This document shows, one piece after another, positions 1-64,000 of a stretch of DNA of 64,000 nucleotides. Position 1 is the stretch's first letter. The number at the start of each line of letters is the position of its first letter. The DNA comes from Desulfocicer vacuolatum DSM 3385 (lineage in GTDB: Bacteria; Desulfobacterota; Desulfobacteria; Desulfobacterales; Desulfobacteraceae), in NCBI RefSeq assembly GCF_900176365.1, contig NZ_FWXY01000024.1, positions 1 to 64,000 of the forward strand, read 5' to 3'. The translations under genes and the position numbers were made by a program. A model generated the notes under the pieces. It saw nothing but the letters and a program-made list of their open reading frames with translations. It made no database searches and was not told the DNA's origin.

Positions 1-45
1 GGCCTTGAATTCTGTACTGTAACTTCTCAATTTTTCTCTGCTCAT
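1..45 (-). CDS. Start of an IS3 OrfA-like transposase (partial, runs off left edge)
   Basis: Only the first 15 codons are inside the window, reading MSREKLRSYSTEFKA. The pattern (R/K)SY(S/T)xEFKA is typical of the N terminus of IS3-family OrfA and related Tnp_1 helix-turn-helix proteins. The ATG at 43-45 is preceded by AAGGAG, which directly follows the TGA of the recombinase gene at 59-61. Only 13 bases separate the two genes, leaving no room for a normal IS3 terminal inverted repeat. It therefore looks like a fourth gene of the recombinase operon rather than an independent insertion sequence. The family call rests on 15 residues and is tentative. Confidence 0.5.
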   Translation of the reverse strand, partial: MSREKLRSYSTEFKA

Positions 46-58
46 TTTTATGCTCCTT

Positions 59-1624
59 TCAGGCATTTTTTATTACCCGATTACGAGCAAAAAGTTTCCA
101 CATTATATAGGGGGTTAGAGAGAACTCATGGGGCGTAACATGGTCATAAACCTCGTTCTGGCGAATATCCTTTCGCCCGGACCATTTGGCAATATCAAGT
201 TGACTGAGGCCGCCCCTTTGGGCCAGGGTGTTTAGCCAGTGCCTGAATTGGTGAGAGGTGATAACGATGGGGCTGCCGTCAGGCTCAGTAAATCCAAGAC
301 GACTGAAGACAGATGCTTTACCATGTTTTTGGCCTGCACCCAGCTGATTGTTTATGGTGTCAGTGGTAACGGTTTCAAACATGCAACGGTATGCAACTCT
401 TCTGGGGTGGAAAACATTCCTGGGAACCACAAGTAGAGCCCCGCTGTAATTAAGGCTTGTTTCTGGATTTAAAAAAGGAAAATGCTTTGGGAGCATTTTA
501 ATGATGGCCTTTTCAAATTCATGGAAATTAAAATAGATGTGATGTCCAGATTTTATTTCTTTTACTCCAACATTCCGTGCCCATCGAATACCCTCGTCCG
601 GCTGGGCCAGCCCAATGATTTTACTGACATCCTTTCCAGTGATTAATTTTTCACCTTTTAAATGTAGGCAGTCTTCAGGCAGATAAACCCTGTTGGCATT
701 TTCTTCATACCATCTGGCCATCCTGCGGGCTTCTTCTGTCTCTTTTCGAAGTTTTGAGACGGCATCCTTTACTACGTCCACCATGGTTCCGATAATCCAT
801 TTGACCATGGGGGCGGCTCCCTTGGAGGGCCACCATCTGAGTCCATAGGCTTCACTACCATCTGGTTGTTTCTCATGGACCTCACAATCCACCGGGAGTT
901 GGAATACCTCATTGATGCGATCCGATGCGCCGCAGAGAACAGCGACGATTGAGGTGCTAATGATATCAGGTGCCTCTGTGGCTAAATTATAAACATGGGG
1001 CAGGGCAGAAAGACCGGCTTCAGATGGTAATTTGTTCAATCGGTCCTCGTCTGCCTTCTTTCCCACCCGGTTTTTATCTTGGGAGCGCTTCAGGGGGTTT
1101 TTCCATATAAAAGCGTGGGCCACCAGCTTATTTTCAACCAGAAAGTGTGAGATCATCCCAAGCTGAGAGCCGATTCGGTAGGAGGTGGAGGCTTTAAATT
1201 TATCCCGAATAAGCTGGGCTGAACGATTGAAGACTTCAGCGTCTGATCGTTCAACCTTTGAATCTCCGTGAAGCTCCAATAGGGCTCGTTCTAAAGCACG
1301 CAGGGCCGATAGCCTAAAGCCAACGATCTTGGTGGGTTTCATGCCATGCTGATACCGCATATAGGATTTGGCAAAATTCAAAAACGGTAGAGAAAGGAGT
1401 GCGCCCGTTTTCTGTTTTGAGGTGTCATGGTTGCTCCATGTTAAAGCCACCCGCCCCTTACGACCTGAAATAAATACCCAGGGTGTCACATCCCAAACAC
1501 CAGCATCCCAGTCCAGATCTTCCCCAAAGATGGTCAGTTCATTACGGCACAGGTCAATAAAGCCTTTGAGGTTATGGGCGGCATCACACTCATTTCTTGG
1601 AATAAATTGAATGATATCAGACAT
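59..1624 (-). CDS. Tyrosine recombinase, third gene of a recombinase trio
   Basis: A 521-residue site-specific tyrosine recombinase. The catalytic domain is in the C-terminal half: the first arginine is probably in ASDRINEVFQLP, the HxxR box is SHQFRHWLN, and the nucleophile region is SGRKDIRQNEVYDH, with Tyr as the likely nucleophile. It is longer than a typical phage integrase (about 330-400 residues) because of a long N-terminal region that I do not recognise. The start ATG overlaps the end of the preceding recombinase gene by 8 bases, which implies translational coupling. Three consecutive recombinases are known from Tn554-like and recombinase-in-trio (RIT) elements. Assignment to one of these classes is inference from architecture. 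Confidence 0.85.
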   Translation of the reverse strand: MSDIIQFIPRNECDAAHNLKGFIDLCRNELTIFGEDLDWDAGVWDVTPWVFISGRKGRVALTWSNHDTSKQKTGALLSLPFLNFAKSYMRYQHGMKPTKIVGFRLSALRALERALLELHGDSKVERSDAEVFNRSAQLIRDKFKASTSYRIGSQLGMISHFLVENKLVAHAFIWKNPLKRSQDKNRVGKKADEDRLNKLPSEAGLSALPHVYNLATEAPDIISTSIVAVLCGASDRINEVFQLPVDCEVHEKQPDGSEAYGLRWWPSKGAAPMVKWIIGTMVDVVKDAVSKLRKETEEARRMARWYEENANRVYLPEDCLHLKGEKLITGKDVSKIIGLAQPDEGIRWARNVGVKEIKSGHHIYFNFHEFEKAIIKMLPKHFPFLNPETSLNYSGALLVVPRNVFHPRRVAYRCMFETVTTDTINNQLGAGQKHGKASVFSRLGFTEPDGSPIVITSHQFRHWLNTLAQRGGLSQLDIAKWSGRKDIRQNEVYDHVTPHEFSLTPYIMWKLFARNRVIKNA

Positions 1625-3170
1625 GACCTGCCCCCTTCAGTTTGATCTCCTTGCATTTTTGGACCACGTCTGCCACTGCAAGAATGGTTCTGTCGTTAAC
1701 AAAGGCAATTCTTTCATCACCGGTCTGCTCCAGAGTCCTTTCACGTTTTGAAATGAGCTCTTCAAGCACTATTTCATGGGGACCGTCAAGCCAGGCCTGA
1801 AATTTCCGGCAGGTGTAACAGGCAATGGGGGCATAGGCCCCGCAGAAACCATACTTTCCACAGGTGCCGACACCTCCGCCTTTGGGTGATGCTATATTGG
1901 GGTTTCTAATTCTGCTGGCAGGGTCATCACCCCGTTTTGCCTTTGACTCATCTTCAATAATAATGCCCATAAATGCCTGGGCCATGGGTGCCAACTGCAA
2001 TGCAATGGCCTTATCAATTCGTTCTATGATTTCCGGCGTTGCCTCAACATAGACACCCACATTCTGAATATCACTATGATCCAGAAGATCAGCAATAATA
2101 AGTTCGCCATGGCCCTCCATGGCAGCACGGGTGCCAATGGTTCTGCGAAAACGGGTGGGTGAGACTTTGATTTTTTTTCCGGTTCTTTCTGAAGTCACCT
2201 TCAGTTTTTGAAATATCCTGACTATCTCATTGTACAGATATGTTCCATTGCAATGATGACTGAATCCCACCGGGTTTGAACTCAACCAGTTTGGAAAGAT
2301 TGGAAGCTCTTCAGCATCAATTTTGTCGGTTAAATTCTCCCGATGATATTTTTTTATATTTTCAATATGAATTTCTAAAAGTCGACCAAGGTCATGGTCC
2401 AGGGCACGGGATTTCAATTCCTCCCGAATATTTTGTCCCCTTTGCTTGGCCCTTGGCACCTTGAGCAGGTAGCTGGAAGAGCCGTCCTTTGCTTTAAGGA
2501 CTGTAAGATCCTTTATTTTTAAGGCAGCAAGCTGGATATTTCTTGGTCCCAGTGCCATGTATAAAAGGGTCAAGACATACTGGTGGGTTTGAATTTTGTC
2601 CTGGGAATAGGCATCGTGCAGCGCCCCATAGATTCCATGCAATTCAATTTCTGTAAAGGGTCCTTTTTCCGGGTCCATGGTCAGAACCGCTTCCCCCTTA
2701 AAGTTTCCCCTGAGTCGTAACTGGTTGAGCAGGGCCGGTACTTCCGGTTGAATTCCCGGATAACCGAGGGCATGCCATTTTTTAAAGAATCCCGCCAAAA
2801 CTGTAAGATAATATTCTTTTTTAGCAGAAAGCTTGTCTTTGTAGTTTATGATATGGGTACTGCTGATCGTGGACAATAATTTGTCAGAGTAAACCCCCTC
2901 AACAAATTTCCAGAAATAGAAAAAAATGTTGTCAGAAAAACTGGCTGATTTTTGTTCAATATAAAAGAGAATTACTTTTTTAAAGGCTTGAACTAAGTTT
3001 GAGTCACAATATCTGCCAAACTTATTAAAATCCAGGCAGATATTGTGACTGAGGTCGGCAATCACCCATTTGTCATCCTGGGGGTAAAATTGGAAACCAC
3101 TCCTGCTTATTGCCAATTCTGGTAGTGACAACAACTCGTTCACTGGTACAGCAGATTTTAAAGGATTCAT
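1617..3170 (-). CDS. Tyrosine recombinase with C-terminal cysteine cluster, second gene of trio
   Basis: A 517-residue recombinase. LGPRNIQLAALK carries the first catalytic Arg. The second box reads SPTRFRRTIGTRA, so the usual His of HxxR is Thr here, while the following Arg is kept. LLDHSDIQNVGVYVE supplies the last His/Trp-position residue and the Tyr. After the catalytic domain comes a cysteine-rich stretch (CGKYGFCGAYAPIACYTC) suggesting a metal-binding knuckle. The gene starts 4 bases after the upstream recombinase stop and overlaps the next gene, so the three are one transcription unit. In related trio elements the members are thought to act together; that role here is inferred. Confidence 0.82.
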   Translation of the reverse strand: MNPLKSAVPVNELLSLPELAISRSGFQFYPQDDKWVIADLSHNICLDFNKFGRYCDSNLVQAFKKVILFYIEQKSASFSDNIFFYFWKFVEGVYSDKLLSTISSTHIINYKDKLSAKKEYYLTVLAGFFKKWHALGYPGIQPEVPALLNQLRLRGNFKGEAVLTMDPEKGPFTEIELHGIYGALHDAYSQDKIQTHQYVLTLLYMALGPRNIQLAALKIKDLTVLKAKDGSSSYLLKVPRAKQRGQNIREELKSRALDHDLGRLLEIHIENIKKYHRENLTDKIDAEELPIFPNWLSSNPVGFSHHCNGTYLYNEIVRIFQKLKVTSERTGKKIKVSPTRFRRTIGTRAAMEGHGELIIADLLDHSDIQNVGVYVEATPEIIERIDKAIALQLAPMAQAFMGIIIEDESKAKRGDDPASRIRNPNIASPKGGGVGTCGKYGFCGAYAPIACYTCRKFQAWLDGPHEIVLEELISKRERTLEQTGDERIAFVNDRTILAVADVVQKCKEIKLKGAGHV

Positions 3171-3174
3171 GACT

Positions 3175-4455
3175 TTACTCCTTTTTCATTAATTTTTTCT
3201 GTAGTTCCAAGGACGCTTCATTCGCTTTTTTCCTGACATATCTTTTCGTGTATGTCGCGGCCATACCGGAAAATTCAGACCAACCCATTAAATAGGAGCG
3301 TAGCTTCTTCTCTTCAGCCTCGGAAACATTATTTTGTTCCATTATTTCTGAAAATCTATCATTCCATGTATGTCTTAAAACATGGCTAGTAAGGTTGTCC
3401 GGCAAATCGGATATTTTATTTCGCAGGGTTCTGAACACTTTTGTAATACCAGCCAATGACAGGGGTTGCCCAGTACCTGTTGCAGTAAACAGGAACTCAT
3501 GTCTGCCAGCACCAGGCGTTTTATTTCGTACATTTAAGATATAATCCTCAATCAGTGCTGCAAGGTCATCCTCAAAGGGAAGGATTCGGTCACGGGTCTT
3601 GGCGTTGGGTTCATAAGATCGTGGATCGTCCAGGTCGTCAGGAACTCTCCTGATCAGCAGTTCATTGGATTGAAAATTAATATCTTTGATGCGGGTCAGG
3701 AGCAACTCCCCTTTTCTGGCTCCCAGAACAAGCATCATTAAAATAAAAAGGCGATTTCTGACCCGCACTTCGGGATACCGCCAGGGGTTTTCAGGAGAAT
3801 CGGGGCGGATGACATCCATAAGTCGCTTCTGGATGTCAGGGTCAAGTCCTTCCCGACTACCTTTTAAATTGCGCCCCTTGCTCGCCGGCAATCTGGCCTG
3901 GATGGCTTCTCTCATCTGCAAACGGGAGGTTTTAAACAAAGAGTGTGCTTTTGATTGTGGTGAGATCTTAGGCATCTGCTGTTGAGCAAGCCAATCCAGG
4001 TAGTCCCGGATATATAAAAGGCGGATCAGTTTTGTTTTGTTATCAACGGTACAGATCTGGGTATGAACGGATTTTCGATATTTTTCAATGGGATAGATAC
4101 CGTTTGTAACGCCGGGTTTAGACAATTCCGGGAAGTTTTCAATATCTTTGCAGAGTTGGCCATAGGTAAGACCAGCTACAGAAACCAAACTCTCAATTTC
4201 CACGATGCCGAGCAAATCTTGATCTGAAAAACGCACATCAATGTTAATGGTGTTTGCATATGCCCAGGTGTAGAGATGCATGATCGCCCGGAGATTGGCT
4301 GCCAATGTTGCCGAGGACTTGCCTGAAGATCTTTGGATGGCGATGGTGTATACAGTTGGTAAAAATAGAGGCTTTCCATCTGCTTTTTTTATAAGGATGG
4401 GAAATCTTTCTCCATCATCAAACCTGAGCCATTTGATATAAAAAGGACTGGGCAT
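3175..4455 (-). CDS. Tyrosine recombinase, first gene of trio
   Basis: A 426-residue phage-integrase-type recombinase. Visible catalytic boxes are LGARKGELLLTRIKDI (first Arg), LTSHVLRHTWNDRF (HxxRH) and a C-terminal LMGWSEFSGMAATYTKRY with the probable nucleophilic Tyr. All core residues appear intact. It is the first gene of a leftward operon with a good promoter immediately upstream and GGAG 8 bases before the ATG. Downstream lie two further recombinases and a transposase-like ORF. Function is DNA strand exchange for an integrative element. The cargo and far end of the element lie outside the window. Confidence 0.87.
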   Translation of the reverse strand: MPSPFYIKWLRFDDGERFPILIKKADGKPLFLPTVYTIAIQRSSGKSSATLAANLRAIMHLYTWAYANTINIDVRFSDQDLLGIVEIESLVSVAGLTYGQLCKDIENFPELSKPGVTNGIYPIEKYRKSVHTQICTVDNKTKLIRLLYIRDYLDWLAQQQMPKISPQSKAHSLFKTSRLQMREAIQARLPASKGRNLKGSREGLDPDIQKRLMDVIRPDSPENPWRYPEVRVRNRLFILMMLVLGARKGELLLTRIKDINFQSNELLIRRVPDDLDDPRSYEPNAKTRDRILPFEDDLAALIEDYILNVRNKTPGAGRHEFLFTATGTGQPLSLAGITKVFRTLRNKISDLPDNLTSHVLRHTWNDRFSEIMEQNNVSEAEEKKLRSYLMGWSEFSGMAATYTKRYVRKKANEASLELQKKLMKKE

Positions 4456-4457
4456 AG

Positions 4458-4521
4458 TTTACACTCCATATGAGTACTGTTCACTACAAAATAGTATAAA
4501 CTATAATTGTGAGAGTGTAAA
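4458..4521. promoter_or_regulatory. Dyad overlapping -35 and ribosome binding site (possible operator or recombinase site)
   Basis: TTTACACTC at 4458-4466 is the inverted copy of GAGTGTAAA at 4513-4521. One arm covers the -35 box and the other covers the ribosome binding site. A second pair, ATAGTTTA (4454-4461) and TAAACTAT (4497-4504), is nested with it. The layout could allow autorepression by a recombinase or mark the element end; neither is shown. Confidence 0.4.
4493..4521 (-). promoter_or_regulatory. Sigma-70-type promoter of the recombinase operon
   Basis: Read on the minus strand, TTTACA (4516-4521) and TATACT (4493-4498) are separated by 17 bases, giving a near-consensus promoter. 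It would place the transcription start about 30 bases upstream of the first recombinase ATG. Confidence 0.6.
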
Positions 4522-4525
4522 TCTA

Positions 4526-4559
4526 AAAATGGCGTAATTTTAATAAATTACGCCATTTT
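4526..4559. terminator. Rho-independent terminator after ssb
   Basis: A perfect 15-bp stem (AAAATGGCGTAATTT and its complement) with a 4-base loop, with T runs on both sides. It sits between the ssb stop and the recombinase promoter and can terminate ssb transcription. Confidence 0.75.
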
Positions 4560-4585
4560 GTTTACATATTTATATTAGGTCATTT

Positions 4586-5185
4586 TCAGAACGGAATGTC
4601 ATCATCACCTTGACCACCACCCGTCATACCCGGATCAGCCGGGCTGGTCCCGGGACCTGCTCCGCCCTGATATCCACTGTCAGGGGAAGCTCCGCCGCCC
4701 TGGGGGGGGTGCGGAGGTTGATACCCACCTCCACCCTGGCCGCCGTTTTGGTATCCGCCACCGCCCTGGGGTTGATAGCCGCCGCCACCCTGGGGTTGAT
4801 AGCCACCACCGCCGCCTTGTCCACCTTGGTATCCTCCGCCACCAGCAGCTCCCCCGCCACCGCCGAGGAATTGAACGTTATTGGCAATAATATCAGTACT
4901 GTAGTGGGTTTGGCCTTCTTTTTCATATGTGGATGTCTGGAGTTTTCCCTCCACGTAGACCTGACGTCCCTTGGACAGGTATCGCTCGCAATTTTCACCC
5001 ATTTTCCCGAAAACGGTGACCCGGTGCCATTCGGTTTTTTCCTGGCGCTGTCCAGTGTTTTTATCGGTCCACACATCACTGGTGGCAACTGCCAGTTTTA
5101 CAACGGCCGTTCCCTGCTGGGAATATCGGATTTCGGGATCACGCCCCAGATTTCCCACTATGATTACTTTATTTACGCCTGCCAT
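4586..5185 (-). CDS. ssb: Single-stranded DNA-binding protein
   Basis: A 199-residue SSB that coats single-stranded DNA in replication, repair and recombination. The N-terminal OB fold opens with MAGVNKVIIVGNLGRDPEIR and contains TEWHRVTVFGKMGENCERYL, both typical of SSB. The central linker is a glycine/glutamine-rich low-complexity stretch with PQGGGGYQ-like repeats. The last residues, GDDDIPF, are the conserved acidic partner-binding tip. The length is normal. AGGAGG lies just before the ATG. The gene is transcribed alone and ends at a clear terminator. A long ORF on the opposite strand is only a shadow of the glycine-rich linker. Confidence 0.97.
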   Translation of the reverse strand: MAGVNKVIIVGNLGRDPEIRYSQQGTAVVKLAVATSDVWTDKNTGQRQEKTEWHRVTVFGKMGENCERYLSKGRQVYVEGKLQTSTYEKEGQTHYSTDIIANNVQFLGGGGGAAGGGGYQGGQGGGGGYQPQGGGGYQPQGGGGYQNGGQGGGGYQPPHPPQGGGASPDSGYQGGAGPGTSPADPGMTGGGQGDDDIPF

Positions 5186-5231
5186 GTGATCCTCCTGTTC
5201 ATTAATATTTATCTACTTTTACACATTGGGT

Positions 5232-5260
5232 TTTGTACCTTAATCTGATACGCCTGTCAA
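5232..5260 (-). promoter_or_regulatory. Probable ssb promoter
   Basis: On the minus strand a consensus TTGACA (5255-5260) is followed 17 bases later by TACAAA (5232-5237), a weak -10. The gene start is about 45 bases further on. Confidence 0.45.
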
Positions 5261-5512
5261 ATATCCGCTTCCTTGTCAGACCGGTCATGCATAAAGGAAT
5301 TGTTTTCATTTTTCATAGGGAATATCATCTGCTTTGTCATGAAAAGCCGGGCCGGTAAAACAGATAACAGCTTAAAATCCAGCCATAAAATCAGATAGCG
5401 GTGGGTTTTCCCATGACACAGCTCATCATATCCCTTTTAATCCGGGTAACCCACAAGCAAGTGGGTGTGGATGTATAATAATGATCTTTACATGCTATAC
5501 TGAGCGGGGTAT
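5261..5512. other. Intergenic region between divergent ssb and rlmL-like gene
   Basis: Together with the ssb leader this gap is about 330 bases. Apart from the ssb promoter I see one short hairpin, ACCCAC-N6-GTGGGT at 5449-5466, just upstream of the methyltransferase gene. No ORF or RNA gene is apparent. Confidence 0.5.
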
Positions 5513-6712
5513 ATGAAGAAGATGAAAAAAATAGCTTTGGAAAAAAGAATCAAAAGAAGAATCACCGCACGGGATCATATATTTTTTGCAGCCTGTGCAC
5601 CGGGGTTAAAACGTCTGTGCCACCGGGAACTTATTCAGCAGATGCCCGATTTGAAAAATGTAAACATGATTCCCGGCGGAGTGGAGTTTTCCGGCACTGT
5701 TCAAGACTGCTATAAAGCCAACCTTTACCTTCGAAGCCCTTCCCGGATCACCATGCGCATTGCCGGGTTTAAGGCGGAAAATTTCAGAACCCTGGAAAAA
5801 CGGCTTCAGGAGATCGAATGGGAGTTATACTTAAAAAAAGGTATTGCCTTTTCCTGCGATGCGGTCACCCGCCATTGCCGATTATACCACAGTGATGCCA
5901 TTTCCCAGAGGGTGGAAAAACAGATCCTGGATTATTTTGATCAATTACCCCATGAAAGAAACAGCTCTGTTGCCCGGGGAATTCAAAGTGCCAGCCAACG
6001 GATTTTAATCCGGGGGGAGGATGATCGGTTTGAGATTTCTTTGGACAGCAGTGGTGACGGCCTTTACAAGCGGGGGCTTAAAAAATATGTGGGGGCAGCC
6101 CCCCTGAGAGAAACCCTGGCCTTTGCCCTTCTTTCTGCGGCTGAATATACCCCGGGAAAACGTCTCATTGACGGTATGTGTGGATCAGGCTCCTTTTCCC
6201 TGGAGGCTGCCATGATCACCCGAAACATGGCCCCAGGATTGTTTCGCTTTTTTAGCTTTGAGCAATGGCCCTGCTTCAGTGAAAAGCAGTGGCACTATTT
6301 AAAAAATGAGGCCACAAAACAGATAAAACTTTTAAGCGAACCCACTGTGTTTGCATCTGATCTTGATTTGCAATGCGTGGAGGCCCTGGAAAAGACGGTG
6401 GAGGAATTTGATCTGTCATCCACCATCCAGGTGTTTCCAAGTGATTTTTTTGCTTTGAGGCCTGATGTTCTTTCTTCCGGTCCCGGAGTGGCTGTATTAA
6501 ATCCCCCCTATGGTAAACGCATTGGAAGCCCTGCAACCATAAAAGCATTATATAAACAAATCGGTGAAAAACTGGAATCTGATTTCAAGGGGTGGACGGT
6601 TGTCATTATCATGCCGGACCGGCAGCTGGCGGAATCGTTTTCTTTTTCCCATCGTTGGATGCCTTTGTTCCATGGGGGGCTTGAGCTTCATGCCGCCATT
6701 GGGCGGGTGTAA
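5513..6712 (+). CDS. rlmL: THUMP-domain 23S rRNA (guanine-N2) methyltransferase, RlmL type
   Basis: A 399-residue SAM-dependent RNA methyltransferase. The N-terminal 180 residues match the ferredoxin-like plus THUMP part of RlmL/YpsC proteins (FFAACAPGLKRLCHREL, then IAFSCDAVTRHCRLYHSDA). The C-terminal Rossmann domain shows DGMCGSGSFSLEAA (SAM site) and the catalytic N6/N2-type motif NPPYGKRIG. E. coli RlmL is fused to RlmK (about 700 residues); this one has only the RlmL part, like many YpsC proteins. It should make m2G in the 50S ribosomal RNA. An ATG two codons downstream (ATGAAAAAAATAG) is an alternative start. It stands alone on this strand. Confidence 0.85.
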   Translation: MKKMKKIALEKRIKRRITARDHIFFAACAPGLKRLCHRELIQQMPDLKNVNMIPGGVEFSGTVQDCYKANLYLRSPSRITMRIAGFKAENFRTLEKRLQEIEWELYLKKGIAFSCDAVTRHCRLYHSDAISQRVEKQILDYFDQLPHERNSSVARGIQSASQRILIRGEDDRFEISLDSSGDGLYKRGLKKYVGAAPLRETLAFALLSAAEYTPGKRLIDGMCGSGSFSLEAAMITRNMAPGLFRFFSFEQWPCFSEKQWHYLKNEATKQIKLLSEPTVFASDLDLQCVEALEKTVEEFDLSSTIQVFPSDFFALRPDVLSSGPGVAVLNPPYGKRIGSPATIKALYKQIGEKLESDFKGWTVVIIMPDRQLAESFSFSHRWMPLFHGGLELHAAIGRV

Positions 6713-6844
6713 GTAAGAGGGGGGATTTGTCAATAGTTTGATGCTTCACATGGGGGATTGATGATTACATCAATGGGTCGGAAAAAGTAAGTTCATCCGG
6801 CATAAGTCAACCAAGGATATCTGATTTGCTTTTAAGGGGTATGC

Positions 6845-7888
6845 ATGATTTCATCAATTAAGATTCCAGGTAAAATTCCAGATAATCGTTTCGGTGATGT
6901 CATCACCACCATTGATTCCCACACCGAAGGGGAGGGCACCCGTTTGATTGTGGACGGGCTGGGAAATATCCCCGGTATCACCATGACAGAAAAGCTCAAC
7001 TACTTTAAAACCCATCACGATGATGTGCGATGTTTTTTGACAAGAGCCCCCCGGGGGGGTGAAATTCTGGCCGCCATGGTCACCGATAATGTGACACCGG
7101 AGGCTGCCTTTGGCCTCTTATATATGGATGCAAAAAGATATCCTTACCTGTGCGGACATGCCACCATTGGCGCTGTGGTAACCCTTGCCCAATTCGGTTA
7201 TCTTAAATTAAAAGAGGGCAACAACGTTATCGGGGTGGACACACCGTCGGGGCTCATGACCGTGGAGGTAACATGCCAGGAGCAAGAGGTGGTCTCCGTG
7301 GCCATGGATATGGTCCCTTCTTTTGTGTACGATACTGCAAAGGAGATCACAGTGGAGGGATTTGGAAAACTTTGCATTGATCTGGTGTGCACCGGAGGTT
7401 TTTTTGCCATGGTGGACACGGAACAGCTGAACCTTTCGCCGGTACTTGAAAATAAAAATGTGCTGGTGGACCTTGGCATGAAAATCATTGATGCTGCCAA
7501 TGAGCAGCTTAAGGTGGTGCATCCTGTTCGATGGGATGTCACCACCGTGGATGTTACTGAGTTTTATGAATCTACCAATGAAACCCCGGCCACCGGGGGC
7601 AGGGGCATGGTGATTTATGGTGAAAGCCATATGGATCAATCTCCCTGCGGTACCGGCACGGCAGCCAAACTGACCCTGCTTCACCATTATGGTAAAATCG
7701 GCATGCACCAGCCGTATATCAATGCAAGTCCTCTGGGAACCACGTTTGAGGCTTCCCTTGTGGATAAAACCTGCATTGGAGACCTGGAGGCCATGGTCAC
7801 CCGGATCAAAGGCCGGGCATGGGTCACCGGCATCCACCATTTTGTCATGGATAAAACAGACCCGTTTAAACAAGGATTTATTATTTGA
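6845..7888 (+). CDS. Proline racemase family enzyme (proline or hydroxyproline racemase/epimerase)
   Basis: A 347-residue PLP-independent racemase-fold enzyme. Both catalytic cysteines of the racemase/epimerase branch are present: Cys103 in YLCGHATIG and Cys268 in DQSPCGTGTAA. The trans-3-hydroxyproline dehydratase branch has Thr at the second site, so racemisation or 2-epimerisation is the better call. Whether the substrate is proline, 4-hydroxyproline or another cyclic amino acid cannot be read from the sequence. Its stop overlaps the ATG of the next gene, an amidohydrolase, so the two are translationally coupled. It is the first gene of a 13-kb same-strand locus with a sigma-54 activator and a Pot-type transporter. 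Confidence 0.85.
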   Translation: MISSIKIPGKIPDNRFGDVITTIDSHTEGEGTRLIVDGLGNIPGITMTEKLNYFKTHHDDVRCFLTRAPRGGEILAAMVTDNVTPEAAFGLLYMDAKRYPYLCGHATIGAVVTLAQFGYLKLKEGNNVIGVDTPSGLMTVEVTCQEQEVVSVAMDMVPSFVYDTAKEITVEGFGKLCIDLVCTGGFFAMVDTEQLNLSPVLENKNVLVDLGMKIIDAANEQLKVVHPVRWDVTTVDVTEFYESTNETPATGGRGMVIYGESHMDQSPCGTGTAAKLTLLHHYGKIGMHQPYINASPLGTTFEASLVDKTCIGDLEAMVTRIKGRAWVTGIHHFVMDKTDPFKQGFII

Positions 7889-9495
7889 TGCCAGCATTTC
7901 CTGATCTGATTGTGTTTAATGCAAGTGTTTGTACCCTGGATGAAGAGGTGCCCCACGCCAGCGCCGTTGCCATATGCGGTAAATATATTCAAGCAGTGGG
8001 TGGGGACAAAGAGGTGCTTGCCCTGGCCGGTCCCGGGACCCGGAAAATTAATCTGGAGCAGCAATTGCTGCTGCCTGGATTTACAGATACCCATTTTCAT
8101 TTTTATGAATGGGCATTAAATTGCGACAGCATTGATTTTTCATCAGTTTTCAGTTTTAAAGATATGGAAAATGCCATACAGGGAAAAGCGTCTGTTCTGC
8201 CGCCGGGTCGTTGGATATTGGGCCAGGGATTTAATGAATCCGATTGGCCGGAAAACAAAATGCCTGACAGAGAAGATCTTGATCGGGTGGCCCCCTGCCA
8301 TCCGGTGTGCATCTGGCGGTGCGATCTTCACCTGGCCGTGGCCAACTCCATGGCCCTGAAACTTGCCGGAATTGACAGGCACTCCCCGGAGCCCCGGGAT
8401 GGCGTTATTGTAAGGGATGCATCGAAAAGGCCCACGGGGGTACTCAAAGAATTGGCCCCGAACCTGATAAGGGACGCCCTGCCGGAGCTGCCGGAAGCTG
8501 AGCTGCTTTGCAATATGGAAAAACGAATGTCCCAGGCCCATGCCCTGGGATTGACCGGAATACATGATATTCGTCTCATGGGAGGAGAAGAAGGCGCCAC
8601 AGCACTTCAGGCGTGGCAGACCCTTCATGCCCGGGGGAAACTTGCCCTTCGGTGTCATGTCTCTTTGCCCGGTGAAATGACACAACAGGCCGCTGCTCTG
8701 GGCTTTCACACCGGGTTTGGTGATGATCTGTTGAAAATCGGGCACTTGAAATTTTTTGCAGATGGGGGCATGGGGGCCCGCACCGCATGGGTCACGGAAA
8801 AATATATAGATGCCGCCTATGGCATGGCCCTGACCCCGGTGGAGGAGATTGAAGCTGCGGTGGGGCTGGCCGATGGGGCCGGACTTTCTTGCATGGTCCA
8901 TGCTGTGGGAGATCGGGCCTGCCATGAAATTATTGATATGTATGCCCGGATTGAAGCCCGGGGGCTCAGCCGGTGCACAATTCCCCACCGGGTGGAGCAT
9001 GTCCAGATGATCCTGCCGCAGGATCTTCATCGTTTGGCCACATTAAAGAATCTGGCCGTTTCCTGTCAACCGGCCAATTTAAGCATTGATATCTCCATGA
9101 TTGACCAATGCGTGGGAGAACGGGCAAGATATGCCTACAATCTTAAAAATATCCTGGACAGTGGTGTGCCCATGATGCTCAGTTCCGACGCCCCGGTGGC
9201 AGACCCCAACCCCTTTGCCGGGATTTATGCGGCGGTGAACCGGAAACGTGCAGATAAAATCCCAGGGAAGGGATGGTACATGGAACAGGCTCTCACGGTG
9301 GCTGAGGCGGTGAAGGGATATTCTTTGACCCCGGCCCGGGCATCCGGCTGTGGGGAATCTCTGGGTTCCATAACCCCTGGAAAACTGGCGGATATGGTGG
9401 TAACCGATCGAAATATATTTAAAATACCTCCGGAAGACATCCTTGATACCAAGGTGGTCATGACCCTTTTCAACGGCCGGGTGGTCCATGGATGA
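7888..9495 (+). CDS. YtcJ-like amidohydrolase
   Basis: A 535-residue member of the amidohydrolase superfamily (Amidohydro_3, YtcJ/N-substituted formamide deformylase-like). Metal-site elements are visible: FTDTHFHFYEW (HxH near residue 70), FFADGGMGARTAWV, CMVHAVGDRACHEIID, IPHRVEHVQM and MLSSDAPVADPNPFAGIYAA. The C terminus, GSITPGKLADMVVTDRN, is typical of the small beta domain. The ATG at 7888 overlaps the racemase TGA, with AAGGAT upstream; a TTG three bases earlier is less likely. Its substrate is unknown. Coupling to the racemase suggests hydrolysis of an N-acyl or cyclic amide feeding the same pathway. The end overlaps the next gene by 8 bases. Confidence 0.85.
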   Translation: MPAFPDLIVFNASVCTLDEEVPHASAVAICGKYIQAVGGDKEVLALAGPGTRKINLEQQLLLPGFTDTHFHFYEWALNCDSIDFSSVFSFKDMENAIQGKASVLPPGRWILGQGFNESDWPENKMPDREDLDRVAPCHPVCIWRCDLHLAVANSMALKLAGIDRHSPEPRDGVIVRDASKRPTGVLKELAPNLIRDALPELPEAELLCNMEKRMSQAHALGLTGIHDIRLMGGEEGATALQAWQTLHARGKLALRCHVSLPGEMTQQAAALGFHTGFGDDLLKIGHLKFFADGGMGARTAWVTEKYIDAAYGMALTPVEEIEAAVGLADGAGLSCMVHAVGDRACHEIIDMYARIEARGLSRCTIPHRVEHVQMILPQDLHRLATLKNLAVSCQPANLSIDISMIDQCVGERARYAYNLKNILDSGVPMMLSSDAPVADPNPFAGIYAAVNRKRADKIPGKGWYMEQALTVAEAVKGYSLTPARASGCGESLGSITPGKLADMVVTDRNIFKIPPEDILDTKVVMTLFNGRVVHG

Positions 9496-10888
9496 CAACG
9501 ATCTTGATGTTGGGTATCTAAGGGCTATTTTTGATCAGTCAGCCGATGGTTTGATGATTTGTGATGCCCAGGGCAGAATACTTAAAATGAACCGCAGTGC
9601 TGAACGACTCAATGGAATTAAAGCCTCCGAGGTGTTGGGAAAGAAGGTGGCCAGTCTTGTTAAAGAAGGACAGCTGGACAGATCTGCCACCCAGGAGGTG
9701 CTGGAAACCAGTCGTCAGGTCAGTGTGGTCCAGGTCACCCCTAAATCGGGGTATACGCTTCTGGTCACGGGGACTCCGGTGTTTGACACCAATCATGACA
9801 TTGCCTTTGTGGTGGTGAATGAACGGGATATTTCTCTTATTGAAAACATGCGTCAGGAGCTTGACCGCACCCGGCAGGAATCCGAGAAAATACGAAATGA
9901 ACTCACGGAATTAAGTCTGCTGGAATTGAAAGAGAACAATATTGTGGCTGAAAGCAATCCCATGAAGCAGACCCTGCATCTGGCCCTTAAACTTGCCGGC
10001 ATTGATGCCTCCCATATTCTTATCCAAGGAGAATCCGGCACAGGTAAAGGGTTGCTGGCCAAATTCATCCACGCCCACAGCTCCCGGCGAAAAAAAACCT
10101 TTATGCAGATAAATTGTGCAGCCCTGCCGGAAAATCTTTTGGAGGCAGAGCTGTTCGGTTATACAAAGGGGGCGTTCACCGGAGCAAAGGAAACGGGTAA
10201 ACCCGGCCTTTTTACCCTGGCATCCGGAGGCACATTGTTTCTGGATGAAATTGGAGAGATGCCCCCCCGGGTCCAGGCGAAATTATTAAAGTGTCTGGAC
10301 GATCACGAAATAATGCCCATTGGCGGTACCACGGGAAAAAAGATCGATTGTACCATCATTGCCGCCACCAACCGGGATTTGAACCAAAGGGTTGCCACAA
10401 AACAGTTCCGTCTGGATCTGTTGCACCGTCTGAACACCTTCCCCCTTTCCATTCCTCCTTTGCGGGAGCGGCCCGAGGATATCCTGGAGCTGGTAAATCT
10501 TTGTCTTAAAAAGTATAACAAAAGATACCGTCGCCGGACACATATGGGGTATAAAGCCTTTGATGCCCTGAAAGCATATGAATTTCCCGGTAATGTTCGG
10601 GAACTGATTAATATCGTCAAGCAGGCCGTTGTCATGTGCGATGGAAGGTCTCTTGACGATTATATTATCCATGCCACTGCACCTGCCGGGCGCTGCATTT
10701 CGCCGGTTAAATCCACCAAAAATCCCACGGATCTTCCGGGAAAACTCATGGCTGTGGAGCATGATATGCTCCGGCAGGCGGTTCAGCAATGTCGTACCAC
10801 CCGGGAGATTGCCGAATTTCTTGGCATCAGTCAGCCCACCGTTGTCAGGAAACTGAAAAAACACAGTATGGGCAGGTTAAAGAAATAA
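9488..10888 (+). CDS. PAS-domain sigma-54-dependent transcriptional activator
   Basis: A 466-residue NtrC-family enhancer-binding protein. A PAS sensor occupies about residues 1-120 (AIFDQSADGLMICDAQGRILKMN). An AAA+ domain spans about 150-390 with Walker A GESGTGKG, the sigma-54 contact loop FTKGAFTGA-like (YTKGAFTGAKE), Walker B TLFLDEIGEM and the arginine finger region. A Fis-type helix-turn-helix ends the protein (TTREIAEFLGISQPTVVRKL). There is no receiver domain, so it probably senses a small molecule through PAS. It overlaps the amidohydrolase gene and precedes the transporter, so it is the likely regulator of this locus. I could not find a convincing -24/-12 promoter nearby. Confidence 0.92.
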   Translation: MDDNDLDVGYLRAIFDQSADGLMICDAQGRILKMNRSAERLNGIKASEVLGKKVASLVKEGQLDRSATQEVLETSRQVSVVQVTPKSGYTLLVTGTPVFDTNHDIAFVVVNERDISLIENMRQELDRTRQESEKIRNELTELSLLELKENNIVAESNPMKQTLHLALKLAGIDASHILIQGESGTGKGLLAKFIHAHSSRRKKTFMQINCAALPENLLEAELFGYTKGAFTGAKETGKPGLFTLASGGTLFLDEIGEMPPRVQAKLLKCLDDHEIMPIGGTTGKKIDCTIIAATNRDLNQRVATKQFRLDLLHRLNTFPLSIPPLRERPEDILELVNLCLKKYNKRYRRRTHMGYKAFDALKAYEFPGNVRELINIVKQAVVMCDGRSLDDYIIHATAPAGRCISPVKSTKNPTDLPGKLMAVEHDMLRQAVQQCRTTREIAEFLGISQPTVVRKLKKHSMGRLKK

Positions 10889-11275
10889 CACTTGTCGTCA
10901 TCGTGACACAGCTTGATCGTCACTTTCACCATGCCGGTGAATTTGTGGATCTTATTCCGGGTACCACATTGGAAACAGGATCGCCGGAATAGAAAAATAG
11001 AGGTATTTTAATTTCTTGATTCACATTTAGATCAAAGTCTTCAAAACCCCTTTCAATAATATGTTTTGGAGAATATGCTTAGATTCATAATTAAATCTTT
11101 TTTGTATTGTCTTTAAAATCAGGATGTTGAGCTTTTAGGGATGATTCATTAATGAATTAAATGCCGATTTTTATTTTTTGTGTTAGAAATTTGGTTGTTA
11201 AAATTACTTTTAATTCAGTAGTTTACAATAAATCGTCGGTGGCGGCATGTTAATTGTAATGTTAATTAATTTTTA
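10889..11275. other. AT-rich intergenic region before the Pot-type transporter
   Basis: The 676-base gap between the regulator and the first permease holds this AT-rich stretch and repeat A1. I looked for a sigma-54 promoter (GG-N10-GC) and did not find a persuasive one. No coding region is apparent. Confidence 0.4.
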
Positions 11276-11461
11276 ACTCAACTTTCGGTGTTCGCATTTC
11301 GTGGTGGGGTCAGGCTTTCGTTATTGACATTATCGAGGCTTTTTTCGTTGGCAAAGGCCCTGGTCGATAACATCAATAACAAAAGCCTGACCCCGTCGGC
11401 ACACTGACCCCATCGGTACATTTAAAAATGCCGGCTTTGAAATGAAGCCCGAAAGTTGAGT
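11276..11461 (+). repeat. Family A repeat, copy A1 (complete MITE-like)
   Basis: The ends are the perfect inverted repeats ACTCAACTTTCGG and CCGAAAGTTGAGT. The element is flanked on both sides by TTTTA, a 5-bp target duplication. The interior is a long imperfect palindrome around GGCTTTCGTTATTGAC and its complement. It has no coding capacity beyond short fortuitous ORFs. Confidence 0.85.
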
Positions 11462-11564
11462 TTTTAAGATTCATAACAATTGTTCTTTCTTTACCCCTCC
11501 ATGGTGACGGCCAAATATTTACGATGGTCTTTGGGATTAAAATAGAAAATACAGGACATCCTTC

Positions 11565-12431
11565 ATGAAAGAAAAAACATGGAAACCGTGGTTATTGTTA
11601 TCTCCTTCACTGGCAGCTGTTTTTTTACTTCTGGTGGTTCCGGTCTGTTTTGTCATTGTTTACAGTTTCTGGCTAAGGGCCCCCAGCGGGCAGGATATCC
11701 CTGCCTTTCAGATGGGAAATTACGCCAAGTTTTTCGCAGATTTCTTTTATCCCTCCATTCTTTTGAAAACCCTGAGGGTGGCCCTGGAAACTGTTTTTTT
11801 CTGTCTGATCATGGGGTATATTCCAGCCTATTTTTTTTATAAGACCGAATCACGGTTCAAGCCCTACCTCATGGTGCTGGTCATGCTGCCGTTCTGGATC
11901 AGCTTCATCATCCGGACCCTGAGCTGGATCAACATACTGGGGGATTCCGGTTTAATCAATCATCTCTTGATGAATATGGGTATCATTAAAAGTCCCCTTG
12001 CCATGCTGTACAATGAGGGGGCCGTTATCATGGGACTTTTACAGTATCTGTTGCCCTTTATGATAATGAACATCTATGTGAGCCTGGACGGCATTGATAA
12101 AAGTCTTGTGGAGGCTGCCAAAAGTCTGGGGTGCACCGAATGGCAGGCATTTCGAGAGGTGACGCTTCCCCTGAGCCTGCCCGGTGTGAGTGCCGGGTGT
12201 CTTCTGGTGTTTGTCCTCACCTGCGGTACCTATCTGCCCCCCATGATTCTTGGGGGACCGGGCAACGGCATGATTGCCAATTTGATTTTCAAGCGGGTTA
12301 TCGGCACCCTGGACTGGCCCTTTGGATCTGCCATCAGCACCATTTTGCTCTTATTGCTGATTCTCATTGTTTACACCTACAACCGGTACCTGGGTATCAA
12401 TCAGATTTTTAAATCCATGAGTAATTCATGA
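11565..12431 (+). CDS. ABC transporter permease, spermidine/putrescine (PotB) type
   Basis: A 288-residue inner-membrane permease with about six hydrophobic helices. The first is LLLSPSLAAVFLLLVVPVCF. The EAA loop that docks to the ATPase is clear (LVEAAKSLGCTEWQAFREVTLPLSLPGV). Family members form one half of the channel importing polyamines, some opines or amino-acid derivatives. The other half is the permease at 12725, separated by a repeat-filled gap, with the binding protein at 13678 and ATPase at 14908. An AGGA sits before the ATG. The exact substrate is not evident. Confidence 0.88.
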   Translation: MKEKTWKPWLLLSPSLAAVFLLLVVPVCFVIVYSFWLRAPSGQDIPAFQMGNYAKFFADFFYPSILLKTLRVALETVFFCLIMGYIPAYFFYKTESRFKPYLMVLVMLPFWISFIIRTLSWINILGDSGLINHLLMNMGIIKSPLAMLYNEGAVIMGLLQYLLPFMIMNIYVSLDGIDKSLVEAAKSLGCTEWQAFREVTLPLSLPGVSAGCLLVFVLTCGTYLPPMILGGPGNGMIANLIFKRVIGTLDWPFGSAISTILLLLLILIVYTYNRYLGINQIFKSMSNS

Positions 12432-12460
12432 CGGTTTTTATTAACCATAAAACCCCCGGG

Positions 12461-12610
12461 CAACCTCAGCAGAGCCGCCCCCCGACGGGCAATAGGAACC
12501 GGACAATTGAGCTGTCTACAGTTCCGGTCCGGGCCCATTGCCCGTCGGGGGGCGGCGGTATAATACCATTTAGCTCCGCGTCTACGACCCTATATTTGTT
12601 GTGTTCGCCA
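12461..12610 (+). repeat. Family B repeat, copy B1
   Basis: A stem-loop core with left arm CCGACGGGCAAT and right arm ATTGCCCGTCGG encloses the conserved AGCTGTCTACAGTTCCGG segment. A 40-base tail leading to TTGTTGTG follows. With C1 it fills nearly the whole 293-base gap between the two permease genes. Confidence 0.75.
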
Positions 12611-12627
12611 GGAGATGCTCGTTTATA

Positions 12628-12700
12628 TGAAATACGCCTCAAATCAGGGGTGTGTTTCAGGCTTTGTTGTGGGTAGGCCCGGCCCGGGCATGGCAATTGT
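12628..12700 (-). repeat. Family C repeat, copy C1 (inverted, diverged)
   Basis: On the minus strand this reads through CCTGATTTG...TATTTCATATAAA, the family C 3' half, with part of the 5' half. It ends about 24 bases before the second permease start. Confidence 0.6.
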
Positions 12701-12724
12701 GTAAAAAAAACGTAAGGATCTAAT

Positions 12725-13522
12725 ATGAAAAAATTCATTTCCGGATGGTCATTGATAAAACTTTACACCCTGCTGATTTATGTGTGGATGTTCACTCCCA
12801 TTGTGGCCGTGGTGATCCTGGCGTTTAATCCCCAGCAGTTTGGCACCTTTCCCATGGAAGGCTTTAGTTTTAAATGGTTTGTGAAGCTTTCCCGCAATGC
12901 CACTATTCTGGATGCCTTTAAAAATTCCCTGGTGCTGGGGGGATTTACAGCGGTGTTTTCAACGGCCATTGGGGTTCCTGCGGCCATGGCGTTCATTCGA
13001 TATGATTTCAAGGGCAAAGACTTTTTAAATACCCTGCTCATTGCCCCCATCATGATTCCCGAGGTGGTGTTGGGGGTGGCCCTGCTTTTGTTTATCCGGT
13101 GGCTGCAACAGCCCAAAAGTTTTGCCTTGCTGCTCATTGGCCATGTGGTGCTTACCTTGCCCTATGTGCTGCTCATTGTCCAGGCAAGGCTTGTGGGGAT
13201 AAAAAAAGAATATGAGGAAGCGGCCCTGTCCCTGGGGGCCAGTCCCTTTCAAACCTTTAAGGAGATCACCTTTCCTTTGCTGGCCCCGGCCATTTTTGCA
13301 GGCATGCTGTTTTCTTTTACCATCTCCTTTGATGATGTAACGGCAACCCTTTTCTGGGCAACGGCCCAGAATCAGACGGTGCCTGTAAAGATATTTGGTA
13401 TGTTGAGAAATTCCATCAGTCCGGAAATCAATGCCCTGGGAGCGGTGATGATTGTTCTTACCGTTTCCATTCCCCTTGCGGCAGGCTACGTGACCCGGCG
13501 CTTTGCCCGGGGAAGTAAGTAA
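12725..13522 (+). CDS. ABC transporter permease, spermidine/putrescine (PotC) type
   Basis: A 265-residue membrane permease with about six helices, beginning LIKLYTLLIYVWMFTPIVAV. The ATPase-docking EAA loop reads EEAALSLGASPFQTFKEITF. It pairs with the permease at 11565. AAGGA precedes the ATG at good spacing. The operon is interrupted on each side of this gene by non-coding B and C repeats rather than by other genes, so co-transcription with the rest of the transporter is still expected unless those hairpins terminate or process the message. Confidence 0.9.
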   Translation: MKKFISGWSLIKLYTLLIYVWMFTPIVAVVILAFNPQQFGTFPMEGFSFKWFVKLSRNATILDAFKNSLVLGGFTAVFSTAIGVPAAMAFIRYDFKGKDFLNTLLIAPIMIPEVVLGVALLLFIRWLQQPKSFALLLIGHVVLTLPYVLLIVQARLVGIKKEYEEAALSLGASPFQTFKEITFPLLAPAIFAGMLFSFTISFDDVTATLFWATAQNQTVPVKIFGMLRNSISPEINALGAVMIVLTVSIPLAAGYVTRRFARGSK

Positions 13523-13524
13523 AA

Positions 13525-13620
13525 ATAACCGCCACGGGCGGACCGTATTCTGACCTCGTTCCGCCCACAACAAAGGTAGAAATATTCCCCGGGTTTGCGG
13601 GGCATTTCATATAAAAAAAA
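13525..13620 (+). repeat. Family C repeat, copy C2
   Basis: Two hairpins in order: GGGCGGACC...GTTCCGCCC, then GAAATA...TATTTC-like arms ending TTTCATATAAAA. It lies in the leader of the periplasmic binding protein gene, 57 bases before the ATG. Confidence 0.8.
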
Positions 13621-13677
13621 ATTGAGTTGCCAACGGATGTACCTGGTTTTTAACCTGAAACAATTAAGGAGAAAAGA

Positions 13678-14838
13678 ATGGGAAAAAATTTGGAAAAACG
13701 ATTGGACGAAGTGTATGAAAATTACAAGAATGGCAATATCTCCCGCAGGGATTTTGTTAAGTTCGTCGGTATTGCCGGTGCATCCCTTGGCATCATGGCC
13801 GGACCTTCCGGACTGGTGAGCCGGGCCTTTGCCGCAGACAAATCCATTACCTGTCACTCCTGGGGCGGCACCACCTCTGAAGCATTGAGAAAATTTGCCT
13901 TTGATCCCTTTACCAAGTCCACGGGCATCAAGGTGATTGATGCAGCCTTCACCGGCATGGATGCCTTTTTAACCCAGGTGAAAGCATCCATTCCACCGGG
14001 GGGAGAGTTTAACATTGCCCATTTAAGTGCTGTGTATGATTATGCCCGGTACACCGACCTTGGGTTTGGGGTGGCCCTGGATGAGGCCAAAATTCCCAAT
14101 TTGAAAAATGTTATGACAAAAATGACAGAAACCCTGCGTAAAATTTCCAAGGGGACTCTCTCCGCCGTGCCCTACGATCTGGGCCAGACCGGTATTGCCT
14201 ACAACACGGATAAAATATCCAAAGAAAAAGCCGAAAAGCTGGGGGCCTCCCTGTTGTATGACAAAGACTTGAAAGGAAAGATAGGCTCCTGGGGCGGTGA
14301 TTTCAGGACAAACATGTGGTATGCGGCCCTGCACACCGGTCAGAGCCCCAATAACATCACGGATGAGAAGGCCGTGTGGAATGCCTTAAAGGAACAGCGG
14401 GGGTTGATCAAGAAATATTGGGCATCGGGATCGGAACTCATGAGTCTTTTGGCCAACGGCGATATCTATGCCACAGTGGCATGGTCCGGTCGGGTGGCAG
14501 CATTGCAGAAACAGGGCCATCCCATCGGGTACCTGGCCCCGGACGGCACCTATTCCTGGATGGAGTACATGTATGTGCTTAAGGGCACAAACCTTGATGT
14601 GGCCCAGCAACTGCTCAACTTCATGCTGGAACCGGCTGCATCCATTGCCGTTGCCCAGGGTCAGAATTATCCCACCAGCCTGGATCCCACCAAGATTGAT
14701 ATGCCCGAAGATGTGAAGAAACTTCCTGCCTTTGATCCCACAGGAAAGTTGGATGGATACTTGTTTGCCGATCCTGCCTATTGGAATGCCCATCAATTGG
14801 ACTGGGCCGAAAAGTGGGACCGGATCATGGCTGGCTGA
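13678..14838 (+). CDS. Periplasmic substrate-binding protein, PotD/PotF type, Tat-exported
   Basis: A 386-residue extracellular solute-binding protein for the Pot-type transporter. The N-terminal signal has a twin-arginine motif (SRRDFVKFVG) followed by a hydrophobic stretch and AFAADK, so export by the Tat pathway is likely. Most PotD-like proteins use Sec, though Tat versions are known. The mature protein starts SITCHSWGGTTSEALRKF, as in polyamine/iron-type binding proteins. AAGGAG lies 7 bases before the ATG. A hairpin at 14855 follows the gene, which may let this component be made in excess over the ATPase. Confidence 0.88.
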   Translation: MGKNLEKRLDEVYENYKNGNISRRDFVKFVGIAGASLGIMAGPSGLVSRAFAADKSITCHSWGGTTSEALRKFAFDPFTKSTGIKVIDAAFTGMDAFLTQVKASIPPGGEFNIAHLSAVYDYARYTDLGFGVALDEAKIPNLKNVMTKMTETLRKISKGTLSAVPYDLGQTGIAYNTDKISKEKAEKLGASLLYDKDLKGKIGSWGGDFRTNMWYAALHTGQSPNNITDEKAVWNALKEQRGLIKKYWASGSELMSLLANGDIYATVAWSGRVAALQKQGHPIGYLAPDGTYSWMEYMYVLKGTNLDVAQQLLNFMLEPAASIAVAQGQNYPTSLDPTKIDMPEDVKKLPAFDPTGKLDGYLFADPAYWNAHQLDWAEKWDRIMAG

Positions 14839-14854
14839 TTGCGTAAAGGTCAAC

Positions 14855-14885
14855 ACCCCTTGAGCTAAGGGCTCAAGGGGTATTT
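14855..14885 (+). terminator. Attenuator/terminator between binding protein and ATPase genes
   Basis: An 11-bp stem ACCCCTTGAGC / GCTCAAGGGGT with a 5-base loop, followed by ATTTT. The T tract is short, so partial termination or mRNA 3' end protection is likely. Confidence 0.55.
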
Positions 14886-14907
14886 TAAAACAGTGGGAGA
14901 AAATGGT

Positions 14908-16005
14908 TTGACACAAGAAAAAAATCCGGCTTTTGTCAGGTTTCAGGGAATTGAAAAACGGTATGGCAAGGTGGTGGCCGTGAAAAAAATGGATCTGGAA
15001 ATTCCGGAAGGTGCATTGGTCACGCTATTGGGGCCTTCGGGGTGCGGGAAAACCACCTTGCTGCGCATGCTGGCAGGCCTTGAGACACCCACCGGTGGGG
15101 ATATTTTCATCAAGGGAAAGCGCATTAATGATACCCCCATCCATAAACGGAATCTGGGCATGATTTTTCAGAATTATGCCCTGTTTCCCCATAAAAGTAT
15201 TTTTGACAACGTGGCCTTTGGGTTAAAATATCGGGCTGTTCCTAAATCTGAAATAAAGGACAAGGTTGAAAAAGCCCTGGAAACGGTGCGCCTTCCCGGG
15301 GTGGGAAACCGAAATCCCTCCCAGCTTTCCGGGGGGCAGCAGCAGCGCATTGCCCTGGCCCGGGCCATTGTCATTGAGCCCGATGTGCTGTTGATGGACG
15401 AGCCTTTGTCTGCCCTGGATGAAAATTTAAGGGAAGACATGCGCCGGGAAATTGATAATCTCCAGGCTGAACTGGGGGTGACCACCATTTTTGTCACCCA
15501 TGATCAAAGAGAAGCTCTTTCCATGTCAGACAAGGTGGTGGTGATGAAGGACGGGCTTGTCCAGCAGGAGGGCACCCCCGAAGAGGTTTACAATAATTCT
15601 GCCAACCATTTTGTGGCTGATTTTTTGGGACATTCCAATTTTTTAAGTGCTGTGGTTGAAGAAAAACACAACGATGTTCTCAAAGTCCGCCTGGATGATA
15701 AGAGCAGTTGCCTGGTGAGCCCGGTGGGGAATTTTGAAAAAGGGGATAAGGCGGAAATCGTGATCCGTGCCCAGAAAATGAAACTGGGGTACCAGGACGA
15801 ACACTCCCCGGAAGAAGATATGAATTTTTTTCACGGCACCATTGTGGACCGCAGTTACATGGGGGGCGAGGTGAGTTATTTTGTGGAACTCCCCGGAAAA
15901 CAGGTGCTGCATGTCATTAATTTTGTGAAACGTTCTCCCTATCGTCGGGGGGACGATGTGTATGTGAAAGTGGACCCATTTCATTGTCGATTGCTGCAAT
16001 CATGA
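14908..16005 (+). CDS. ABC transporter ATP-binding protein, PotA type
   Basis: The ATPase of the Pot-type importer, about 365 residues. Walker A is GPSGCGKTT, the signature is LSGGQQQRIALARA, Walker B is LLMDEPLSALD, and the switch His is in FVTHDQREAL. The C-terminal 120 residues form the TOBE-like regulatory domain of the PotA/MalK branch. I prefer the TTG at 14908 because GGGAG lies 8 bases before it; a GTG at 14893 in the same frame has no ribosome binding site. It powers uptake through the two permeases at 11565 and 12725. Confidence 0.9.
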   Translation: MTQEKNPAFVRFQGIEKRYGKVVAVKKMDLEIPEGALVTLLGPSGCGKTTLLRMLAGLETPTGGDIFIKGKRINDTPIHKRNLGMIFQNYALFPHKSIFDNVAFGLKYRAVPKSEIKDKVEKALETVRLPGVGNRNPSQLSGGQQQRIALARAIVIEPDVLLMDEPLSALDENLREDMRREIDNLQAELGVTTIFVTHDQREALSMSDKVVVMKDGLVQQEGTPEEVYNNSANHFVADFLGHSNFLSAVVEEKHNDVLKVRLDDKSSCLVSPVGNFEKGDKAEIVIRAQKMKLGYQDEHSPEEDMNFFHGTIVDRSYMGGEVSYFVELPGKQVLHVINFVKRSPYRRGDDVYVKVDPFHCRLLQS

Positions 16006-16147
16006 GCTGATTCTTCCCATATATTCGGTGTTGTGATCAACCCTTTTTACTTGATGACTTCTTTTTTGCGAAACCGGCCATAAAAAATGGAGTCATCACG
16101 TTTTAACAGGAAAATTGCGTTTTGGCGAAGGCAAAGGTGAAAACAGC

Positions 16148-16477
16148 GTGGCAGAACTTTCAAATTTCATTCCCTTGAAAAAGAGTTTTCTGTGGGTCAA
16201 GCAACATCTGGATCCCTCTTGGAGCTATATTGTCATTGAAAACAATGGAAACTCACAGGGATTGTCCTTGTTTAAGATGGATCACAGGGTTTATGCCTGT
16301 TTAAAACAAGAGAATTACACTTGGCAACAGGTCATTGACATGGATGTTTCCAGGGAATACTTAGTGATACGGATTCCGCCTGATAATGAGGAAACGCGTT
16401 TGGGCAGGATCATGGGGCTCGGGTTTCCCGGAAATACAGTGTATTATTTATACAAAGCTGAAGAGATAAGAAAATGA
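16148..16477 (+). CDS. Small hypothetical protein coupled to the KamA-like gene
   Basis: About 109 residues from the GTG at 16148 (AAGGTG upstream); an in-frame TTG at 16115 would add 11 residues. No recognised domain. It contains WSYIVIENNGNSQGLSLF and a C-terminal GFPGNTVYYLYKAEEIRK, and is soluble with no signal peptide. Its stop overlaps the ATG of the large radical SAM gene (ATGA), so the two are translated together. That makes a partner or accessory role for the radical SAM protein plausible, but this is only context. Confidence 0.7.
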   Translation: MAELSNFIPLKKSFLWVKQHLDPSWSYIVIENNGNSQGLSLFKMDHRVYACLKQENYTWQQVIDMDVSREYLVIRIPPDNEETRLGRIMGLGFPGNTVYYLYKAEEIRK

Positions 16478-18942
16478 AAGAAAATCTGGATGGGCGGCTG
16501 ACAATCCGCTTTGAGCATTCAAAAAAAGAGGCAGATGTGCCATTGTCCACCTTGGTGGATGGTGCGGTGAAATTTTTGGAATTTTACGGAAATGCGCAGT
16601 TCTGTGGCCGTGAATTTATTGCCGTTACAGGGCAGGGAAATGGAAAAACCAAGCTGGCCGCACTTTTGGGGGCCACGGGGTATGAAGCGGATGCCATGGG
16701 TTTTTTTTCTGCGGTGTTTGGGGCCATTGGCAGTGCCCGGGCACAGCATCTGGTCGTAAATGAAATAACAATTCCCCATATGCTGCTGGTGGCATTGCTG
16801 GAACGGGTGATACCGGGACATGGGTATCTTTCCATTAAAAATCCCCAGCGCCTGGAAGTGACCACCAATCTGGATATCCCGGATGACCGGCGGGGGGATC
16901 TCCAGAAGGTCATGGATAAATATCCAGTGCGCCTTTCCCGACATACCATTCGGCAGATGATGGTCTCCCGGGATGTGGCATATCAATACATGCCCTTTGT
17001 GGAAGAACTGGGTTCTGTGGGCCATGTCAATACCTGGATTGGTCAGTTCCATGAAGGATTGCTGGAGCAGATGTACCAGAACCGGGTGATTTTTTTGCTT
17101 AATATGAGCTGCCCTGTCTATTGTCGGTTTTGCTTCAGAAAACATAAAGAGTCCAGGAATGAAAACAATCCCACGGTGGAAGATGTAAAAGCAGCAGTAA
17201 AGCATGTGGCAGATTCTCCCTCCATCAAGGAGATTGTGGTCACCGGGGGAGACCCTTTTTTGAACCGGGCCAACATGGCCGCCACCATTGACGGACTCAT
17301 GGCCGTGGATCATGTCCAGACCCTGCGCCTTGCCACCCGGTCGGTGGCCTATTATCCAGACCTGTTTCTGGAAAATGAAAAGGCCTATCTTAAATATCTC
17401 AAGCAAAAGAGTCTGGAACTCCAGCAGAACGGCAAACGCATGGAGCTTGCCACCCATTTTATTCATCCCGATGAAGTTTCTCCTGAAGCCCTTGATATTA
17501 TTTCTGATCTGGTAAAAAATGGTATTGCCGTGTATATCCAGACCCCGTTTTTAAGTGACTGCAATGACACAGGACCTGAGCTGGTGAAATTGTTTCATCT
17601 TCTCCGGGGGGCCGGGGCTGAGCTGCACTATATTTATATTCCCTGCAGTCCCATCCATGGGAATTCCATTTATTGGAAATCCCTGTCCGACGGTATCTAC
17701 ATGGCAAAACACCTTAGAGCCCATTTGTCAGACCGGGTGATGCCACGGATCTGCACGGCCACCCCCATTGGTAAGATGGACTGGCACACCAGTGGCTGGG
17801 CCGTGGAGCGGGTGGCGGACAATGAAAATTTTGTGTGGATCAGAACGCCGTATACCCCGGCATATTTTAAGGTATTTGCTCCCTTGACGGAAAAATTGAC
17901 CAATATCCGCACCAATGCCGAGGGCACCATTGATATCCAGTACATGGCAAAAATCGGGGATGACAGTCTCCTCCTTGGGGAACGCCCTGTTAAGGTTGCC
18001 CCGAAAAATGCGTTGGCAATGGATGCGGATGTGTCTGCCCTTAAGGAGGAATTAATTGCCACCTGTCAAACAGACGTTTCCATGGTGGAAACAAATATTA
18101 AAGGCCTTTCCCGCCTCCATGAAACAAGGGTTCTTGTGGATGCAGATGGGGTGGAAAAAGAGGCGTTAGCCTACATCGCAGAAGATAGCCGGATAACCGA
18201 TGTGGTGGTCACGGCCAGGGAAGATGCAATGGACAGTCTTTATGTTATTTCCAAATTTGTTCGACAATTGCAGGATATTTCCCACGTCAATGCCGTGCGA
18301 CTGCGATCCATGGCCTTTGCAACAAGTCCAGAAATTTACACCCTGGGGGTGGTCAATACCCTGGGGGATCTGAACCGATTGTCTGTGGTTAATCCCTTGC
18401 GACTTGAAATTGAAACCTGGTTTGTACAGGATCAGGAGGTTCAGCCCATCCATGCCGCCGTGGCAAGGCGGCTTAACAACAAGGGCATCACCGTTTACGC
18501 CAATGTGCCCTTGCTGGGCGGTGTAAATGACACAGATACCGCCATCCATGATCTGGCCTATGTCCTTCGACGATCGGGCATTGAGTTTCATCATCTTTAT
18601 GTGGCGGGACTGCCTGTCCAGGGGCAATGGAATATAAAACATCCCGTGGATTCCTATGATGTCATTGACATTGCCACCATGGTGAGACGGGAAGGGTCGG
18701 GCCGGGAGATTCCCAGATACATCATTGCAACGCCCCTGGGTGAGGTGGATTATGGATTAACTTCTCAATTTATCCGGCAGGGGGATGCGCTAAAGATCAA
18801 ACTCACCTGTTATGATACAGACTATTATCGATCCATGGACCCAAGGTTCTGCTTTCCCAAAGGTGTGGATCAGGATCTGGATGGACACCCTGTTATGGAA
18901 CTGCCGGGATTTGTTAAAACCAATGATTTTCCCATTTCCTGA
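16474..18942 (+). CDS. KamA-like radical SAM protein with duplicated, degenerate second barrel
   Basis: An 822-residue protein. Residues about 195-460 are a lysine/glutamate 2,3-aminomutase-like radical SAM domain: 4Fe-4S ligands Cys213, Cys217, Cys220 in CPVYCRFCFRKH, the GGDPF motif at 258-262, and a likely PLP lysine, Lys434, in TPIGKMDW. Residues about 540-765 repeat the barrel segment by segment: TDVVVTARE, LEIETWFVQ, GITVYANVPLLGGVNDT, IEFHHLYVAGLPVQG, ATPLGEVDY. This copy lacks the cysteine cluster and has Glu757 at the PLP-lysine position. About 190 N-terminal residues are unrecognised. Typical KamA is about 420 residues. A beta-amino-acid-forming or related mutase role is inferred, and the second half may be regulatory or substrate-binding. 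Confidence 0.82.
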   Translation: MKENLDGRLTIRFEHSKKEADVPLSTLVDGAVKFLEFYGNAQFCGREFIAVTGQGNGKTKLAALLGATGYEADAMGFFSAVFGAIGSARAQHLVVNEITIPHMLLVALLERVIPGHGYLSIKNPQRLEVTTNLDIPDDRRGDLQKVMDKYPVRLSRHTIRQMMVSRDVAYQYMPFVEELGSVGHVNTWIGQFHEGLLEQMYQNRVIFLLNMSCPVYCRFCFRKHKESRNENNPTVEDVKAAVKHVADSPSIKEIVVTGGDPFLNRANMAATIDGLMAVDHVQTLRLATRSVAYYPDLFLENEKAYLKYLKQKSLELQQNGKRMELATHFIHPDEVSPEALDIISDLVKNGIAVYIQTPFLSDCNDTGPELVKLFHLLRGAGAELHYIYIPCSPIHGNSIYWKSLSDGIYMAKHLRAHLSDRVMPRICTATPIGKMDWHTSGWAVERVADNENFVWIRTPYTPAYFKVFAPLTEKLTNIRTNAEGTIDIQYMAKIGDDSLLLGERPVKVAPKNALAMDADVSALKEELIATCQTDVSMVETNIKGLSRLHETRVLVDADGVEKEALAYIAEDSRITDVVVTAREDAMDSLYVISKFVRQLQDISHVNAVRLRSMAFATSPEIYTLGVVNTLGDLNRLSVVNPLRLEIETWFVQDQEVQPIHAAVARRLNNKGITVYANVPLLGGVNDTDTAIHDLAYVLRRSGIEFHHLYVAGLPVQGQWNIKHPVDSYDVIDIATMVRREGSGREIPRYIIATPLGEVDYGLTSQFIRQGDALKIKLTCYDTDYYRSMDPRFCFPKGVDQDLDGHPVMELPGFVKTNDFPIS

Positions 18943-18954
18943 TTTGGAGGCTGA

Positions 18955-19617
18955 ATGATGAGATATCCCTATATTGATTATTGTGATCAGGTAAAGATTT
19001 GTCCGATTTTTGAAGGGTTGACAGGGGACCCCCTGGTGCTGGATCTGGGTGCAGGGTCTCCGGTGTATGACAAGGTGGATCTTTATGATCAAAAGGCTTT
19101 CCAGGCATGGCTTGATGGCATGATGGATGGACAATACACCTGGGGGGTGGCCTCCTATCTGGAAAACCGGGAACCTTTGCTGACCTATCCCCAGATGCGC
19201 AGGGAACAGCGGTATTACCACCTGGGCCTGGATATTATTGTGAATCTGGACGCCGAGTTACATGCCCCCCTGGATGCCACGGTGGTACACAGTGATTACG
19301 AAGAAGGGCCGGGAAATTATGGTGGTAATGTGCTGTTGCGCCATGACAGTGATGATTTTGAAACCTTTTATTCCCTGTATGGGCATTTAAACCGGAAACA
19401 ATTACCCCGGGTGGGGGATGCCTTTGGGGCAGGGGATACCTTTGCTGTGATTGGAGATTTCCATGAAAACGGCAACTGGTTTTACCACACCCATCTCCAA
19501 GTTATTACCCAGAAAGGCTATGAGCAGGGCTGGGTTTCCAAAGGCTATTGCACGGCCGGGGATCTGGCTGTCATGGATGGAATCTGTCCTTCGCCTTTGT
19601 CTTTGTTTAAGGTTTGA
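18955..19617 (+). CDS. M23-like metallopeptidase-fold protein, apparently cytoplasmic
   Basis: About 220 residues. The LytM/M23 zinc motifs are visible: HxGxD in YYHLGLDI, then YSLYGHL, and HxH in HTHLQVI. There is no signal peptide or membrane segment, which is unusual for a peptidoglycan hydrolase. A GGAGG ribosome binding site precedes ATGATG (18955 or 18958). The gene follows the KamA-like gene by 12 bases, so it belongs to the amino-acid locus. A cytoplasmic M23 fold there suggests a role in small-molecule rather than cell-wall hydrolysis, or a non-catalytic function; this is inference. Confidence 0.72.
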   Translation: MMRYPYIDYCDQVKICPIFEGLTGDPLVLDLGAGSPVYDKVDLYDQKAFQAWLDGMMDGQYTWGVASYLENREPLLTYPQMRREQRYYHLGLDIIVNLDAELHAPLDATVVHSDYEEGPGNYGGNVLLRHDSDDFETFYSLYGHLNRKQLPRVGDAFGAGDTFAVIGDFHENGNWFYHTHLQVITQKGYEQGWVSKGYCTAGDLAVMDGICPSPLSLFKV

Positions 19618-19630
19618 ATTCGGTTTTTAT

Positions 19631-19846
19631 ATAACCGCCACGGGCGGACCGTATTCTGATTCGGTTCCGCCCACAACAAATATGGGATCGTAGACGCGGA
19701 GCCAAATGGTATTATACCGCCGCCCGGCCCGGCCCGGAACTGTAGACAGCTCAATTGTCCGGTTCCTATTGCCCATCGGGGGGGCGGCTCTGCTGAAGTA
19801 AACTTGGATGCTGCCTTTTCATGTAAACTGCCATGGGCAGACCTTA
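19631..19846 (+). repeat. Composite of partial C (C3) and B (B2) repeats
   Basis: Begins with the 5' half of family C (CCGCCACGGGCGGACCG...CCGCCCACAACAAA), continues with the B tail and a B core whose right arm is ATTGCCCATCGGGG, and ends with the first bases of another C copy (CTGCCATGGGCAGACC). It fills most of the 312-base gap between the M23-like gene and the acyl-CoA dehydrogenase. Confidence 0.7.
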
Positions 19847-19853
19847 AAACTTG

Positions 19854-19892
19854 AAAATCCCCTGATCGAACTTAACTGATCAGGGGATTTTT
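19854..19892. terminator. Bidirectional terminator
   Basis: A 14-15 bp stem, AAAATCCCCTGATC with its complement ending in TTTTT, and a 10-base loop. It lies between convergent genes and can serve both the amino-acid locus and the acyl-CoA dehydrogenase gene. Confidence 0.85.
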
Positions 19893-19929
19893 ATGTTTTA
19901 AAATTTATCTAAAATGGGAGATGTCAGTT

Positions 19930-21744
19930 TTAACCTCCAAAGGAGGCATCATCCATATCCACGGCAACAGAACTTGTGGTTTTCAAGGCTTTGAGATTAC
20001 CCATGGTGATGGGCAGCTGGGTGTCCACAAAAAATTGCAGGGATTTAACCACACCGTCATAAAAGGGTTTGTCTTTCTTTTTGGCTTTTTCAAGTTTCCG
20101 GGCTGCCACAGACGCTCTCCACAGAAGCATCCAGGCCACCACCACGTCGCCCACGGCATCCTGAAAGGGATGGGCATTGGCAAAGGCATTTAATACCTTG
20201 GCGGACATAGCTGTCTGTCCCATGTGCATGGCCACTTCAGCCATGCTGTTCATGGCCAGCTCAACTTTTTCTGCCTGTTCTTTCAAGGCTTCAATCTCTT
20301 TGGCCCCTGCCACGGCTTTTTGCATCTCTCCAAAAAGATCCATCACAGGTTTGCCTTTGTTCATACCAAGTTTCCGGCCCAGAAGATCCATGGCCTGGAT
20401 GCCGTTGGTACCCTCATAAATAAGGGTGATGCGGCAGTCTCTCAGCAATTGTGCCATGGGGTATTCTTCAATAAAGCCATATCCGCCATATACCTGCATG
20501 CCCTGGCTGCACACTTCAAAGGCCCGGTCCGTGACATAGCCTTTGGCAATGGGGGTGAGGATCTCCACCATGCCCTGGTATTTGGCCCGCTCCTCCTGGG
20601 TTTCACCAATGGCGGCAAGATCTGCACAGTAATTTACATAGTAGAGAATGCTTCGCATGCCCTCCACTAATACCTTCATTTTCATCAACTGACGCCGAAC
20701 ATCAGGGTGGTTGATGATGGCCACGGATTTGGCCTCGGGATTCATCATTTCCAGGAGATTTTTTCCCTGGACCCGTTCCCTTGCATAGTTCACGGCATAC
20801 ATGTAGGCAGAGGTGGCACAGGCAAATCCCTGGTAGCCAACCAGGAGCCTTGCCTCGTTCATCATGACAAACATGGCCTTCATGCCCTTGTTTTCTTCCC
20901 CCAGAAGGGTTCCCACGCAATTGCCGTTGCTGCCAAGGGCCAGAGAGCAGGTGCTGTTGCCGTGGATGCCAAGTTTGTGCTCAATGCCGGTGCAGATGAC
21001 ATCATTAAATTCACCCGGAGTGCCGTCTTCGTTGACCCTGTATTTCGGCACCAGGAATAAAGAGATGCCCTTGGTGCCCTCGGGGGCGCCTTCAATGCGG
21101 GCCAACACAGGATGGATGATGTTTTCTGTAAGATTGTGCTCTCCACCGGAAATGAATATCTTTTCACCGGTGATGCTGTATGTACCGTCATCATTTCTTT
21201 TAGCCGAGGTGGTCAATGCACCCACATCGGAACCGGCACCGGGTTCAGTGAGAAGCATGGTACCGGCCCATTTACCGGAATACATGTTTTTGAGGAAGAT
21301 TTTCTTTTGCTCATCGGTTCCAAACTCTTCCACCAGCTTGCCGGCCCCGTGGGTGAGACCGGGGTACATCATAAAAGGATAGTTGGCACCGTTGAAATAT
21401 TCCATGGCTGCAGAAGCAATGGTTCTTGGCATGCCCTGTCCGCCCCATTCCGGGTCTTCGGTCATGGCCAGCCATTCGCCTTCATTAAAAAGATCATAGA
21501 GGCGCTTAAAGGATTTTGGTGTGCTCACCACACCGTCCTTGAGAGTGCACCCTTCCTGGTCTCCTTCCTGCTGGGTGGGCAAAATTTCTTTGATGGCCAG
21601 ATTTCTTGCCTCGGATACAATGAGATCAATGGTTTTTTTGTTGAATTCAGCAAAATCTTCGCTTTTTTTAGCAAGGGATGCAGCATCCAGCAGTTCATGA
21701 AGTAAAAAATCAATGTCCCTTCGATCAGAAATAAATTGTGCCAT
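19930..21744 (-). CDS. Acyl-CoA dehydrogenase with C-terminal extension
   Basis: A 604-residue FAD-dependent acyl-CoA dehydrogenase of the longer type (about 600 residues, FadE5-like with an extra C-terminal helical domain). Signature elements are WAGTMLLTEPGAGSDVGAL, YSITGEKIFISGGEHNL, CSQGMQVYGGYGFIEEYP and LIYEGTNGIQAMDLLGRKL; the Glu of IYEGTNGIQ is the expected catalytic base. It would form a 2-enoyl-CoA and pass electrons to ETF. It is transcribed alone toward a terminator at 19854. A palindrome at 22007 upstream resembles TetR-type operators found near fatty-acid genes. The exact chain-length preference is unknown. Confidence 0.93.
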   Translation of the reverse strand: MAQFISDRRDIDFLLHELLDAASLAKKSEDFAEFNKKTIDLIVSEARNLAIKEILPTQQEGDQEGCTLKDGVVSTPKSFKRLYDLFNEGEWLAMTEDPEWGGQGMPRTIASAAMEYFNGANYPFMMYPGLTHGAGKLVEEFGTDEQKKIFLKNMYSGKWAGTMLLTEPGAGSDVGALTTSAKRNDDGTYSITGEKIFISGGEHNLTENIIHPVLARIEGAPEGTKGISLFLVPKYRVNEDGTPGEFNDVICTGIEHKLGIHGNSTCSLALGSNGNCVGTLLGEENKGMKAMFVMMNEARLLVGYQGFACATSAYMYAVNYARERVQGKNLLEMMNPEAKSVAIINHPDVRRQLMKMKVLVEGMRSILYYVNYCADLAAIGETQEERAKYQGMVEILTPIAKGYVTDRAFEVCSQGMQVYGGYGFIEEYPMAQLLRDCRITLIYEGTNGIQAMDLLGRKLGMNKGKPVMDLFGEMQKAVAGAKEIEALKEQAEKVELAMNSMAEVAMHMGQTAMSAKVLNAFANAHPFQDAVGDVVVAWMLLWRASVAARKLEKAKKKDKPFYDGVVKSLQFFVDTQLPITMGNLKALKTTSSVAVDMDDASFGG

Positions 21745-22006
21745 GGGGTGTCCTCTCCTGAAAATAGTTGTGACAGCAGGTGGTTTTTGTGCCGTTACAA
21801 CCGTTGAAAATTTAGATAATAAGTGAATTGCTCTTCATTTTTTATTCTGCTATGATCCCCCGGGTTTCTTTGGATGGATCATTCAGTGTCTGGTCTTTGT
21901 TAAAAAAACTTGACCATTTATTATTATGGTAAAAAATTGGTGCAGTTTGTTGTTTTTAAGTTTATGTATGAAGATTTTTTGTTGTCTTTTGTTTATGAAT
22001 ATTTAA
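21745..22006. other. Divergent AT-rich control region between acyl-CoA dehydrogenase and DUF523 gene
   Basis: Together with the operator and promoter below this makes a gap of over 300 bases. It holds no ORF. The leader of the acyl-CoA dehydrogenase gene begins here, but I could not pick a convincing promoter for it. Confidence 0.4.
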
Positions 22007-22024
22007 AATGAATGCTTATTCATT
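22007..22024. promoter_or_regulatory. Palindromic operator candidate (AATGAAT-N4-ATTCATT)
   Basis: A perfect 7-bp dyad with a GCTT spacer. TetR-family regulators of acyl-CoA metabolism often bind TGAATG...CATTCA-like palindromes, so this is a plausible site. It lies 8 bases upstream of a -35 box. No TetR gene is in the window. Confidence 0.45.
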
Positions 22025-22031
22025 GCATGCG

Positions 22032-22060
22032 TTGACAGCATAGTCAATGAAAAATTTAAA
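22032..22060 (+). promoter_or_regulatory. Sigma-70 promoter of the DUF523 gene
   Basis: TTGACA (22032-22037), a 17-base spacer, then TTTAAA (22055-22060). Initiation near 22067 would fall after the first ATG at 22064, favouring the second ATG at 22079 as the real start. Confidence 0.5.
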
Positions 22061-22078
22061 TTTATGGAAAAAAAGTGT

Positions 22079-22570
22079 ATGGAAAAAATATTAATCAGTG
22101 GGTGCCTTTTGGGAATGAATGTGCGTTATGATAATAAAAATCAATCTATTGAAAGTGAGATTGTTATAAAATGGCAGCGGGAAAGCCGTCTGGTGGTGGT
22201 GTGCCCGGAGGTGGAAGGGGGGCTTTTTGTTCCAAGGCCTCCGGCGGAAATTGTGGAGGGGGGTGGTGAGGATGTACTCAATGGAAAAGCCGGTATTTTA
22301 AATAAAAACGGTGAAGATGTGACGGCTGCATTTATCCGGGGAGCCGAGATTGCCCTTGAATTGGCAAAGCGGTTTTCCATCCGTATTGCCATACTCAAGG
22401 AAAAAAGTCCTTCATGTGGCTCATCTTCTATTTATGACGGTTCATTCAGTGGGAAACGAATTCCCGGTCAAGGGGTTACTGCGGCGTTGTTAAGGAAAAA
22501 CGGCATTAAAGTCTTTTCAGAAAAACAACTTGCTGCTGTCCAGGAATATATAGGCCTGTTACCGAATTAA
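22079..22570 (+). CDS. DUF523 family protein
   Basis: About 163 residues. The start ILISGCLLGMNVRYD is the DUF523 hallmark, with further motifs VVCPEVEGGLFVPRPPAEI, ILKEKSPSCGSSSIYDG and GQGVTAALLRKNGIKVFSE. The conserved cysteines in SGCLLG and SPSCGS are kept. Its biochemical role is uncertain. I place the start at 22079 because the promoter seen upstream would begin transcription after the in-frame ATG at 22064; using that one adds 5 residues. The gene appears monocistronic, followed by a long AT-rich gap. Confidence 0.85.
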   Translation: MEKILISGCLLGMNVRYDNKNQSIESEIVIKWQRESRLVVVCPEVEGGLFVPRPPAEIVEGGGEDVLNGKAGILNKNGEDVTAAFIRGAEIALELAKRFSIRIAILKEKSPSCGSSSIYDGSFSGKRIPGQGVTAALLRKNGIKVFSEKQLAAVQEYIGLLPN

Positions 22571-23014
22571 CTCAAGAATCATAAGTTTTTATGGGTTGTT
22601 TAAATATTAAACCGGAATAAAAGCGTTGTAAGGGAGCTTACAGGTTTTAATTTAGCTCTTAGACAAAGCAGTGTTTTTAAAAAGTAATTTTTTGAAATTT
22701 ATAAAAGGCAAATCAATAAATTGTGATTTTCTTAAGGGTTGAAAAATAATCATTTCAATGAAATATTCAAATTTAAAGGAAATTATGATGAAAATGGATG
22801 AATACCGAAGAATTAAAAAAATCTGGATAAAAAAGAATTGATTGAATATATTGGTTAGGGTACCCGTGGGCTGCCGTTTATAAGATAATTTATTTTCCCG
22901 CAAAATAAATTTGTCCCTGTTTTTGTAAAAACGGTTTGCCAAATAGACCATTAAAGGTATACGATTTTAACTGTTTTTTTGAGTTTGCATGGATAACACC
23001 ACTCTATTTTAAAT
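22571..23014. other. AT-rich intergenic region after the DUF523 gene
   Basis: About 440 bases with low G+C compared with neighbouring genes. No plausible coding region, tRNA or clear terminator was found. It ends at repeat A2. Confidence 0.4.
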
Positions 23015-23183
23015 ACTCAACTTTCGGGCTTCATTTCAAAGCCGGCATTTTTAAATGTACCGATGGGGTCAGGCTTTTGTTATTGATGTTATCGACCAAG
23101 GCCTTTGCCAACGAAAAAAGCCTCGATAATGTCAATAACGAAAGCCTGACCCCACCACGAAATGCGAACACCGAAAGTTGAGT
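23015..23183 (-). repeat. Family A repeat, copy A2
   Basis: A complete element with ends ACTCAACTTTCGG and CCGAAAGTTGAGT, flanked on both sides by TAAAT (5-bp target duplication). It is in the opposite orientation to A1 and lacks an internal stretch of about 17 bases present in A1. Confidence 0.88.
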
Positions 23184-23235
23184 TAAATAGTAAAGATGTT
23201 GACGAGTGGTGAATGGATAAAAATAAGGAGAAAGA

Positions 23236-23535
23236 ATGCAATTTATTGTAACAGGATATGATGGAACGGATGATAAGGCTCTGGACAGGAGAATGGCTGC
23301 CAGGGAAGCACACCTTGCCATGGCAGGGGATATGCATAAAAAAGGCCGCTGGCTTTATGCCGCCGCTATTTTGGATGAGGCAGGTAAAATGATGGGTTCC
23401 ATGATTGTGTGTGATTTTGATTCCAGAGAGGCCATGGAGGCAGAATGGCTCAATAGCGAACCCTATGTGACGGGGAAGGTCTGGGAACGTATTGAGATTA
23501 AAAAGGCCCAGGTGGCACCTTTTTGTGCTCCTTAG
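23236..23535 (+). CDS. YciI-like protein
   Basis: A 99-residue protein of the YciI superfamily (dimeric ferredoxin-like alpha/beta barrel). The beginning MQFIVTGYDGTDDKALDRR, the helix RMAAREAHLAMAGDMHKKGRW and MGSMIVCDFDSREAMEAEWLNSEPYV fit the family, whose members often have a His-Asp pair and unclear function. A good AAGGAG precedes the ATG. It is alone, with a family A repeat on each side in the same orientation, each with its own target duplication. Confidence 0.8.
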   Translation: MQFIVTGYDGTDDKALDRRMAAREAHLAMAGDMHKKGRWLYAAAILDEAGKMMGSMIVCDFDSREAMEAEWLNSEPYVTGKVWERIEIKKAQVAPFCAP

Positions 23536-23553
23536 ATTGCTTTGATCTTATTA

Positions 23554-23722
23554 ACTTAACTTTCGGGCTTCATTTCAAAGCTGGCATTTTTAAATGTACC
23601 GACGGGGTCAGGCTTTTGTTATTGATGTTATCGACCAAGGCCTTTGCCAACGAAAAAAGCCTCGATAATGTCAATAACGAAAGCCTGACCCCACCACGAA
23701 ATGCGAACACCGAAAGTTGAGT
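23554..23722 (-). repeat. Family A repeat, copy A3
   Basis: Nearly identical to A2, with left end ACTTAACTTTCGG (one change) and right end CCGAAAGTTGAGT. Flanked on both sides by TATTA, a different 5-bp duplication from A2, so it inserted independently. Confidence 0.88.
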
Positions 23723-23821
23723 TATTAATTTCATGGGATGCAATACTTTTTTTGTAAAAAAACTCAAATCAAGGGAAATTCTTGAGCGTTGTCCTGGGCA
23801 AACCAAGGTGAAATACAAGTT

Positions 23822-23929
23822 TTGCCCGTGGCGTTTTTATATGAGATACTCCGTAAATCTGAGGGATATCTCAAGATTTGTTGTGGGCGGAACCGGATCG
23901 GAATACGGTCTGCCCGTGGCAGTTATATG
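23822..23929 (-). repeat. Family C repeat, copy C4, plus a terminal C fragment
   Basis: On the minus strand it shows CTGCCACGGGCAGACCG...GGTTCCGCCCACAACAAA and the second hairpin. A second fragment of the C 5' end precedes it. It ends 29 bases before the dppA-like ATG, again in a gene leader although inverted. With A3 it fills the 423-base gap. Confidence 0.7.
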
Positions 23930-23958
23930 AATTGTTTTATTACAAGGAGGAGAATGTA

Positions 23959-25512
23959 ATGAAGAAAATTATGATGCTGACCCTGGGGCTTTTCATGGTA
24001 TTGTCCGTGGGATTTTCTGCAAGTGCCAAAACAATGACCGTGGGTCTGGATGCCGATCCGGTTTCCCTGGATATCCATGTGCAGCTGTCAGGCGGTATGC
24101 TTCAACTTTCCCACTGGTGCTTTGATCCCCTGGTCCGTTGGACCCAGGAGATGACTTTTGAGCCCCGTCTGGCCACAAAATGGGAGCGCATTAATGAGTA
24201 TCGCATGCGTTTTTATCTGCGCAAAGGCGTAAAGTTTCACAGCGGCAATACCTTTACTGCCAAGGATGTTAAATGGACCTTTGACCGCATGAGAAACAGT
24301 GTGGATTACAAAGGTCTCATTGAACCGTTTGTGGGTGTTGCCATTGTTGATGACTATACAGTGGATATTGTTACGGCAAAACCCTATGCGCTTCTTTTGA
24401 ATATGGCCACTTATTTCTTTGCCATGGACAGTGAATTCTACTCCGGCAATGATGAGAACGGCCAACCCAAGGATGCCATTGTAAAAATCGGCCCCTCCTT
24501 TGCCCTGAACAATGCTTCGGGTACCGGACCTTATGTGGTTACCTCCCGGGAACATGGCGTAAAAGTGGTGTTTGAGCGCTTTAAGGATTATTGGGATACA
24601 AAATCCCCGGGTAATGTGGATAAAATGATCCTCACCCCCATTAAAGAAGATGCCACCCGGGTGGCCGCCCTTTTGTCCGGTGATGTGGATTTCATCACTC
24701 CGGTGCCCCCCCAGGATTTTAAACGCATTGATTCCGATCCCAACGTAAAGCTGGTTACTTGTAACGGCGGTCGTATTATTACCCTGCAGCTCAATCAGAA
24801 AAGACGTCCTGAGTTTAAAGATGCAAGGGTACGCCTGGCCATGGCCTATGCCATTAACAATGCCGGTATTGTTAAAAAAATCATGAAAGGCACTGCCACT
24901 GTGGCAGCCCAGCAGGGACCTGAAGGATATGCCGGCTACAAACCTGAATTGACCCCCCGGTATGACCTTAAAAAAGCCAAGGCTCTCATGAAGGAAGCAG
25001 GACTTGAAAAAGGCTTTGAGTGCACCATGATATCCCCCAATAATCGCTATGTTAATGATGAAAAAATTGCAGAAGCCGCCACCCAGATGCTGGCAAAAAT
25101 TAACATTAAAGTAAATTTAAAGACCATGCCCAAGGCCCAGTATTGGGACGAGTTTGATGCCCAGGTTGCCGATATTCAGTTGATTGGATGGCATTCTGAT
25201 ACAGAGGATTCCGGTAATTTCAGCGAATTTTTGATGATGTGCCCGGATAAAGCCACGGGGTACGGCCAGTATAACAGCGGCAACTACTGCAATAAAAGAG
25301 TGGATGAGCTGACCCTGGCAGCCCAGGCCGAAGTGGACCTGGCAAAACGGGCTGACATGCTCAAAGAGATTGAACAGATCCTTTATGATGAAGCTGCCTT
25401 TATTCCTTTTCATTGGCAGAATCACTCCTATGCCGGTAAAAAAGAGCTTGGCATTGCACCGGTTATCAACTCCATGAATTTTCCTTACTTTGGTGATATT
25501 GTCGTAGAATAA
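23959..25512 (+). CDS. Periplasmic peptide/nickel-type substrate-binding protein (DppA-like)
   Basis: A 517-residue family 5 solute-binding protein. It starts at the ATG at 23959 because AAGGAGG lies 8 bases upstream and a Sec signal peptide follows directly (MKKIMMLTLGLFMVLSVGFS, cleaved near SASAK). The reading frame is open further upstream into repeat C4, but that is not coding. Typical motifs: DPVSLDIH, RMRFYLRKGVKFHSGNTFTA and DVKWTFDRM. It delivers peptides or a similar ligand to the permease pair at 25657 and 28200. It heads the dpp-type operon. Confidence 0.92.
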   Translation: MKKIMMLTLGLFMVLSVGFSASAKTMTVGLDADPVSLDIHVQLSGGMLQLSHWCFDPLVRWTQEMTFEPRLATKWERINEYRMRFYLRKGVKFHSGNTFTAKDVKWTFDRMRNSVDYKGLIEPFVGVAIVDDYTVDIVTAKPYALLLNMATYFFAMDSEFYSGNDENGQPKDAIVKIGPSFALNNASGTGPYVVTSREHGVKVVFERFKDYWDTKSPGNVDKMILTPIKEDATRVAALLSGDVDFITPVPPQDFKRIDSDPNVKLVTCNGGRIITLQLNQKRRPEFKDARVRLAMAYAINNAGIVKKIMKGTATVAAQQGPEGYAGYKPELTPRYDLKKAKALMKEAGLEKGFECTMISPNNRYVNDEKIAEAATQMLAKINIKVNLKTMPKAQYWDEFDAQVADIQLIGWHSDTEDSGNFSEFLMMCPDKATGYGQYNSGNYCNKRVDELTLAAQAEVDLAKRADMLKEIEQILYDEAAFIPFHWQNHSYAGKKELGIAPVINSMNFPYFGDIVVE

Positions 25513-25656
25513 TTGTCATGGGCAGGCCTGGTTTTTTTCAGTCGGGTCTGCCTGGAACAAAGCAGAACTTTCACCTGAATCCATGACCGCTCCATGGGGG
25601 AATCCAATGCTGTGACTCTCCTGTGGTGTGGTCTCCAAACATGAAGAAGAGTCTCT

Positions 25657-26640
25657 ATGTTTGCATTTATTATCAGAAGAATTACCCAGGCCATTTTTGT
25701 CATGCTTGTGATCAGCATGGTGGGATTTGCCATTAAAAATAAAATTGGAGATCCGGTGCGGGATCTTGTGGGCGAGCGGGTAACACCGGAAGAGCGGGCC
25801 CAGATCCGGGATCAATTGGGACTCAATGACCCATTTGCTGCGCAATATTTACGGTTTCTTAAAAATGTGACCAAAGGAGACCTGGGCCAATCCTTTTTTT
25901 ATAAAAAACCGGCCCTTGATGTGATTGTGGGCAAGGCACCGGCCACCCTGGAACTGGTGTTTGGCGCAGCCCTGATTATCATATTGGTTTCCATGCCCCT
26001 GGGGGTATACACGGCTTTAAAGCCCCAGAGCGCTTTTTCCCGTTTTGTCATGGGGTTCAGTACCCTGGGGGTTTCCATGCCGGTGTTTCTCACTGCCATC
26101 ATGCTTATCTATGTATTTGGAGTGAATCTGCACTGGCTTCCTTCCTATGGCAGGGGAGAAACCGTGGATCTGTTTGGTAACGGCTGGTGGCAGACCGGTT
26201 TTTTAACCCTGGACGGTCTGGAGCATTTGATTTTGCCCTGTATCTCCCTGGCGTCCATTATGCTGCCTTTGTTCATCCGGCTCATTCGTTCGGAAATGAT
26301 GGAGGTGTTGGAAACTGAATATATCAAATATGCCTGGGCCAAGGGGTTGAGTCCCATGCGTATCTGGCTGGTCCATGCCTTTAAAAATACCCTGCTTCCT
26401 GTTGTCACGGTGTTTGGGGTACAGATCGGTATCATGTTTGCCTTTACCATTCTGACGGAAACCGTTTTTCAATGGCAGGGCATGGGATATATGTTCCTGG
26501 AAGCAGTGGAACGATCGGATATTTCCCTTCTCATTGCCTATCTCATTGTGGTGGGATCGGTGTTTGTGCTGGTAAATACCCTGGTGGACATTCTGTATGG
26601 TTTTATTAATCCCACAGTGAGAATAGCAGGCAGAAAGTAA
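25657..26640 (+). CDS. Peptide-type ABC transporter permease (DppB-like)
   Basis: A 327-residue inner-membrane permease with the expected N-terminal anchor (FIIRRITQAIFVMLVISMVG) and five more helices. The ATPase-docking loop reads EYIKYAWAKGLSPMRIWLVHAFKN, and the C terminus LVDILYGFINPTVRI is typical of DppB. The 144-base gap from the binding protein gene includes a purine-rich ribosome binding site (AAGAAGAG). Immediately after its stop comes the left end of the IscB element, which separates it from the partner permease. Confidence 0.93.
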   Translation: MFAFIIRRITQAIFVMLVISMVGFAIKNKIGDPVRDLVGERVTPEERAQIRDQLGLNDPFAAQYLRFLKNVTKGDLGQSFFYKKPALDVIVGKAPATLELVFGAALIIILVSMPLGVYTALKPQSAFSRFVMGFSTLGVSMPVFLTAIMLIYVFGVNLHWLPSYGRGETVDLFGNGWWQTGFLTLDGLEHLILPCISLASIMLPLFIRLIRSEMMEVLETEYIKYAWAKGLSPMRIWLVHAFKNTLLPVVTVFGVQIGIMFAFTILTETVFQWQGMGYMFLEAVERSDISLLIAYLIVVGSVFVLVNTLVDILYGFINPTVRIAGRK

Positions 26641-26959
26641 ACTACCCCTACCCTAAAGGGATAGCGGCTTTTTAAAAAGCCGTAATGTTTTAGAGTGGTA
26701 GCTTTTAAGAAATCTTCGGATTTTGAGAAAGTTTGAGTTTACCAGACTCAGGTAGAAGAAATTCTACCTACGATAGATAGGTTATGACACAAATGATTGC
26801 CGCCCCAGATCAGCATCGAATGTCGCTTGTATTTAAAAAAGGTTGAGGGAAGACCCAGTGATATAAGCTTTGAAGCCTATTTATCTTTGTCGAGGGGAAG
26901 TCGGATTTTCCAATTGGTAATAGATTGGAAATACGCATAACCTGAAGAGGAAAAACTTT
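26641..26959 (+). ncRNA. Putative omega RNA of the IscB element
   Basis: About 320 non-coding bases between the left end of the element and the iscB frame, the position where IscB guide RNAs are encoded. Hairpins seen: CGGCTTTTTAAAAAGCCG (26665-26682), GAGTTTACCAGACTC, AGGTAGAA-GAAA-TTCTACCT (26750-26769) and CCAAT...ATTGG (26911-26929). In known systems the guide is copied from DNA just outside the left end, here the last codons of the DppB-like gene. The RNA limits are approximate and the assignment is by analogy. Confidence 0.6.
26645..26662 (+). mobile_element. Left end of the IscB element
   Basis: CCCCTACCCTAAAGGG here is repeated exactly at 28172-28187 at the right end. It begins 4 bases after the upstream permease stop. 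This is consistent with an IS200/IS605-type element lacking its own TnpA. Confidence 0.6.
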
Positions 26960-28183
26960 ATATTAGTTTTTGTACTTAATCAAAAAAAAGAGCCACTAAT
27001 GCCCTGCAAGCCTTCAAAAGCTAAAAGATTATTAAAAGAAGGCAAGGCCAAGGTAATAAACCGAATGCCATTTACAATCAAATTAATATTTGGTTCAAGT
27101 GGATATAAACAGCCGGTGATTGTAGGTATGGATACTGGCTCTAAAGTTATTGGATGTGCTGCTATTGCTAACAATCAAGTTGTTTATCAATCTGAAATCC
27201 AGATCAGGCAAGATGTTTCAAAAAAAATGCAAGTTCGGAAGAATTACAGGAGAACGAGAAGGGGAAGAAAAACAAGATACAGACCTGCTCGTTGGGCTAA
27301 TCGGGCTTCCATGAAGAAAAAGGGGCGGTTGGCTCCAAGCATTAAATCAAAAGTAGAATCTCATTTAAGAGAAAAAGTTTTTGTAGAGTCTCTCCTGCCA
27401 GTTACTGAATGGATTGTAGAAACCGCCAGTTTCGATATTCACAAAATCAACAATCCAAACGTGAATGGGAAAAGTTATCAAGATGGAAATCAAAAAGGCT
27501 TCTACAATATTAAGGCTTATATCCTGAGTAGGGATAATTATAAATGTCAGTCAAGGCAGAAAGTCGAGCATTCTAAGAAACTCAATGTTCATCATATTGT
27601 TTTTAGATCAAAAGGAGGAACAAATACGCCTGATAATTTAATTACTTTGTGTGAAAATTGTCATAAAAATCTTCATGCTGGAAAATTTAAATTAAAGACC
27701 GGAAAATCCAGAACAAAACATGCAGCTGAACTTGGAATAGTTAAATCTCAATTAAAAAATTATTGGGATTTTAAGGAAACTTTTGGATATGAGACTAAAT
27801 ATTTTAGAGAGCAAATTCTTAAATTAGACAAAACTCATTATCTTGATGCTGTGGCGATCTGTGGACAAGCGGATGTTAAATTATTGGATAAAATATTTCA
27901 TAAAAAACATATACCTTCAGGTGATTATCAGCTAACAAAAGGTAAGAGATCCGAAAAAAAAATTCCAACCGGAAAATTATTTGGATTAAGGAAATTTGAT
28001 TTGATTAGAACAAGTAAGGCAGTTGGGTTCATTAAAGGTAAAAGAAGTTCAGGTTATTTTGCCTTAATGGATATTTTTAATAACACGCTAACTGCTTCAG
28101 TTAATGTCAAAAAGGATTGTCAAAGACTGACAGCAAGAACTACAACTATTATACAGGAGATGGCAATTCCTCCCCTACCCTAA
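26960..28183 (+). CDS. iscB: IscB RNA-guided nuclease (Cas9 ancestor), start codon non-standard
   Basis: About 407 residues if begun at ATA 26960, 394 from the first ATG at 26999. The PLMP domain (VFVLNQKKEPLMPCKPSKAK) continues upstream of that ATG in a frame with no ATG, GTG or TTG back to a stop at 26921. ATA at 26960, 9 bases after AAGAGG, is where a start is expected. Domains: RuvC-I VGMDTGSK (Asp58), arginine-rich bridge helix RRTRRGRKTRYRPAR, RuvC-II VETASFD (Glu154), HNH NVHHIVFRSKGG (His212), RuvC-III HYLDAVAI (Asp296), and a C-terminal target-adjacent-motif domain (PTGKLFGLRKFDL). The usual CxxC before HNH is CQSR, so one zinc ligand is lost. The stop lies inside the right-end hairpin. 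Confidence 0.88.
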   Translation: MLVFVLNQKKEPLMPCKPSKAKRLLKEGKAKVINRMPFTIKLIFGSSGYKQPVIVGMDTGSKVIGCAAIANNQVVYQSEIQIRQDVSKKMQVRKNYRRTRRGRKTRYRPARWANRASMKKKGRLAPSIKSKVESHLREKVFVESLLPVTEWIVETASFDIHKINNPNVNGKSYQDGNQKGFYNIKAYILSRDNYKCQSRQKVEHSKKLNVHHIVFRSKGGTNTPDNLITLCENCHKNLHAGKFKLKTGKSRTKHAAELGIVKSQLKNYWDFKETFGYETKYFREQILKLDKTHYLDAVAICGQADVKLLDKIFHKKHIPSGDYQLTKGKRSEKKIPTGKLFGLRKFDLIRTSKAVGFIKGKRSSGYFALMDIFNNTLTASVNVKKDCQRLTARTTTIIQEMAIPPLP

Positions 28184-28194
28184 AGGGGTAGGGG
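28172..28194 (+). mobile_element. Right-end hairpin of the IscB element
   Basis: CCCCTACCC-TAAA-GGGGTAGGGG forms a strong stem-loop that contains the iscB stop codon. The left end carries the same 16 bases but only half of the palindrome. It abuts the next permease gene. Confidence 0.65.
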
Positions 28195-28199
28195 TTTCC

Positions 28200-29135
28200 T
28201 TGCCACAAAAACATATGAAAGCATCTCTTAAGCGATTTAAAGAATCTTATTTTTTTTACAGTTTCAAGCGGGATAAGGTGGCTATGGTCAGCTTTATCAT
28301 CCTGGTGCTCTTTCTTTTGTTGAGCATCGGTGCCCCCATTATCTCCCCTTATAATCCCTATGATTCAGCCAACATTGATATCATGAATTCCGAAATTCCT
28401 CCGGCCTGGTATGAAGAGGGATCAACACAGTTTCTTCTGGGCACAGACAATATGGGTCGAGATCTGTTGTCCACCATGTTTTACGGATTGCGTATTTCGG
28501 TGATGATTGGTCTTGGAGCGGTGTTTCTCCAAGCCATGATCGGTATCATGGTGGGACTCACCGCAGGGTATGTGGGGGGAAAGGTGGATGCCGTACTCAT
28601 GCGCATGGCAGATATTCAGTTTTCCTTTCCCTATCTCATGGTGGCCATTTTCATCAGTGCAGTATTTCAGATTCTATTTGGCATTGGCAGTTATGAAAAA
28701 CTTGCCGTGCCCCTTCTTGTTGTCATCATCGGGCTTTCTGAATGGCCGGTGTATGCAAGGACCATCAGGGCTTCGGTCATGGGGGAGAAAAATAAGGAAT
28801 ATGTGGAGGCAGCAAGGGTGATCGGTCTTTCCCGGCCGGTGATCATGGTGCGCCATGTGCTTCCCAATACCCTGACATCGGTGATGGTGATTTCCACCAT
28901 ACAGGTGGCCAATGCTGTCATGAGTGAGGCGGCCTTGTCCTTTCTGGGGTTGGGTATGCCGGTTACCATGCCTTCGTTGGGGTCTTTGATTAAATCGGGA
29001 TTTGAATATATTTTTTCCGGCATCTGGTGGATCACCATATTCCCCGGTATTTTTCTTATTTTATTTGTGCTGGTGATCAATCTTCTGGGGGACTGGATGA
29101 GGGATGTCCTTAACCCGAAATTGTATAAAGGATAG
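28200..29135 (+). CDS. Peptide-type ABC transporter permease (DppC-like)
   Basis: A 311-residue permease (306 if begun at ATG 28215). It has the DppC hallmarks: N-terminal FYSFKRDKVAMVSFIILVLF, the segment LGTDNMGRDLLSTMFYGLRI, the docking loop EYVEAARVIGLSRPVIMVRHVLPN, and C-terminal LVINLLGDWMRDVLNPK. The start is ambiguous because the IscB element ends 6 bases upstream and has replaced the native leader. TTG at 28200 has AGGGG from the element hairpin 5 bases before it, while ATG 28215 has no obvious ribosome binding site. It pairs with the permease at 25657. Confidence 0.92.
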   Translation: MPQKHMKASLKRFKESYFFYSFKRDKVAMVSFIILVLFLLLSIGAPIISPYNPYDSANIDIMNSEIPPAWYEEGSTQFLLGTDNMGRDLLSTMFYGLRISVMIGLGAVFLQAMIGIMVGLTAGYVGGKVDAVLMRMADIQFSFPYLMVAIFISAVFQILFGIGSYEKLAVPLLVVIIGLSEWPVYARTIRASVMGEKNKEYVEAARVIGLSRPVIMVRHVLPNTLTSVMVISTIQVANAVMSEAALSFLGLGMPVTMPSLGSLIKSGFEYIFSGIWWITIFPGIFLILFVLVINLLGDWMRDVLNPKLYKG

Positions 29136-29141
29136 TGTCTT

Positions 29142-30107
29142 ATGTCTCATCTTTTGGAAGTAGAGGATCTGGAAGTTAAATTTGCTCTGAGGGGCGGGGA
29201 TCTCACCGCCATTAACGGGGCCAGCTTCACCCTGGACCCCGGGGAAAAAATGGGCATTGTGGGGGAAAGCGGGGCCGGTAAATCTGTCACCGGGTTTGCC
29301 ATTATTAATCTTATCTCCAAGCCCGGATTTATTTCCGGGGGCAGAATATTGTTCAACGGAGAGGAGATCAGTTCCTTTTCCGATGAAAAAATGCGAAAGA
29401 TCCGGGGAAACCGCATCAGCATGATTTTCCAGGACCCCATGATGACCCTTAATCCTGTCTTTACCATTGGTACCCAGATGGTGGAAACCCTTAAGGCCCA
29501 TAGAAACATTTCCCGTCATGATGCGGAAAAAATTGTCCTTGAAAAGTTGAAGAAAGTTTATATTCCTTCGCCGGAAAAACGTCTTTCCCAGTACCCCCAC
29601 GAGTTTTCCGGGGGCATGCGTCAGCGAATTATCATTGCCATGTCATTGCTCACTGATCCCGCGCTTATTATTGCCGATGAACCCACCACGGCCCTTGATG
29701 TCACCATCCAGGCGGAGATCATGGATTTACTCCAGGAACTTTGTGACACAGATGAAATGGGGCTGATTCTCATTACCCATGATCTTGGGGTGGTATCCCA
29801 GGTGACGGAAAAAATGGCAGTGATGTATGCCGGTAAAATCATAGAAGCCGGTGCCACGGATCAGGTGGTGACAAATCCGGCCCATCCCTATACCAAGGGC
29901 CTTATTAAATCGTTGCCCGGTATGATAAAGCCCGGGGAGGATCTTTACCAGATTCCCGGCATGATGCCCAATTTGACAGATATTCCACCGGGGTGCGCCT
30001 TTAATCCCCGGTGTCCCGTTAAAGAGCCGGTGTGCCTGGAAAAAGAACCCAAACTGCTGTCCACAAAACAGGGGATTATGGCCGCATGTCATATGGTTGG
30101 ACAATGA
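29142..30107 (+). CDS. Peptide-type ABC transporter ATPase (DppD-like)
   Basis: A 321-residue ATPase. Walker A GESGAGKS, signature FSGGMRQRIIIAMSL, Walker B LIIADEPTTALDV and switch LITHDLGVV are intact. The C-terminal oligopeptide domain includes GCAFNPRCPVKEPVCLEKEP; some DppD-type proteins carry an Fe-S cluster on this cysteine motif. It follows the DppC-like permease by 6 bases and precedes the second ATPase by 30. It drives import with its partner at 30138. Confidence 0.93.
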   Translation: MSHLLEVEDLEVKFALRGGDLTAINGASFTLDPGEKMGIVGESGAGKSVTGFAIINLISKPGFISGGRILFNGEEISSFSDEKMRKIRGNRISMIFQDPMMTLNPVFTIGTQMVETLKAHRNISRHDAEKIVLEKLKKVYIPSPEKRLSQYPHEFSGGMRQRIIIAMSLLTDPALIIADEPTTALDVTIQAEIMDLLQELCDTDEMGLILITHDLGVVSQVTEKMAVMYAGKIIEAGATDQVVTNPAHPYTKGLIKSLPGMIKPGEDLYQIPGMMPNLTDIPPGCAFNPRCPVKEPVCLEKEPKLLSTKQGIMAACHMVGQ

Positions 30108-30137
30108 TCACGCGCCATTGATTTTAGCAAGGATATT

Positions 30138-31160
30138 ATGGATACTAATACTTCAATTCTCAGTATAAAAAATATTGTTAAACATTTTGATATTTCCGGA
30201 GGGGTGCTGGATCAGCTCAGCTTTCAAAACGGAAAAATTGTCAGAAAAAAAACCACTGTAAAAGCGGTGAATGACGTCAGTCTTGAAATTAAAAAAGGTG
30301 AAACCCTGAGCGTGGTGGGGGAAAGCGGTTGCGGTAAATCCACCCTGGCCCGGGTGGTCATGGGCCTTTACCCTCCCAATTCCGGAGAGGTGCTTTACAA
30401 GGGGGAACGCATTGACCATCTGACCCATGAAAAAATGCTGCCCTTTCGCAAAAAATTGCAAATGATTTTCCAGGACCCCTACGCCTCACTAAATCCCCGG
30501 AAAACGGTGTGGCAGACCCTGGCAGAACCCCTGCGGTTTCATAATCCGGGTATTAATGCCACAGCGGTTGAGGATAAAATTGCCTCGGTGATGGAAGATG
30601 TGGGGGTGAATCCTGCCTGGAAGGGTCGGTATCCCCATGAGTTTTCCGGGGGACAGCGCCAGCGCATCAGTATTGCAAGGGCATTGATCCTTGATCCTGA
30701 TTTTATTGTGGCCGATGAGCCGGTGTCTGCATTGGATGTCTCCATCCAGGCCCAGATCTTAAATCTTCTCATGGAAGCGGGAAGGGATCGGGGGCTGACC
30801 TATCTTTTTATCACCCATGATCTTTCTGTGGTGCAGCACATCAGCAGTCGTGTGGCTGTGATGTACCTTGGCACCCTGTGTGAGGTGGCAAAGGCTGATG
30901 CCTTGTTTGCCACGGCCCGGCACCCCTATACCCGGGCATTGATCAGTGCCATTCCCCGGGTGGGGGAAAAAAAGGCCAAGCATATTAAATTAAAGGGAGA
31001 GGTGCCCACCCCGGTGAATCTTCCCACGGGTTGCGTGTTCCATGGCCGTTGTGTTTATGCCCGGGAACGTTGTGTTCAAGAGGTTCCAAAACTTTTGTCC
31101 CTTGGGGACGGTACCTTTGTGGCCTGCCATGGGGTTGAAGAAAATTGGGAGATGGTGTGA
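30138..31160 (+). CDS. Peptide-type ABC transporter ATPase (DppF-like)
   Basis: A 340-residue ATPase with Walker A GESGCGKS, signature FSGGQRQRISIARAL, Walker B FIVADEPVSALDV and switch FITHDLSVV. The C-terminal cysteine stretch GCVFHGRCVYARERC matches the oligopeptide-transporter C-terminal domain. It completes a five-component dipeptide/oligopeptide importer with the genes at 23959, 25657, 28200 and 29142. Its TGA overlaps the ATG of the next small gene (ATGA). Confidence 0.93.
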   Translation: MDTNTSILSIKNIVKHFDISGGVLDQLSFQNGKIVRKKTTVKAVNDVSLEIKKGETLSVVGESGCGKSTLARVVMGLYPPNSGEVLYKGERIDHLTHEKMLPFRKKLQMIFQDPYASLNPRKTVWQTLAEPLRFHNPGINATAVEDKIASVMEDVGVNPAWKGRYPHEFSGGQRQRISIARALILDPDFIVADEPVSALDVSIQAQILNLLMEAGRDRGLTYLFITHDLSVVQHISSRVAVMYLGTLCEVAKADALFATARHPYTRALISAIPRVGEKKAKHIKLKGEVPTPVNLPTGCVFHGRCVYARERCVQEVPKLLSLGDGTFVACHGVEENWEMV

Positions 31161-31627
31161 TGGATAACAATGATGTACTGCGCAGGTTTCGTTATGCCCT
31201 GGATATTAAAGATGCCACCATGGTGAAAATTTTTTCCATGGGAAAGTGTAATGTGGATCTTGCCGGCGTAAAGGCCCTGCTTAAAAAAGACGATGAACCG
31301 GGATTCAGGGTTTGCGGTGATGATGCCATGGGTCTGTTTCTGGATGGGCTGATTACCTATAACCGTGGGGCAAGAGAGGATGGGGCACAGACATCGTTTA
31401 AATCATCCCAGCCATTGAATAACAATATTATATTGAAAAAAATGAAGATTGCCCTGGAATTGAGGCAGGAAGATCTCATGGAAATATTTCAACTGGCCGG
31501 TGTCTCTGTTTCTAAGGGCGAATTAACAGCACTGTTCCGCAAAGAGGGGCACAAGAATTTCCGGCCCTGCCAGGATCAGTTTTTGCGCAATTTTTTAAAG
31601 GGGCTTGGGATTCGTCATCGGCGGTGA
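31160..31627 (+). CDS. YehS-like DUF1456 protein
   Basis: A 155-residue protein of two related 70-residue halves: NNDVLRRFRYALDIKDATMV... and NNNIILKKMKIALELRQEDLM.... This is the DUF1456 arrangement of E. coli YehS. Each half has a short motif (FRVCGDDAMGLFLDGLI; FRPCQDQFLRNFLKGLG). Function is not established; it looks like a small regulatory or binding protein. The ATG overlaps the stop of the ATPase gene, so it is translated with the transporter operon, though this may be incidental. Confidence 0.88.
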   Translation: MDNNDVLRRFRYALDIKDATMVKIFSMGKCNVDLAGVKALLKKDDEPGFRVCGDDAMGLFLDGLITYNRGAREDGAQTSFKSSQPLNNNIILKKMKIALELRQEDLMEIFQLAGVSVSKGELTALFRKEGHKNFRPCQDQFLRNFLKGLGIRHRR

Positions 31628-31648
31628 AGTGTCGTATACAAACCAAAA

Positions 31649-32674
31649 TTATGAAATTATAATTGTTTCCCGGCCCAGCCGGGAATCTGTTTTTACGGTG
31701 AAATTACTCCGGGGATATTTTGATTGCAATATTTTCATATTATGATTTTTATCCCCCCGGAGCCGGGAGTGGGATGCCGGATGTACGGTCAAGATGAGCT
31801 GTTCCGGCACGGTCATGGGGTATTTTTTCTCAATTTCATCCAATGTTCTGTCAAGAAATAATTCCGAAAAAACCAGATGTCCAAAGGCCGGATGCCAGGG
31901 TCCTGCCACCATGGATTGGGGGTCCTGGAGAAGATCCGAGGCCTGGAGACCCATGCGTATCACCGGGATTTTGTGTTGGTTGAATATTTTGTACAGCTCT
32001 TTCACCAGGGTGACGCTTTCAGATAATTCCATGGGGATATACCGGCCCTGGCGATACCACCGGGTCATCACACTTCCCTCAAGTACAATTAAAGGGTATA
32101 TGCGCATGAAATCCGGTTTTAAACGGCAGATGGCCTCAGCCGTTTCAAGGGCCGTGCGAAAGGTATCACCGGGGAGCCCCACCATCATCTGCATGCCGGT
32201 GTGAATACCATATGCCTTGAGAATACCGGCAGCATTCTTGGTATCTTCCCGGGTGTGACCCCGGCGGGCCTGTGCTAAAACCCGGTTGTCCATGGATTGA
32301 ACCCCCAGCTCCACAGTGGTTAAATCATAGTTTTTAATGGCCCCAAGAATTGATTCAGAGATGGTATCCGGCCGGGTGGAGCATCTAACATCGTCAATTT
32401 TTCCTTCATTTACCAATTGCTTTGCACATTCCAGAAGATCCACAATTTTTTCTTGGGGAAGCCCCAGAAAATTGCCGCCAAAGAAAGCCAGTTGCACCTG
32501 ACGTCGTTTCCCCTTAAATTCCAGGAAACGATTCACCTCTTTTTCAATGAAGTCGGCATCGGGCAGGGGATGGCTTTGGCTGGTGATGATGGATTGATTG
32601 CAAAAGGCACATTGGTGTGGGCAACCGGAATGGGGGATGAAAATGGGGATGACCAGGGGTTTTTCAGAGCGCAT
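31649..32674 (-). CDS. Radical SAM protein, Elp3/YhcC-like
   Basis: A 341-residue radical SAM enzyme. The cluster motif is CPHQCAFC near residue 18. The following segments FFGGNFLGLP, RPDTISESIL, VELGVQSMDNRVLAQARRGHT and GMQMMVGLPGDT match the Elp3/HemN-type radical SAM core, with a C-terminal extension typical of radical_SAM_C proteins. Candidates are a tRNA or protein modification enzyme; the substrate is unknown. It starts 3 bases after the PHP-RNase III gene, so it is the third gene of an operon dksA, PHP-rnc, radical SAM. Confidence 0.85.
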   Translation of the reverse strand: MRSEKPLVIPIFIPHSGCPHQCAFCNQSIITSQSHPLPDADFIEKEVNRFLEFKGKRRQVQLAFFGGNFLGLPQEKIVDLLECAKQLVNEGKIDDVRCSTRPDTISESILGAIKNYDLTTVELGVQSMDNRVLAQARRGHTREDTKNAAGILKAYGIHTGMQMMVGLPGDTFRTALETAEAICRLKPDFMRIYPLIVLEGSVMTRWYRQGRYIPMELSESVTLVKELYKIFNQHKIPVIRMGLQASDLLQDPQSMVAGPWHPAFGHLVFSELFLDRTLDEIEKKYPMTVPEQLILTVHPASHSRLRGDKNHNMKILQSKYPRSNFTVKTDSRLGRETIIIS

Positions 32675-32677
32675 GGA

Positions 32678-34345
32678 TTATTCCCGGCACACATTGTTGT
32701 CGCAATTTTGTGCACTGTCTTGCCCGTTGGATTGGGTCGGGGGATTATCCGATGTGAGGATTTTTCTTTTTTTCAGGTGCTTCAAAGCCTTTTGGGCAGC
32801 ATCCTGCTCTGCTGCTTTTTTGCTTTTTCCCATGCCTGTGGCCTGGATGTCGCACACCTTTAATTTGACCTCAAATGTTTTGGCATGGTCCGGTCCCTGT
32901 TCTCCACAAACCGCATAGCGAGGCGCTGTTTCACCCATTTCCTGGACGTATTCCTGTAAAAGGCTTTTATGGTCATCCACCACAGTGGCACTGCTGGAAA
33001 TATGGGCCACCTCGTCCTGGAAAAGGTCTTTGATCAGATGGGCGGTTTGGATAAATCCAAGGTCGAGATAGATGGCCGCCATCACCGCTTCAAAGGTGTC
33101 GGCAAGGATGGAGTTTTTTTCTGCACCGCCGGAGAGCCACTCGCCTTTGCCAAGGGAAATAAATCGTCCCAGATCAATTTTCCTGGCCATGGTTGCAAGG
33201 CCGGGTTCGCTGACCAGACCTGCCCGCATCTTGGACAGATCCCCTTCCTTCATTTCCGGGGCCTGCTCCATGAGAAATTCACCAATAACAAGACCCAGCA
33301 CCGCATCTCCCATGAATTCCAGGCGCTGGTTGTCACAAAGGGTTACGTCCTGGGATTCGTTCACATAGGAGCTGTGGCGCAGGGCCGTGGCCAGAAGTTC
33401 TTTGTCAGTGAAGGTGTGACCCAGGTTTTCTTCAAGGATTTCCAGGGCCGCCGGGGATTTGTGAAGATCAGCCACGGCATTGGAAAGGTTTTCAAACAGA
33501 TGGCATGGGATATGAAGATTTCCAGTGCCCCTGCCCATCTGCACTTCAGGTTTCATATCGCCATGGAAATCAGATCCTCCGGTGACCAGCAGGCCTCTGT
33601 TTTGGGCCATTTTTTCAAAATACCGGGTCTGTTCTTCCGAATGATCCGTGTGGTGGGCTTCAATGCCGTCAAGTCCCATGGCCACAAGATCATCAATGAG
33701 CTCTCCCATGGGGTAGGTGTCTGGGGGGGAAATAAGTCCCGGATGGGCCAGAACAGCAACGCCTCCGGCCCTTTTGATAAGCTGTATGGCGTCTTGGCAG
33801 GAGAGTCTTGCCTTATCCACATGGGCCGGTCGACCGGTGGCAAGGTAACGGTCAAATGCTTCATCAAAGGTGGCCACCACGTTTTTTTCCATCAGAGCAA
33901 GGGCAATGTGGGGACGTCCCATCTGGCCGTTGCCACAGATTTTTTCAACATCCCCAAGGGAAATATCGATGCCTGTCTGTTGAAGTTTTTCTATGATCCG
34001 GGGGTTTCGGTTTTCCCGGGCCTGCTGCAGGGTTTCCAGGGTTTTGTGCAGGAAATTATCATAAATACTGAACCCATAGCCCAGAATATGAAAACTGCCT
34101 CCTCCGTTCATGCGGTCAAGGGGGCTTGCACTGATCTCGATGCCGGTCATGAATTCAAGGGACTGGGGAATGCCGGTGTCCATGACCCGGCACACCCCGT
34201 CTATGGTATCGTGATCGGCAATGGCAATGGCCTTAAGTCCCAGCTCCCGGGCCTGATCCACAATTTCTTCCGGGCTGCAGGTGCCATCCGAGGCACTGGA
34301 GTGAATATGAAGGTCGATCACGGGTATGCTGTCCTTAAATACCAA
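32678..34345 (-). CDS. PHP phosphoesterase domain fused to ribonuclease III
   Basis: A single 555-codon frame encoding two enzymes. Residues about 9-285 are a PHP domain of the YciV/TrpH (RNase AM) type: DLHIHSSASDG (His13, His15, Asp20), IADHDT (His45), GIEIS (Glu70), LAHPG (His201) and SDFHGD (Asp259, His261), so the metal ligands appear complete. Residues about 300-450 are the RNase III nuclease domain, with NQRLEFMGDAVLGL (Glu343, Asp347) and DTFEAVMAAIY (Asp416, Glu419). A dsRNA-binding domain follows (about 458-525, ending MGKSKKAAEQDAAQKAL). The start is TTG at 34345, overlapping the dksA stop; GTG at 34321 with AAGGA upstream is an alternative. The linker has no stop or frameshift. 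Confidence 0.9.
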   Translation of the reverse strand: MVFKDSIPVIDLHIHSSASDGTCSPEEIVDQARELGLKAIAIADHDTIDGVCRVMDTGIPQSLEFMTGIEISASPLDRMNGGGSFHILGYGFSIYDNFLHKTLETLQQARENRNPRIIEKLQQTGIDISLGDVEKICGNGQMGRPHIALALMEKNVVATFDEAFDRYLATGRPAHVDKARLSCQDAIQLIKRAGGVAVLAHPGLISPPDTYPMGELIDDLVAMGLDGIEAHHTDHSEEQTRYFEKMAQNRGLLVTGGSDFHGDMKPEVQMGRGTGNLHIPCHLFENLSNAVADLHKSPAALEILEENLGHTFTDKELLATALRHSSYVNESQDVTLCDNQRLEFMGDAVLGLVIGEFLMEQAPEMKEGDLSKMRAGLVSEPGLATMARKIDLGRFISLGKGEWLSGGAEKNSILADTFEAVMAAIYLDLGFIQTAHLIKDLFQDEVAHISSSATVVDDHKSLLQEYVQEMGETAPRYAVCGEQGPDHAKTFEVKLKVCDIQATGMGKSKKAAEQDAAQKALKHLKKRKILTSDNPPTQSNGQDSAQNCDNNVCRE

Positions 34346-34697
34346 GGGCTTTTTCCATCATTTCTTCCCTGGTTTTGCATTCAATGCACTGGGTGGTCAC
34401 CGGGCGGGCCTTCAGTCGTGCCGGGGAAATATCATCTCCACAGGTTTCACAGATACCAAAGGTGTTATTTTCAATGCGAATCAATGCTTTTTTAACTTTT
34501 TTGATGAGCTTATGTTCCCGGTCTCTGATTCTGAGCTCAAAATTGCGTTCTGATTCGTGGGAGGCCCGGTCCGTGGGATCTGCAAAATTGTCCTTGGGAA
34601 GTGTCATTCCGGTTACAGTGGTATCAGCATGGGAAAGCAGATCATTGAGTCTTTCTGTCAAAAGTTCTTTAAAAAACTGTATCTCTTTTTCTTCCAT
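34335..34697 (-). CDS. dksA: DksA/TraR-type zinc-finger transcription factor
   Basis: A 120-residue DksA-like protein that would bind RNA polymerase through the secondary channel. It starts at the ATG at 34697 with AAGGAT upstream; the frame is open further but without a ribosome binding site. The coiled-coil region contains MTLPKDNFADPTDRASHESE, with the acidic tip residues of DksA-type proteins, and the zinc finger is CETCGDDISPARLKARP...CIEC. Slightly shorter than E. coli DksA (151). Its stop overlaps the start of the PHP-RNase III gene, so RNA metabolism and stringent-type control are in one operon. Confidence 0.9.
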   Translation of the reverse strand: MEEKEIQFFKELLTERLNDLLSHADTTVTGMTLPKDNFADPTDRASHESERNFELRIRDREHKLIKKVKKALIRIENNTFGICETCGDDISPARLKARPVTTQCIECKTREEMMEKALGI

Positions 34698-34829
34698 GGT
34701 TCTATCCTTCGACTTTGGGTTGCTTCTGATCAGATTAAAAATAACAGATTCAAATTTTCGGGTTTGATTCCGGTGAACCAAGGATGCAATGCCGCCGCGT
34801 CAGTTGCCGGAGCCAATCTCCATCTTTAA

Positions 34830-34853
34830 TGAATGAATCCCGAAAGTTGAATT
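34830..34853 (-). repeat. Terminal remnant of a family A repeat
   Basis: AATGAATCCCGAAAGTTGAAT matches the right end of family A (AATGAAGCCCGAAAGTTGAGT) with two differences. The rest of the element is gone. Confidence 0.5.
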
Positions 34854-34933
34854 TAGTATTGTAATCTTTATCCATGATAAAGTAAAGTTTAAAATTGAAG
34901 TCAGGCCTTCCGTATGTCTACTCTGAAAGGGGC

Positions 34934-36211
34934 TTAAAGCTCTTCTGTGTGATCAAGGTTAAACAAGTGTCGGGCCGCGTTGAGGTACCGGGCGTCATCT
35001 CTGTGGTTCCCCATGTTTTTTAAAAACCGAATGGGGTCATGCATGATTTTATCGGCAATGGAACGGGTCATGCGCTGGATGGCTTCGTGGTCCCGGGGGG
35101 AGAGATGGGGCATGGAATGCATGGTTTTTTTGATTTCTGCCTGGGCAATGGCATCAATTTTTTTTCGAATGGCCACAATGGTGGGGACCATCTCCAGGCT
35201 TTCCATCCAGTTTATGAATTTGATCACGGCCTCATCCACCAGCCGTTCGCCTTTGACAGCTTCTTTGTTCCGTTCTTCAATGTTGTCATTGACAATATCC
35301 TGTAAATCATCAATGTCATAGAGAAAGCAGTTGTTTATCCGGTTGATGTCCGGGTCCAGATCCCTTGGCACGGCAATGTCAATGAAAAACAAGGGGCGGT
35401 TTTTTCTGGAACGCATGATGCGTTTAAGCTGGGGAGCCGTGAGGATAAATTCCGTGGCCCCGGTGGAGCTGATGATGATGTCCACTTCTTTTAAAAAATG
35501 TTCCATTTCTTCAAATTTTACAGCCTTGCCATGGAATTTTTCCGCCAGGGTAATGGCATTGCAAAAGGTTCTGTTGGCCACCACAATTTCTTTAACACCG
35601 CTTGAAATAAGGTGTTCCACGGCAAGCTCTGCCATTTCACCGGCCCCCAGCAGCATTACGCTTCGGGTGCTGATGTCACTGAATATCTTTCCGGCAAGTT
35701 CCGTGGCAGCATAGCTGATGGATACGGCATTGTCCCCGATGCCTGTTTCTCTTCTTACTTTTTTTGCAATGTTAAAGGCTTTGTGCATCACACGGTTCAG
35801 GATAACACCTGAGGTGTTGGCTGCCACACTGTTGCGATAGGATTTTTTCACCTGACCCAGGATCTGGGGTTCCCCCACCATCATGGAATCCAGGCTGCAG
35901 GCCACCCGGAAAAGATGGCGGATGGCTTTGTCACCTGTGTGGATATAAAGGGCGCTTTCAAATTTTTCCACAGGAACGGATTTAAACCGGGATATAAATG
36001 TTTTAACACAATCCTGACCGTCTCCCCGGGCCGGAATAAACAGAATTTCCATTCTGTTACAGGTGGAAAAAAGCACCAGCTCCCTGATTTCAGGTTGCTG
36101 AAAAAGGTCACGCAGGGCAACATCTGCCTCATCTCCGGTGAAGGAGAGAACTTCTCTCAATGCCACGGGGGCAGTTTTATGATTGATCCCAATGAGTGTT
36201 ATTTGTGGCAT
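34934..36211 (-). CDS. hemA: Glutamyl-tRNA reductase
   Basis: About 425 residues, starting at the ATG at 36211 (MPQITLIGINHKTAPVALRE) with GAGG upstream. It reduces glutamyl-tRNA to glutamate-1-semialdehyde, the first step of tetrapyrrole synthesis in bacteria without ALA synthase. The catalytic cysteine is in LFSTCNRMEI, followed by the GVILNRVMHKAFNIAKKVR tRNA-reductase motif and the NADPH domain VMLLGAGEMAELA; the C-terminal dimerisation helix is present. It is the last gene of the cysG-N, ccsA, hemA operon. An upstream in-frame extension of 27 codons is not conserved-looking. Confidence 0.96.
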   Translation of the reverse strand: MPQITLIGINHKTAPVALREVLSFTGDEADVALRDLFQQPEIRELVLFSTCNRMEILFIPARGDGQDCVKTFISRFKSVPVEKFESALYIHTGDKAIRHLFRVACSLDSMMVGEPQILGQVKKSYRNSVAANTSGVILNRVMHKAFNIAKKVRRETGIGDNAVSISYAATELAGKIFSDISTRSVMLLGAGEMAELAVEHLISSGVKEIVVANRTFCNAITLAEKFHGKAVKFEEMEHFLKEVDIIISSTGATEFILTAPQLKRIMRSRKNRPLFFIDIAVPRDLDPDINRINNCFLYDIDDLQDIVNDNIEERNKEAVKGERLVDEAVIKFINWMESLEMVPTIVAIRKKIDAIAQAEIKKTMHSMPHLSPRDHEAIQRMTRSIADKIMHDPIRFLKNMGNHRDDARYLNAARHLFNLDHTEEL

Positions 36212-36407
36212 TGTGCCTCTATTTATACATGGATTGTCATGGGGGGCAGTATATGGTTCACAGGACAACCCATGGGATGTATCTATCTTCATTTTTTATA
36301 AAAACTCCGCCTGAAATACTTCAATGAGCAGTGATTCCCCTGTTGCCGGACCTTTTGGATTAATATCCGGCAAGGCAGGGCCGTGATTCTCTGATCATTT
36401 TTTAAAC

Positions 36408-37244
36408 TCACATGGTAAATCCCCGGTGGTGACCACCGATGAGAAAATTGACGCCCAGAAAGGTAAACACAAGAACGGCAAAACCGATAATGGTCATGAT
36501 GGCCGATCGTCTACCCTGCCAGCCCGAGGTGAGCCGACCGTGTAAAAGGGCGGCATAGACAAGCCAGGTTACGGCTGACCAGATTTCCTTGGGGTCCCAG
36601 GTCCAGAAGCTTCCCCACACGGCCTTTGCATACACAAGGCCTGTGATAAGACCTGCTGTGAGCATGGCAAATCCCGTGATCACGCAGGTGTAACTTGTGC
36701 TGTCCAGGAGATCCAGCGAGGGAAGCCGGGTAAAAAAGAACCCTCTTTTTTTTGCCTTGATGGCATTTTCCTGTAAAATATAAAGGATACCGGCACCACA
36801 TGCCAGGGCCAGGGCCGCCTCTCCGGAGAAAATCAATATAATATGGGAGACCAGCCAGAACCCTTTTAAAAAAGAACCCGCAGGAACCGGTGCCCCGGGC
36901 AGGGCCACCATGGCCATCATCATCAAGGCAACCAGGGGGGCTGCAAAGATACCCAGTATTTTCAAGTTGAATTTCGTCTTAAGTACCAGAAACATGCCTG
37001 ACAGTGCCAGGGCCGCAATGGACAGTGTTTCTTTAAGATTGTGTATGGGCAGTGTCCCCATTTGCACACTCACCATGAGAGTACCCATGGCATGGAAGAT
37101 GAATCCGGCAAGAATAAGGGAAAGGGCCGTATGTTGCATTTTTTCTTTTTGCATGAAAAGATAAAGGGCATAGCCCACGGTGCTGGCCGTGTACAATGCC
37201 GTTGCAATAAAAAACAGTCCGGTGGGTATGGTGTCCAGTGTCAT
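36408..37244 (-). CDS. CcsA/HemX-type cytochrome c assembly membrane protein
   Basis: A 278-residue membrane protein with about eight hydrophobic helices. The heme-handling tryptophan-rich motif is clear in WGSFWTWDPKEIWSAVTWL, along with conserved histidines. The family includes CcsA (system II cytochrome c maturation) and HemX, often encoded with hemA. Its ATG overlaps the stop of the upstream CysG-like gene. Either a role in heme export/attachment or control of HemA level is possible; sequence alone does not decide. Confidence 0.88.
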   Translation of the reverse strand: MTLDTIPTGLFFIATALYTASTVGYALYLFMQKEKMQHTALSLILAGFIFHAMGTLMVSVQMGTLPIHNLKETLSIAALALSGMFLVLKTKFNLKILGIFAAPLVALMMMAMVALPGAPVPAGSFLKGFWLVSHIILIFSGEAALALACGAGILYILQENAIKAKKRGFFFTRLPSLDLLDSTSYTCVITGFAMLTAGLITGLVYAKAVWGSFWTWDPKEIWSAVTWLVYAALLHGRLTSGWQGRRSAIMTIIGFAVLVFTFLGVNFLIGGHHRGFTM

Positions 37245-37915
37245 GTGGGATCTCCGGGCATCAGGTTTTCATAGGTATAGCCACTGCCAAGGATGGATAG
37301 GAGCAGGTGGTTGATTTTGTCAGTTTGATTTTCCATGATCATGCCAAGGAGATCTTCATTTATCAGGGTGGAAAATATGGCTTTGTGTCTGTCCGGGGCA
37401 TGTCCCTGTGCCAGTAATCGGGAACGAATTTTTCCCATGAGGAGCAGAAAATCTGCGTATTCTTCACCAAACCGGGCCTCCAGATCCTGCCGCAGTTTTT
37501 TTGCAAAGGCAGGGCTGTTCCCCGATGTTGACACCGTGAGGATCAGGTCCCCCCTGTGAACAATGGCAGGCAAAATAAAATCCGAGGCATCAGGGTCATC
37601 GGCAATATTACACAAAATGCCTTTGCTTCTGGCATCTGCGGCAATTTGCCGGTTCAGTTGCCGCTGATCCGTGGCGGCAAACACAAGGGTGGTTCCCACA
37701 ATATGTTCCGGGGTGTACGGTTCTGATATCCATGAGATCCTATCCGCCGTTTCCCGGGGGATTGTGTCCATGAGCCGGGGACTGACCATTTTAACCAGGG
37801 CACCGCTTTTTGCAAGGGTCCGGGCCTTTCGCATGCCGACCTTTCCTCCCCCCACCACCAGGCAGGTTTTTCCCTTGACCTTGAGATGAACAGGATAGTA
37901 TGGAATAGAACTCAA
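37241..37915 (-). CDS. Precorrin-2 dehydrogenase/sirohydrochlorin ferrochelatase (CysG N-terminal type)
   Basis: A 224-residue protein corresponding to the N-terminal half of CysG (Met8p/SirC type). The NAD site is VVGGGKVGMRKARTLAKSG and the catalytic-region motif is TSGNSPAFAKKLRQDLE. It oxidises precorrin-2 and may insert iron to give siroheme. Siroheme is needed for dissimilatory sulfite reductase and is the precursor of heme by the alternative (Ahb) route in many sulfate reducers, which fits its place as first gene of this operon. The methyltransferase half of CysG is absent, as in SirC-type proteins. Confidence 0.92.
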   Translation of the reverse strand: MSSIPYYPVHLKVKGKTCLVVGGGKVGMRKARTLAKSGALVKMVSPRLMDTIPRETADRISWISEPYTPEHIVGTTLVFAATDQRQLNRQIAADARSKGILCNIADDPDASDFILPAIVHRGDLILTVSTSGNSPAFAKKLRQDLEARFGEEYADFLLLMGKIRSRLLAQGHAPDRHKAIFSTLINEDLLGMIMENQTDKINHLLLSILGSGYTYENLMPGDPT

Positions 37916-37999
37916 TAAAAATCTCCTTGTTTATAAAAGAGGGTCATTATATGTAAAGTCAATTGAATTTTCAATGCTTAACTAAACTTTCCAGAAATT

Positions 38000-38098
38000 C
38001 TAATAACTGCCACGGGCAAACCGTATTCTGATCCGGCCCTGCCCACAACAACGCTTGAAATACCCCCCACGGTTTGCGGAGTGTTTCATATAAAAAAA
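38000..38098 (+). repeat. Family C repeat, copy C5
   Basis: A full element: CTGCCACGGGCAAACCG...GCCCTGCCCACAACAA and the second hairpin GAAATAC...GTGTTTCATATAAA. It ends 17 bases before the amidohydrolase ATG. Confidence 0.82.
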
Positions 38099-38115
38099 AT
38101 GGAGATGTCTTTATT

Positions 38116-38976
38116 ATGATTATTGATTTCCATACCCATATTTTTCCTGGAGCCATCCGTAACGCCCGGGAAGAATTTTTTGACAATGAACCCGCCTTTG
38201 AGTTGCTGTATGACACCCCTAAATCCCAGCTGGTGGGGGTGGATGCCCTGGTGGAGACCATGGATGAACAAGGGGTCGATTTTGCGGCGGTTTTTGGCTT
38301 CCCGTGGATCAATGCCGATACGGCCAGGTTGAACAACGATTATATTCTGGAGGCGGTGGGACGCTACCCGGATCGCTTAAAAGGTTTTGCCTGTTTTGAT
38401 ATGTCCTGGGATGGTGCTGCCGGTGAGGCGGACCGTTGCATAAAAGGGGGACTTTCCGGGGTGGGGGAGCTTGCCTTTTATCTTTCCGGCATTGATGAAC
38501 ACGCCCTTGACCGGCTTGAGCCTGTTATGGCGGTGTGCCTTGCGGCTGGAAATCTGCCGGTGATGATTCACACCAATGAGCCTGTGGGACACAAATATCC
38601 CGGTAAAACACCGGTGACAATTGAACAGATTTATGCGCTGGCCCGGCGTTTCCCTGATAATAAAATTGTGTTGGCCCACTGGGGAGGAGGGGTGCTGTTC
38701 TATCACCTGTTAAAAAAAGATGCCAAAAAAATATTGAAAAATATATGGTATGACACAGCAGCCTCTCCTTTTTTGTATGATACCGGAATTTATCGGGCTG
38801 CAGCGGAAATTGGGGTTATTGACAAGGTTTTGTTTGGCACGGATTTCCCCTTATTGAAACCGGCAAGATATTATAAGGATTTTGATGTATCAGGGATGTC
38901 TTTGGAAGAGCGGGCCATGGTCAGTGGTAAAAATGCGGCAGCATTGCTGTGGCCGGATGCGGACCCTGATTTTTAA
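38116..38976 (+). CDS. Amidohydrolase 2 family metal-dependent hydrolase
   Basis: A 286-residue TIM-barrel hydrolase/decarboxylase. Motifs are IIDFHTHIFPG (HxH), MIHTNEPVGH, IVLAHWGGG and LFGTDFPLLKP, giving the usual metal-site His and Asp residues of the amidohydrolase 2 / ACMSD-like group. The ATG at 38116 has GGAG upstream. An upstream in-frame start lies inside repeat C5 and is unlikely. It is monocistronic, with a C repeat as leader and half an E palindrome after the stop. The substrate is unknown. Confidence 0.83.
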   Translation: MIIDFHTHIFPGAIRNAREEFFDNEPAFELLYDTPKSQLVGVDALVETMDEQGVDFAAVFGFPWINADTARLNNDYILEAVGRYPDRLKGFACFDMSWDGAAGEADRCIKGGLSGVGELAFYLSGIDEHALDRLEPVMAVCLAAGNLPVMIHTNEPVGHKYPGKTPVTIEQIYALARRFPDNKIVLAHWGGGVLFYHLLKKDAKKILKNIWYDTAASPFLYDTGIYRAAAEIGVIDKVLFGTDFPLLKPARYYKDFDVSGMSLEERAMVSGKNAAALLWPDADPDF

Positions 38977-38995
38977 AAAAGTGTTTGAAACAAAA

Positions 38996-39050
38996 GTGAA
39001 TATTCGGTCAGCAGCCCATCTTCATCTGTTTGGGCCTGCTCACCTGTATT
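38996..39050 (+). repeat. Half copy of family E palindrome (E2)
   Basis: GTGAATATTCGGTCAGCAGC...TGTTTGGGCCTGCTCACCTG matches the left half of E1 at 40741. It directly precedes the STAS gene ribosome binding site. Confidence 0.6.
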
Positions 39051-39062
39051 CAGGAGGCAGGA

Positions 39063-39368
39063 ATGAGTGAAATCATTGTAGAAGGAAATCGAACCATTGT
39101 AAGACCTAATATGGATATCGTCGCTTCCGTGGCAGAGGATTTTAAGCAGGAACTGCTTTTAACCATTGAAGCCAATTCCGGTGATCTTGTCATTGATCTT
39201 AAAGGCGTGGAAATGGTGGATTCCATTGGCATTGGTGTTATTATTTCCATCCATAATAAATTGGCAAGGGCGGCCAGGGAGCTTAAGGTGATTAATGTGT
39301 GCCATTATGTTTTTGGCCTTTTCAGCACCATGCGCTTAAATCGTCGGTTCACTGTGGAGGCTGTCTGA
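39063..39368 (+). CDS. STAS-domain anti-sigma factor antagonist
   Basis: A 101-residue single STAS domain. The phosphorylation-site region is GVEMVDSIGIGVIISIHNKL, with Ser in the DSxG motif as the expected regulatory site. The CAGGAGG sequence before the ATG is strong. No cognate kinase (RsbW-like) or phosphatase is in the window, so its partner is elsewhere. An upstream in-frame ATG lies in the E2 repeat and is discounted. It may act in a partner-switching pathway or similar. Confidence 0.88.
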   Translation: MSEIIVEGNRTIVRPNMDIVASVAEDFKQELLLTIEANSGDLVIDLKGVEMVDSIGIGVIISIHNKLARAARELKVINVCHYVFGLFSTMRLNRRFTVEAV

Positions 39369-39399
39369 ATTTTTTTTGTATGAAAAGGCAGCCCCCAAT

Positions 39400-39610
39400 T
39401 TTACCTAAGGCAGAGCCGCCCCCCGATGGGCAATGGGAACCGGACAGTTGAGCTGTCTACAGTTCCGGAATAACAAAAGCCTGACCCCGCTGGCACACTG
39501 AGCCCATCGGTACATTTAAAAATGCCGGCTTTGGAATGAAGCCCGAAAGTTGAGTCAATAAAATCTGACTCCCTGAGCTCTGCCCGTGGCAGTTATTGGG
39601 TAGATGATAT
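39400..39610. repeat. Chimeric junction of B, A, D and C repeat fragments
   Basis: In order: a B left half (CCCCCGATGGGCAATGGG to AGTTCCGG, 39403-39467), an A right half (39469-39555, ending CCGAAAGTTGAGT), a short D end (TCTGACTCCCT), and a C 5' end inverted (TCTGCCCGTGGCAGTTAT). This suggests recombination or nested insertion and deletion among the repeats. Confidence 0.65.
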
Positions 39611-39650
39611 GGCGGTGGGTCCGGAAACAGATAACCCAAGTGGAGATTGT

Positions 39651-40733
39651 ATGAAAAATAAATTTGAAAAGATGTGGCCGGTTTTGTGTCTGGCCCTGGG
39701 AATGGTATGGCCCGGATATCTCATGGCTGCAGGGGAGGGTGCCCTCTTGACCCGGGTGGTGACCGCTCCGGTGATTGAAAAAAATGTTGCAGAAACCACC
39801 CGGGTGGTGGGAACTCTTTTTTTTGATCGTGTGAGTCATCTCTCCACAGAGGTCAGCGGGCTTGTCAATGCGGCCCATGTCCGGGAAGGGGATCGGGTGA
39901 AAAAAGGGCAGGTGATGTTTGGCCTGAACACCGATTTTGTTGACAACGAGATTGCATCGGTGCAGGCGGGTATGGCCCAGATAAAGGTGCGTCTGGGCAG
40001 GGCGGAAAAGAGCTTGAAACGCTATGAAACGTTGTTTAATCAAAAAGCGGTGAGTGAGGCAGAGTACGATGACATTGTGCTGTCCCGGGAGGATCTTGTG
40101 CGCCAGGCCGTCATACTTGAAAAACAGCTTGCCCTGGCCCGCCTTAAAAAGCGTAAAAGCCTTATCAGAGCCCCTTTTGACGGGGTAGTCATTGAAAAAA
40201 AAGCAGACACCGGGGACTGGGTCTCTCCAGGGGGGCGTCTGTGCGTTGTGGGCTCCATAAATGATCTTTTTGTCAAGGTGCCGGTTTCTGAAAAGCTTCT
40301 TACCTTTGCCCGCAAGGGCGAAAAAGTGCCGGTGGCCATTGATGCCCTGGGTATGAACGATATCGGTACCATTGACGGCATTATTCCCGTGGCCGACCCC
40401 CAGACCCGGAGCGTTTTTGTAAAGGTGAAGCTGCCGGAACTGGCGCATCCGGTGTTGAATATGTCTGCCACAGTGTCCATGCCCGTGGGGGAAAAAAAGA
40501 ATATGCTTTTGATTCCCAGGGATGCCCTGATAAATTTCAATGGTCAGGATATGGTGTATACTGTGGATAAGGGTAAATCCGTTCCCATTCCTGTGACCAT
40601 CCTTTCCTATGTGGGGGAAAATGTGGCCGTGGGCCCCGGCAAAATTACCAAAGGCATGGCCCTGGTGGTGGACGGCAATGAGCGCTTGCGCCCGGGCCAG
40701 GGGGTTGAAGTTGTCAAGGCACCGGAAAGGTAA
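39651..40733 (+). CDS. RND efflux periplasmic adaptor (membrane fusion protein)
   Basis: About 360 residues from the ATG at 39651, which has GGAG upstream and starts a Sec-type signal (FEKMWPVLCLALGMVWPGYL). Domains follow the HlyD/AcrA order: lipoyl half-motifs around STEVSGLVNAAHVREGDRVK, a coiled-coil hairpin (QAGMAQIKVRLGRAEKSLK...), the second lipoyl half SLIRAPFDGVVIEKKADTGDWV, then beta-barrel and proximal domains. It links the inner-membrane pump at 40914 to the outer-membrane channel at 44074. Confidence 0.92.
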   Translation: MKNKFEKMWPVLCLALGMVWPGYLMAAGEGALLTRVVTAPVIEKNVAETTRVVGTLFFDRVSHLSTEVSGLVNAAHVREGDRVKKGQVMFGLNTDFVDNEIASVQAGMAQIKVRLGRAEKSLKRYETLFNQKAVSEAEYDDIVLSREDLVRQAVILEKQLALARLKKRKSLIRAPFDGVVIEKKADTGDWVSPGGRLCVVGSINDLFVKVPVSEKLLTFARKGEKVPVAIDALGMNDIGTIDGIIPVADPQTRSVFVKVKLPELAHPVLNMSATVSMPVGEKKNMLLIPRDALINFNGQDMVYTVDKGKSVPIPVTILSYVGENVAVGPGKITKGMALVVDGNERLRPGQGVEVVKAPER

Positions 40734-40740
40734 AAATCAG

Positions 40741-40870
40741 TGAATATTCGGTCAGCACCCCATATTCACCTGTTTTGGCCTGCTCACATAGCAATAGTAT
40801 GCTACGCAGTCCCAAACAGGTGAATATGGGGCACTGCCCAAACATTTACATTGCCAAACCGAATATTTAC
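40741..40870 (+). repeat. Family E palindrome, copy E1
   Basis: An imperfect inverted repeat of about 130 bases: TGAATATTCGGTCAG... and CCAAACCGAATATTTAC at the ends, with CATATTCACCTGTTT and AAACAGGTGAATATG inside. It occupies most of the gap between adaptor and pump genes. Confidence 0.75.
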
Positions 40871-40913
40871 AAAAATCATTGAAAGCAAGAATGCTGCTTA
40901 AGGATAATTCCAT

Positions 40914-43900
40914 ATGAATGTCATTAAAACGGCCATTGGCAGGCCAGTTACCATGGCGGTCATGGTGATATTAATTGTGTTGTTCGGACTCATCGGTCTT
41001 ACCCGGCTGCCCATTCAGCTGGCCCCGGATACGGATTTACCTGAAATCGAGGTAAGAACGGTGTGGGCCGGAGCCAGCCCCACAGAGATGGAAAGTGAGG
41101 TGGTGGAACGCCAGGAAGATAAGCTTAAAAGCCTTCAGAACCTCCAGAAAATGGAAAGTTCATCTTATAATGATTACGCCACCATTACCCTTACCTTTGA
41201 TCTTGAAACCGACATTGATACAGCCCTTTTCCGGGTTTCCAACAAGCTCAATGAAGTGTCTGAATATCCTGATAATGTGCTGCAGCCGGTGCTGTCCAGC
41301 TCCGGAGGATCTTCCCAACCCATCATCTGGATGCTGTTAAAGACCAAGGAAGGCCCGGACACGGAAATTTTGAAGTACAAAACTTTTTTTGAAAATGAGA
41401 TCCGTCAATACCTGGAACGGATAGAGGGGGTTTCTTCTCTTTTGGTTTTCGGTGGCACCGAGGATCAGCTGGAAATTGTCATTGATCCTGAAAAAATGAC
41501 CCGCCGGGGCATCACCATCAATCAGGTTATCTCCCGTCTGGTGGCAGCCAATCAGGATATCTCTGCAGGCGTTCTGGGCATTGACAGGAAAAATTATCGC
41601 ATCAGAACCGTGGCTAAATTTCAAACGGCCCTGGACCCCCTGGATGTGGTGATTTACGATGATGGTATCAACCGGGTGTTTCTGCGTGATGTGGCCACCA
41701 CCGCCATTGGCTATGAACCCCAGTTTGTCTCTGTTATGGAAAACGGCAGAGAGGGCATTGTTGTGGGGGTTAAAAAGCAAAAGGGCGGCAATGTCATTGA
41801 CATTGTGGAGCGGGTAAAGGCCGAGGTGGATCGGCTGAATAAAGAAGTGTTGGCCCCCAGGGGTCTATATATCAACTGGGCCCATGATGAAGCCCCTTAT
41901 ATCCTGACCTCCATTGACAACATGAAACAAAATGTTCTCATTGGTGCCATCCTTGCCGTTGTGGTGCTGCTGATATTTCTGGGTAGCCTGCGTTCCACCC
42001 TCACCATCAGCCTTGCCATTCCCATTTCCGCCGTTGGTACCTTTATCTTTTTGTGGCTTTTGGACAGAAATTTAAATGTGGTGAGCCTTGCCGGTATCTC
42101 CTTTGCCGTGGGCATGCTGGTGGACAATGCCATTGTGGTATTGGAAAACATTGACCGCCACCGCCAGATGGGAAAAAAAATATTTGACGCCGTTTACCAG
42201 GGGGCAAGCGAAGTGTTTGGTGCGGTGGTGGCGTCCACCCTCACCACTGTGGCAGTGTTTTTGCCTGTTATTTTTATTCGTCAGGAGGCAGGGCAGCTTT
42301 TTAAGGATATTGCCATTGCCATCACCGCCTCCATTGCCTTGAGCCTTCTGGTATCAGTTACTGTGATTCCTTCATTTATGCATTTTATTTACAAAAACAG
42401 GCCGCCGGTCAAGGCCGATGCGGTTAAAAAAGGACCGGGGGCATATGTGGGGGCTTTTTTTGTGGGTATGATCATGGCGGTGTCCAATCTTTTCCAGAAA
42501 AATGTTTTCACCCGCATTGTGTGCATCCTTGTTTTTACCTCGCTGTCCATTGCTGCGGCCTGGAGTCTCATGCCCAAGGCTGAATATCTGCCCCAGGGCA
42601 ACCGTAATTTTGTCATGAATATTCTGGTGCCGCCCCCGGGATATTCCGCAGAAAAACGAAGGGAAGTAGGGGAGTATCTTTTTGATCAGACCGATAAATA
42701 CCGGATTCCCGGAGATCATGATCTGCCCTTGATCCGAAACATGTTCTATTTTTCATCGGATTTTCTGTCGGGGTTCGGTCTGTCCGCCACAGATGAATAT
42801 GAGACCCAGGCCAGTCGGTTCATTCCCACTTTGACGGCCTTGATCAACTCTTTGCCCGGCATGTTCGGCATCAGTATACAGCCGGGGATTTTTGAAAGTG
42901 GTATCGGTAAAGGGCGCACCGTGGATTTAAACATTTCCGGTGAAGACATGAACGCCATTGTCGGCGCGGGGCGGACCTTGTTCGGGGCGGTGTCTCAAAC
43001 CATCCCCGGTTCCCAGATCCGTCCGGTGCCTTCCCTTGAAATCTCCTACCCCGAAGGTCGGGTGGTGGCAGATAAAATGAAACTTGCAGCCAATGGTCTC
43101 ACTGAACGGGAACTGGGTATTTATGTGGACGTACTCATGAACGGCAGAAAGGTGGATGAGTTTGGCCCGGAGGGCAAAGATCGCATTGATCTTGTGGTCC
43201 GGGGGGCAAAAGATCGTTTTAAAACCCCGGAGGATATTCTCAATGCCCCCATTGTCAGTAACATTGGAAGGCAGGTACGGGTGGGGGATGTGGCAAGCAT
43301 TTCCTATGATTCGGGTATGACACAGATTGATCGGCTGGAGAAAAAAAGAAACATTCGTCTGGAGATCACCCCGCCCCTTGACATTCCCTTGCAGACGGCC
43401 ATTGAAACCATCAAGGGGCTTTGTGATAATCTGCTGGCATCGGGTAAGGTGAAAAATGTCAGCCTGGATCTCGGGGGCAATGCAGACAAGCTTGAAGAGA
43501 CCTTTGATGCCTTGAAGTGGAACCTTTTGCTGGCTTTGATGATCACCTACCTTCTCATGGCAGCGCTGTTTGAAAATTTTCTTTATCCGTTGATTATCAT
43601 GTTCAGTGTGCCCCTGGCTGCGGCGGGGGGGCTCATGGGGCTTCGCCTGGTGAACCTGTTCATTGCGCCACAGCCTTTGGATGTATTGACCATGCTGGGC
43701 TTCATCATTCTTGTGGGAACAGTGGTGAACAACGCCATCCTCATTGTCCATCAGTCTTTAAACAATGTCCGGTATGCCAATATGCCGGGGATGACTGCCA
43801 TTTCTGAGTCGGTGCGAACCCGTATCCGGCCCATTTTCATGAGTGCCTGTACCAGTATTTTTGCCCTTATGCCCCTGGTGGTTGCCACGGGATCGGGCAG

Positions 43901-44039
43901 TGAGCTGTACCGGGGCATCGGCAGCGTGATCCTTGGGGGCTTGGCCCTGTCAACGGTGTTTACGCTGTTTGTGATTCCGGCGCTTCTGGCGTTTTTCATC
44001 GGGCTGGAGAAAAATGTGGATGTGAACCATGCTCAATAA
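40914..44039 (+). CDS. RND-family efflux pump, inner-membrane transporter (AcrB-like)
   Basis: A 1041-residue RND transporter, normal length for the HAE1 group. Helix 1 is RPVTMAVMVILIVLFGLIGL. The second membrane block includes AGISFAVGMLVDNAIVVLENIDRHR, carrying the two-acid proton-relay region (GMLVDNAIV), repeated later as GFIILVGTVVNNAILIVHQSL where the acids are Asn, as usual. Two large periplasmic loops are present. It exports drugs, bile-like compounds or metals out through the adaptor and outer-membrane factor. The substrate is not predictable. Confidence 0.95.
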   Translation: MNVIKTAIGRPVTMAVMVILIVLFGLIGLTRLPIQLAPDTDLPEIEVRTVWAGASPTEMESEVVERQEDKLKSLQNLQKMESSSYNDYATITLTFDLETDIDTALFRVSNKLNEVSEYPDNVLQPVLSSSGGSSQPIIWMLLKTKEGPDTEILKYKTFFENEIRQYLERIEGVSSLLVFGGTEDQLEIVIDPEKMTRRGITINQVISRLVAANQDISAGVLGIDRKNYRIRTVAKFQTALDPLDVVIYDDGINRVFLRDVATTAIGYEPQFVSVMENGREGIVVGVKKQKGGNVIDIVERVKAEVDRLNKEVLAPRGLYINWAHDEAPYILTSIDNMKQNVLIGAILAVVVLLIFLGSLRSTLTISLAIPISAVGTFIFLWLLDRNLNVVSLAGISFAVGMLVDNAIVVLENIDRHRQMGKKIFDAVYQGASEVFGAVVASTLTTVAVFLPVIFIRQEAGQLFKDIAIAITASIALSLLVSVTVIPSFMHFIYKNRPPVKADAVKKGPGAYVGAFFVGMIMAVSNLFQKNVFTRIVCILVFTSLSIAAAWSLMPKAEYLPQGNRNFVMNILVPPPGYSAEKRREVGEYLFDQTDKYRIPGDHDLPLIRNMFYFSSDFLSGFGLSATDEYETQASRFIPTLTALINSLPGMFGISIQPGIFESGIGKGRTVDLNISGEDMNAIVGAGRTLFGAVSQTIPGSQIRPVPSLEISYPEGRVVADKMKLAANGLTERELGIYVDVLMNGRKVDEFGPEGKDRIDLVVRGAKDRFKTPEDILNAPIVSNIGRQVRVGDVASISYDSGMTQIDRLEKKRNIRLEITPPLDIPLQTAIETIKGLCDNLLASGKVKNVSLDLGGNADKLEETFDALKWNLLLALMITYLLMAALFENFLYPLIIMFSVPLAAAGGLMGLRLVNLFIAPQPLDVLTMLGFIILVGTVVNNAILIVHQSLNNVRYANMPGMTAISESVRTRIRPIFMSACTSIFALMPLVVATGSGSELYRGIGSVILGGLALSTVFTLFVIPALLAFFIGLEKNVDVNHAQ

Positions 44040-44073
44040 TAGAGGTCTGGAGGAAAGAGTGGGATTAAAAACC

Positions 44074-45345
44074 ATGAAAAAATATATTTTTATACTGTTT
44101 TGTGCACTGGTGATTTTGATTCCGTCGGGATCGGCTTTTGCCCTTGAAACCCTTGATATTTTGCAAAAAGATGCCTGTGAGAACCGTGACCTGGTTAAAC
44201 GTTACCAGGCAGATCTGGATATTCTTATGGCCCGGGAAGTAAAAACCCGGGGGGCTTTTTATCCATCTTTGGACCTTGGATACACCCTGAATAAATTAAA
44301 TCATGACACCGCCGCCGGTGAGGACAGTGAGAATGACACTTTTACCGGGACAATCTCATGGAATCTTTTTGCCGGTTTTAAAGATTATTATACCCTTAAG
44401 TCGGTGCAGAATCTTACCCGGGCCGGTCAATTCAAGCTCGATTTGATCCGGCAGGATATTCGTCTCAATGTGGCCATGGATTTTCTTGGCATTTATCGCT
44501 CCATGGAGAATCTTAAAGTGGCCGAGGCTGCAGTGAAGCTCTATGATGACCGGTTGCGCCAGATTGATCTAAAGGTCAAGGTGGGGGTGTTGAAAAAGAC
44601 CGATTTTTTAAAGGTCAAGGTGGAGATGGACAATGCCCTTCAGACCCGGCGGCGGGTGGAAGCGGCTGTGGCGGCGGGAATCAATCGCCTGGCCTTTGAA
44701 ATTGGCAGATCCGTTGACGCAGGTGAACTCGATTTTGCCATTTTCAACCATTTGCCGGAAAAAGGATCTGTTACGGAATGTCAAAAACGTCTTTTATCAA
44801 GCAGGAGCGATCTTAATGCCTTGAGGATGGCCTTTGCTGCAGCTGAAATGAACGTTTCTGCATCCAGGGCATCCCTTTATCCCCGGGCCGATCTTTCCCT
44901 TGGTTACAGCTCCCACACCCGGGACGGTTTTTTTCCTGAGAATTTTGAAAATTCCGATGATGAGGTGCGTTGCCAGGCGGTGATCTCCATGAATCTTTTT
45001 GACGGCATGCAAAAATATGCCGTTACCCGTCAGGCAAGGCTTGAGCAGCAGAAGATTCGGTTTGATATCCGGGAGCTTGAAGAGACCTTGAAAACAGAGC
45101 TTGAAAATGTTCTGCTTGATATGGATGTGGCCTTTGATAATTTGATTGTGGCAAAGGCCGGAACCGTTGAAGCAAAAGAAAATTTAAGGATTACGGATCT
45201 TGCCTTTGGCCAGGGCATCGGCACTTCCACCGACGTTCTGGATGCGATTTTCGGTATTTCCCGGGCACGGTTTAATCTGGTCACCGCCTACACCGAGGTA
45301 TTTGAGACCCATTTCAGGCTTCGACGTCTTTTGGAAGATTTTTAA
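44074..45345 (+). CDS. TolC-family outer-membrane efflux channel
   Basis: About 423 residues with a signal peptide (KKYIFILFCALVILIPSGSA, cleaved near AFA-LE). Two long coiled-coil OEP repeats follow: LDIQKDACENRDLVKRYQADL-type helices and RSDLNALRMAFAAAEMNVSA. I list the ATG at 44074; a GTG at 44059 has better ribosome-binding spacing (GGAGG 5 bases before) and would add 5 residues. The frame upstream overlaps the pump stop. It completes the tripartite pump. Confidence 0.92.
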   Translation: MKKYIFILFCALVILIPSGSAFALETLDILQKDACENRDLVKRYQADLDILMAREVKTRGAFYPSLDLGYTLNKLNHDTAAGEDSENDTFTGTISWNLFAGFKDYYTLKSVQNLTRAGQFKLDLIRQDIRLNVAMDFLGIYRSMENLKVAEAAVKLYDDRLRQIDLKVKVGVLKKTDFLKVKVEMDNALQTRRRVEAAVAAGINRLAFEIGRSVDAGELDFAIFNHLPEKGSVTECQKRLLSSRSDLNALRMAFAAAEMNVSASRASLYPRADLSLGYSSHTRDGFFPENFENSDDEVRCQAVISMNLFDGMQKYAVTRQARLEQQKIRFDIRELEETLKTELENVLLDMDVAFDNLIVAKAGTVEAKENLRITDLAFGQGIGTSTDVLDAIFGISRARFNLVTAYTEVFETHFRLRRLLEDF

Positions 45346-45410
45346 CCCCGGCGCGGTTGAGCAAGCTGCAAGCCGGGAATGAAAAATATTGGATTTTCAA
45401 TGGAAGGCAA

Positions 45411-45530
<120 letters not shown>

Positions 45531-45814
45531 CCAAACACAAGACGACAAACTATCATTGTCTTTGGATTAATGCAAGTTTAAAATTGCCTTTCCCGAAAAA
45601 AAACCTTGGTGCAATTATCTTGACACCAACCCATTTAAAGATTAACTTATTACATTTTATTTGGCGTATGAAGATTCTTTGCATTTTGCTTTTGCCGGGC
45701 AGTTGAGCCCATGGAAATGTACTGAAAAAACAATAGAAATTTATTCATAGCGTTTTGCAGATGTGCAGAATCATATCTGTAATTTAATGATTTAGGGTCG
45801 CAGAAAGGAAACAA

Positions 45815-47251
45815 ATGCAGGTAAGTATAGAAGATAAAAGCACTGTCAAAAAAGTGATTCACATTGAGATTTCAGAAAAACAGGTCTCCAAAGAACTCAA
45901 TGATGCCTACAAAGAATTGAAAAAAACGGTGGACATTAAAGGGTTTAGAAAGGGAAAAGCGCCCCGCAAGGTTCTGGAAGCAAGATTCAGCAAAGATGTT
46001 CATGCTGATATCACCCCCCGTTTGATTCAAAATGCCTTTGTGGATGTGGTGGAAGAGCATAAGCTTGATCTGGCAGGTGCCCCCCGCATAGAGCCCCCGG
46101 AACTGGTGCCCGGACAGGCATATGCCTTTGATGCCGAGGTGGAAGTGCGACCTGAGATCGAGGACGTGGATTTCAAGGGCCTGGATCTTAAGAAAACCAT
46201 GTATGAGGTATCTGAAGATGAAATAGACAGTCAGATTCAGATGGTTAGAAAAAGTCTGGCCACCAAGGAAACCGTCACCGAAGAGCGACCGGTTGCCAAG
46301 GATGATTTTGTGCTCATTGATTACCAGGGGTTTGTGGATGGACAGCCCTTTGACAAAACTCCCCTGGTGGAAAATTATGTCATGGCCATTGGCGGCACTG
46401 TGATGCATGAAGAGTTTTCCGCAAAACTCACCGGTGCCCTTCCCGGTCAGAAACTTGAAATTGAGATTGCCTATGGTGAAGATGCTACAGATAAAGAGCT
46501 TGCCGGCCACACCATTACATATAAAGTTGAGTTAAAGGAAATCCAGGAAGAAGTCTTACCTCCGGAGGATGATACCCTGGCTGAAAAGCTTGGGGAATTT
46601 GAAAATCTCGAAGCTGTTAAGGCGGTTATCCGGGATAACCTGGAGCAGGGCTATGCTCAGCGCATTAAACATGAACTCAGCGAACAGGTGTTTTCCGCCC
46701 TTTTGGAAAAAAATGAATTTGAAGTACCTGATGTGCTTGTGGATGCAGAGCTTGAGGGCATTGTAAAAGAAGCCAAGGATGCCTATACCCAGAACAATGT
46801 TAACCTGGAAGATGTCGGCCTTGGTGAGGATTTCCTCAGAACCCAGTATCGGCACGTTGCGGAAAAACAGGCCAAAAGACATCTGCTGCTTGCTAAAATC
46901 ATTGAGCAGGAGAGCCTGGAGCTCACAGAAGAAGAGCTGGAAAAAGGCTTTGAAGAGATGGCTGTGGGTATGAAAGCCACCGCAGATGCTGTGAAAAATT
47001 TCTTTAACATGCAAAAAGATCAACTGCAATATTTCAAACATAACCTGCTTGAAAAAAAGGCAGCTGATATTATTATAGAAAGTGGAAACATCACAGAAAT
47101 AACCCCCGAGGAAGCCCAGGCTGCCCAGGATGCAGAAGCTGCCAAAGCAGTGGAAGCTGCGGCTGCAGCCCAGGAAGCAGTGGGTGAAGATGCCGCAGGT
47201 GAAGATACAGAAGCCGTAACCGAAACCCCGGCAGATGACACCACGGCATAA
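45815..47251 (+). CDS. tig: Trigger factor (ribosome-associated chaperone and prolyl isomerase)
   Basis: A 478-residue trigger factor. The N-terminal ribosome-binding domain has KGFRKGKAPRKVLEARF, close to the GFRxGKxP signature. The PPIase domain contains DDFVLIDYQGFVDGQPFDKTP. The C-terminal arms end in an unusually long acidic Ala/Glu-rich tail (about 45 residues after VIESGNITEITPEE), making it longer than E. coli TF (432). It is followed by clpP, clpX and lon, the classic tig-clp-lon order. AAAGGA precedes the ATG. Confidence 0.97.
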   Translation: MQVSIEDKSTVKKVIHIEISEKQVSKELNDAYKELKKTVDIKGFRKGKAPRKVLEARFSKDVHADITPRLIQNAFVDVVEEHKLDLAGAPRIEPPELVPGQAYAFDAEVEVRPEIEDVDFKGLDLKKTMYEVSEDEIDSQIQMVRKSLATKETVTEERPVAKDDFVLIDYQGFVDGQPFDKTPLVENYVMAIGGTVMHEEFSAKLTGALPGQKLEIEIAYGEDATDKELAGHTITYKVELKEIQEEVLPPEDDTLAEKLGEFENLEAVKAVIRDNLEQGYAQRIKHELSEQVFSALLEKNEFEVPDVLVDAELEGIVKEAKDAYTQNNVNLEDVGLGEDFLRTQYRHVAEKQAKRHLLLAKIIEQESLELTEEELEKGFEEMAVGMKATADAVKNFFNMQKDQLQYFKHNLLEKKAADIIIESGNITEITPEEAQAAQDAEAAKAVEAAAAAQEAVGEDAAGEDTEAVTETPADDTTA

Positions 47252-47306
47252 TATTTGTGATGGATGTTTCCATGATGCCAATCAGTAAAGATACAAGGAG
47301 AGAAAA

Positions 47307-47924
47307 GTGCCTTTAGTTCCAATGGTAGTTGAGCAGAGTAACAGGGGAGAGCGTGCCTATGATATCTACTCAAGACTTCTGAAAGACCGGATTATTTTTC
47401 TTGGCTCTGCCATCAATGATGAGATTGCCAATCTTATTGTGGCACAGCTTCTGTTTCTGGAGTCGGAAGATCCTGAAAAAGATATCAATTTTTATGTCAA
47501 TTCCCCCGGGGGCGTTGTCACTGCCGGTATGGCCATATATGATACCATGCAGTATATCAAGCCCGACGTGGTGACGGTGTGTATTGGTCAGGCTGCCAGC
47601 ATGGGGGCACTCCTCCTTGCTGCCGGGGCTGACGGCAAACGCTATTCTCTTCCCAATTCAAGGATTATGATCCATCAGCCCCTGGGAGGTGCCCAGGGGC
47701 AGGCGTCGGATATTCAGATCCAGGCCAACGAGATCCTTCGGATGAAAGATTCTCTCAACGAAATCCTGGCCAGACATACCGGCCAGTCCCTTGAAAAAGT
47801 TGCAGTGGACACGGATCGCGATTTTTTCATGTCCGGTGAGGAAGCAAAGGCCTATGGCCTTGTGGACCATGTGGTGCAGAACAGATCGGATGTGGAAAAG
47901 GAAGGCGCGCCAAAGGAGAAGTAA
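47307..47924 (+). CDS. clpP: ATP-dependent Clp protease proteolytic subunit
   Basis: A 205-residue ClpP serine protease. The catalytic Ser is in [14 protein letters not shown] and the catalytic His in [10 protein letters not shown], with the expected Asp in the C-terminal third. It begins at GTG 47307 with AAGGAGAG upstream; [24 protein letters not shown] is the canonical N terminus. It forms the tetradecameric chamber with ClpX, encoded 1 base after its stop. Confidence 0.98.
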
Positions 47925-47925
47925 T

Positions 47926-49182
47926 ATGGCCAAAAAAGAAGATGGCAGTGATAAACTGCATTGTTCCTTCTGTGGGAAACATCAAAAAGAAGTGAAAAAG
48001 CTCATTGCAGGTCCAGGTGTTTATATCTGTGATGAGTGCGTGGAGTTGTGCGAAGAGATCATTGAAGATGACGGCAGTGAAGTGGAGGCCCCGGAAAAGA
48101 AAACCGCTACAAAGCGGTTGCCGCCCCGGGAGATCAAGGAGCTGCTGGATACCTATGTGATTGAGCAGGACCGGGCCAAAAAAGTGTTGTCTGTGGCGGT
48201 TTACAACCATTACAAGCGCCTTGATGCCGAGGATAAACGGGATGATGTGGAGATTCAAAAAAGCAATATTCTGCTCATTGGACCCACAGGGTGCGGGAAA
48301 ACTCTTTTGGCCCAGACCCTGGCCCGTTTTCTGGACGTGCCCTTTGCCCTTGCCGATGCCACAGCCCTCACCGAAGCAGGGTATGTGGGGGAGGATGTGG
48401 AAAATATTGTTCTCTCCCTGGTCCAGAATGCCGACTATGATATTGAAAAGGCCCAGCGGGGCATTATCTACATTGATGAGGTGGATAAAATTTCCCAGCG
48501 GGGTGATAATCCCTCCATCACCCGGGATGTTTCCGGTGAAGGGGTGCAGCAGGCCCTTTTAAAGATCATTGAAGGCACCACGGCAAGCATTCCTCCCAAG
48601 GGAGGGCGCAAGCATCCCCAGCAGGATTTTGTAAAGGTGGATACCTCCAATATTTTATTCATTTGCGGGGGAACCTTCACAGGGCTTGAAAAGGTGGTAC
48701 AAAGAAGAATCAGCACAAAATCCATGGGATTCGGTTCTGAATTAACCCACAAAAAAGAACGACCCGTGGGGGAACTGCTGGAGCAGCTCAAACCTGAAGA
48801 TCTCATTAAATTCGGTTTAATTCCTGAATTTCTTGGAAGACTTCCCATTGTCACCTCCCTTGGAGAACTCAATGAGTCTTCATTGATCAAGATCCTCCAG
48901 GAACCCAAAAATGCCCTGGTAAAACAGTACAAGCGTATGCTGGAGCTTGACGGGGTTGACCTTCAGTTCACCGACGAGGCCCTGGTGGCCATGGCAAAGG
49001 AAGCTGTGGGACGAAAGGCCGGTGCCAGGGGGCTTCGGGCCATTATGGAAGAGACCATGATGGACATTATGTATGAATTGCCCTCTGTTAAAAACGTAAA
49101 GGAGTGTATTGTGGGGGAAGAGGTGGTGTTGCAGCATGAAAAACCCATCCTCTTGTTTGAACAGACCCAGAAAAAAGCATAA
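47926..49182 (+). CDS. clpX: ATP-dependent Clp protease ATPase subunit ClpX
   Basis: A 418-residue AAA+ unfoldase. The N-terminal zinc domain is [19 protein letters not shown]...CDEC. Walker A is [15 protein letters not shown], Walker [11 protein letters not shown], and the ClpP-docking IGF-like loop is [11 protein letters not shown]-adjacent. It starts at ATG 47926 with AAGGAG in the end of clpP; a longer upstream frame is out of register with clpP coding and not used. It feeds tagged proteins to ClpP. Confidence 0.98.
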
Positions 49183-49203
49183 CCACAGGGAATTAAAATA
49201 CGA

Positions 49204-51564
49204 ATGATCAATATCACCAAATTGTTTAATCCCGACGGTTCCGAGGCCGATCCCAGCGAGTTGCCCATGGTGCCTTTACGGGATCTGGTTCTCTTTCCCC
49301 ACATGATCTCCCCGGTTTTTGTGGGAAGAGAGCCCTCCATCAAGGCGCTGTCTGAAGCCATGGCCAATGACAAGATGATTTTTCTGGTCACCCAGCAGGA
49401 TGCTGAAACCCTGAAACCCAAGATGAATGATATTTATCCGGTGGGAACCCAGGCAAAGATCAATCAGCTTTTGCGTCTTCCCGATGGAACCGTAAAAGTG
49501 CTTGTGGAGGGACAGTGCCGGGGGAAAATTTCCCGGCTGCGGGAAATGGACGGATATGTCACGGCCCAGTTTTTACCTGTGACCGATATTCCCATGGACC
49601 CCTCTTTGACCAAGGCATCGGTGCGCACCTTAATGGAAGCCTTTGAGAACTATGCCAAAATATCAGGTACCATTGGCAAAAGTTTTTTAAAAACCCTTTC
49701 CGAGGTGAGTAAAGATCCCGGTGCCCTGGTGGATACCATGGCGGCCCATATTCCGCTGAAGGTGGCGGATAAGCAAATGCTTCTGGATACCCCAAAACTT
49801 GAAGAACGCTTTGTTCTGCTGTTAAAGATGATTGAAGAGGAAAGTGAAGTGGTGACCATGTCCGAGAAAATCAAGGGCAGGGTCAAAGAGCAGATGGAGG
49901 CTCTCCAGAAAAAGCATTACCTCAATGAGCAGATGCGGGCCATCCAGAAAGAGATGGGGGATGAAGGGGCTGCCCCCCAGGAATATCAAGATCTTGAGCG
50001 GGATATCAAGAAAAAACGCCTGCCCAAAGAGGCGGCGTCTGTGGTGCGCAGGGAGTTTGAAAAACTCAAGCTCATGTCTCCCATGTCTTCGGAAGCCACA
50101 GTGGTGAGAAACTATATTGAATGGATAACTTCCCTGCCGTGGTATCGAAAAAGCCGGGTAAAGACGGATCTTGTCCAGGCGGAAGAGATTCTCAATCAGG
50201 ACCATTACGGACTTGAAAAACCCAAGGAACGGATTCTTGAATTTCTGGCCGTCCAGATGTTGGTTAAGAAAATCCGGGGACCCATTCTTTGTCTGGTGGG
50301 GCCGCCGGGGGTGGGGAAAACCTCCTTGGCCCGTTCTGTGGCCCGGGCCATGGGACGCTCTTTTGCCAGAATTTCTTTGGGCGGAGTCCGGGACGAGGCC
50401 GAAATAAGGGGACACCGACGTACCTATATCGGTGCCATGCCGGGGAAAATTATTCAGACATTGAAAAAAACCGGTTACAGCAATCCGGTGTTTTGTCTGG
50501 ATGAGGTGGATAAGATGAGTACGGATTTCAGGGGAGATCCCTCCTCTGCGCTCCTGGAAGTACTGGACCCGGAACAAAATCCCACATTTAATGATCATTA
50601 CCTGGATGTGGATTATGATCTGTCCGATATTCTTTTTATCACAACGGCCAACACCCTCCATGATATTCCCGCTCCGTTGCAGGATCGCATGGAAGTGATT
50701 CGTATCTCCGGATACACCGAGTATGAAAAGGAAAAAATTGCCCATGGTTTTCTCATACCCAAGCAGTTGAAACTCAACGGCCTGGATGCAGAACGGGTGA
50801 ATTTTTCCCACAATGCCGTGTTGAGCATCATCAAGGAGTACACCCGGGAAGCCGGGGTGAGAAACCTTGAGCGGGAAATTTCATCGGTGCTGAGAAAGAT
50901 TGCCAGGCACATTGTCCAGACCGGTGATGATAAACTGAAAAACATTTCTGCCAGAACCGTTGCCAAACATCTGGGGCAACCGCGTTTCCGCAATGGGGTG
51001 CTTGAGAAAAAAGACGGCATCGGCATTGTCACCGGGCTTGCCTGGACCCAGGCCGGGGGGCAGCTTTTAACCATTGAAACTGTTACCATGCCGGGTAAAG
51101 GCAATGTAAAGGTCACGGGAAAACTGGGCGAGGTGATGCAGGAGTCTGCATCGGCTGCGGTGAGTTATGTCAGATCCCGGAGCCTTTCTCTGGATATTCC
51201 GGAGGATTTTTATAAAACCCTGGATATCCATATCCATGTGCCTGAAGGGGCCATTCCCAAGGATGGGCCGTCGGCCGGTATTGCCATTTGCACAGCTGTG
51301 GTTTCCGTGCTGTCCGGGATGGCTGTGGACAGAAAGACCGCCATGACCGGAGAAATTACCCTTAGGGGACGTGTTTTGCCCGTGGGGGGCCTTAAAGAGA
51401 AGCTTCTGGCGGCCCATGCCAGTGGTATCAAGCGGGTGATTATTTCCCATGAAAATGAAAAGGATATCTCTGAACTTCCCCCTTCCATCAGAAAACAGCT
51501 GGACATTGTCCTGGTGGAAGAGATGGATGAGGTCCTTTCTTTGGCCCTGGTGGAAAAAAAATAA
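49204..51564 (+). CDS. lon: ATP-dependent protease Lon
   Basis: A 786-residue Lon. The N-terminal substrate domain begins near [20 protein letters not shown], the AAA+ module has Walker [16 protein letters not shown] and Walker [11 protein letters not shown], and the C-terminal protease domain has the Ser-Lys dyad: Ser690 in [11 protein letters not shown] and Lys731 in [11 protein letters not shown]. Standard length. It follows clpX by 21 bases in the same operon and is the last gene before the tRNA pair. Confidence 0.98.
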
Positions 51565-51583
51565 AAGAGATGCTTTTTTTTGC

Positions 51584-51612
51584 TTGACACCCGGAGCGAT
51601 TAAATATATATA
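51584..51612 (+). promoter_or_regulatory. Promoter of the tRNA-Val/tRNA-Asp pair
   Basis: TTGACA (51584-51589), exactly 17 bases, then TATATA (51607-51612). The predicted start is about 10 bases before the tRNA. Confidence 0.75.
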
Positions 51613-51629
51613 TTGTCTCGTTTTTGAGG

Positions 51630-51705
51630 GGGCGAATAACTCAGTTGGTAGAGTGCAACCCTTACAAGGTTGAAGTCACAGGTTCGAGCCCTGTTTCGCC
51701 CACCA
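51630..51705 (+). tRNA. tRNA-Val (anticodon TAC)
   Basis: A 76-base tRNA with encoded CCA. The acceptor stem is GGGCGAA/TTCGCCC, the anticodon arm CAACC-CTTACAA-GGTTG gives TAC, and the T loop is GGTTCGAGCC. It folds normally. Confidence 0.96.
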
Positions 51706-51728
51706 CCTCCAAAACGATCACTTAATGC

Positions 51729-51806
51729 GGGGGCGTAGTTCAGTTTGGTTAGAACGCCTGCCTGTCACGCAGGAGGTCGCCGGTTCGAGTCCGGTCGCTC
51801 CCGCCA
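51729..51806 (+). tRNA. tRNA-Asp (anticodon GTC)
   Basis: A 78-base tRNA with encoded CCA. The acceptor is GGGGGCG/CGCTCCC with one G-T pair. The anticodon arm CCTGC-CTGTCAC-GCAGG gives GTC. It is 23 bases after tRNA-Val and shares its promoter. Confidence 0.96.
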
Positions 51807-51820
51807 TTAAAAAGATCAAA

Positions 51821-51862
51821 AAAGGGGATGTCAACGTTATCGTTGACATCCCCTTTTTTGTT
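51821..51862. terminator. Terminator after the tRNA pair
   Basis: A stem of about 17 bp, AAAAGGGGATGTCAACG and its complement, with a short loop, followed by T6. It also faces the end of the leftward FmdE-like gene and could serve both. Confidence 0.88.
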
Positions 51863-51884
51863 TGAAAACCCAGGTCCGGGTACT

Positions 51885-52502
51885 CTATATTTTCTGCTCC
51901 ATTGCCATGAAACAGGGAATGCAAAGATATTGTCCACCATACCGTCGTATCCTCGATTCCATGGTCATTTCTCCACAGGTTTCACATTGGATACTTTCCA
52001 GGATCCGTGCCGGTCGTACCGGTGGTGTGGATACCTCTTTAACGCTGAATAACTCATCCAGATCGGCATTCATGATGCGTGTGATGGCCTCTTTTCGAAG
52101 TGTTTGACACTGTTCCTCTTCTTCCGGGGTGGCCGTGCCTGCGGTCACTTTACCCATGAGTTTTCCAAGGATTTCCCGGCCGGGGTCATTGCTTCGGAAG
52201 TTATCCAGAAAAAGGGCACGGAAGCCCTTTTCTGCTTCTCTGTCAAAAAAGGTAAATCCTGATTTTCCATAATCTTTGTGCACCAGGTTGCCCTTGCCAT
52301 AGCTGCACCCGGTGAGGAACTGGATAGCATCCAGGGCGCACATGTCTGTTTCAGCCACGCACACCGGCTTTTGGGCTTTATCTATCTGGAGGCGTTGAAT
52401 GGCAAGTTCGGAAAGTCGAATACCAATGGCCAGACCCGGGCAGGTGTGGCCGTGGAAGGCAATGGTTTTCTCAATGATTTCCTTGTCAATGGTACATCCC
52501 AT
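51885..52502 (-). CDS. FmdE-family protein with C-terminal zinc ribbon
   Basis: A 205-residue FmdE-type protein, a family linked to molybdenum formylmethanofuran dehydrogenase and found in sulfate reducers and methanogens. The conserved block is IAFHGHTCPGLAIGIRLSEL, followed by CVAETDMCALDAIQFLTGCSYGKGN. The C terminus adds a treble-clef/zinc ribbon CETCGEMTMESRIRRYGGQYLCIPC. The role is not established; metal or molybdopterin handling is a guess based on the name-giving operon. It follows the nucleoside transporter gene on the same strand by about 80 bases. Confidence 0.85.
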   Translation of the reverse strand: MGCTIDKEIIEKTIAFHGHTCPGLAIGIRLSELAIQRLQIDKAQKPVCVAETDMCALDAIQFLTGCSYGKGNLVHKDYGKSGFTFFDREAEKGFRALFLDNFRSNDPGREILGKLMGKVTAGTATPEEEEQCQTLRKEAITRIMNADLDELFSVKEVSTPPVRPARILESIQCETCGEMTMESRIRRYGGQYLCIPCFMAMEQKI

Positions 52503-52585
52503 ATTTTATCTCCTTCAGGTTTATGGGTTCAGGTATAAGGTCCGGTAAAAAATTAATAGATTTTTTTGTTGGTTGTGGGTCATGA

Positions 52586-53836
52586 TTACCCCACAGCAGT
52601 TATCAATCCCACAACAGCGCCGGTCATGCAGGTGGCAATGGTACCGGCAAGGACGGCACGCAATCCCAGGGATGCAATCTCGCTTCTGCGGTCCGGTGCC
52701 ATGGTGCCCATGCCGCCGATCATGATGCCAAGACTGCCGGGATTGGCAAATCCACACATGGCATAGGTGAGGATCAGACGGCTGTTTTGGCCCAATGCGT
52801 CCTTGGGAAGATTGCCAAGATCCATGTAAGCCAGGAACTCATTTAAAATGGTTTTGGTCCCCATCAATGAACCTGCGGTGTGGGCCTCGTGCCATGGGAT
52901 TCCCATGAGCCAGGCCACCGGAGACATGATCCATCCCAGAAGGCGTTTCAGGGTAAAGCTTTCCCCCTGGAAATGGGGAAGAAGTCCCAGGAGCAGGTCC
53001 ACAATGTACACAAGGGCCACCAGCACCACCAGCATGGCAACAATGTTGATAAAAAGCTCCACCCCCTGCATGGTACCCTGGGTGACGGCATCCATGGAAC
53101 TTGTGGCGGTTTCCGGGGGGGTGGCATCCCCTGAAGTGACGGGGCGGGTTTCCGGAATCATTGTTTTGGCAACGGTGATGGCCGCAGGGGCGCTGATGAT
53201 GGAGGCCACCAGAATATGGCCCAGCACATCGGGGATGGTGTCTTTGAGCAAGGTGGCATAAAGCACCATGACGGTTCCGGCAATGGTGGCCATGCCCGTG
53301 GTCATGAGAGAGAAAAGCTCACTTCTGGTGAGATCGGGAAAATAGGGGCGGATAAAAAGGGGCGACTCCACCATGCCCACAAAAATATTGGCAGATACTC
53401 CCACCCCTTCAGCCCCCCCCAGCCCAAAGGTTTTTTTTAAGACCCAGGAAAAACTTTTCACCAGGGCGGGCAGAATTTTCCAGTAAAAAAGAAGGGATGA
53501 AATGGCGCTCATGAGAATTAAAAGGGGCAGGGCCTGGAATGCCAGGATATAGGATGCTCCGGGGAAGGATTCTGAAAAGGGCAGCGTTCCCCCGCCAAGG
53601 TAGCCAAACACCATGGATGTTCCGGCTTTACATGCTTCAACCAGGCCAAGCACGGCACTGTTCAGAACAATGAAAATTTGTCGGAAAAAAGGCAGCTTCA
53701 GCAGTAGCACTGCCAGCAGGAATTGAATAAAAAGCCCGGTGAATACGGTTTTTAATTTTACCGCCCTTGGGTTTTCACTCACGGCCCAGGAGACGGCAAC
53801 AAATATTATCAGTCCGGCAATGCATTGAAATGCCAT
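52586..53836 (-). CDS. Concentrative nucleoside transporter (NupC/CNT family)
   Basis: About 416 residues from the ATG at 53836, which has AAGGAG upstream. A polytopic membrane protein with about ten helices. The CNT signature is GVGVSANIFVGMVESPLFIRPYF, followed by LMTTGMATIAGTVMVLYATLL and the C-terminal AMCGFANPGSLGIMIGGMGTMAPDRR. It imports nucleosides with sodium or protons. It precedes the FmdE-like gene on the same strand; no nucleoside catabolic gene is adjacent. Confidence 0.92.
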   Translation of the reverse strand: MAFQCIAGLIIFVAVSWAVSENPRAVKLKTVFTGLFIQFLLAVLLLKLPFFRQIFIVLNSAVLGLVEACKAGTSMVFGYLGGGTLPFSESFPGASYILAFQALPLLILMSAISSLLFYWKILPALVKSFSWVLKKTFGLGGAEGVGVSANIFVGMVESPLFIRPYFPDLTRSELFSLMTTGMATIAGTVMVLYATLLKDTIPDVLGHILVASIISAPAAITVAKTMIPETRPVTSGDATPPETATSSMDAVTQGTMQGVELFINIVAMLVVLVALVYIVDLLLGLLPHFQGESFTLKRLLGWIMSPVAWLMGIPWHEAHTAGSLMGTKTILNEFLAYMDLGNLPKDALGQNSRLILTYAMCGFANPGSLGIMIGGMGTMAPDRRSEIASLGLRAVLAGTIATCMTGAVVGLITAVG

Positions 53837-53941
53837 GGTCTGCTCCTTTTTTGTTCTTTTTTGGCTATGCTTCATTTTCCAGTTTACATTTTTTAAAAAG
53901 AGATCCCCATTTCTTGGGACAACCTGACCAAAAAGTGTAAA

Positions 53942-54820
53942 CTATTTTTGAAGTTGTATGAAAGACGCCCTTTTTTTTATCATTGGTTTGACTTTTTGAA
54001 TGGAAATAACAATGAGATAACTAAGGCCTGCAATGATAATAATTGAAGGGCCGGATGAGAGTCCCCGGAAAAAACCCAGGGCAAGCCCTGTGGTGTTAAA
54101 TGACATGCAAAAGAAGATGGACAGCAGCATCATTTTCCACATGCGGGTGGTGAATTTACCGGCCACTGCAGCCGGTAGCGTCAGGAGAGCAATGACCATG
54201 ACAATGCCCACAATTCTCACCAGCAATACAATGGTGAGTGCAATGAGACATAAAAGAAATATGTAGTATACGTGGGCATGGATACCCCTTAATGTGGCAA
54301 ATTCATCATCAAAACACACCGCAAGAAGCCGGTTGTAAAAAAGGAGGGTGGCGGTAACGATGAAAGCGTCCAGAATCAGCACCAGGACGATGTCCCGGCT
54401 GGAAATAAGCAGGATATCTCCAAAAAGAAAGCTTGAAATTTCAAAATATCCCGGGGTAAGATCAATAAATATCAGTCCTGCGGCCATGCCCACGGACCAG
54501 ATGGCACCAATGACGGTATCTTCCCTTTCCTTTGCATACAAAGAGACCAGCCCCGTGATAATGGCAGCAGCCAGGGCCGATGCCACAGCTCCCATCATGG
54601 GGGTGAGCCAGGTAAGGCCAAAGGTTCTGTTCAGGTACAGGGCCGCCCCAATGCCCCCAAAGGCGCAGTGAGAGATGGCTCCGGCAAGGTAGCTGATGCG
54701 TTTGGTCACCACATAGGTGCCGATGATGCCAAAGGAAATGCTGGCCAGGATTCCCACAATCAGGGCATTTCTTAAAAATTGAAAATCAGGCTGGGTCAAT
54801 ATCTGGATAAGATCAGTCAT
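53942..54820 (-). CDS. Metal-type ABC transporter permease (ZnuB-like)
   Basis: About 292 residues from the ATG at 54820, which lies inside the end of the ATPase gene. It has about eight helices and the ABC-3 family motifs SFGIIGTYVVTKRISYLAGAISH and ALLTLPAAVAGKFTTRMWKM. This family imports zinc, manganese or iron. The stop codon lies in a 43-base segment repeated at 59521. The matching periplasmic binding protein is not beside it. Confidence 0.9.
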   Translation of the reverse strand: MTDLIQILTQPDFQFLRNALIVGILASISFGIIGTYVVTKRISYLAGAISHCAFGGIGAALYLNRTFGLTWLTPMMGAVASALAAAIITGLVSLYAKEREDTVIGAIWSVGMAAGLIFIDLTPGYFEISSFLFGDILLISSRDIVLVLILDAFIVTATLLFYNRLLAVCFDDEFATLRGIHAHVYYIFLLCLIALTIVLLVRIVGIVMVIALLTLPAAVAGKFTTRMWKMMLLSIFFCMSFNTTGLALGFFRGLSSGPSIIIIAGLSYLIVISIQKVKPMIKKRASFIQLQK

Positions 54821-55571
54821 GCATGTGCCCCATTTCACAGCAGCGGTGGTCATGGCGTATCATTTTAAGATCTCCTCCGTAAATGTCTTTTATCATGGTG
54901 CCGTCAATGGTGGTGGTGGGATGGATCACCACCTGGCGATTGACGCAGATAACACTTTTCACCACCTGGGAGGTGAATCCAAGGTCATGGGATACCAGAA
55001 GTATGGTCATTCTGTGGTTCAGACGTTGCAAAATGTTGAACAGATCTTTTTCTGATTCCTGGTCAATGTTGGAGGTGGGTTCATCCAGCAGCAGCAGTTC
55101 AGGTTCGCTGCAAAGGGCCCGGGCAATCAGTACCCGTTGCTTTTGACCACCGGACAGGGCATTGAAATGGGTTTCCTTAAAGGTGTCCATCTTCACCTCT
55201 TCCAGGGCCGTTGCTGCGGCATCCCTGTCCCGGGAGCTGTAACGTCCCCATTTGCATCTGGCCAGTCTTCCCATGAGGGCCACATCCATGACAGTGACGG
55301 GGAACTGCATATCCAGATGGGAGTATTGGGGCATGTAACCTATTTTAACCCGGCTTTTTGCCGGGGAAGTGCCAAAAATTTTGATGGTACCGGAACTGGG
55401 GGGTAATAGCCCCAGGAGCAATTTTAACAGGGTGGTCTTGCCCCCGCCGTTGGGGCCCACAATGGTGGCAAAATCCCCTTGGGGAACGGTGAGGTTGACA
55501 TCCTTCAACACATTCCTGGCCTGGTAGGCAAAACTCATGTTTTTTATTTCAACAACTTGTGGCGTTTCCAC
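54813..55571 (-). CDS. Metal-type ABC transporter ATPase (ZnuC-like)
   Basis: A 252-residue ATPase with Walker A GPNGGGKTTLLKLLLG, signature LSGGQKQRVLIARAL, Walker B LLLLDEPTSNID and switch LVSHDLGF. The C terminus is His-rich (MIRHDHRCCEMGHMHD), which fits metal handling. It overlaps the permease gene by 8 bases. Upstream (55572-56092) there is no gene, so a ZnuA-type binding protein must be elsewhere or absent. Confidence 0.92.
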   Translation of the reverse strand: METPQVVEIKNMSFAYQARNVLKDVNLTVPQGDFATIVGPNGGGKTTLLKLLLGLLPPSSGTIKIFGTSPAKSRVKIGYMPQYSHLDMQFPVTVMDVALMGRLARCKWGRYSSRDRDAAATALEEVKMDTFKETHFNALSGGQKQRVLIARALCSEPELLLLDEPTSNIDQESEKDLFNILQRLNHRMTILLVSHDLGFTSQVVKSVICVNRQVVIHPTTTIDGTMIKDIYGGDLKMIRHDHRCCEMGHMHD

Positions 55572-55750
55572 AATATTAATAAATTCCTTTAATATTAAAT
55601 CAAGAGCAGATAAATATTTGTTCAGGTTTTATTTAAAACCGGGACGCAGGCTTTTTACCAGCTCACCATTTTTAGCACATATGAAAAATAATTGAAATTG
55701 AATATGCCGGGTTGATCTTAAAGGGCCTTAAGGAATTGCGGGCTTGGTCA
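55572..55750. other. Intergenic region upstream of the zinc-type ATPase
   Basis: Part of a 521-base gap holding the ATPase leader, repeat D1 and a possible very short ORF. I see no clear Zur-like palindrome (GAAATGTTATA...CATTTC type) here. Confidence 0.35.
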
Positions 55751-55753
55751 TAA

Positions 55754-55853
55754 GGGAGTCAGCAATTTTTAATTTACCATTTAATACTCGATGGTTGTTA
55801 TTTTTCGTGAATGAGACCCCGAATAAACGGTAAATTAAAAATTGCTGACTCCC
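55754..55853. repeat. Family D repeat, copy D1 (MITE-like)
   Basis: A 100-base element with 25-base inverted ends beginning GGGAGTCAGCAATTTTTAAT, flanked on each side by TAA (3-bp duplication). No coding content. Confidence 0.82.
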
Positions 55854-55882
55854 TAAGGTCGGCTATTTTATGAAGGATTTTA

Positions 55883-55987
55883 ATGATGAAAATTAAATTT
55901 GATTATTACGGTGACTTGCGGCGAGCAAGTTTTTGTCTCCCGTATGGTGGCCAGCTTATGATCCCCAAAAAAATTCATCAGCCATAA
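55883..55987 (+). CDS. Possible 34-residue peptide, uncertain
   Basis: ATGATG at 55883 with AAGGA 6 bases upstream opens a frame of 34 codons (MMKIKFDYYGDLRRASFCLP...KKIHQP, stop TAA). No recognised family. It may be a degenerate fragment or chance; the only support is a fair ribosome binding site. Confidence 0.2.
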   Translation: MMKIKFDYYGDLRRASFCLPYGGQLMIPKKIHQP

Positions 55988-56092
55988 GTCTTTTAATTTG
56001 TGATACACATAGTCTGTTTTTTTGAAACTGAATGCACTGAATGAGAACTTCGAACTCATGAATAAAGAAAAAAATATCCCAGGGTGGTATAA

Positions 56093-58777
56093 ATGGCAAA
56101 AAAGAGAAAACGTGGTAATCTCATAAAAAAAATGAAACAAAAATTCATGGGCTTGCCTTTTGAAGATTTGATGGAAAAAGCGGACAACTTTCTTGCCTCC
56201 GGCAAGCCGAGGGATGCCATTAAGGTCTATAAAATAGCAATTAAAGCATCAAAATCATCGGAGCAGTTGAAAGTTGTTCATAACAACCTATTTATGGCGT
56301 ATCTGGAGAGGGTAAAGGAACTCACCGAAAAAAATATGCTTGTTGAGGCAAAGGCCCTTGAAAAACAATCTTTGACTTATTTACCCGCCCCGGAGCTCAT
56401 GAATCGGACTGGTATGATTGCATTTTTGGAAATGAGTGATATCCGGGAAATTTTTGAATATGTTGTGAAATACCTTAAGTGCCAAGGAGATGATCGTATT
56501 GTGTCTGCCATGATTGCCGATGCAATTCTACTCAACAATGCATGGCATTTTCTGGAAAAAACAGATGATGCCGGGGGGCTCTCCCGGGATGCATCCATTG
56601 TCAAATCGTCTGTTCCTCTTATGGATAAAGGGCATTGGGAAAAGGCGGCGCAGTCTATGAAGACCTTGCCACGGACATCTCCATTTGCCCATATTCGCAT
56701 GTTTTGCCGGGCAATGGCTTTATTTGCCGCCGGGGATGACAAGAAAATGATAAAGGCCATTTCTTTTATTCCCGGGCAGTCTGTTTTTCGAAAGATTGCA
56801 GACACCCTTGAAACAACGGTTCAATGTGTTGAGGAAAAGCGTATGATCCAGGGAGATCAAAGCCTTGTCGGCTGTTTGTGGGAGGGGCCGTTAACTGTCT
56901 GGGAAACGGCGGATGAAATTATCAAGCAGCTTGAGAAAAAGAAGTTTGATAAGAAAACAAAACAGTTGATCCGGGATTTTTCAACCGCTGTTTTGCCGGA
57001 TAATCCAGAGTATGCCCGGCAATATATCCTGGAAACCCTGTGGCAGCAAAATATTTCCGATGAAAGAAAGTTCATTGCACTTGAGAAGTCATTATTGCCT
57101 GAAAAAGCTGATCTGATAAGTGCAAAGCGAGGGATCGTATTTCCCGAAAACGCTCTTTTAAATACTGTGAAATATCTTGATTGTTTAAAAAAGTCCGGCG
57201 TTGATGCCCATCTTCTTGCATTGACGGAATCCCTTATTATTTTTTCTCTTTGTGATTATATTCAGGGGGGATCAGAATCGGCTGTTTTGAATGAGGCTTC
57301 TGAGAAAGTGACAAAAAGATTTGGTATCTCTTCCAATGATGATTTTGATTTGAGGTTCATGCAGTTTGTTGCTCACGGTATTAAATGTGATCCCAAAAAC
57401 CGACCTCTTTATGAATTATCGGCCAACCTGAAGAGCCATTCAAGGAAATTAAAAAATCTTAAAGAACAATTGCTTCTTTCCATGTGTGAGGTGTATCCGG
57501 AAGATCCTTATCCCTGCATTGAACTGGCTTCTTTATATCATTCCAAGAATGCTTTTAGAAAGGCTGAAAACATTCTTAAAAAAGCCATGGAGATTGCCCC
57601 CTATGACAGCCGGGTGCAGGATCAGCATCTCATATCACTCATTATATCCGCAGATAAAGGCGTTAATAAAAGTAATTTTCACCTTGTCTGGAAAGATTTT
57701 GAAAAGGCTCAAAAACTTGATACCGGTAATAATGTTATCCTTTTGCGGGAAAAAGAATTGTTCTATAAAATTTGTGAAAAGCCTGAAATTCCCGAAAAAA
57801 TCATTCGCATGCACCTGGATGAACTCTCAAGTGTGGAGCGCCTTAAAATTATCTCCATGCTGAGAATGGATGCTGAAAATAAACCCAAGCAGGGCAGGGC
57901 AAAGATACTGCGTAAAGTGCAATCTCTTCTTGAAAAAGAACTTAAACATATCTCCACATTGTCCTCAATGGAGATAATTCAGATCCTGAAGCCCTTTCCC
58001 CGGGAGTGGAAATATGTTTTTAAAAGCTTGCGTGTGGATAGCCTTTTTTTTGAATCCATGGATCACATATTGAAATATCTGGATGATAATGATTTGATTA
58101 AGCTTACCGATCAAATTCTTATCCCTGATAATTTTGAATTTTTTCAAGAAGCGTTTTATATGCGAACTCAGGAGGGGCGCTTTGAGGATGGTTTGATTTT
58201 ATTTTACTCCCTTGTGCTGGACGGTCTTGTGGAGGATGATTGGGATATTGACGCTTTTATTGATCTTTTGGATGATGTCGACGCTGAGACAAGAAAAAAG
58301 ATTCATGAGGCAGGCAACAGACTTTCCAGATATACCCACGGGCCCTACAAACATGCTCTTCAGACCCTTAATTTCGGCTTTTTGGATGATATGTTTTCTG
58401 GACCCTGGCTTGATGATGATGATGATGATGATGATTTTATGGATGATGATTTTAATCCTTTTGATCTTTTGGGCGGTGGTATGCCGGAGCCGGATGATCC
58501 CATGGTAAGGTCTGCCATGCTGGACATGGCAAAAAGTCTTAAAAAAAGAGATCCTGACGCTTTTAATAATATGTTTGAAGAGATCCGGACCGGGATAGAG
58601 GGATTTCTTGATGAGAACGAAATTCGGGGGCTTCCCAAATTTCTACTTAAAAATTTTAGACCGGTTCTTGAAGAAGCGGGCATGTTCGATATCCCTCTTC
58701 TCTTGCTTAAAACTTTCTTTTTAAAAGAGGCTAAGGAACAGTTTTCAAGGGAAGCTAAAATTATATTTCTGGATTAA
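56093..58777 (+). CDS. Large helical-repeat (TPR-like) protein with poly-Asp stretch
   Basis: An 894-residue soluble protein with no signal peptide. N-terminal region rich in Lys (MAKKRKRGNLIKKMKQKFMG) then TPR-like units such as MEKADNFLASGKPRDAIKVYKIAIKA (split here for length: residues 23-47) and IELASLYHSKNAFRKAENILKKAM. A run of eight Asp sits near residues 772-785 (LDDDDDDDDFMDDDF), encoded by a GAT repeat at 58411-58437, followed by NPFDLLGGGMPEPDDP. I do not recognise a family beyond the repeats. It is the first of five same-strand genes leading into an Hsp70 set, so a client-adaptor or co-chaperone role is possible; this is context only. Confidence 0.72.
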   Translation: MAKKRKRGNLIKKMKQKFMGLPFEDLMEKADNFLASGKPRDAIKVYKIAIKASKSSEQLKVVHNNLFMAYLERVKELTEKNMLVEAKALEKQSLTYLPAPELMNRTGMIAFLEMSDIREIFEYVVKYLKCQGDDRIVSAMIADAILLNNAWHFLEKTDDAGGLSRDASIVKSSVPLMDKGHWEKAAQSMKTLPRTSPFAHIRMFCRAMALFAAGDDKKMIKAISFIPGQSVFRKIADTLETTVQCVEEKRMIQGDQSLVGCLWEGPLTVWETADEIIKQLEKKKFDKKTKQLIRDFSTAVLPDNPEYARQYILETLWQQNISDERKFIALEKSLLPEKADLISAKRGIVFPENALLNTVKYLDCLKKSGVDAHLLALTESLIIFSLCDYIQGGSESAVLNEASEKVTKRFGISSNDDFDLRFMQFVAHGIKCDPKNRPLYELSANLKSHSRKLKNLKEQLLLSMCEVYPEDPYPCIELASLYHSKNAFRKAENILKKAMEIAPYDSRVQDQHLISLIISADKGVNKSNFHLVWKDFEKAQKLDTGNNVILLREKELFYKICEKPEIPEKIIRMHLDELSSVERLKIISMLRMDAENKPKQGRAKILRKVQSLLEKELKHISTLSSMEIIQILKPFPREWKYVFKSLRVDSLFFESMDHILKYLDDNDLIKLTDQILIPDNFEFFQEAFYMRTQEGRFEDGLILFYSLVLDGLVEDDWDIDAFIDLLDDVDAETRKKIHEAGNRLSRYTHGPYKHALQTLNFGFLDDMFSGPWLDDDDDDDDFMDDDFNPFDLLGGGMPEPDDPMVRSAMLDMAKSLKKRDPDAFNNMFEEIRTGIEGFLDENEIRGLPKFLLKNFRPVLEEAGMFDIPLLLLKTFFLKEAKEQFSREAKIIFLD

Positions 58778-58784
58778 TTATTTT

Positions 58785-58962
58785 ACTCAACTTTCGGTGT
58801 TCGCATTTCGTGGTGGGGTCAGGCTTTCGTTATTGACATTATCGAGGCTTTTTTCGTTGGCAAAGGCCTTGGTCGATAACATCAATAACAAAAGCCTGCC
58901 CCCGTCGGCACACTGACCCCATCGGGGGGGCGGCTCTGCTGAGGTTGCCCTGGAGGCTGCCT
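58785..58962 (+). repeat. Truncated A repeat (A5) joined to a B right end (B4)
   Basis: A begins ACTCAACTTTCGG at 58785 and runs to CACTGACCCCATCGG near 58925, where it changes to the B right arm GGGGGGCGGCTCTGCTGAGG. The A right end is missing. The junction lies at CCATCGGGG, a sequence shared by both families, which suggests recombination there. Confidence 0.7.
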
Positions 58963-58966
58963 CTTC

Positions 58967-59061
58967 ATATAACCGCCACGGACGGACCGTGTTCTGATCC
59001 CGTTCCGCCCACAACAAAGCTTGAAATACACCCCTGATTTGCGGAGTATTTCATATAAAAA
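58967..59061 (+). repeat. Family C repeat, copy C6
   Basis: A full copy, CCGCCACGGACGGACCGTG to TATTTCATATAAAA, ending 30 bases before the J-like protein ATG. It follows a B right end, in the usual B then C order. Confidence 0.8.
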
Positions 59062-59091
59062 AAGAAAAATATTTTAACATCAGGAAAAAAT

Positions 59092-59385
59092 ATGCTGAAA
59101 TCTTATCTTGTTCTTGGTCTGTCCCTGGATGCTACGGATCAGGAAATCAGAAAAAAATATTTACAGCTTGTAAAAGCGTACAGTCCGGAAAAAACACCTG
59201 AAACATTTAAAGAAATAACAACGGCCTATGAATCCATTAAAGATCAAAGATCCCGGGCAGAAACGGAATTGTTTTCCGCTTTGAAAAATATGGAGACATC
59301 GGAGACCCTTAAAAGCCTTGCCGCATATATTAAGGTGAAACGACGGAATCCCGGGCTTCAGGAACTTTTAAACGCCATAAATTAA
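59092..59385 (+). CDS. Short J-domain-like protein lacking the HPD motif
   Basis: A 97-residue protein whose first 55 residues resemble a J domain: LVLGLSLDATDQEIRKKYLQ, then LVKAYSPEKTPETFKEITTA, then YESIKDQRSRAE. At the position of the invariant His-Pro-Asp it reads Ser-Pro-Glu (residues 31-33), so stimulation of an Hsp70 ATPase by the normal contact is doubtful. No Gly/Phe or zinc domains. It precedes grpE- and dnaK-like genes on the same strand. It might act as a docking or inhibitory J-like factor for that Hsp70. Confidence 0.7.
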   Translation: MLKSYLVLGLSLDATDQEIRKKYLQLVKAYSPEKTPETFKEITTAYESIKDQRSRAETELFSALKNMETSETLKSLAAYIKVKRRNPGLQELLNAIN

Positions 59386-59427
59386 TTGGATTGTTTCATG
59401 TCCGGCATGTCTTTAAAGATGAAATGA

Positions 59428-59517
59428 TGCCCCCGAGGGGCAATGGGCGGCCCGGAACCGTAGACGGCTCGATTGGCCGGTTTCTATTGCCCCTTGGGGG
59501 GGCTCTGCTGAGGTAAA
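59428..59517 (+). repeat. Family B repeat, copy B5
   Basis: Stem arms CCCCGAGGGGCAAT and ATTGCCCCTTGGGG with the core GTAGACGGCTCGATTGGCCGG, ending GGCTCTGCTGAGG. The arm sequence differs from B1 but pairing is largely kept. Confidence 0.75.
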
Positions 59518-59520
59518 CAC

Positions 59521-59563
59521 TGATCAAAAGATCTAAACTATTTTTCAATTTGTATGAAGGATG
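59521..59563 (+). repeat. 43-base segment repeated at 53925-53967
   Basis: TGATCAAAAGATCTAAAC followed by TATTTTTCAATTTGTATGAA matches TGACCAAAAAGTGTAAAC plus TATTTTTGAAGTTGTATGAA at 53925, 35 of 43 positions. One copy overlaps the end of the zinc permease gene, the other is the GrpE leader. Confidence 0.5.
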
Positions 59564-59584
59564 TCAAAAAATCATGGATAACAT

Positions 59585-60412
59585 ATGAAATCACCAGATA
59601 AAAATACCCTTTGCACAGCAACTGAGAGCCGCAGCCTGCTTCAAACAATAACGGCTCCTTTTATAAAAATGAAGCAAAACCTTTCCGGTTTTTTTAAAAA
59701 AGAATCCCGGACATCCCTGCCATCCACCGGTGAGCAGGTAGCCAAGGAAGAAGGCGTTGATGCAGAATTATGGAAAACCCGGGCCCTTGAGGATTTTAAA
59801 TCCTGGCTTTCGGATATGCCGTCTGAAACACCCCCTTCTTTGTCGGTCACACCGGATACCTGTGATTTATACACCTTGCTTTCTGAATTCACGACTTTGA
59901 AGCAAGAAATAAAGATGCAAAACAGAGAGCAGCACCGGACGTTAAAAGCCATGACCCGGATTCAAGCCATGACCGATGAGTATCAGGAGATCATGGGCCG
60001 GTTTAATGACAAGACAAAACAAATTGCCACCCTGGAAGAAGGTATTCGAAAAGAAACTGAAAAAAGAACGGCCATCTCTTTTCTGGATGTGCGGGACAGT
60101 CTGGTTCGTGGCAAAAAGACCTGTGTGGCAGCTGCCGGTGCAAAAGGTTTTTTCCGGAGGGTCCCAAGGGAGCTGGCCAATATCCCCAAGGGCTATGAAA
60201 TGGCCATCAGAAAATTTGATGCTTCCCTTGCTCTGTTGGATATTTATCCCCTGGAAACCGATGGGGTTGCCTTTGATCCCATGACCATGAAGGCCCTGGA
60301 GAAAAAGGCGGTAAATGGTATGAGTAAAGGAACTGTTGTGGAAACCGTATCCGGAGGATTTCGGCAGGGAGATGAGATTTTAAGATATGCCCAGGTTATT
60401 GTAGCAGATTGA
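59585..60412 (+). CDS. GrpE-like nucleotide exchange factor with long N terminus
   Basis: A 275-residue protein. Residues about 125-190 form a predicted long helix (EIKMQNREQHRTLKAMTRI...), and the last 50 residues match the GrpE beta domain: AFDPMTMKALEKKAVNGMSK, GTVVETVSGGFRQGDEIL, RYAQVIVAD. The N-terminal 120 residues are unlike typical GrpE (about 200 residues total). It should release ADP from an Hsp70; the DnaK-like protein at 60952 is the obvious partner. The ribosome binding site before the ATG is weak. Confidence 0.8.
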   Translation: MKSPDKNTLCTATESRSLLQTITAPFIKMKQNLSGFFKKESRTSLPSTGEQVAKEEGVDAELWKTRALEDFKSWLSDMPSETPPSLSVTPDTCDLYTLLSEFTTLKQEIKMQNREQHRTLKAMTRIQAMTDEYQEIMGRFNDKTKQIATLEEGIRKETEKRTAISFLDVRDSLVRGKKTCVAAAGAKGFFRRVPRELANIPKGYEMAIRKFDASLALLDIYPLETDGVAFDPMTMKALEKKAVNGMSKGTVVETVSGGFRQGDEILRYAQVIVAD

Positions 60413-60464
60413 GGGCGTATGCCCGACGATTATGACCCACATGTTCTGGCGGACACAGCGAATA

Positions 60465-60600
60465 TTAAAATATGGTATCATGCCGCCCCCCCCGACGGGC
60501 AATGGTCCCGGCCCGGAACTGTAGACAGCTCAATTGGCCTGTTCCTATTGCCCGTCGGGGGTGGCTCTGCCGGGGTAAACTTGGAGGCTGCCTTTAGACC
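60465..60600 (+). repeat. Family B repeat, copy B6, with B tail
   Basis: Stem arms CCCGACGGGCAAT and ATTGCCCGTCGGGG around GAACTGTAGACAGCTCAATT, ending GGAGGCTGCCTTTAGACC where the D2 insertion begins. The gap between grpE- and dnaK-like genes (539 bases) is made of B6, D2, a C fragment and C7. Confidence 0.78.
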
Positions 60601-60603
60601 TTA

Positions 60604-60703
60604 GGAAGTCAGCAGTTTTCAATTTACCGTTTATCCAATATGCCACCTATAAAATATGGCAGTCTGAGTTTTGTAAATGGTAAATCAATAAGGTCTGACT
60701 CCC
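60604..60703. repeat. Family D repeat, copy D2, nested in a B/C repeat
   Basis: Inverted ends GGAAGTCAGCAGTTTTCAAT and ...AGGTCTGACTCCC, flanked by TTA on both sides. The outer flanks GACC and TTCTGAC join to the C sequence GACCTTATTCTGA seen intact in C7, so the pre-insertion site and the 3-bp duplication can be read directly. Confidence 0.85.
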
Positions 60704-60740
60704 TTATTCTGACCCGGTTCTGCCCACAACAAAGATAAAA
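60704..60740 (+). repeat. Family C fragment downstream of D2
   Basis: TTATTCTGACCCGGTTCTGCCCACAACAAAG is the middle of a C element cut from its 5' end by D2. From about 60740 to 60837 no repeat or gene is apparent. Confidence 0.65.
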
Positions 60741-60837
60741 ATACATGGCTGTGAACACCGACCACAACGAACAATGAAAAAGTAGTTGCTGTGAGCACCC
60801 AGAACCTAATACCCGGTACCCAGCACCCGCTTTTTCA

Positions 60838-60932
60838 TATAACTGCCATGGGCAGACCTTATTCTGAACTCGGTCTGGCCATAATGAAGATTGAAATACA
60901 TCCCTGATTTGCGGAGTATTTCATATAAAAGA
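60838..60932 (+). repeat. Family C repeat, copy C7
   Basis: A full element, ACTGCCATGGGCAGACC to TATTTCATATAAAA, ending 19 bases before the DnaK-like ATG. The first hairpin is weakened (GGTCTGGCC). Confidence 0.78.
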
Positions 60933-60951
60933 AAATATAAGGATATTATAG

Positions 60952-62715
60952 ATGGAACCTATTATAGGAATAGACCTTGGGACAACAAATTCTGAAGTGG
61001 GATTTATTGTGGACGGTAAAACCGAAATTCTCAAGGAAAAGGACAACGGAATTGTGCCGTCCTGTGTGGGCCTTACGGAATCAGGAACCGTTATTGTGGG
61101 CATTGCAGCCAGAAATCAGGCAACATTGTATCCTGAAAAAACAGTGCTTTCCATCAAACGCCTTATGGGCTCCAATGAACAGGTTCTTCTGGGAGAAAAC
61201 CACTATACTCCCCAGGAGATTTCTGCTTTTATTTTAAAGGAACTCAAGGAGAGAGCCCAGAGAGTAACAGGAAAAACTGTTTCAAAAGCCGTCATCACCA
61301 CCCCTGCCTATTTCACGGATATTCAGCGACAGGCAACAAGGGAAGCCGGTGAGATTGCAGGGCTCACCGTTGTCCGCATACTCAATGAACCCACGGCAGC
61401 AGCACTTGCCTATGAATCCTCCGATGCCATGGCCCGGACCATAATGGTGTATGACCTTGGGGGGGGAACCTTTGATGTCTCCATTGTGAGAATTGAAGAC
61501 GGGGTGGTGGAGGTGCTTTCATCCACTGGAGATAATCATCTGGGAGGGGATGATTTTGACCATGAGATTGAAAAAAAACTTCTGGCACATCTTAAACAGG
61601 AGTGTGACGTTGATTTGACAGAGGATTTAATTGCCAGGGCAAGGCTTAAGCGTGCCGCTGAAAAAGCAAAAATTGAACTTTCCAGCGCCCCCTATGCTGC
61701 CATTGAAGAGGATCACATCGCCAAATCCGGAAAAAAAGATGTGCACCTTTCCTATGAATTGTCCCGTATGGAATTTGAAGATGCCATTGATGGATATCTT
61801 CAAAAGACCATGGAGAGTGTGAACAAAGCATTAAAAGATGCCGATATCTTACCTTCGGCCCTGGAAAAGATCATCCTTGTGGGAGGTTCCACAAGGATTC
61901 CAAAGCTTTCAGTAATGCTGGAAGAAACCTTTGGCATTCTGCCCAACCAGGAAATTGATCCTGATCTGTGTGTTGCCATGGGAGCTGCCATACAGGCCGG
62001 TCGGGAAATGGGATTGGATTCTTCCAGCGTGCTACTTGATGTCACCCCATACACCTTTGGCACTGCGGCCTTAGGGGAGCTTGACGGAATGGTTTCTGAA
62101 AATGTTTTTGTACCGCTGATTCGTAGAAATTCTAAGCTTCCCGCCATTAAAAGCGAGGTGTTCTGGACCGTGATCCCAGACCAGGTAATGGCTAAGGTTG
62201 AAGTTTACCAGGGGGAAAATTCCAATACCCTGGATAATGTACTCATCGGTACTTATAATCTTGATTTAAGCCCCAGACAGCCCCCCAACAGCCCGGTGGT
62301 TGTTAAATATGAACTGGATCTGAACGGTATCCTTAAAGTCACAGCCATTGAGAAAAATACGGGCAAGAGAATTACCGGTGTTATTGAAAATGCCTTTTCT
62401 CAGATTTCCCATGACGGTGTCTCCATGTCAAAAAGTAAAATTGATGATGTGTGGGCATCCGACGCAATAATAGACGTCTCCCATGATGAGGGTGATTCAC
62501 ACAGGGACGATGGTGCAGAATCGGAACCTGAAGGCGGTGAATTTCAAGCTTTGATCGCCAATGCCCGGGAACTCCTGGAAGATGCTGCATCGGAGGATAG
62601 TGAGGAAATTATTAATTTGATTGAAGATATCAATAATAACCTTAAAGAGGGAAATCTGGATGCCGCCCGGGAGTCGGCAGAAGCCCTTGAAGATATCCTT
62701 TTTTATCTTGAGTAA
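60952..62715 (+). CDS. DnaK-like Hsp70 chaperone, accessory type
   Basis: A 587-residue Hsp70. ATPase motifs are intact: GIDLGTTNSEVGF, VITTPAYFTDIQRQATREAG, ILNEPTAAALAYE, MVYDLGGGTFDVSIV and LVGGSTRIPKL. The substrate-binding beta domain follows (SSSVLLDVTPYTFGTAALGE...), then a short helical lid ending LEDILFYLE with no EEVD-like tail. It is shorter than DnaK (about 640) and nearer HscA/HscC-type size. A J-like protein, a GrpE-like protein and a zinc-ribbon protein are encoded around it, so it is probably a specialised set. No Fe-S assembly genes are near, which argues against HscA. Confidence 0.9.
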   Translation: MEPIIGIDLGTTNSEVGFIVDGKTEILKEKDNGIVPSCVGLTESGTVIVGIAARNQATLYPEKTVLSIKRLMGSNEQVLLGENHYTPQEISAFILKELKERAQRVTGKTVSKAVITTPAYFTDIQRQATREAGEIAGLTVVRILNEPTAAALAYESSDAMARTIMVYDLGGGTFDVSIVRIEDGVVEVLSSTGDNHLGGDDFDHEIEKKLLAHLKQECDVDLTEDLIARARLKRAAEKAKIELSSAPYAAIEEDHIAKSGKKDVHLSYELSRMEFEDAIDGYLQKTMESVNKALKDADILPSALEKIILVGGSTRIPKLSVMLEETFGILPNQEIDPDLCVAMGAAIQAGREMGLDSSSVLLDVTPYTFGTAALGELDGMVSENVFVPLIRRNSKLPAIKSEVFWTVIPDQVMAKVEVYQGENSNTLDNVLIGTYNLDLSPRQPPNSPVVVKYELDLNGILKVTAIEKNTGKRITGVIENAFSQISHDGVSMSKSKIDDVWASDAIIDVSHDEGDSHRDDGAESEPEGGEFQALIANARELLEDAASEDSEEIINLIEDINNNLKEGNLDAARESAEALEDILFYLE

Positions 62716-62742
62716 TATTTTTGAGAAGTAAAAGGAAATATC

Positions 62743-63015
62743 ATGGAAAAATGTCCGGTGTGCAGGGCTGCTGTGACCCATCAGACAACATGTCGCAGGT
62801 GCAAGACAGATCTTTCCACTTTATTAAAGATGGAGTCAGATGCCTTGATTTACAGGGATCAGGCCATGGAGGCCTTTAAAGAAGAAAATTTTATGCAGAT
62901 GTTTGAATTTGCAAAACGTTCTGCAGCCCTTGTGGGCAGCCCTGAAGCCAGGAAGTTGCTTGCCTTTGCTGCTGTTCTGGTAAAGAGATATACCCTTGCC
63001 TGCAAGCTTTTTTGA
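62743..63015 (+). CDS. Small zinc-ribbon protein with TPR-like helix
   Basis: A 90-residue protein. CPVCRAAVTHQTTCRRC forms a CxxC...CxxC zinc ribbon at the N terminus. The rest (YRDQAMEAFKEENFMQMFEF, AKRSAALVGSPEARKLLAFA) resembles a TPR hairpin. It follows the DnaK-like gene by 27 bases with AAGGA upstream, so it is part of that operon. It could recruit clients or the chaperone; no family is recognised. Confidence 0.75.
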   Translation: MEKCPVCRAAVTHQTTCRRCKTDLSTLLKMESDALIYRDQAMEAFKEENFMQMFEFAKRSAALVGSPEARKLLAFAAVLVKRYTLACKLF

Positions 63016-63064
63016 AATGATCACCGGTCTCTGCTTATAATCGTCACGAGCAGAGCATGTTAAC

Positions 63065-63147
63065 CGAGGGGCAATGGTCCCGGCCCGGAACTGTAGACAG
63101 CTCAATTGGCCGATTTCTATTGCCCCTCGGGGGGGCTCTGCTGAGGA
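63065..63147 (+). repeat. Family B repeat, copy B7
   Basis: Stem arms CCGAGGGGCAAT and ATTGCCCCTCGG with the conserved core GAACTGTAGACAGCTCAATT. The arm differs from B1 by a compensating C-G to G-C swap. Confidence 0.78.
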
Positions 63148-63182
63148 TGCTCGGAAATTTTATTTTCTAATAAAAAAAACAA

Positions 63183-63215
63183 AAAGGGGACAAACCACTT
63201 TGGCCTGTCCCCTTT
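63183..63215. terminator. Terminator beyond the tRNA-Val fragment
   Basis: AAAGGGGACA and TGTCCCCTTT form a 10-bp stem with an A-rich/T-rich flank. Its position 10 bases from the tRNA 3' end suggests it once terminated that tRNA on the minus strand. Confidence 0.7.
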
Positions 63216-63224
63216 AATATTCAA

Positions 63225-63269
63225 TGGTGGGCGATACTGGGATTGAACCAGTGACTTCTACCGTGTGAA
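63225..63269 (-). other. 3' half of a tRNA-Val (CAC), probable attachment-site scar
   Basis: On the minus strand this 45-base piece begins in the anticodon loop (TTCACAC), continues through the anticodon 3' stem, variable loop and T arm (GGTTCAATCC) and ends CGCCCACCA. The D arm and 5' acceptor are missing; at 63270 the sequence stops resembling a tRNA. Integrases often recombine at this loop, leaving such a fragment at one end of the island. Confidence 0.72.
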
Positions 63270-63423
63270 TCTGATAAGCCCATGTTTTTATGGTATTTAT
63301 ACTCTCTTGCTACTGCTCGTGATCCTTTGTTTGCGGTACTTTCCAGCCTTTTTATTCATTTCTGTTTTTCCCTGTTTTTTTCTGTACCGGTCACTAAATG
63401 GTCACAATTTGTGATGCGTTGCG
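63270..63423. other. Island-side flank with tandem GGTCAC sites
   Basis: Together with the repeats to the left this completes the 408-base gap after the zinc-ribbon gene. GGTCAC occurs twice 11 bases apart (63390-63406) and might be arm-type integrase sites. No ORF of substance is seen; a 20-codon minus-strand frame is the only one. Confidence 0.35.
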
Positions 63424-64000
63424 TCAGCTGAAATTATCAATATCGGGAAACCCCGTATTGTCAGGAAACCCCATAGCTGTGTATGGACAACAATCAATTG
63501 AAGGTTTGGAATTGATTAGTTGTGAAGCCGAATGTAGCCAAGTGGAGCTGGGGCCAATTTTTTTTACCAAAAACCATAAAATACAGATCATTCCGTACAC
63601 TCTTTCAAGGGCGCGTTTTTCAAGGGATAGTTTTTCAAAATATGGAAGATTTAAGACCGGTAAAGGGTTATTTGATGACTGGTTCCAAATTCTTGTGTGA
63701 TGTGCACATCTATTGCGAAGAATGTTTATTTCATGGAGCCAGTTTTCCAAAATCATTTTATTATTTATCCCAAGGCGAGAGCATATCCGCCCTTGATATT
63801 TGCCTTTGAGCATTGAATAATACTTTGAGAGAGTACCAAAGTCCCAGCTTTCCACAGCGACCCAAAAGGGGATAGCCTTCTTTTTTATTTTATGCCATTT
63901 AATACAATCTTCTTTGCTTCTATTAATTGCAATTTGTTGTTTAGCGTGCCATTCCTTCCAAAGGTTTCTTTCTTTTTTTGTTTTCTTATCAGTCCATGTT
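63424..64000 (-). CDS. Abi_2-family (AbiD/AbiF-like) abortive infection protein, 5' end outside window
   Basis: The frame is open from the stop at 63424 through the right edge, so the GTG at 63855 is an internal codon, not a start. Reading inward from the edge: AIPFWVAVESWDFGTLSKYY, then LRNRCAHHTRIWN, then YGMICILWFLVKKI, which matches Abi_2 proteins. RNRCAHH is the HEPN-type RNx4-6H active-site motif, expected for an RNase that can act in phage defence. About 192 residues are visible; the family is usually about 300. It lies just inside the probable island boundary at 63270. Confidence 0.82.
   Translation of the reverse strand, partial: TWTDKKTKKERNLWKEWHAKQQIAINRSKEDCIKWHKIKKKAIPFWVAVESWDFGTLSKYYSMLKGKYQGRICSRLGINNKMILENWLHEINILRNRCAHHTRIWNQSSNNPLPVLNLPYFEKLSLEKRALERVYGMICILWFLVKKIGPSSTWLHSASQLINSKPSIDCCPYTAMGFPDNTGFPDIDNFS

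Follow-up and report, generated by a model that had tools for sequence, protein, structure and literature searches.

A PHP–RNase III fusion protein conserved in Desulfobacteraceae and its fairly likely role in cutting and trimming RNA

In Escherichia coli, RNase III is encoded apart from the PHP-family 5′ exonuclease RNase AM (separate rnc and rnm genes). Here we describe a gene of Desulfocicer vacuolatum DSM 3385 in which a PHP domain, an RNase III catalytic domain and a double-stranded RNA-binding domain (dsRBD) lie in one uninterrupted frame. The gene is located in a 64,000-nt stretch of contig NZ_FWXY01000024.1 (the window), and matches to Pfam and TIGR02191 bear out the domain order proposed in the initial annotation. 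We searched 98 genomes, 59 of them from the family of the window (its own genome included), and found the same architecture, sought across Desulfobacterota, in 52 of these 59. We conclude that the PHP–RNase III protein is a real and conserved architecture assembled from two known enzyme families and that, judged from its sequence, a cut-and-trim role is fairly likely. None of the open-access papers listed by our searches describes such a protein by title or start of abstract, nor is one named by title among the 50 Foldseek PDB matches listed. A conserved gene pair that occurs both apart and fused suggests that RNase III cutting and 5′ trimming are functionally linked in sulfate reducers; the fused form would provide a single-protein system for the direct hand-over of an RNase III product to a 5′ exonuclease, and hints at a function for the many PHP proteins in which the 5′-phosphate pocket of RNase AM is kept and its Arg201 is missing.

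The frame spans 32678–34345 on the minus strand and, counted from a TTG, runs through 555 codons without interruption. The 555-residue protein described earlier therefore corresponds to a genuine open frame, but translation probably begins at a GTG (residue 9), giving 547 residues (Table 1). This start is preferred because it lies immediately before the conserved IDLHIHS motif and because a possible start codon occurs there in 50 of the 54 fused genes that we collected; an AAGGA sequence (34336–34332), overlapping the dksA stop, lies 10 nt upstream of it. Roughly 13 residues separate the aligned PHP and RNase III parts of the fusion proteins. A check of this linker found neither a frameshift nor a stop, and independently assembled relatives have this frame unbroken as well, which rules out an assembly join as the origin of the fusion. 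Within the 45-codon junction stretch, the window gene contains no candidate internal start for RNase III, and a candidate is absent from 39 of the 54 fused genes; in the other 15, a candidate with a 4-of-5 ribosome-site match lies near the junction, a count that has no shuffled control. A conserved internal start for the RNase III half is thus not evident from the sequences.

Table 1 Features of the PHP–RNase III locus in the window
Feature	Position	Strand	Details
PHP–RNase III fusion gene	32678..34321	-	Probable GTG start 34321, stop 32678-32680; 547 aa
Alternative start TTG	34345	-	Inside dksA
PHP domain, RNase AM / nucleoside-bisphosphatase type	33530..34321	-	Residues 9-272 (555-aa numbering)
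Interdomain junction	33437..33529	-	Residues 273-303
RNase III catalytic domain	33026..33436	-	Glu343, Asp347, Asp416, Glu419
dsRBD	32774..32968	-	Pfam dsrm
dksA	34335..34781	-	13 nt upstream of fusion gene; TIGR02420 135.7 bits, above cut-off
Radical SAM gene, Elp3/HemN-like superfamily	31649..32674	-	3 nt downstream of fusion gene

The C-terminal half scores 231.9 bits with the NCBIfam RNase III family TIGR02191 (residues 304–524), above the cut-off of 166.25, and Pfam places Ribonucleas_3_3 at residues 314–440 (7e-35) and dsrm at residues 460–524 (5.1e-16). The four acidic residues listed in Table 1, which we take to be the catalytic acidic residues of RNase III, are invariant in 54/54 fused proteins. 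Like bacterial RNase III (rnc, TIGR02191), the fusion thus has a complete catalytic domain, the four acidic residues and a dsRBD; it differs in having some 290 residues of PHP enzyme at its N terminus, whereas the bacterial RNase III chains listed from the PDB (1o0w to 1i4s) comprise 147–252 residues. A search of the window genome (98% complete, 80 contigs) with PF14622 identified a single RNase III domain, that of the fusion gene, and no separate rnc. Likewise, none of the 52 fusion genomes has a separate RNase III match among the matches listed (to about 4e-23). On these sequence matches, we identify the C-terminal half as the RNase III of the cell.

The PHP half (Pfam PHP, residues 11–148, 3.6e-12) keeps a complete three-metal site. 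All the active-site residues that the initial annotation had named are present and invariant in the 54 fused proteins, including His13, His15, Asp20, His45, Glu70, His201, Asp259 and His261 of the PHP domain; that list had omitted the metal ligand equivalent to His83 of RNase AM, which is also present. Counted by the residues of the RNase AM family (Rnm), the metal ligands His13, His15, Asp20, His45, Glu72, His83, His198, Asp255 and His257 are kept in 54/54, as are Arg107, Arg110, Arg141 and Phe161, which form the 5′-phosphate and base pocket of Rnm according to PMC9410882. The PHP half therefore resembles RNase AM (E. coli YciV; 7ug9, 9etk) in fold, metal ligands and pocket, but differs in two respects. 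Its score against the Rnm family NF047791 is 160.4 bits, below the equivalog cut-off of 375 (E. coli Rnm scores 505.9 bits), and the position of Rnm Arg201 is occupied by Leu (38), Ile (15) or Ser (1) in the 54 proteins. Arg201 of Rnm bridges a bound sulfate and is also present in 2yb1 and 9etk. The two proteins differ in context as well: E. coli RNase AM is a free-standing protein of 293 residues whose gene lies beside yciO, whereas the PHP domain of the window is fused to RNase III.

A second known enzyme is also close. The PHP half scores 186.9 bits against the 3′,5′-nucleoside bisphosphatase family NF041577 (cut-off 400), so that it ranks this family above Rnm with both scores under their cut-offs, and one unfused relative from the order and one from the phylum rank the two families in the same way. 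CV1693 (2yb1), from this best-scoring NCBIfam family, was aligned across 291 columns by the fold search, with 30% identity; it is a separate protein and keeps the Arg (in HPGR) that the window PHP half lacks. In PMC9410882, CV1693 and RNase AM are described as having one common active-site design, and for this reason the two are not separable by sequence. From such comparisons, an RNase AM function of the PHP half is putative. The PHP half might instead be a nucleotide phosphatase acting on pAp or another 3′,5′-bisphosphate, or a short-oligonucleotide nuclease that clears what remains at the end of RNA decay; its fusion to RNase III would then serve shared expression or location rather than action on the same RNA end. 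The family ranking, shared by the unfused relatives, the common active-site design and the missing Arg201 all speak for this reading. The fully kept 5′-phosphate pocket speaks against it, if weakly, as PMC9410882 gives the AMP-contacting residues as common to CV1693 as well; moreover, a free-nucleotide phosphatase gives no reason for a tie to rnc specifically. On balance, we consider the phosphatase reading unlikely. The combination of a kept pocket with an absent Arg201 is not peculiar to the fusion, as it is found at 80/80 loci (12 of them labelled Bacillota) among the best 80 of 587 confirmed candidates from a scan of a species-genome collection with the PHP alignment.

If the window genome has an RNase AM, the fused PHP domain is the better candidate. 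At E ≤ 1e-5, the Rnm model identifies two PHP proteins, the fusion (162 bits) and a protein encoded on contig 39 (78 bits; locus L002, 1501–2328). The latter keeps the metal ligands but is altered at two pocket positions, where Arg110 is replaced by Glu and Phe161 by Ile. The genome also contains one RNase J gene (601 bits) and two RNase E/G genes. RNase J is an enzyme of 5′ trimming, and RNase J and the two RNase E/G proteins could process rRNA 5′ ends without the PHP half.

Purifying selection acts on both halves of the fusion. Across 12 close pairs, dN/dS is 0.07–0.22 for the PHP half and 0.07–0.17 for the RNase III half, with the PHP value the higher in 10/12. These ratios, together with the invariant metal ligands and pocket, argue that the PHP half is kept as an enzyme, slightly less constrained than the RNase III half. 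In a single-chain AlphaFold2 model (built with 24 of the 54 fused sequences; pLDDT 87.1, pTM 0.75, with the tail at residues 525–547 below 50), the helix that ends the PHP domain almost touches the one with which RNase III begins. The top Foldseek matches of the model in the PDB are 3e0f (a PHP phosphoesterase), 9etk (Vibrio cholerae RNase AM) and 7r97 (E. coli RNase III).

Within the family, 51 genomes were read as a single fused frame, and one more (G028) was counted from a match over residues 7–526 in one open frame. Seven of the fusion-bearing genomes are single contigs, and a fusion protein identical to that of one collected locus (L031) is encoded by an isolate, Desulfospira joergensenii DSM 10085. 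Identity to the window protein is 49–60% in 20 aligned family members. Seven family genomes are without a counted fusion: in one (G024) the gene is split over two contigs, in another (G045) there is a fragment (residues 8–121), and four (G005, G039, G044 and G048) have no RNase III match among the matches listed and score, at best, as the separate PHP type does. The seventh, G011, retains the order dksA–rnc–radical SAM gene (L100, 1117–2216) with the PHP half absent, and any PHP match it has is of the weaker, separate type only; it is the one unfused locus among the 52 fetched from the family. The PHP half has apparently been lost naturally in this genome, and the coupling of PHP and RNase III is thus dispensable there. 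One of the fusion genomes (G049; 72% complete, 4% contaminated) has two different full-length fused copies, on contigs 339 and 222, which may reflect a mixed bin or a duplication.

Outside the family, the two domains are mostly encoded by neighbouring genes. Of the 39 genomes that belong to the order but to other families, we fetched 36 (all but G065, G069 and G090): two are fused (G095 and G096), 30 have PHP and rnc as adjacent separate genes, and the one-gene stretches hold rnc only (G059, G063 and G071) or, at a contig end, PHP only (G060). Further genomes of the order added one fusion (G130) and one adjacent pair (G194). Separate coding in related genomes, combined with an assembly join in the window, had been named as grounds against the fusion; the first holds in these families, but the fusion is real. 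In all 31 unfused adjacent pairs, PHP precedes rnc on the same strand. In other orders of the phylum, rnc was found beside PHP at 0/26 loci, with flanks of at most 1.5 kb and some shorter at contig ends. The best 80 of the 587 scan candidates comprise 13 fused loci, 25 adjacent pairs and 42 stretches without rnc, some of which end too soon to judge; in eight of the 80, the PHP domain is identical to one from our set of relatives. Four loci labelled Desulfobacterales (L159, L164, L167 and L199) have no rnc despite 2–3.5 kb of downstream sequence, so that the linkage is not universal under this label. Named organisms with the fusion are Desulfospira joergensenii DSM 10085, Desulfamplus, Desulfobacula, Desulfatibacillum sp. 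MAG7 and Desulfobacteraceae Eth-SRB1, and none of the best 80 of 587 PHP loci is a fusion outside the labels Desulfobacterales or Deltaproteobacteria only.

The fusion probably arose at least twice. In a tree of 85 rows, each joining the PHP and RNase III domains of a locus, the 51 family fusions fall into a single starred clade, and the fused and unfused states require three changes; in a tree that includes the named loci, with the family thinned to 16 rows, there are four changes, two of which are forced by starred branches. Approximately unbiased (AU) tests of a single origin are divided. A single origin is rejected (p = 0.0001) when the set is pruned to 28 rows, which were picked after the tree was seen and in which the only fusions are those of the family and the Eth-SRB1 pair; there, the Eth-SRB1 pair groups with the unfused Candidatus Desulfaltia (99/97). 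It is not rejected with 54 fused of 85 rows (p = 0.426) or with 22 fused of 76 rows (p = 0.237).

The step from pair to fusion is a small one. In 4/31 unfused pairs (L066, L071, L080 and L091), PHP and rnc are in register with exactly one stop between them, and a single in-frame stop alone thus separates the genes; these four come from four different families of the order. The same state occurs at 7/25 unfused loci of the best 80 of 587 scan candidates, a set that overlaps the 31 pairs by at least one locus. Such proximity invites the reading that the fusion is a neutral by-product, one stop codon having been lost between neighbours whose halves still work alone, to which G011 (without its PHP half) and the greater frequency of unfused pairs across families would lend weight. 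We regard neutrality as rather improbable, however, in view of the 51/52 fetched family loci that keep the fusion, although the 20 aligned members share only 49–60% identity with the window protein, of the probable recurrence of the fusion, and of the linkage of PHP and rnc across dozens of families, in itself a sign of a common process.

RNase III acts as a dimer and leaves 5′-monophosphates. With confidence just past even, we propose that the fusion is a bifunctional ribonuclease, in which an RNase III cut is followed by 5′ trimming by the PHP half. The RNase III half would dimerise and cleave RNA stems on both strands, producing 5′-monophosphate ends; the PHP half, acting as a three-metal 5′-to-3′ phosphodiesterase of the RNase AM type, would take these 5′-phosphate ends and remove a few extra nucleotides. 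Its substrates would be rRNA precursors and probably other RNase III products, and with both activities on one protein, cutting and trimming could take place in a single encounter with the RNA. We infer dimerisation, the exonuclease activity of the PHP half, hand-over from site to site and rRNA as the main substrate. In PMC10250234, RNase AM is named beside RNase III and RNase T in the processing of the E. coli 23S leader–trailer helix; PMC9410882 describes RNase AM as degrading 5′-phosphate RNA, processively on a 40-mer, and as removing FAD caps. The conserved fusion, the kept RNase AM site and the E. coli 23S pathway together make coupled cleavage and 5′ trimming the likeliest meaning of the architecture.

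The coupling put forward in the initial annotation accordingly holds in part: the fusion is conserved and the RNase AM ligands and pocket are kept, but the PHP half falls under the Rnm cut-off and lacks Arg201. We word cut-then-trim conditionally because the PHP half scores under both family cut-offs without this arginine and because RNase J could do the trimming instead. The PHP-less G011 and the 26 PHP loci of other orders, none with rnc in the flanks, also count against it, as do the two AU tests that do not reject a single fusion. A more specific version, that the fusion is a single-polypeptide rRNA maturase that cuts precursor stems, trims the new 5′-phosphate end to the mature position and was assembled more than once from a standing PHP–rnc pair, is offered tentatively, as somewhat short of an even chance. 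In this version, the fusion would possibly also be a processive destroyer of structured RNA. On the 16S–23S contig of the window genome, the rRNA leader reads N in the supplied sequence, and ARAGORN reported no tRNA on the contig as supplied, where stretches of N could hide tRNAs.

The window has the same genes in the same order as the dksA–PHP–rnc–radical SAM cluster of Desulfobacterales, in fused form. Upstream, dksA lies on the same strand at 53/54 fused and 30/31 unfused loci, both misses being contig ends; downstream, a radical SAM gene is found at 52/54 fused and 26/31 unfused loci. Every NCBIfam match shown for the radical SAM protein of the window scores under its cut-off. Across the 85 loci, the radical SAM protein adjoins rnc in 78, and it may be an RNA-modifying partner.
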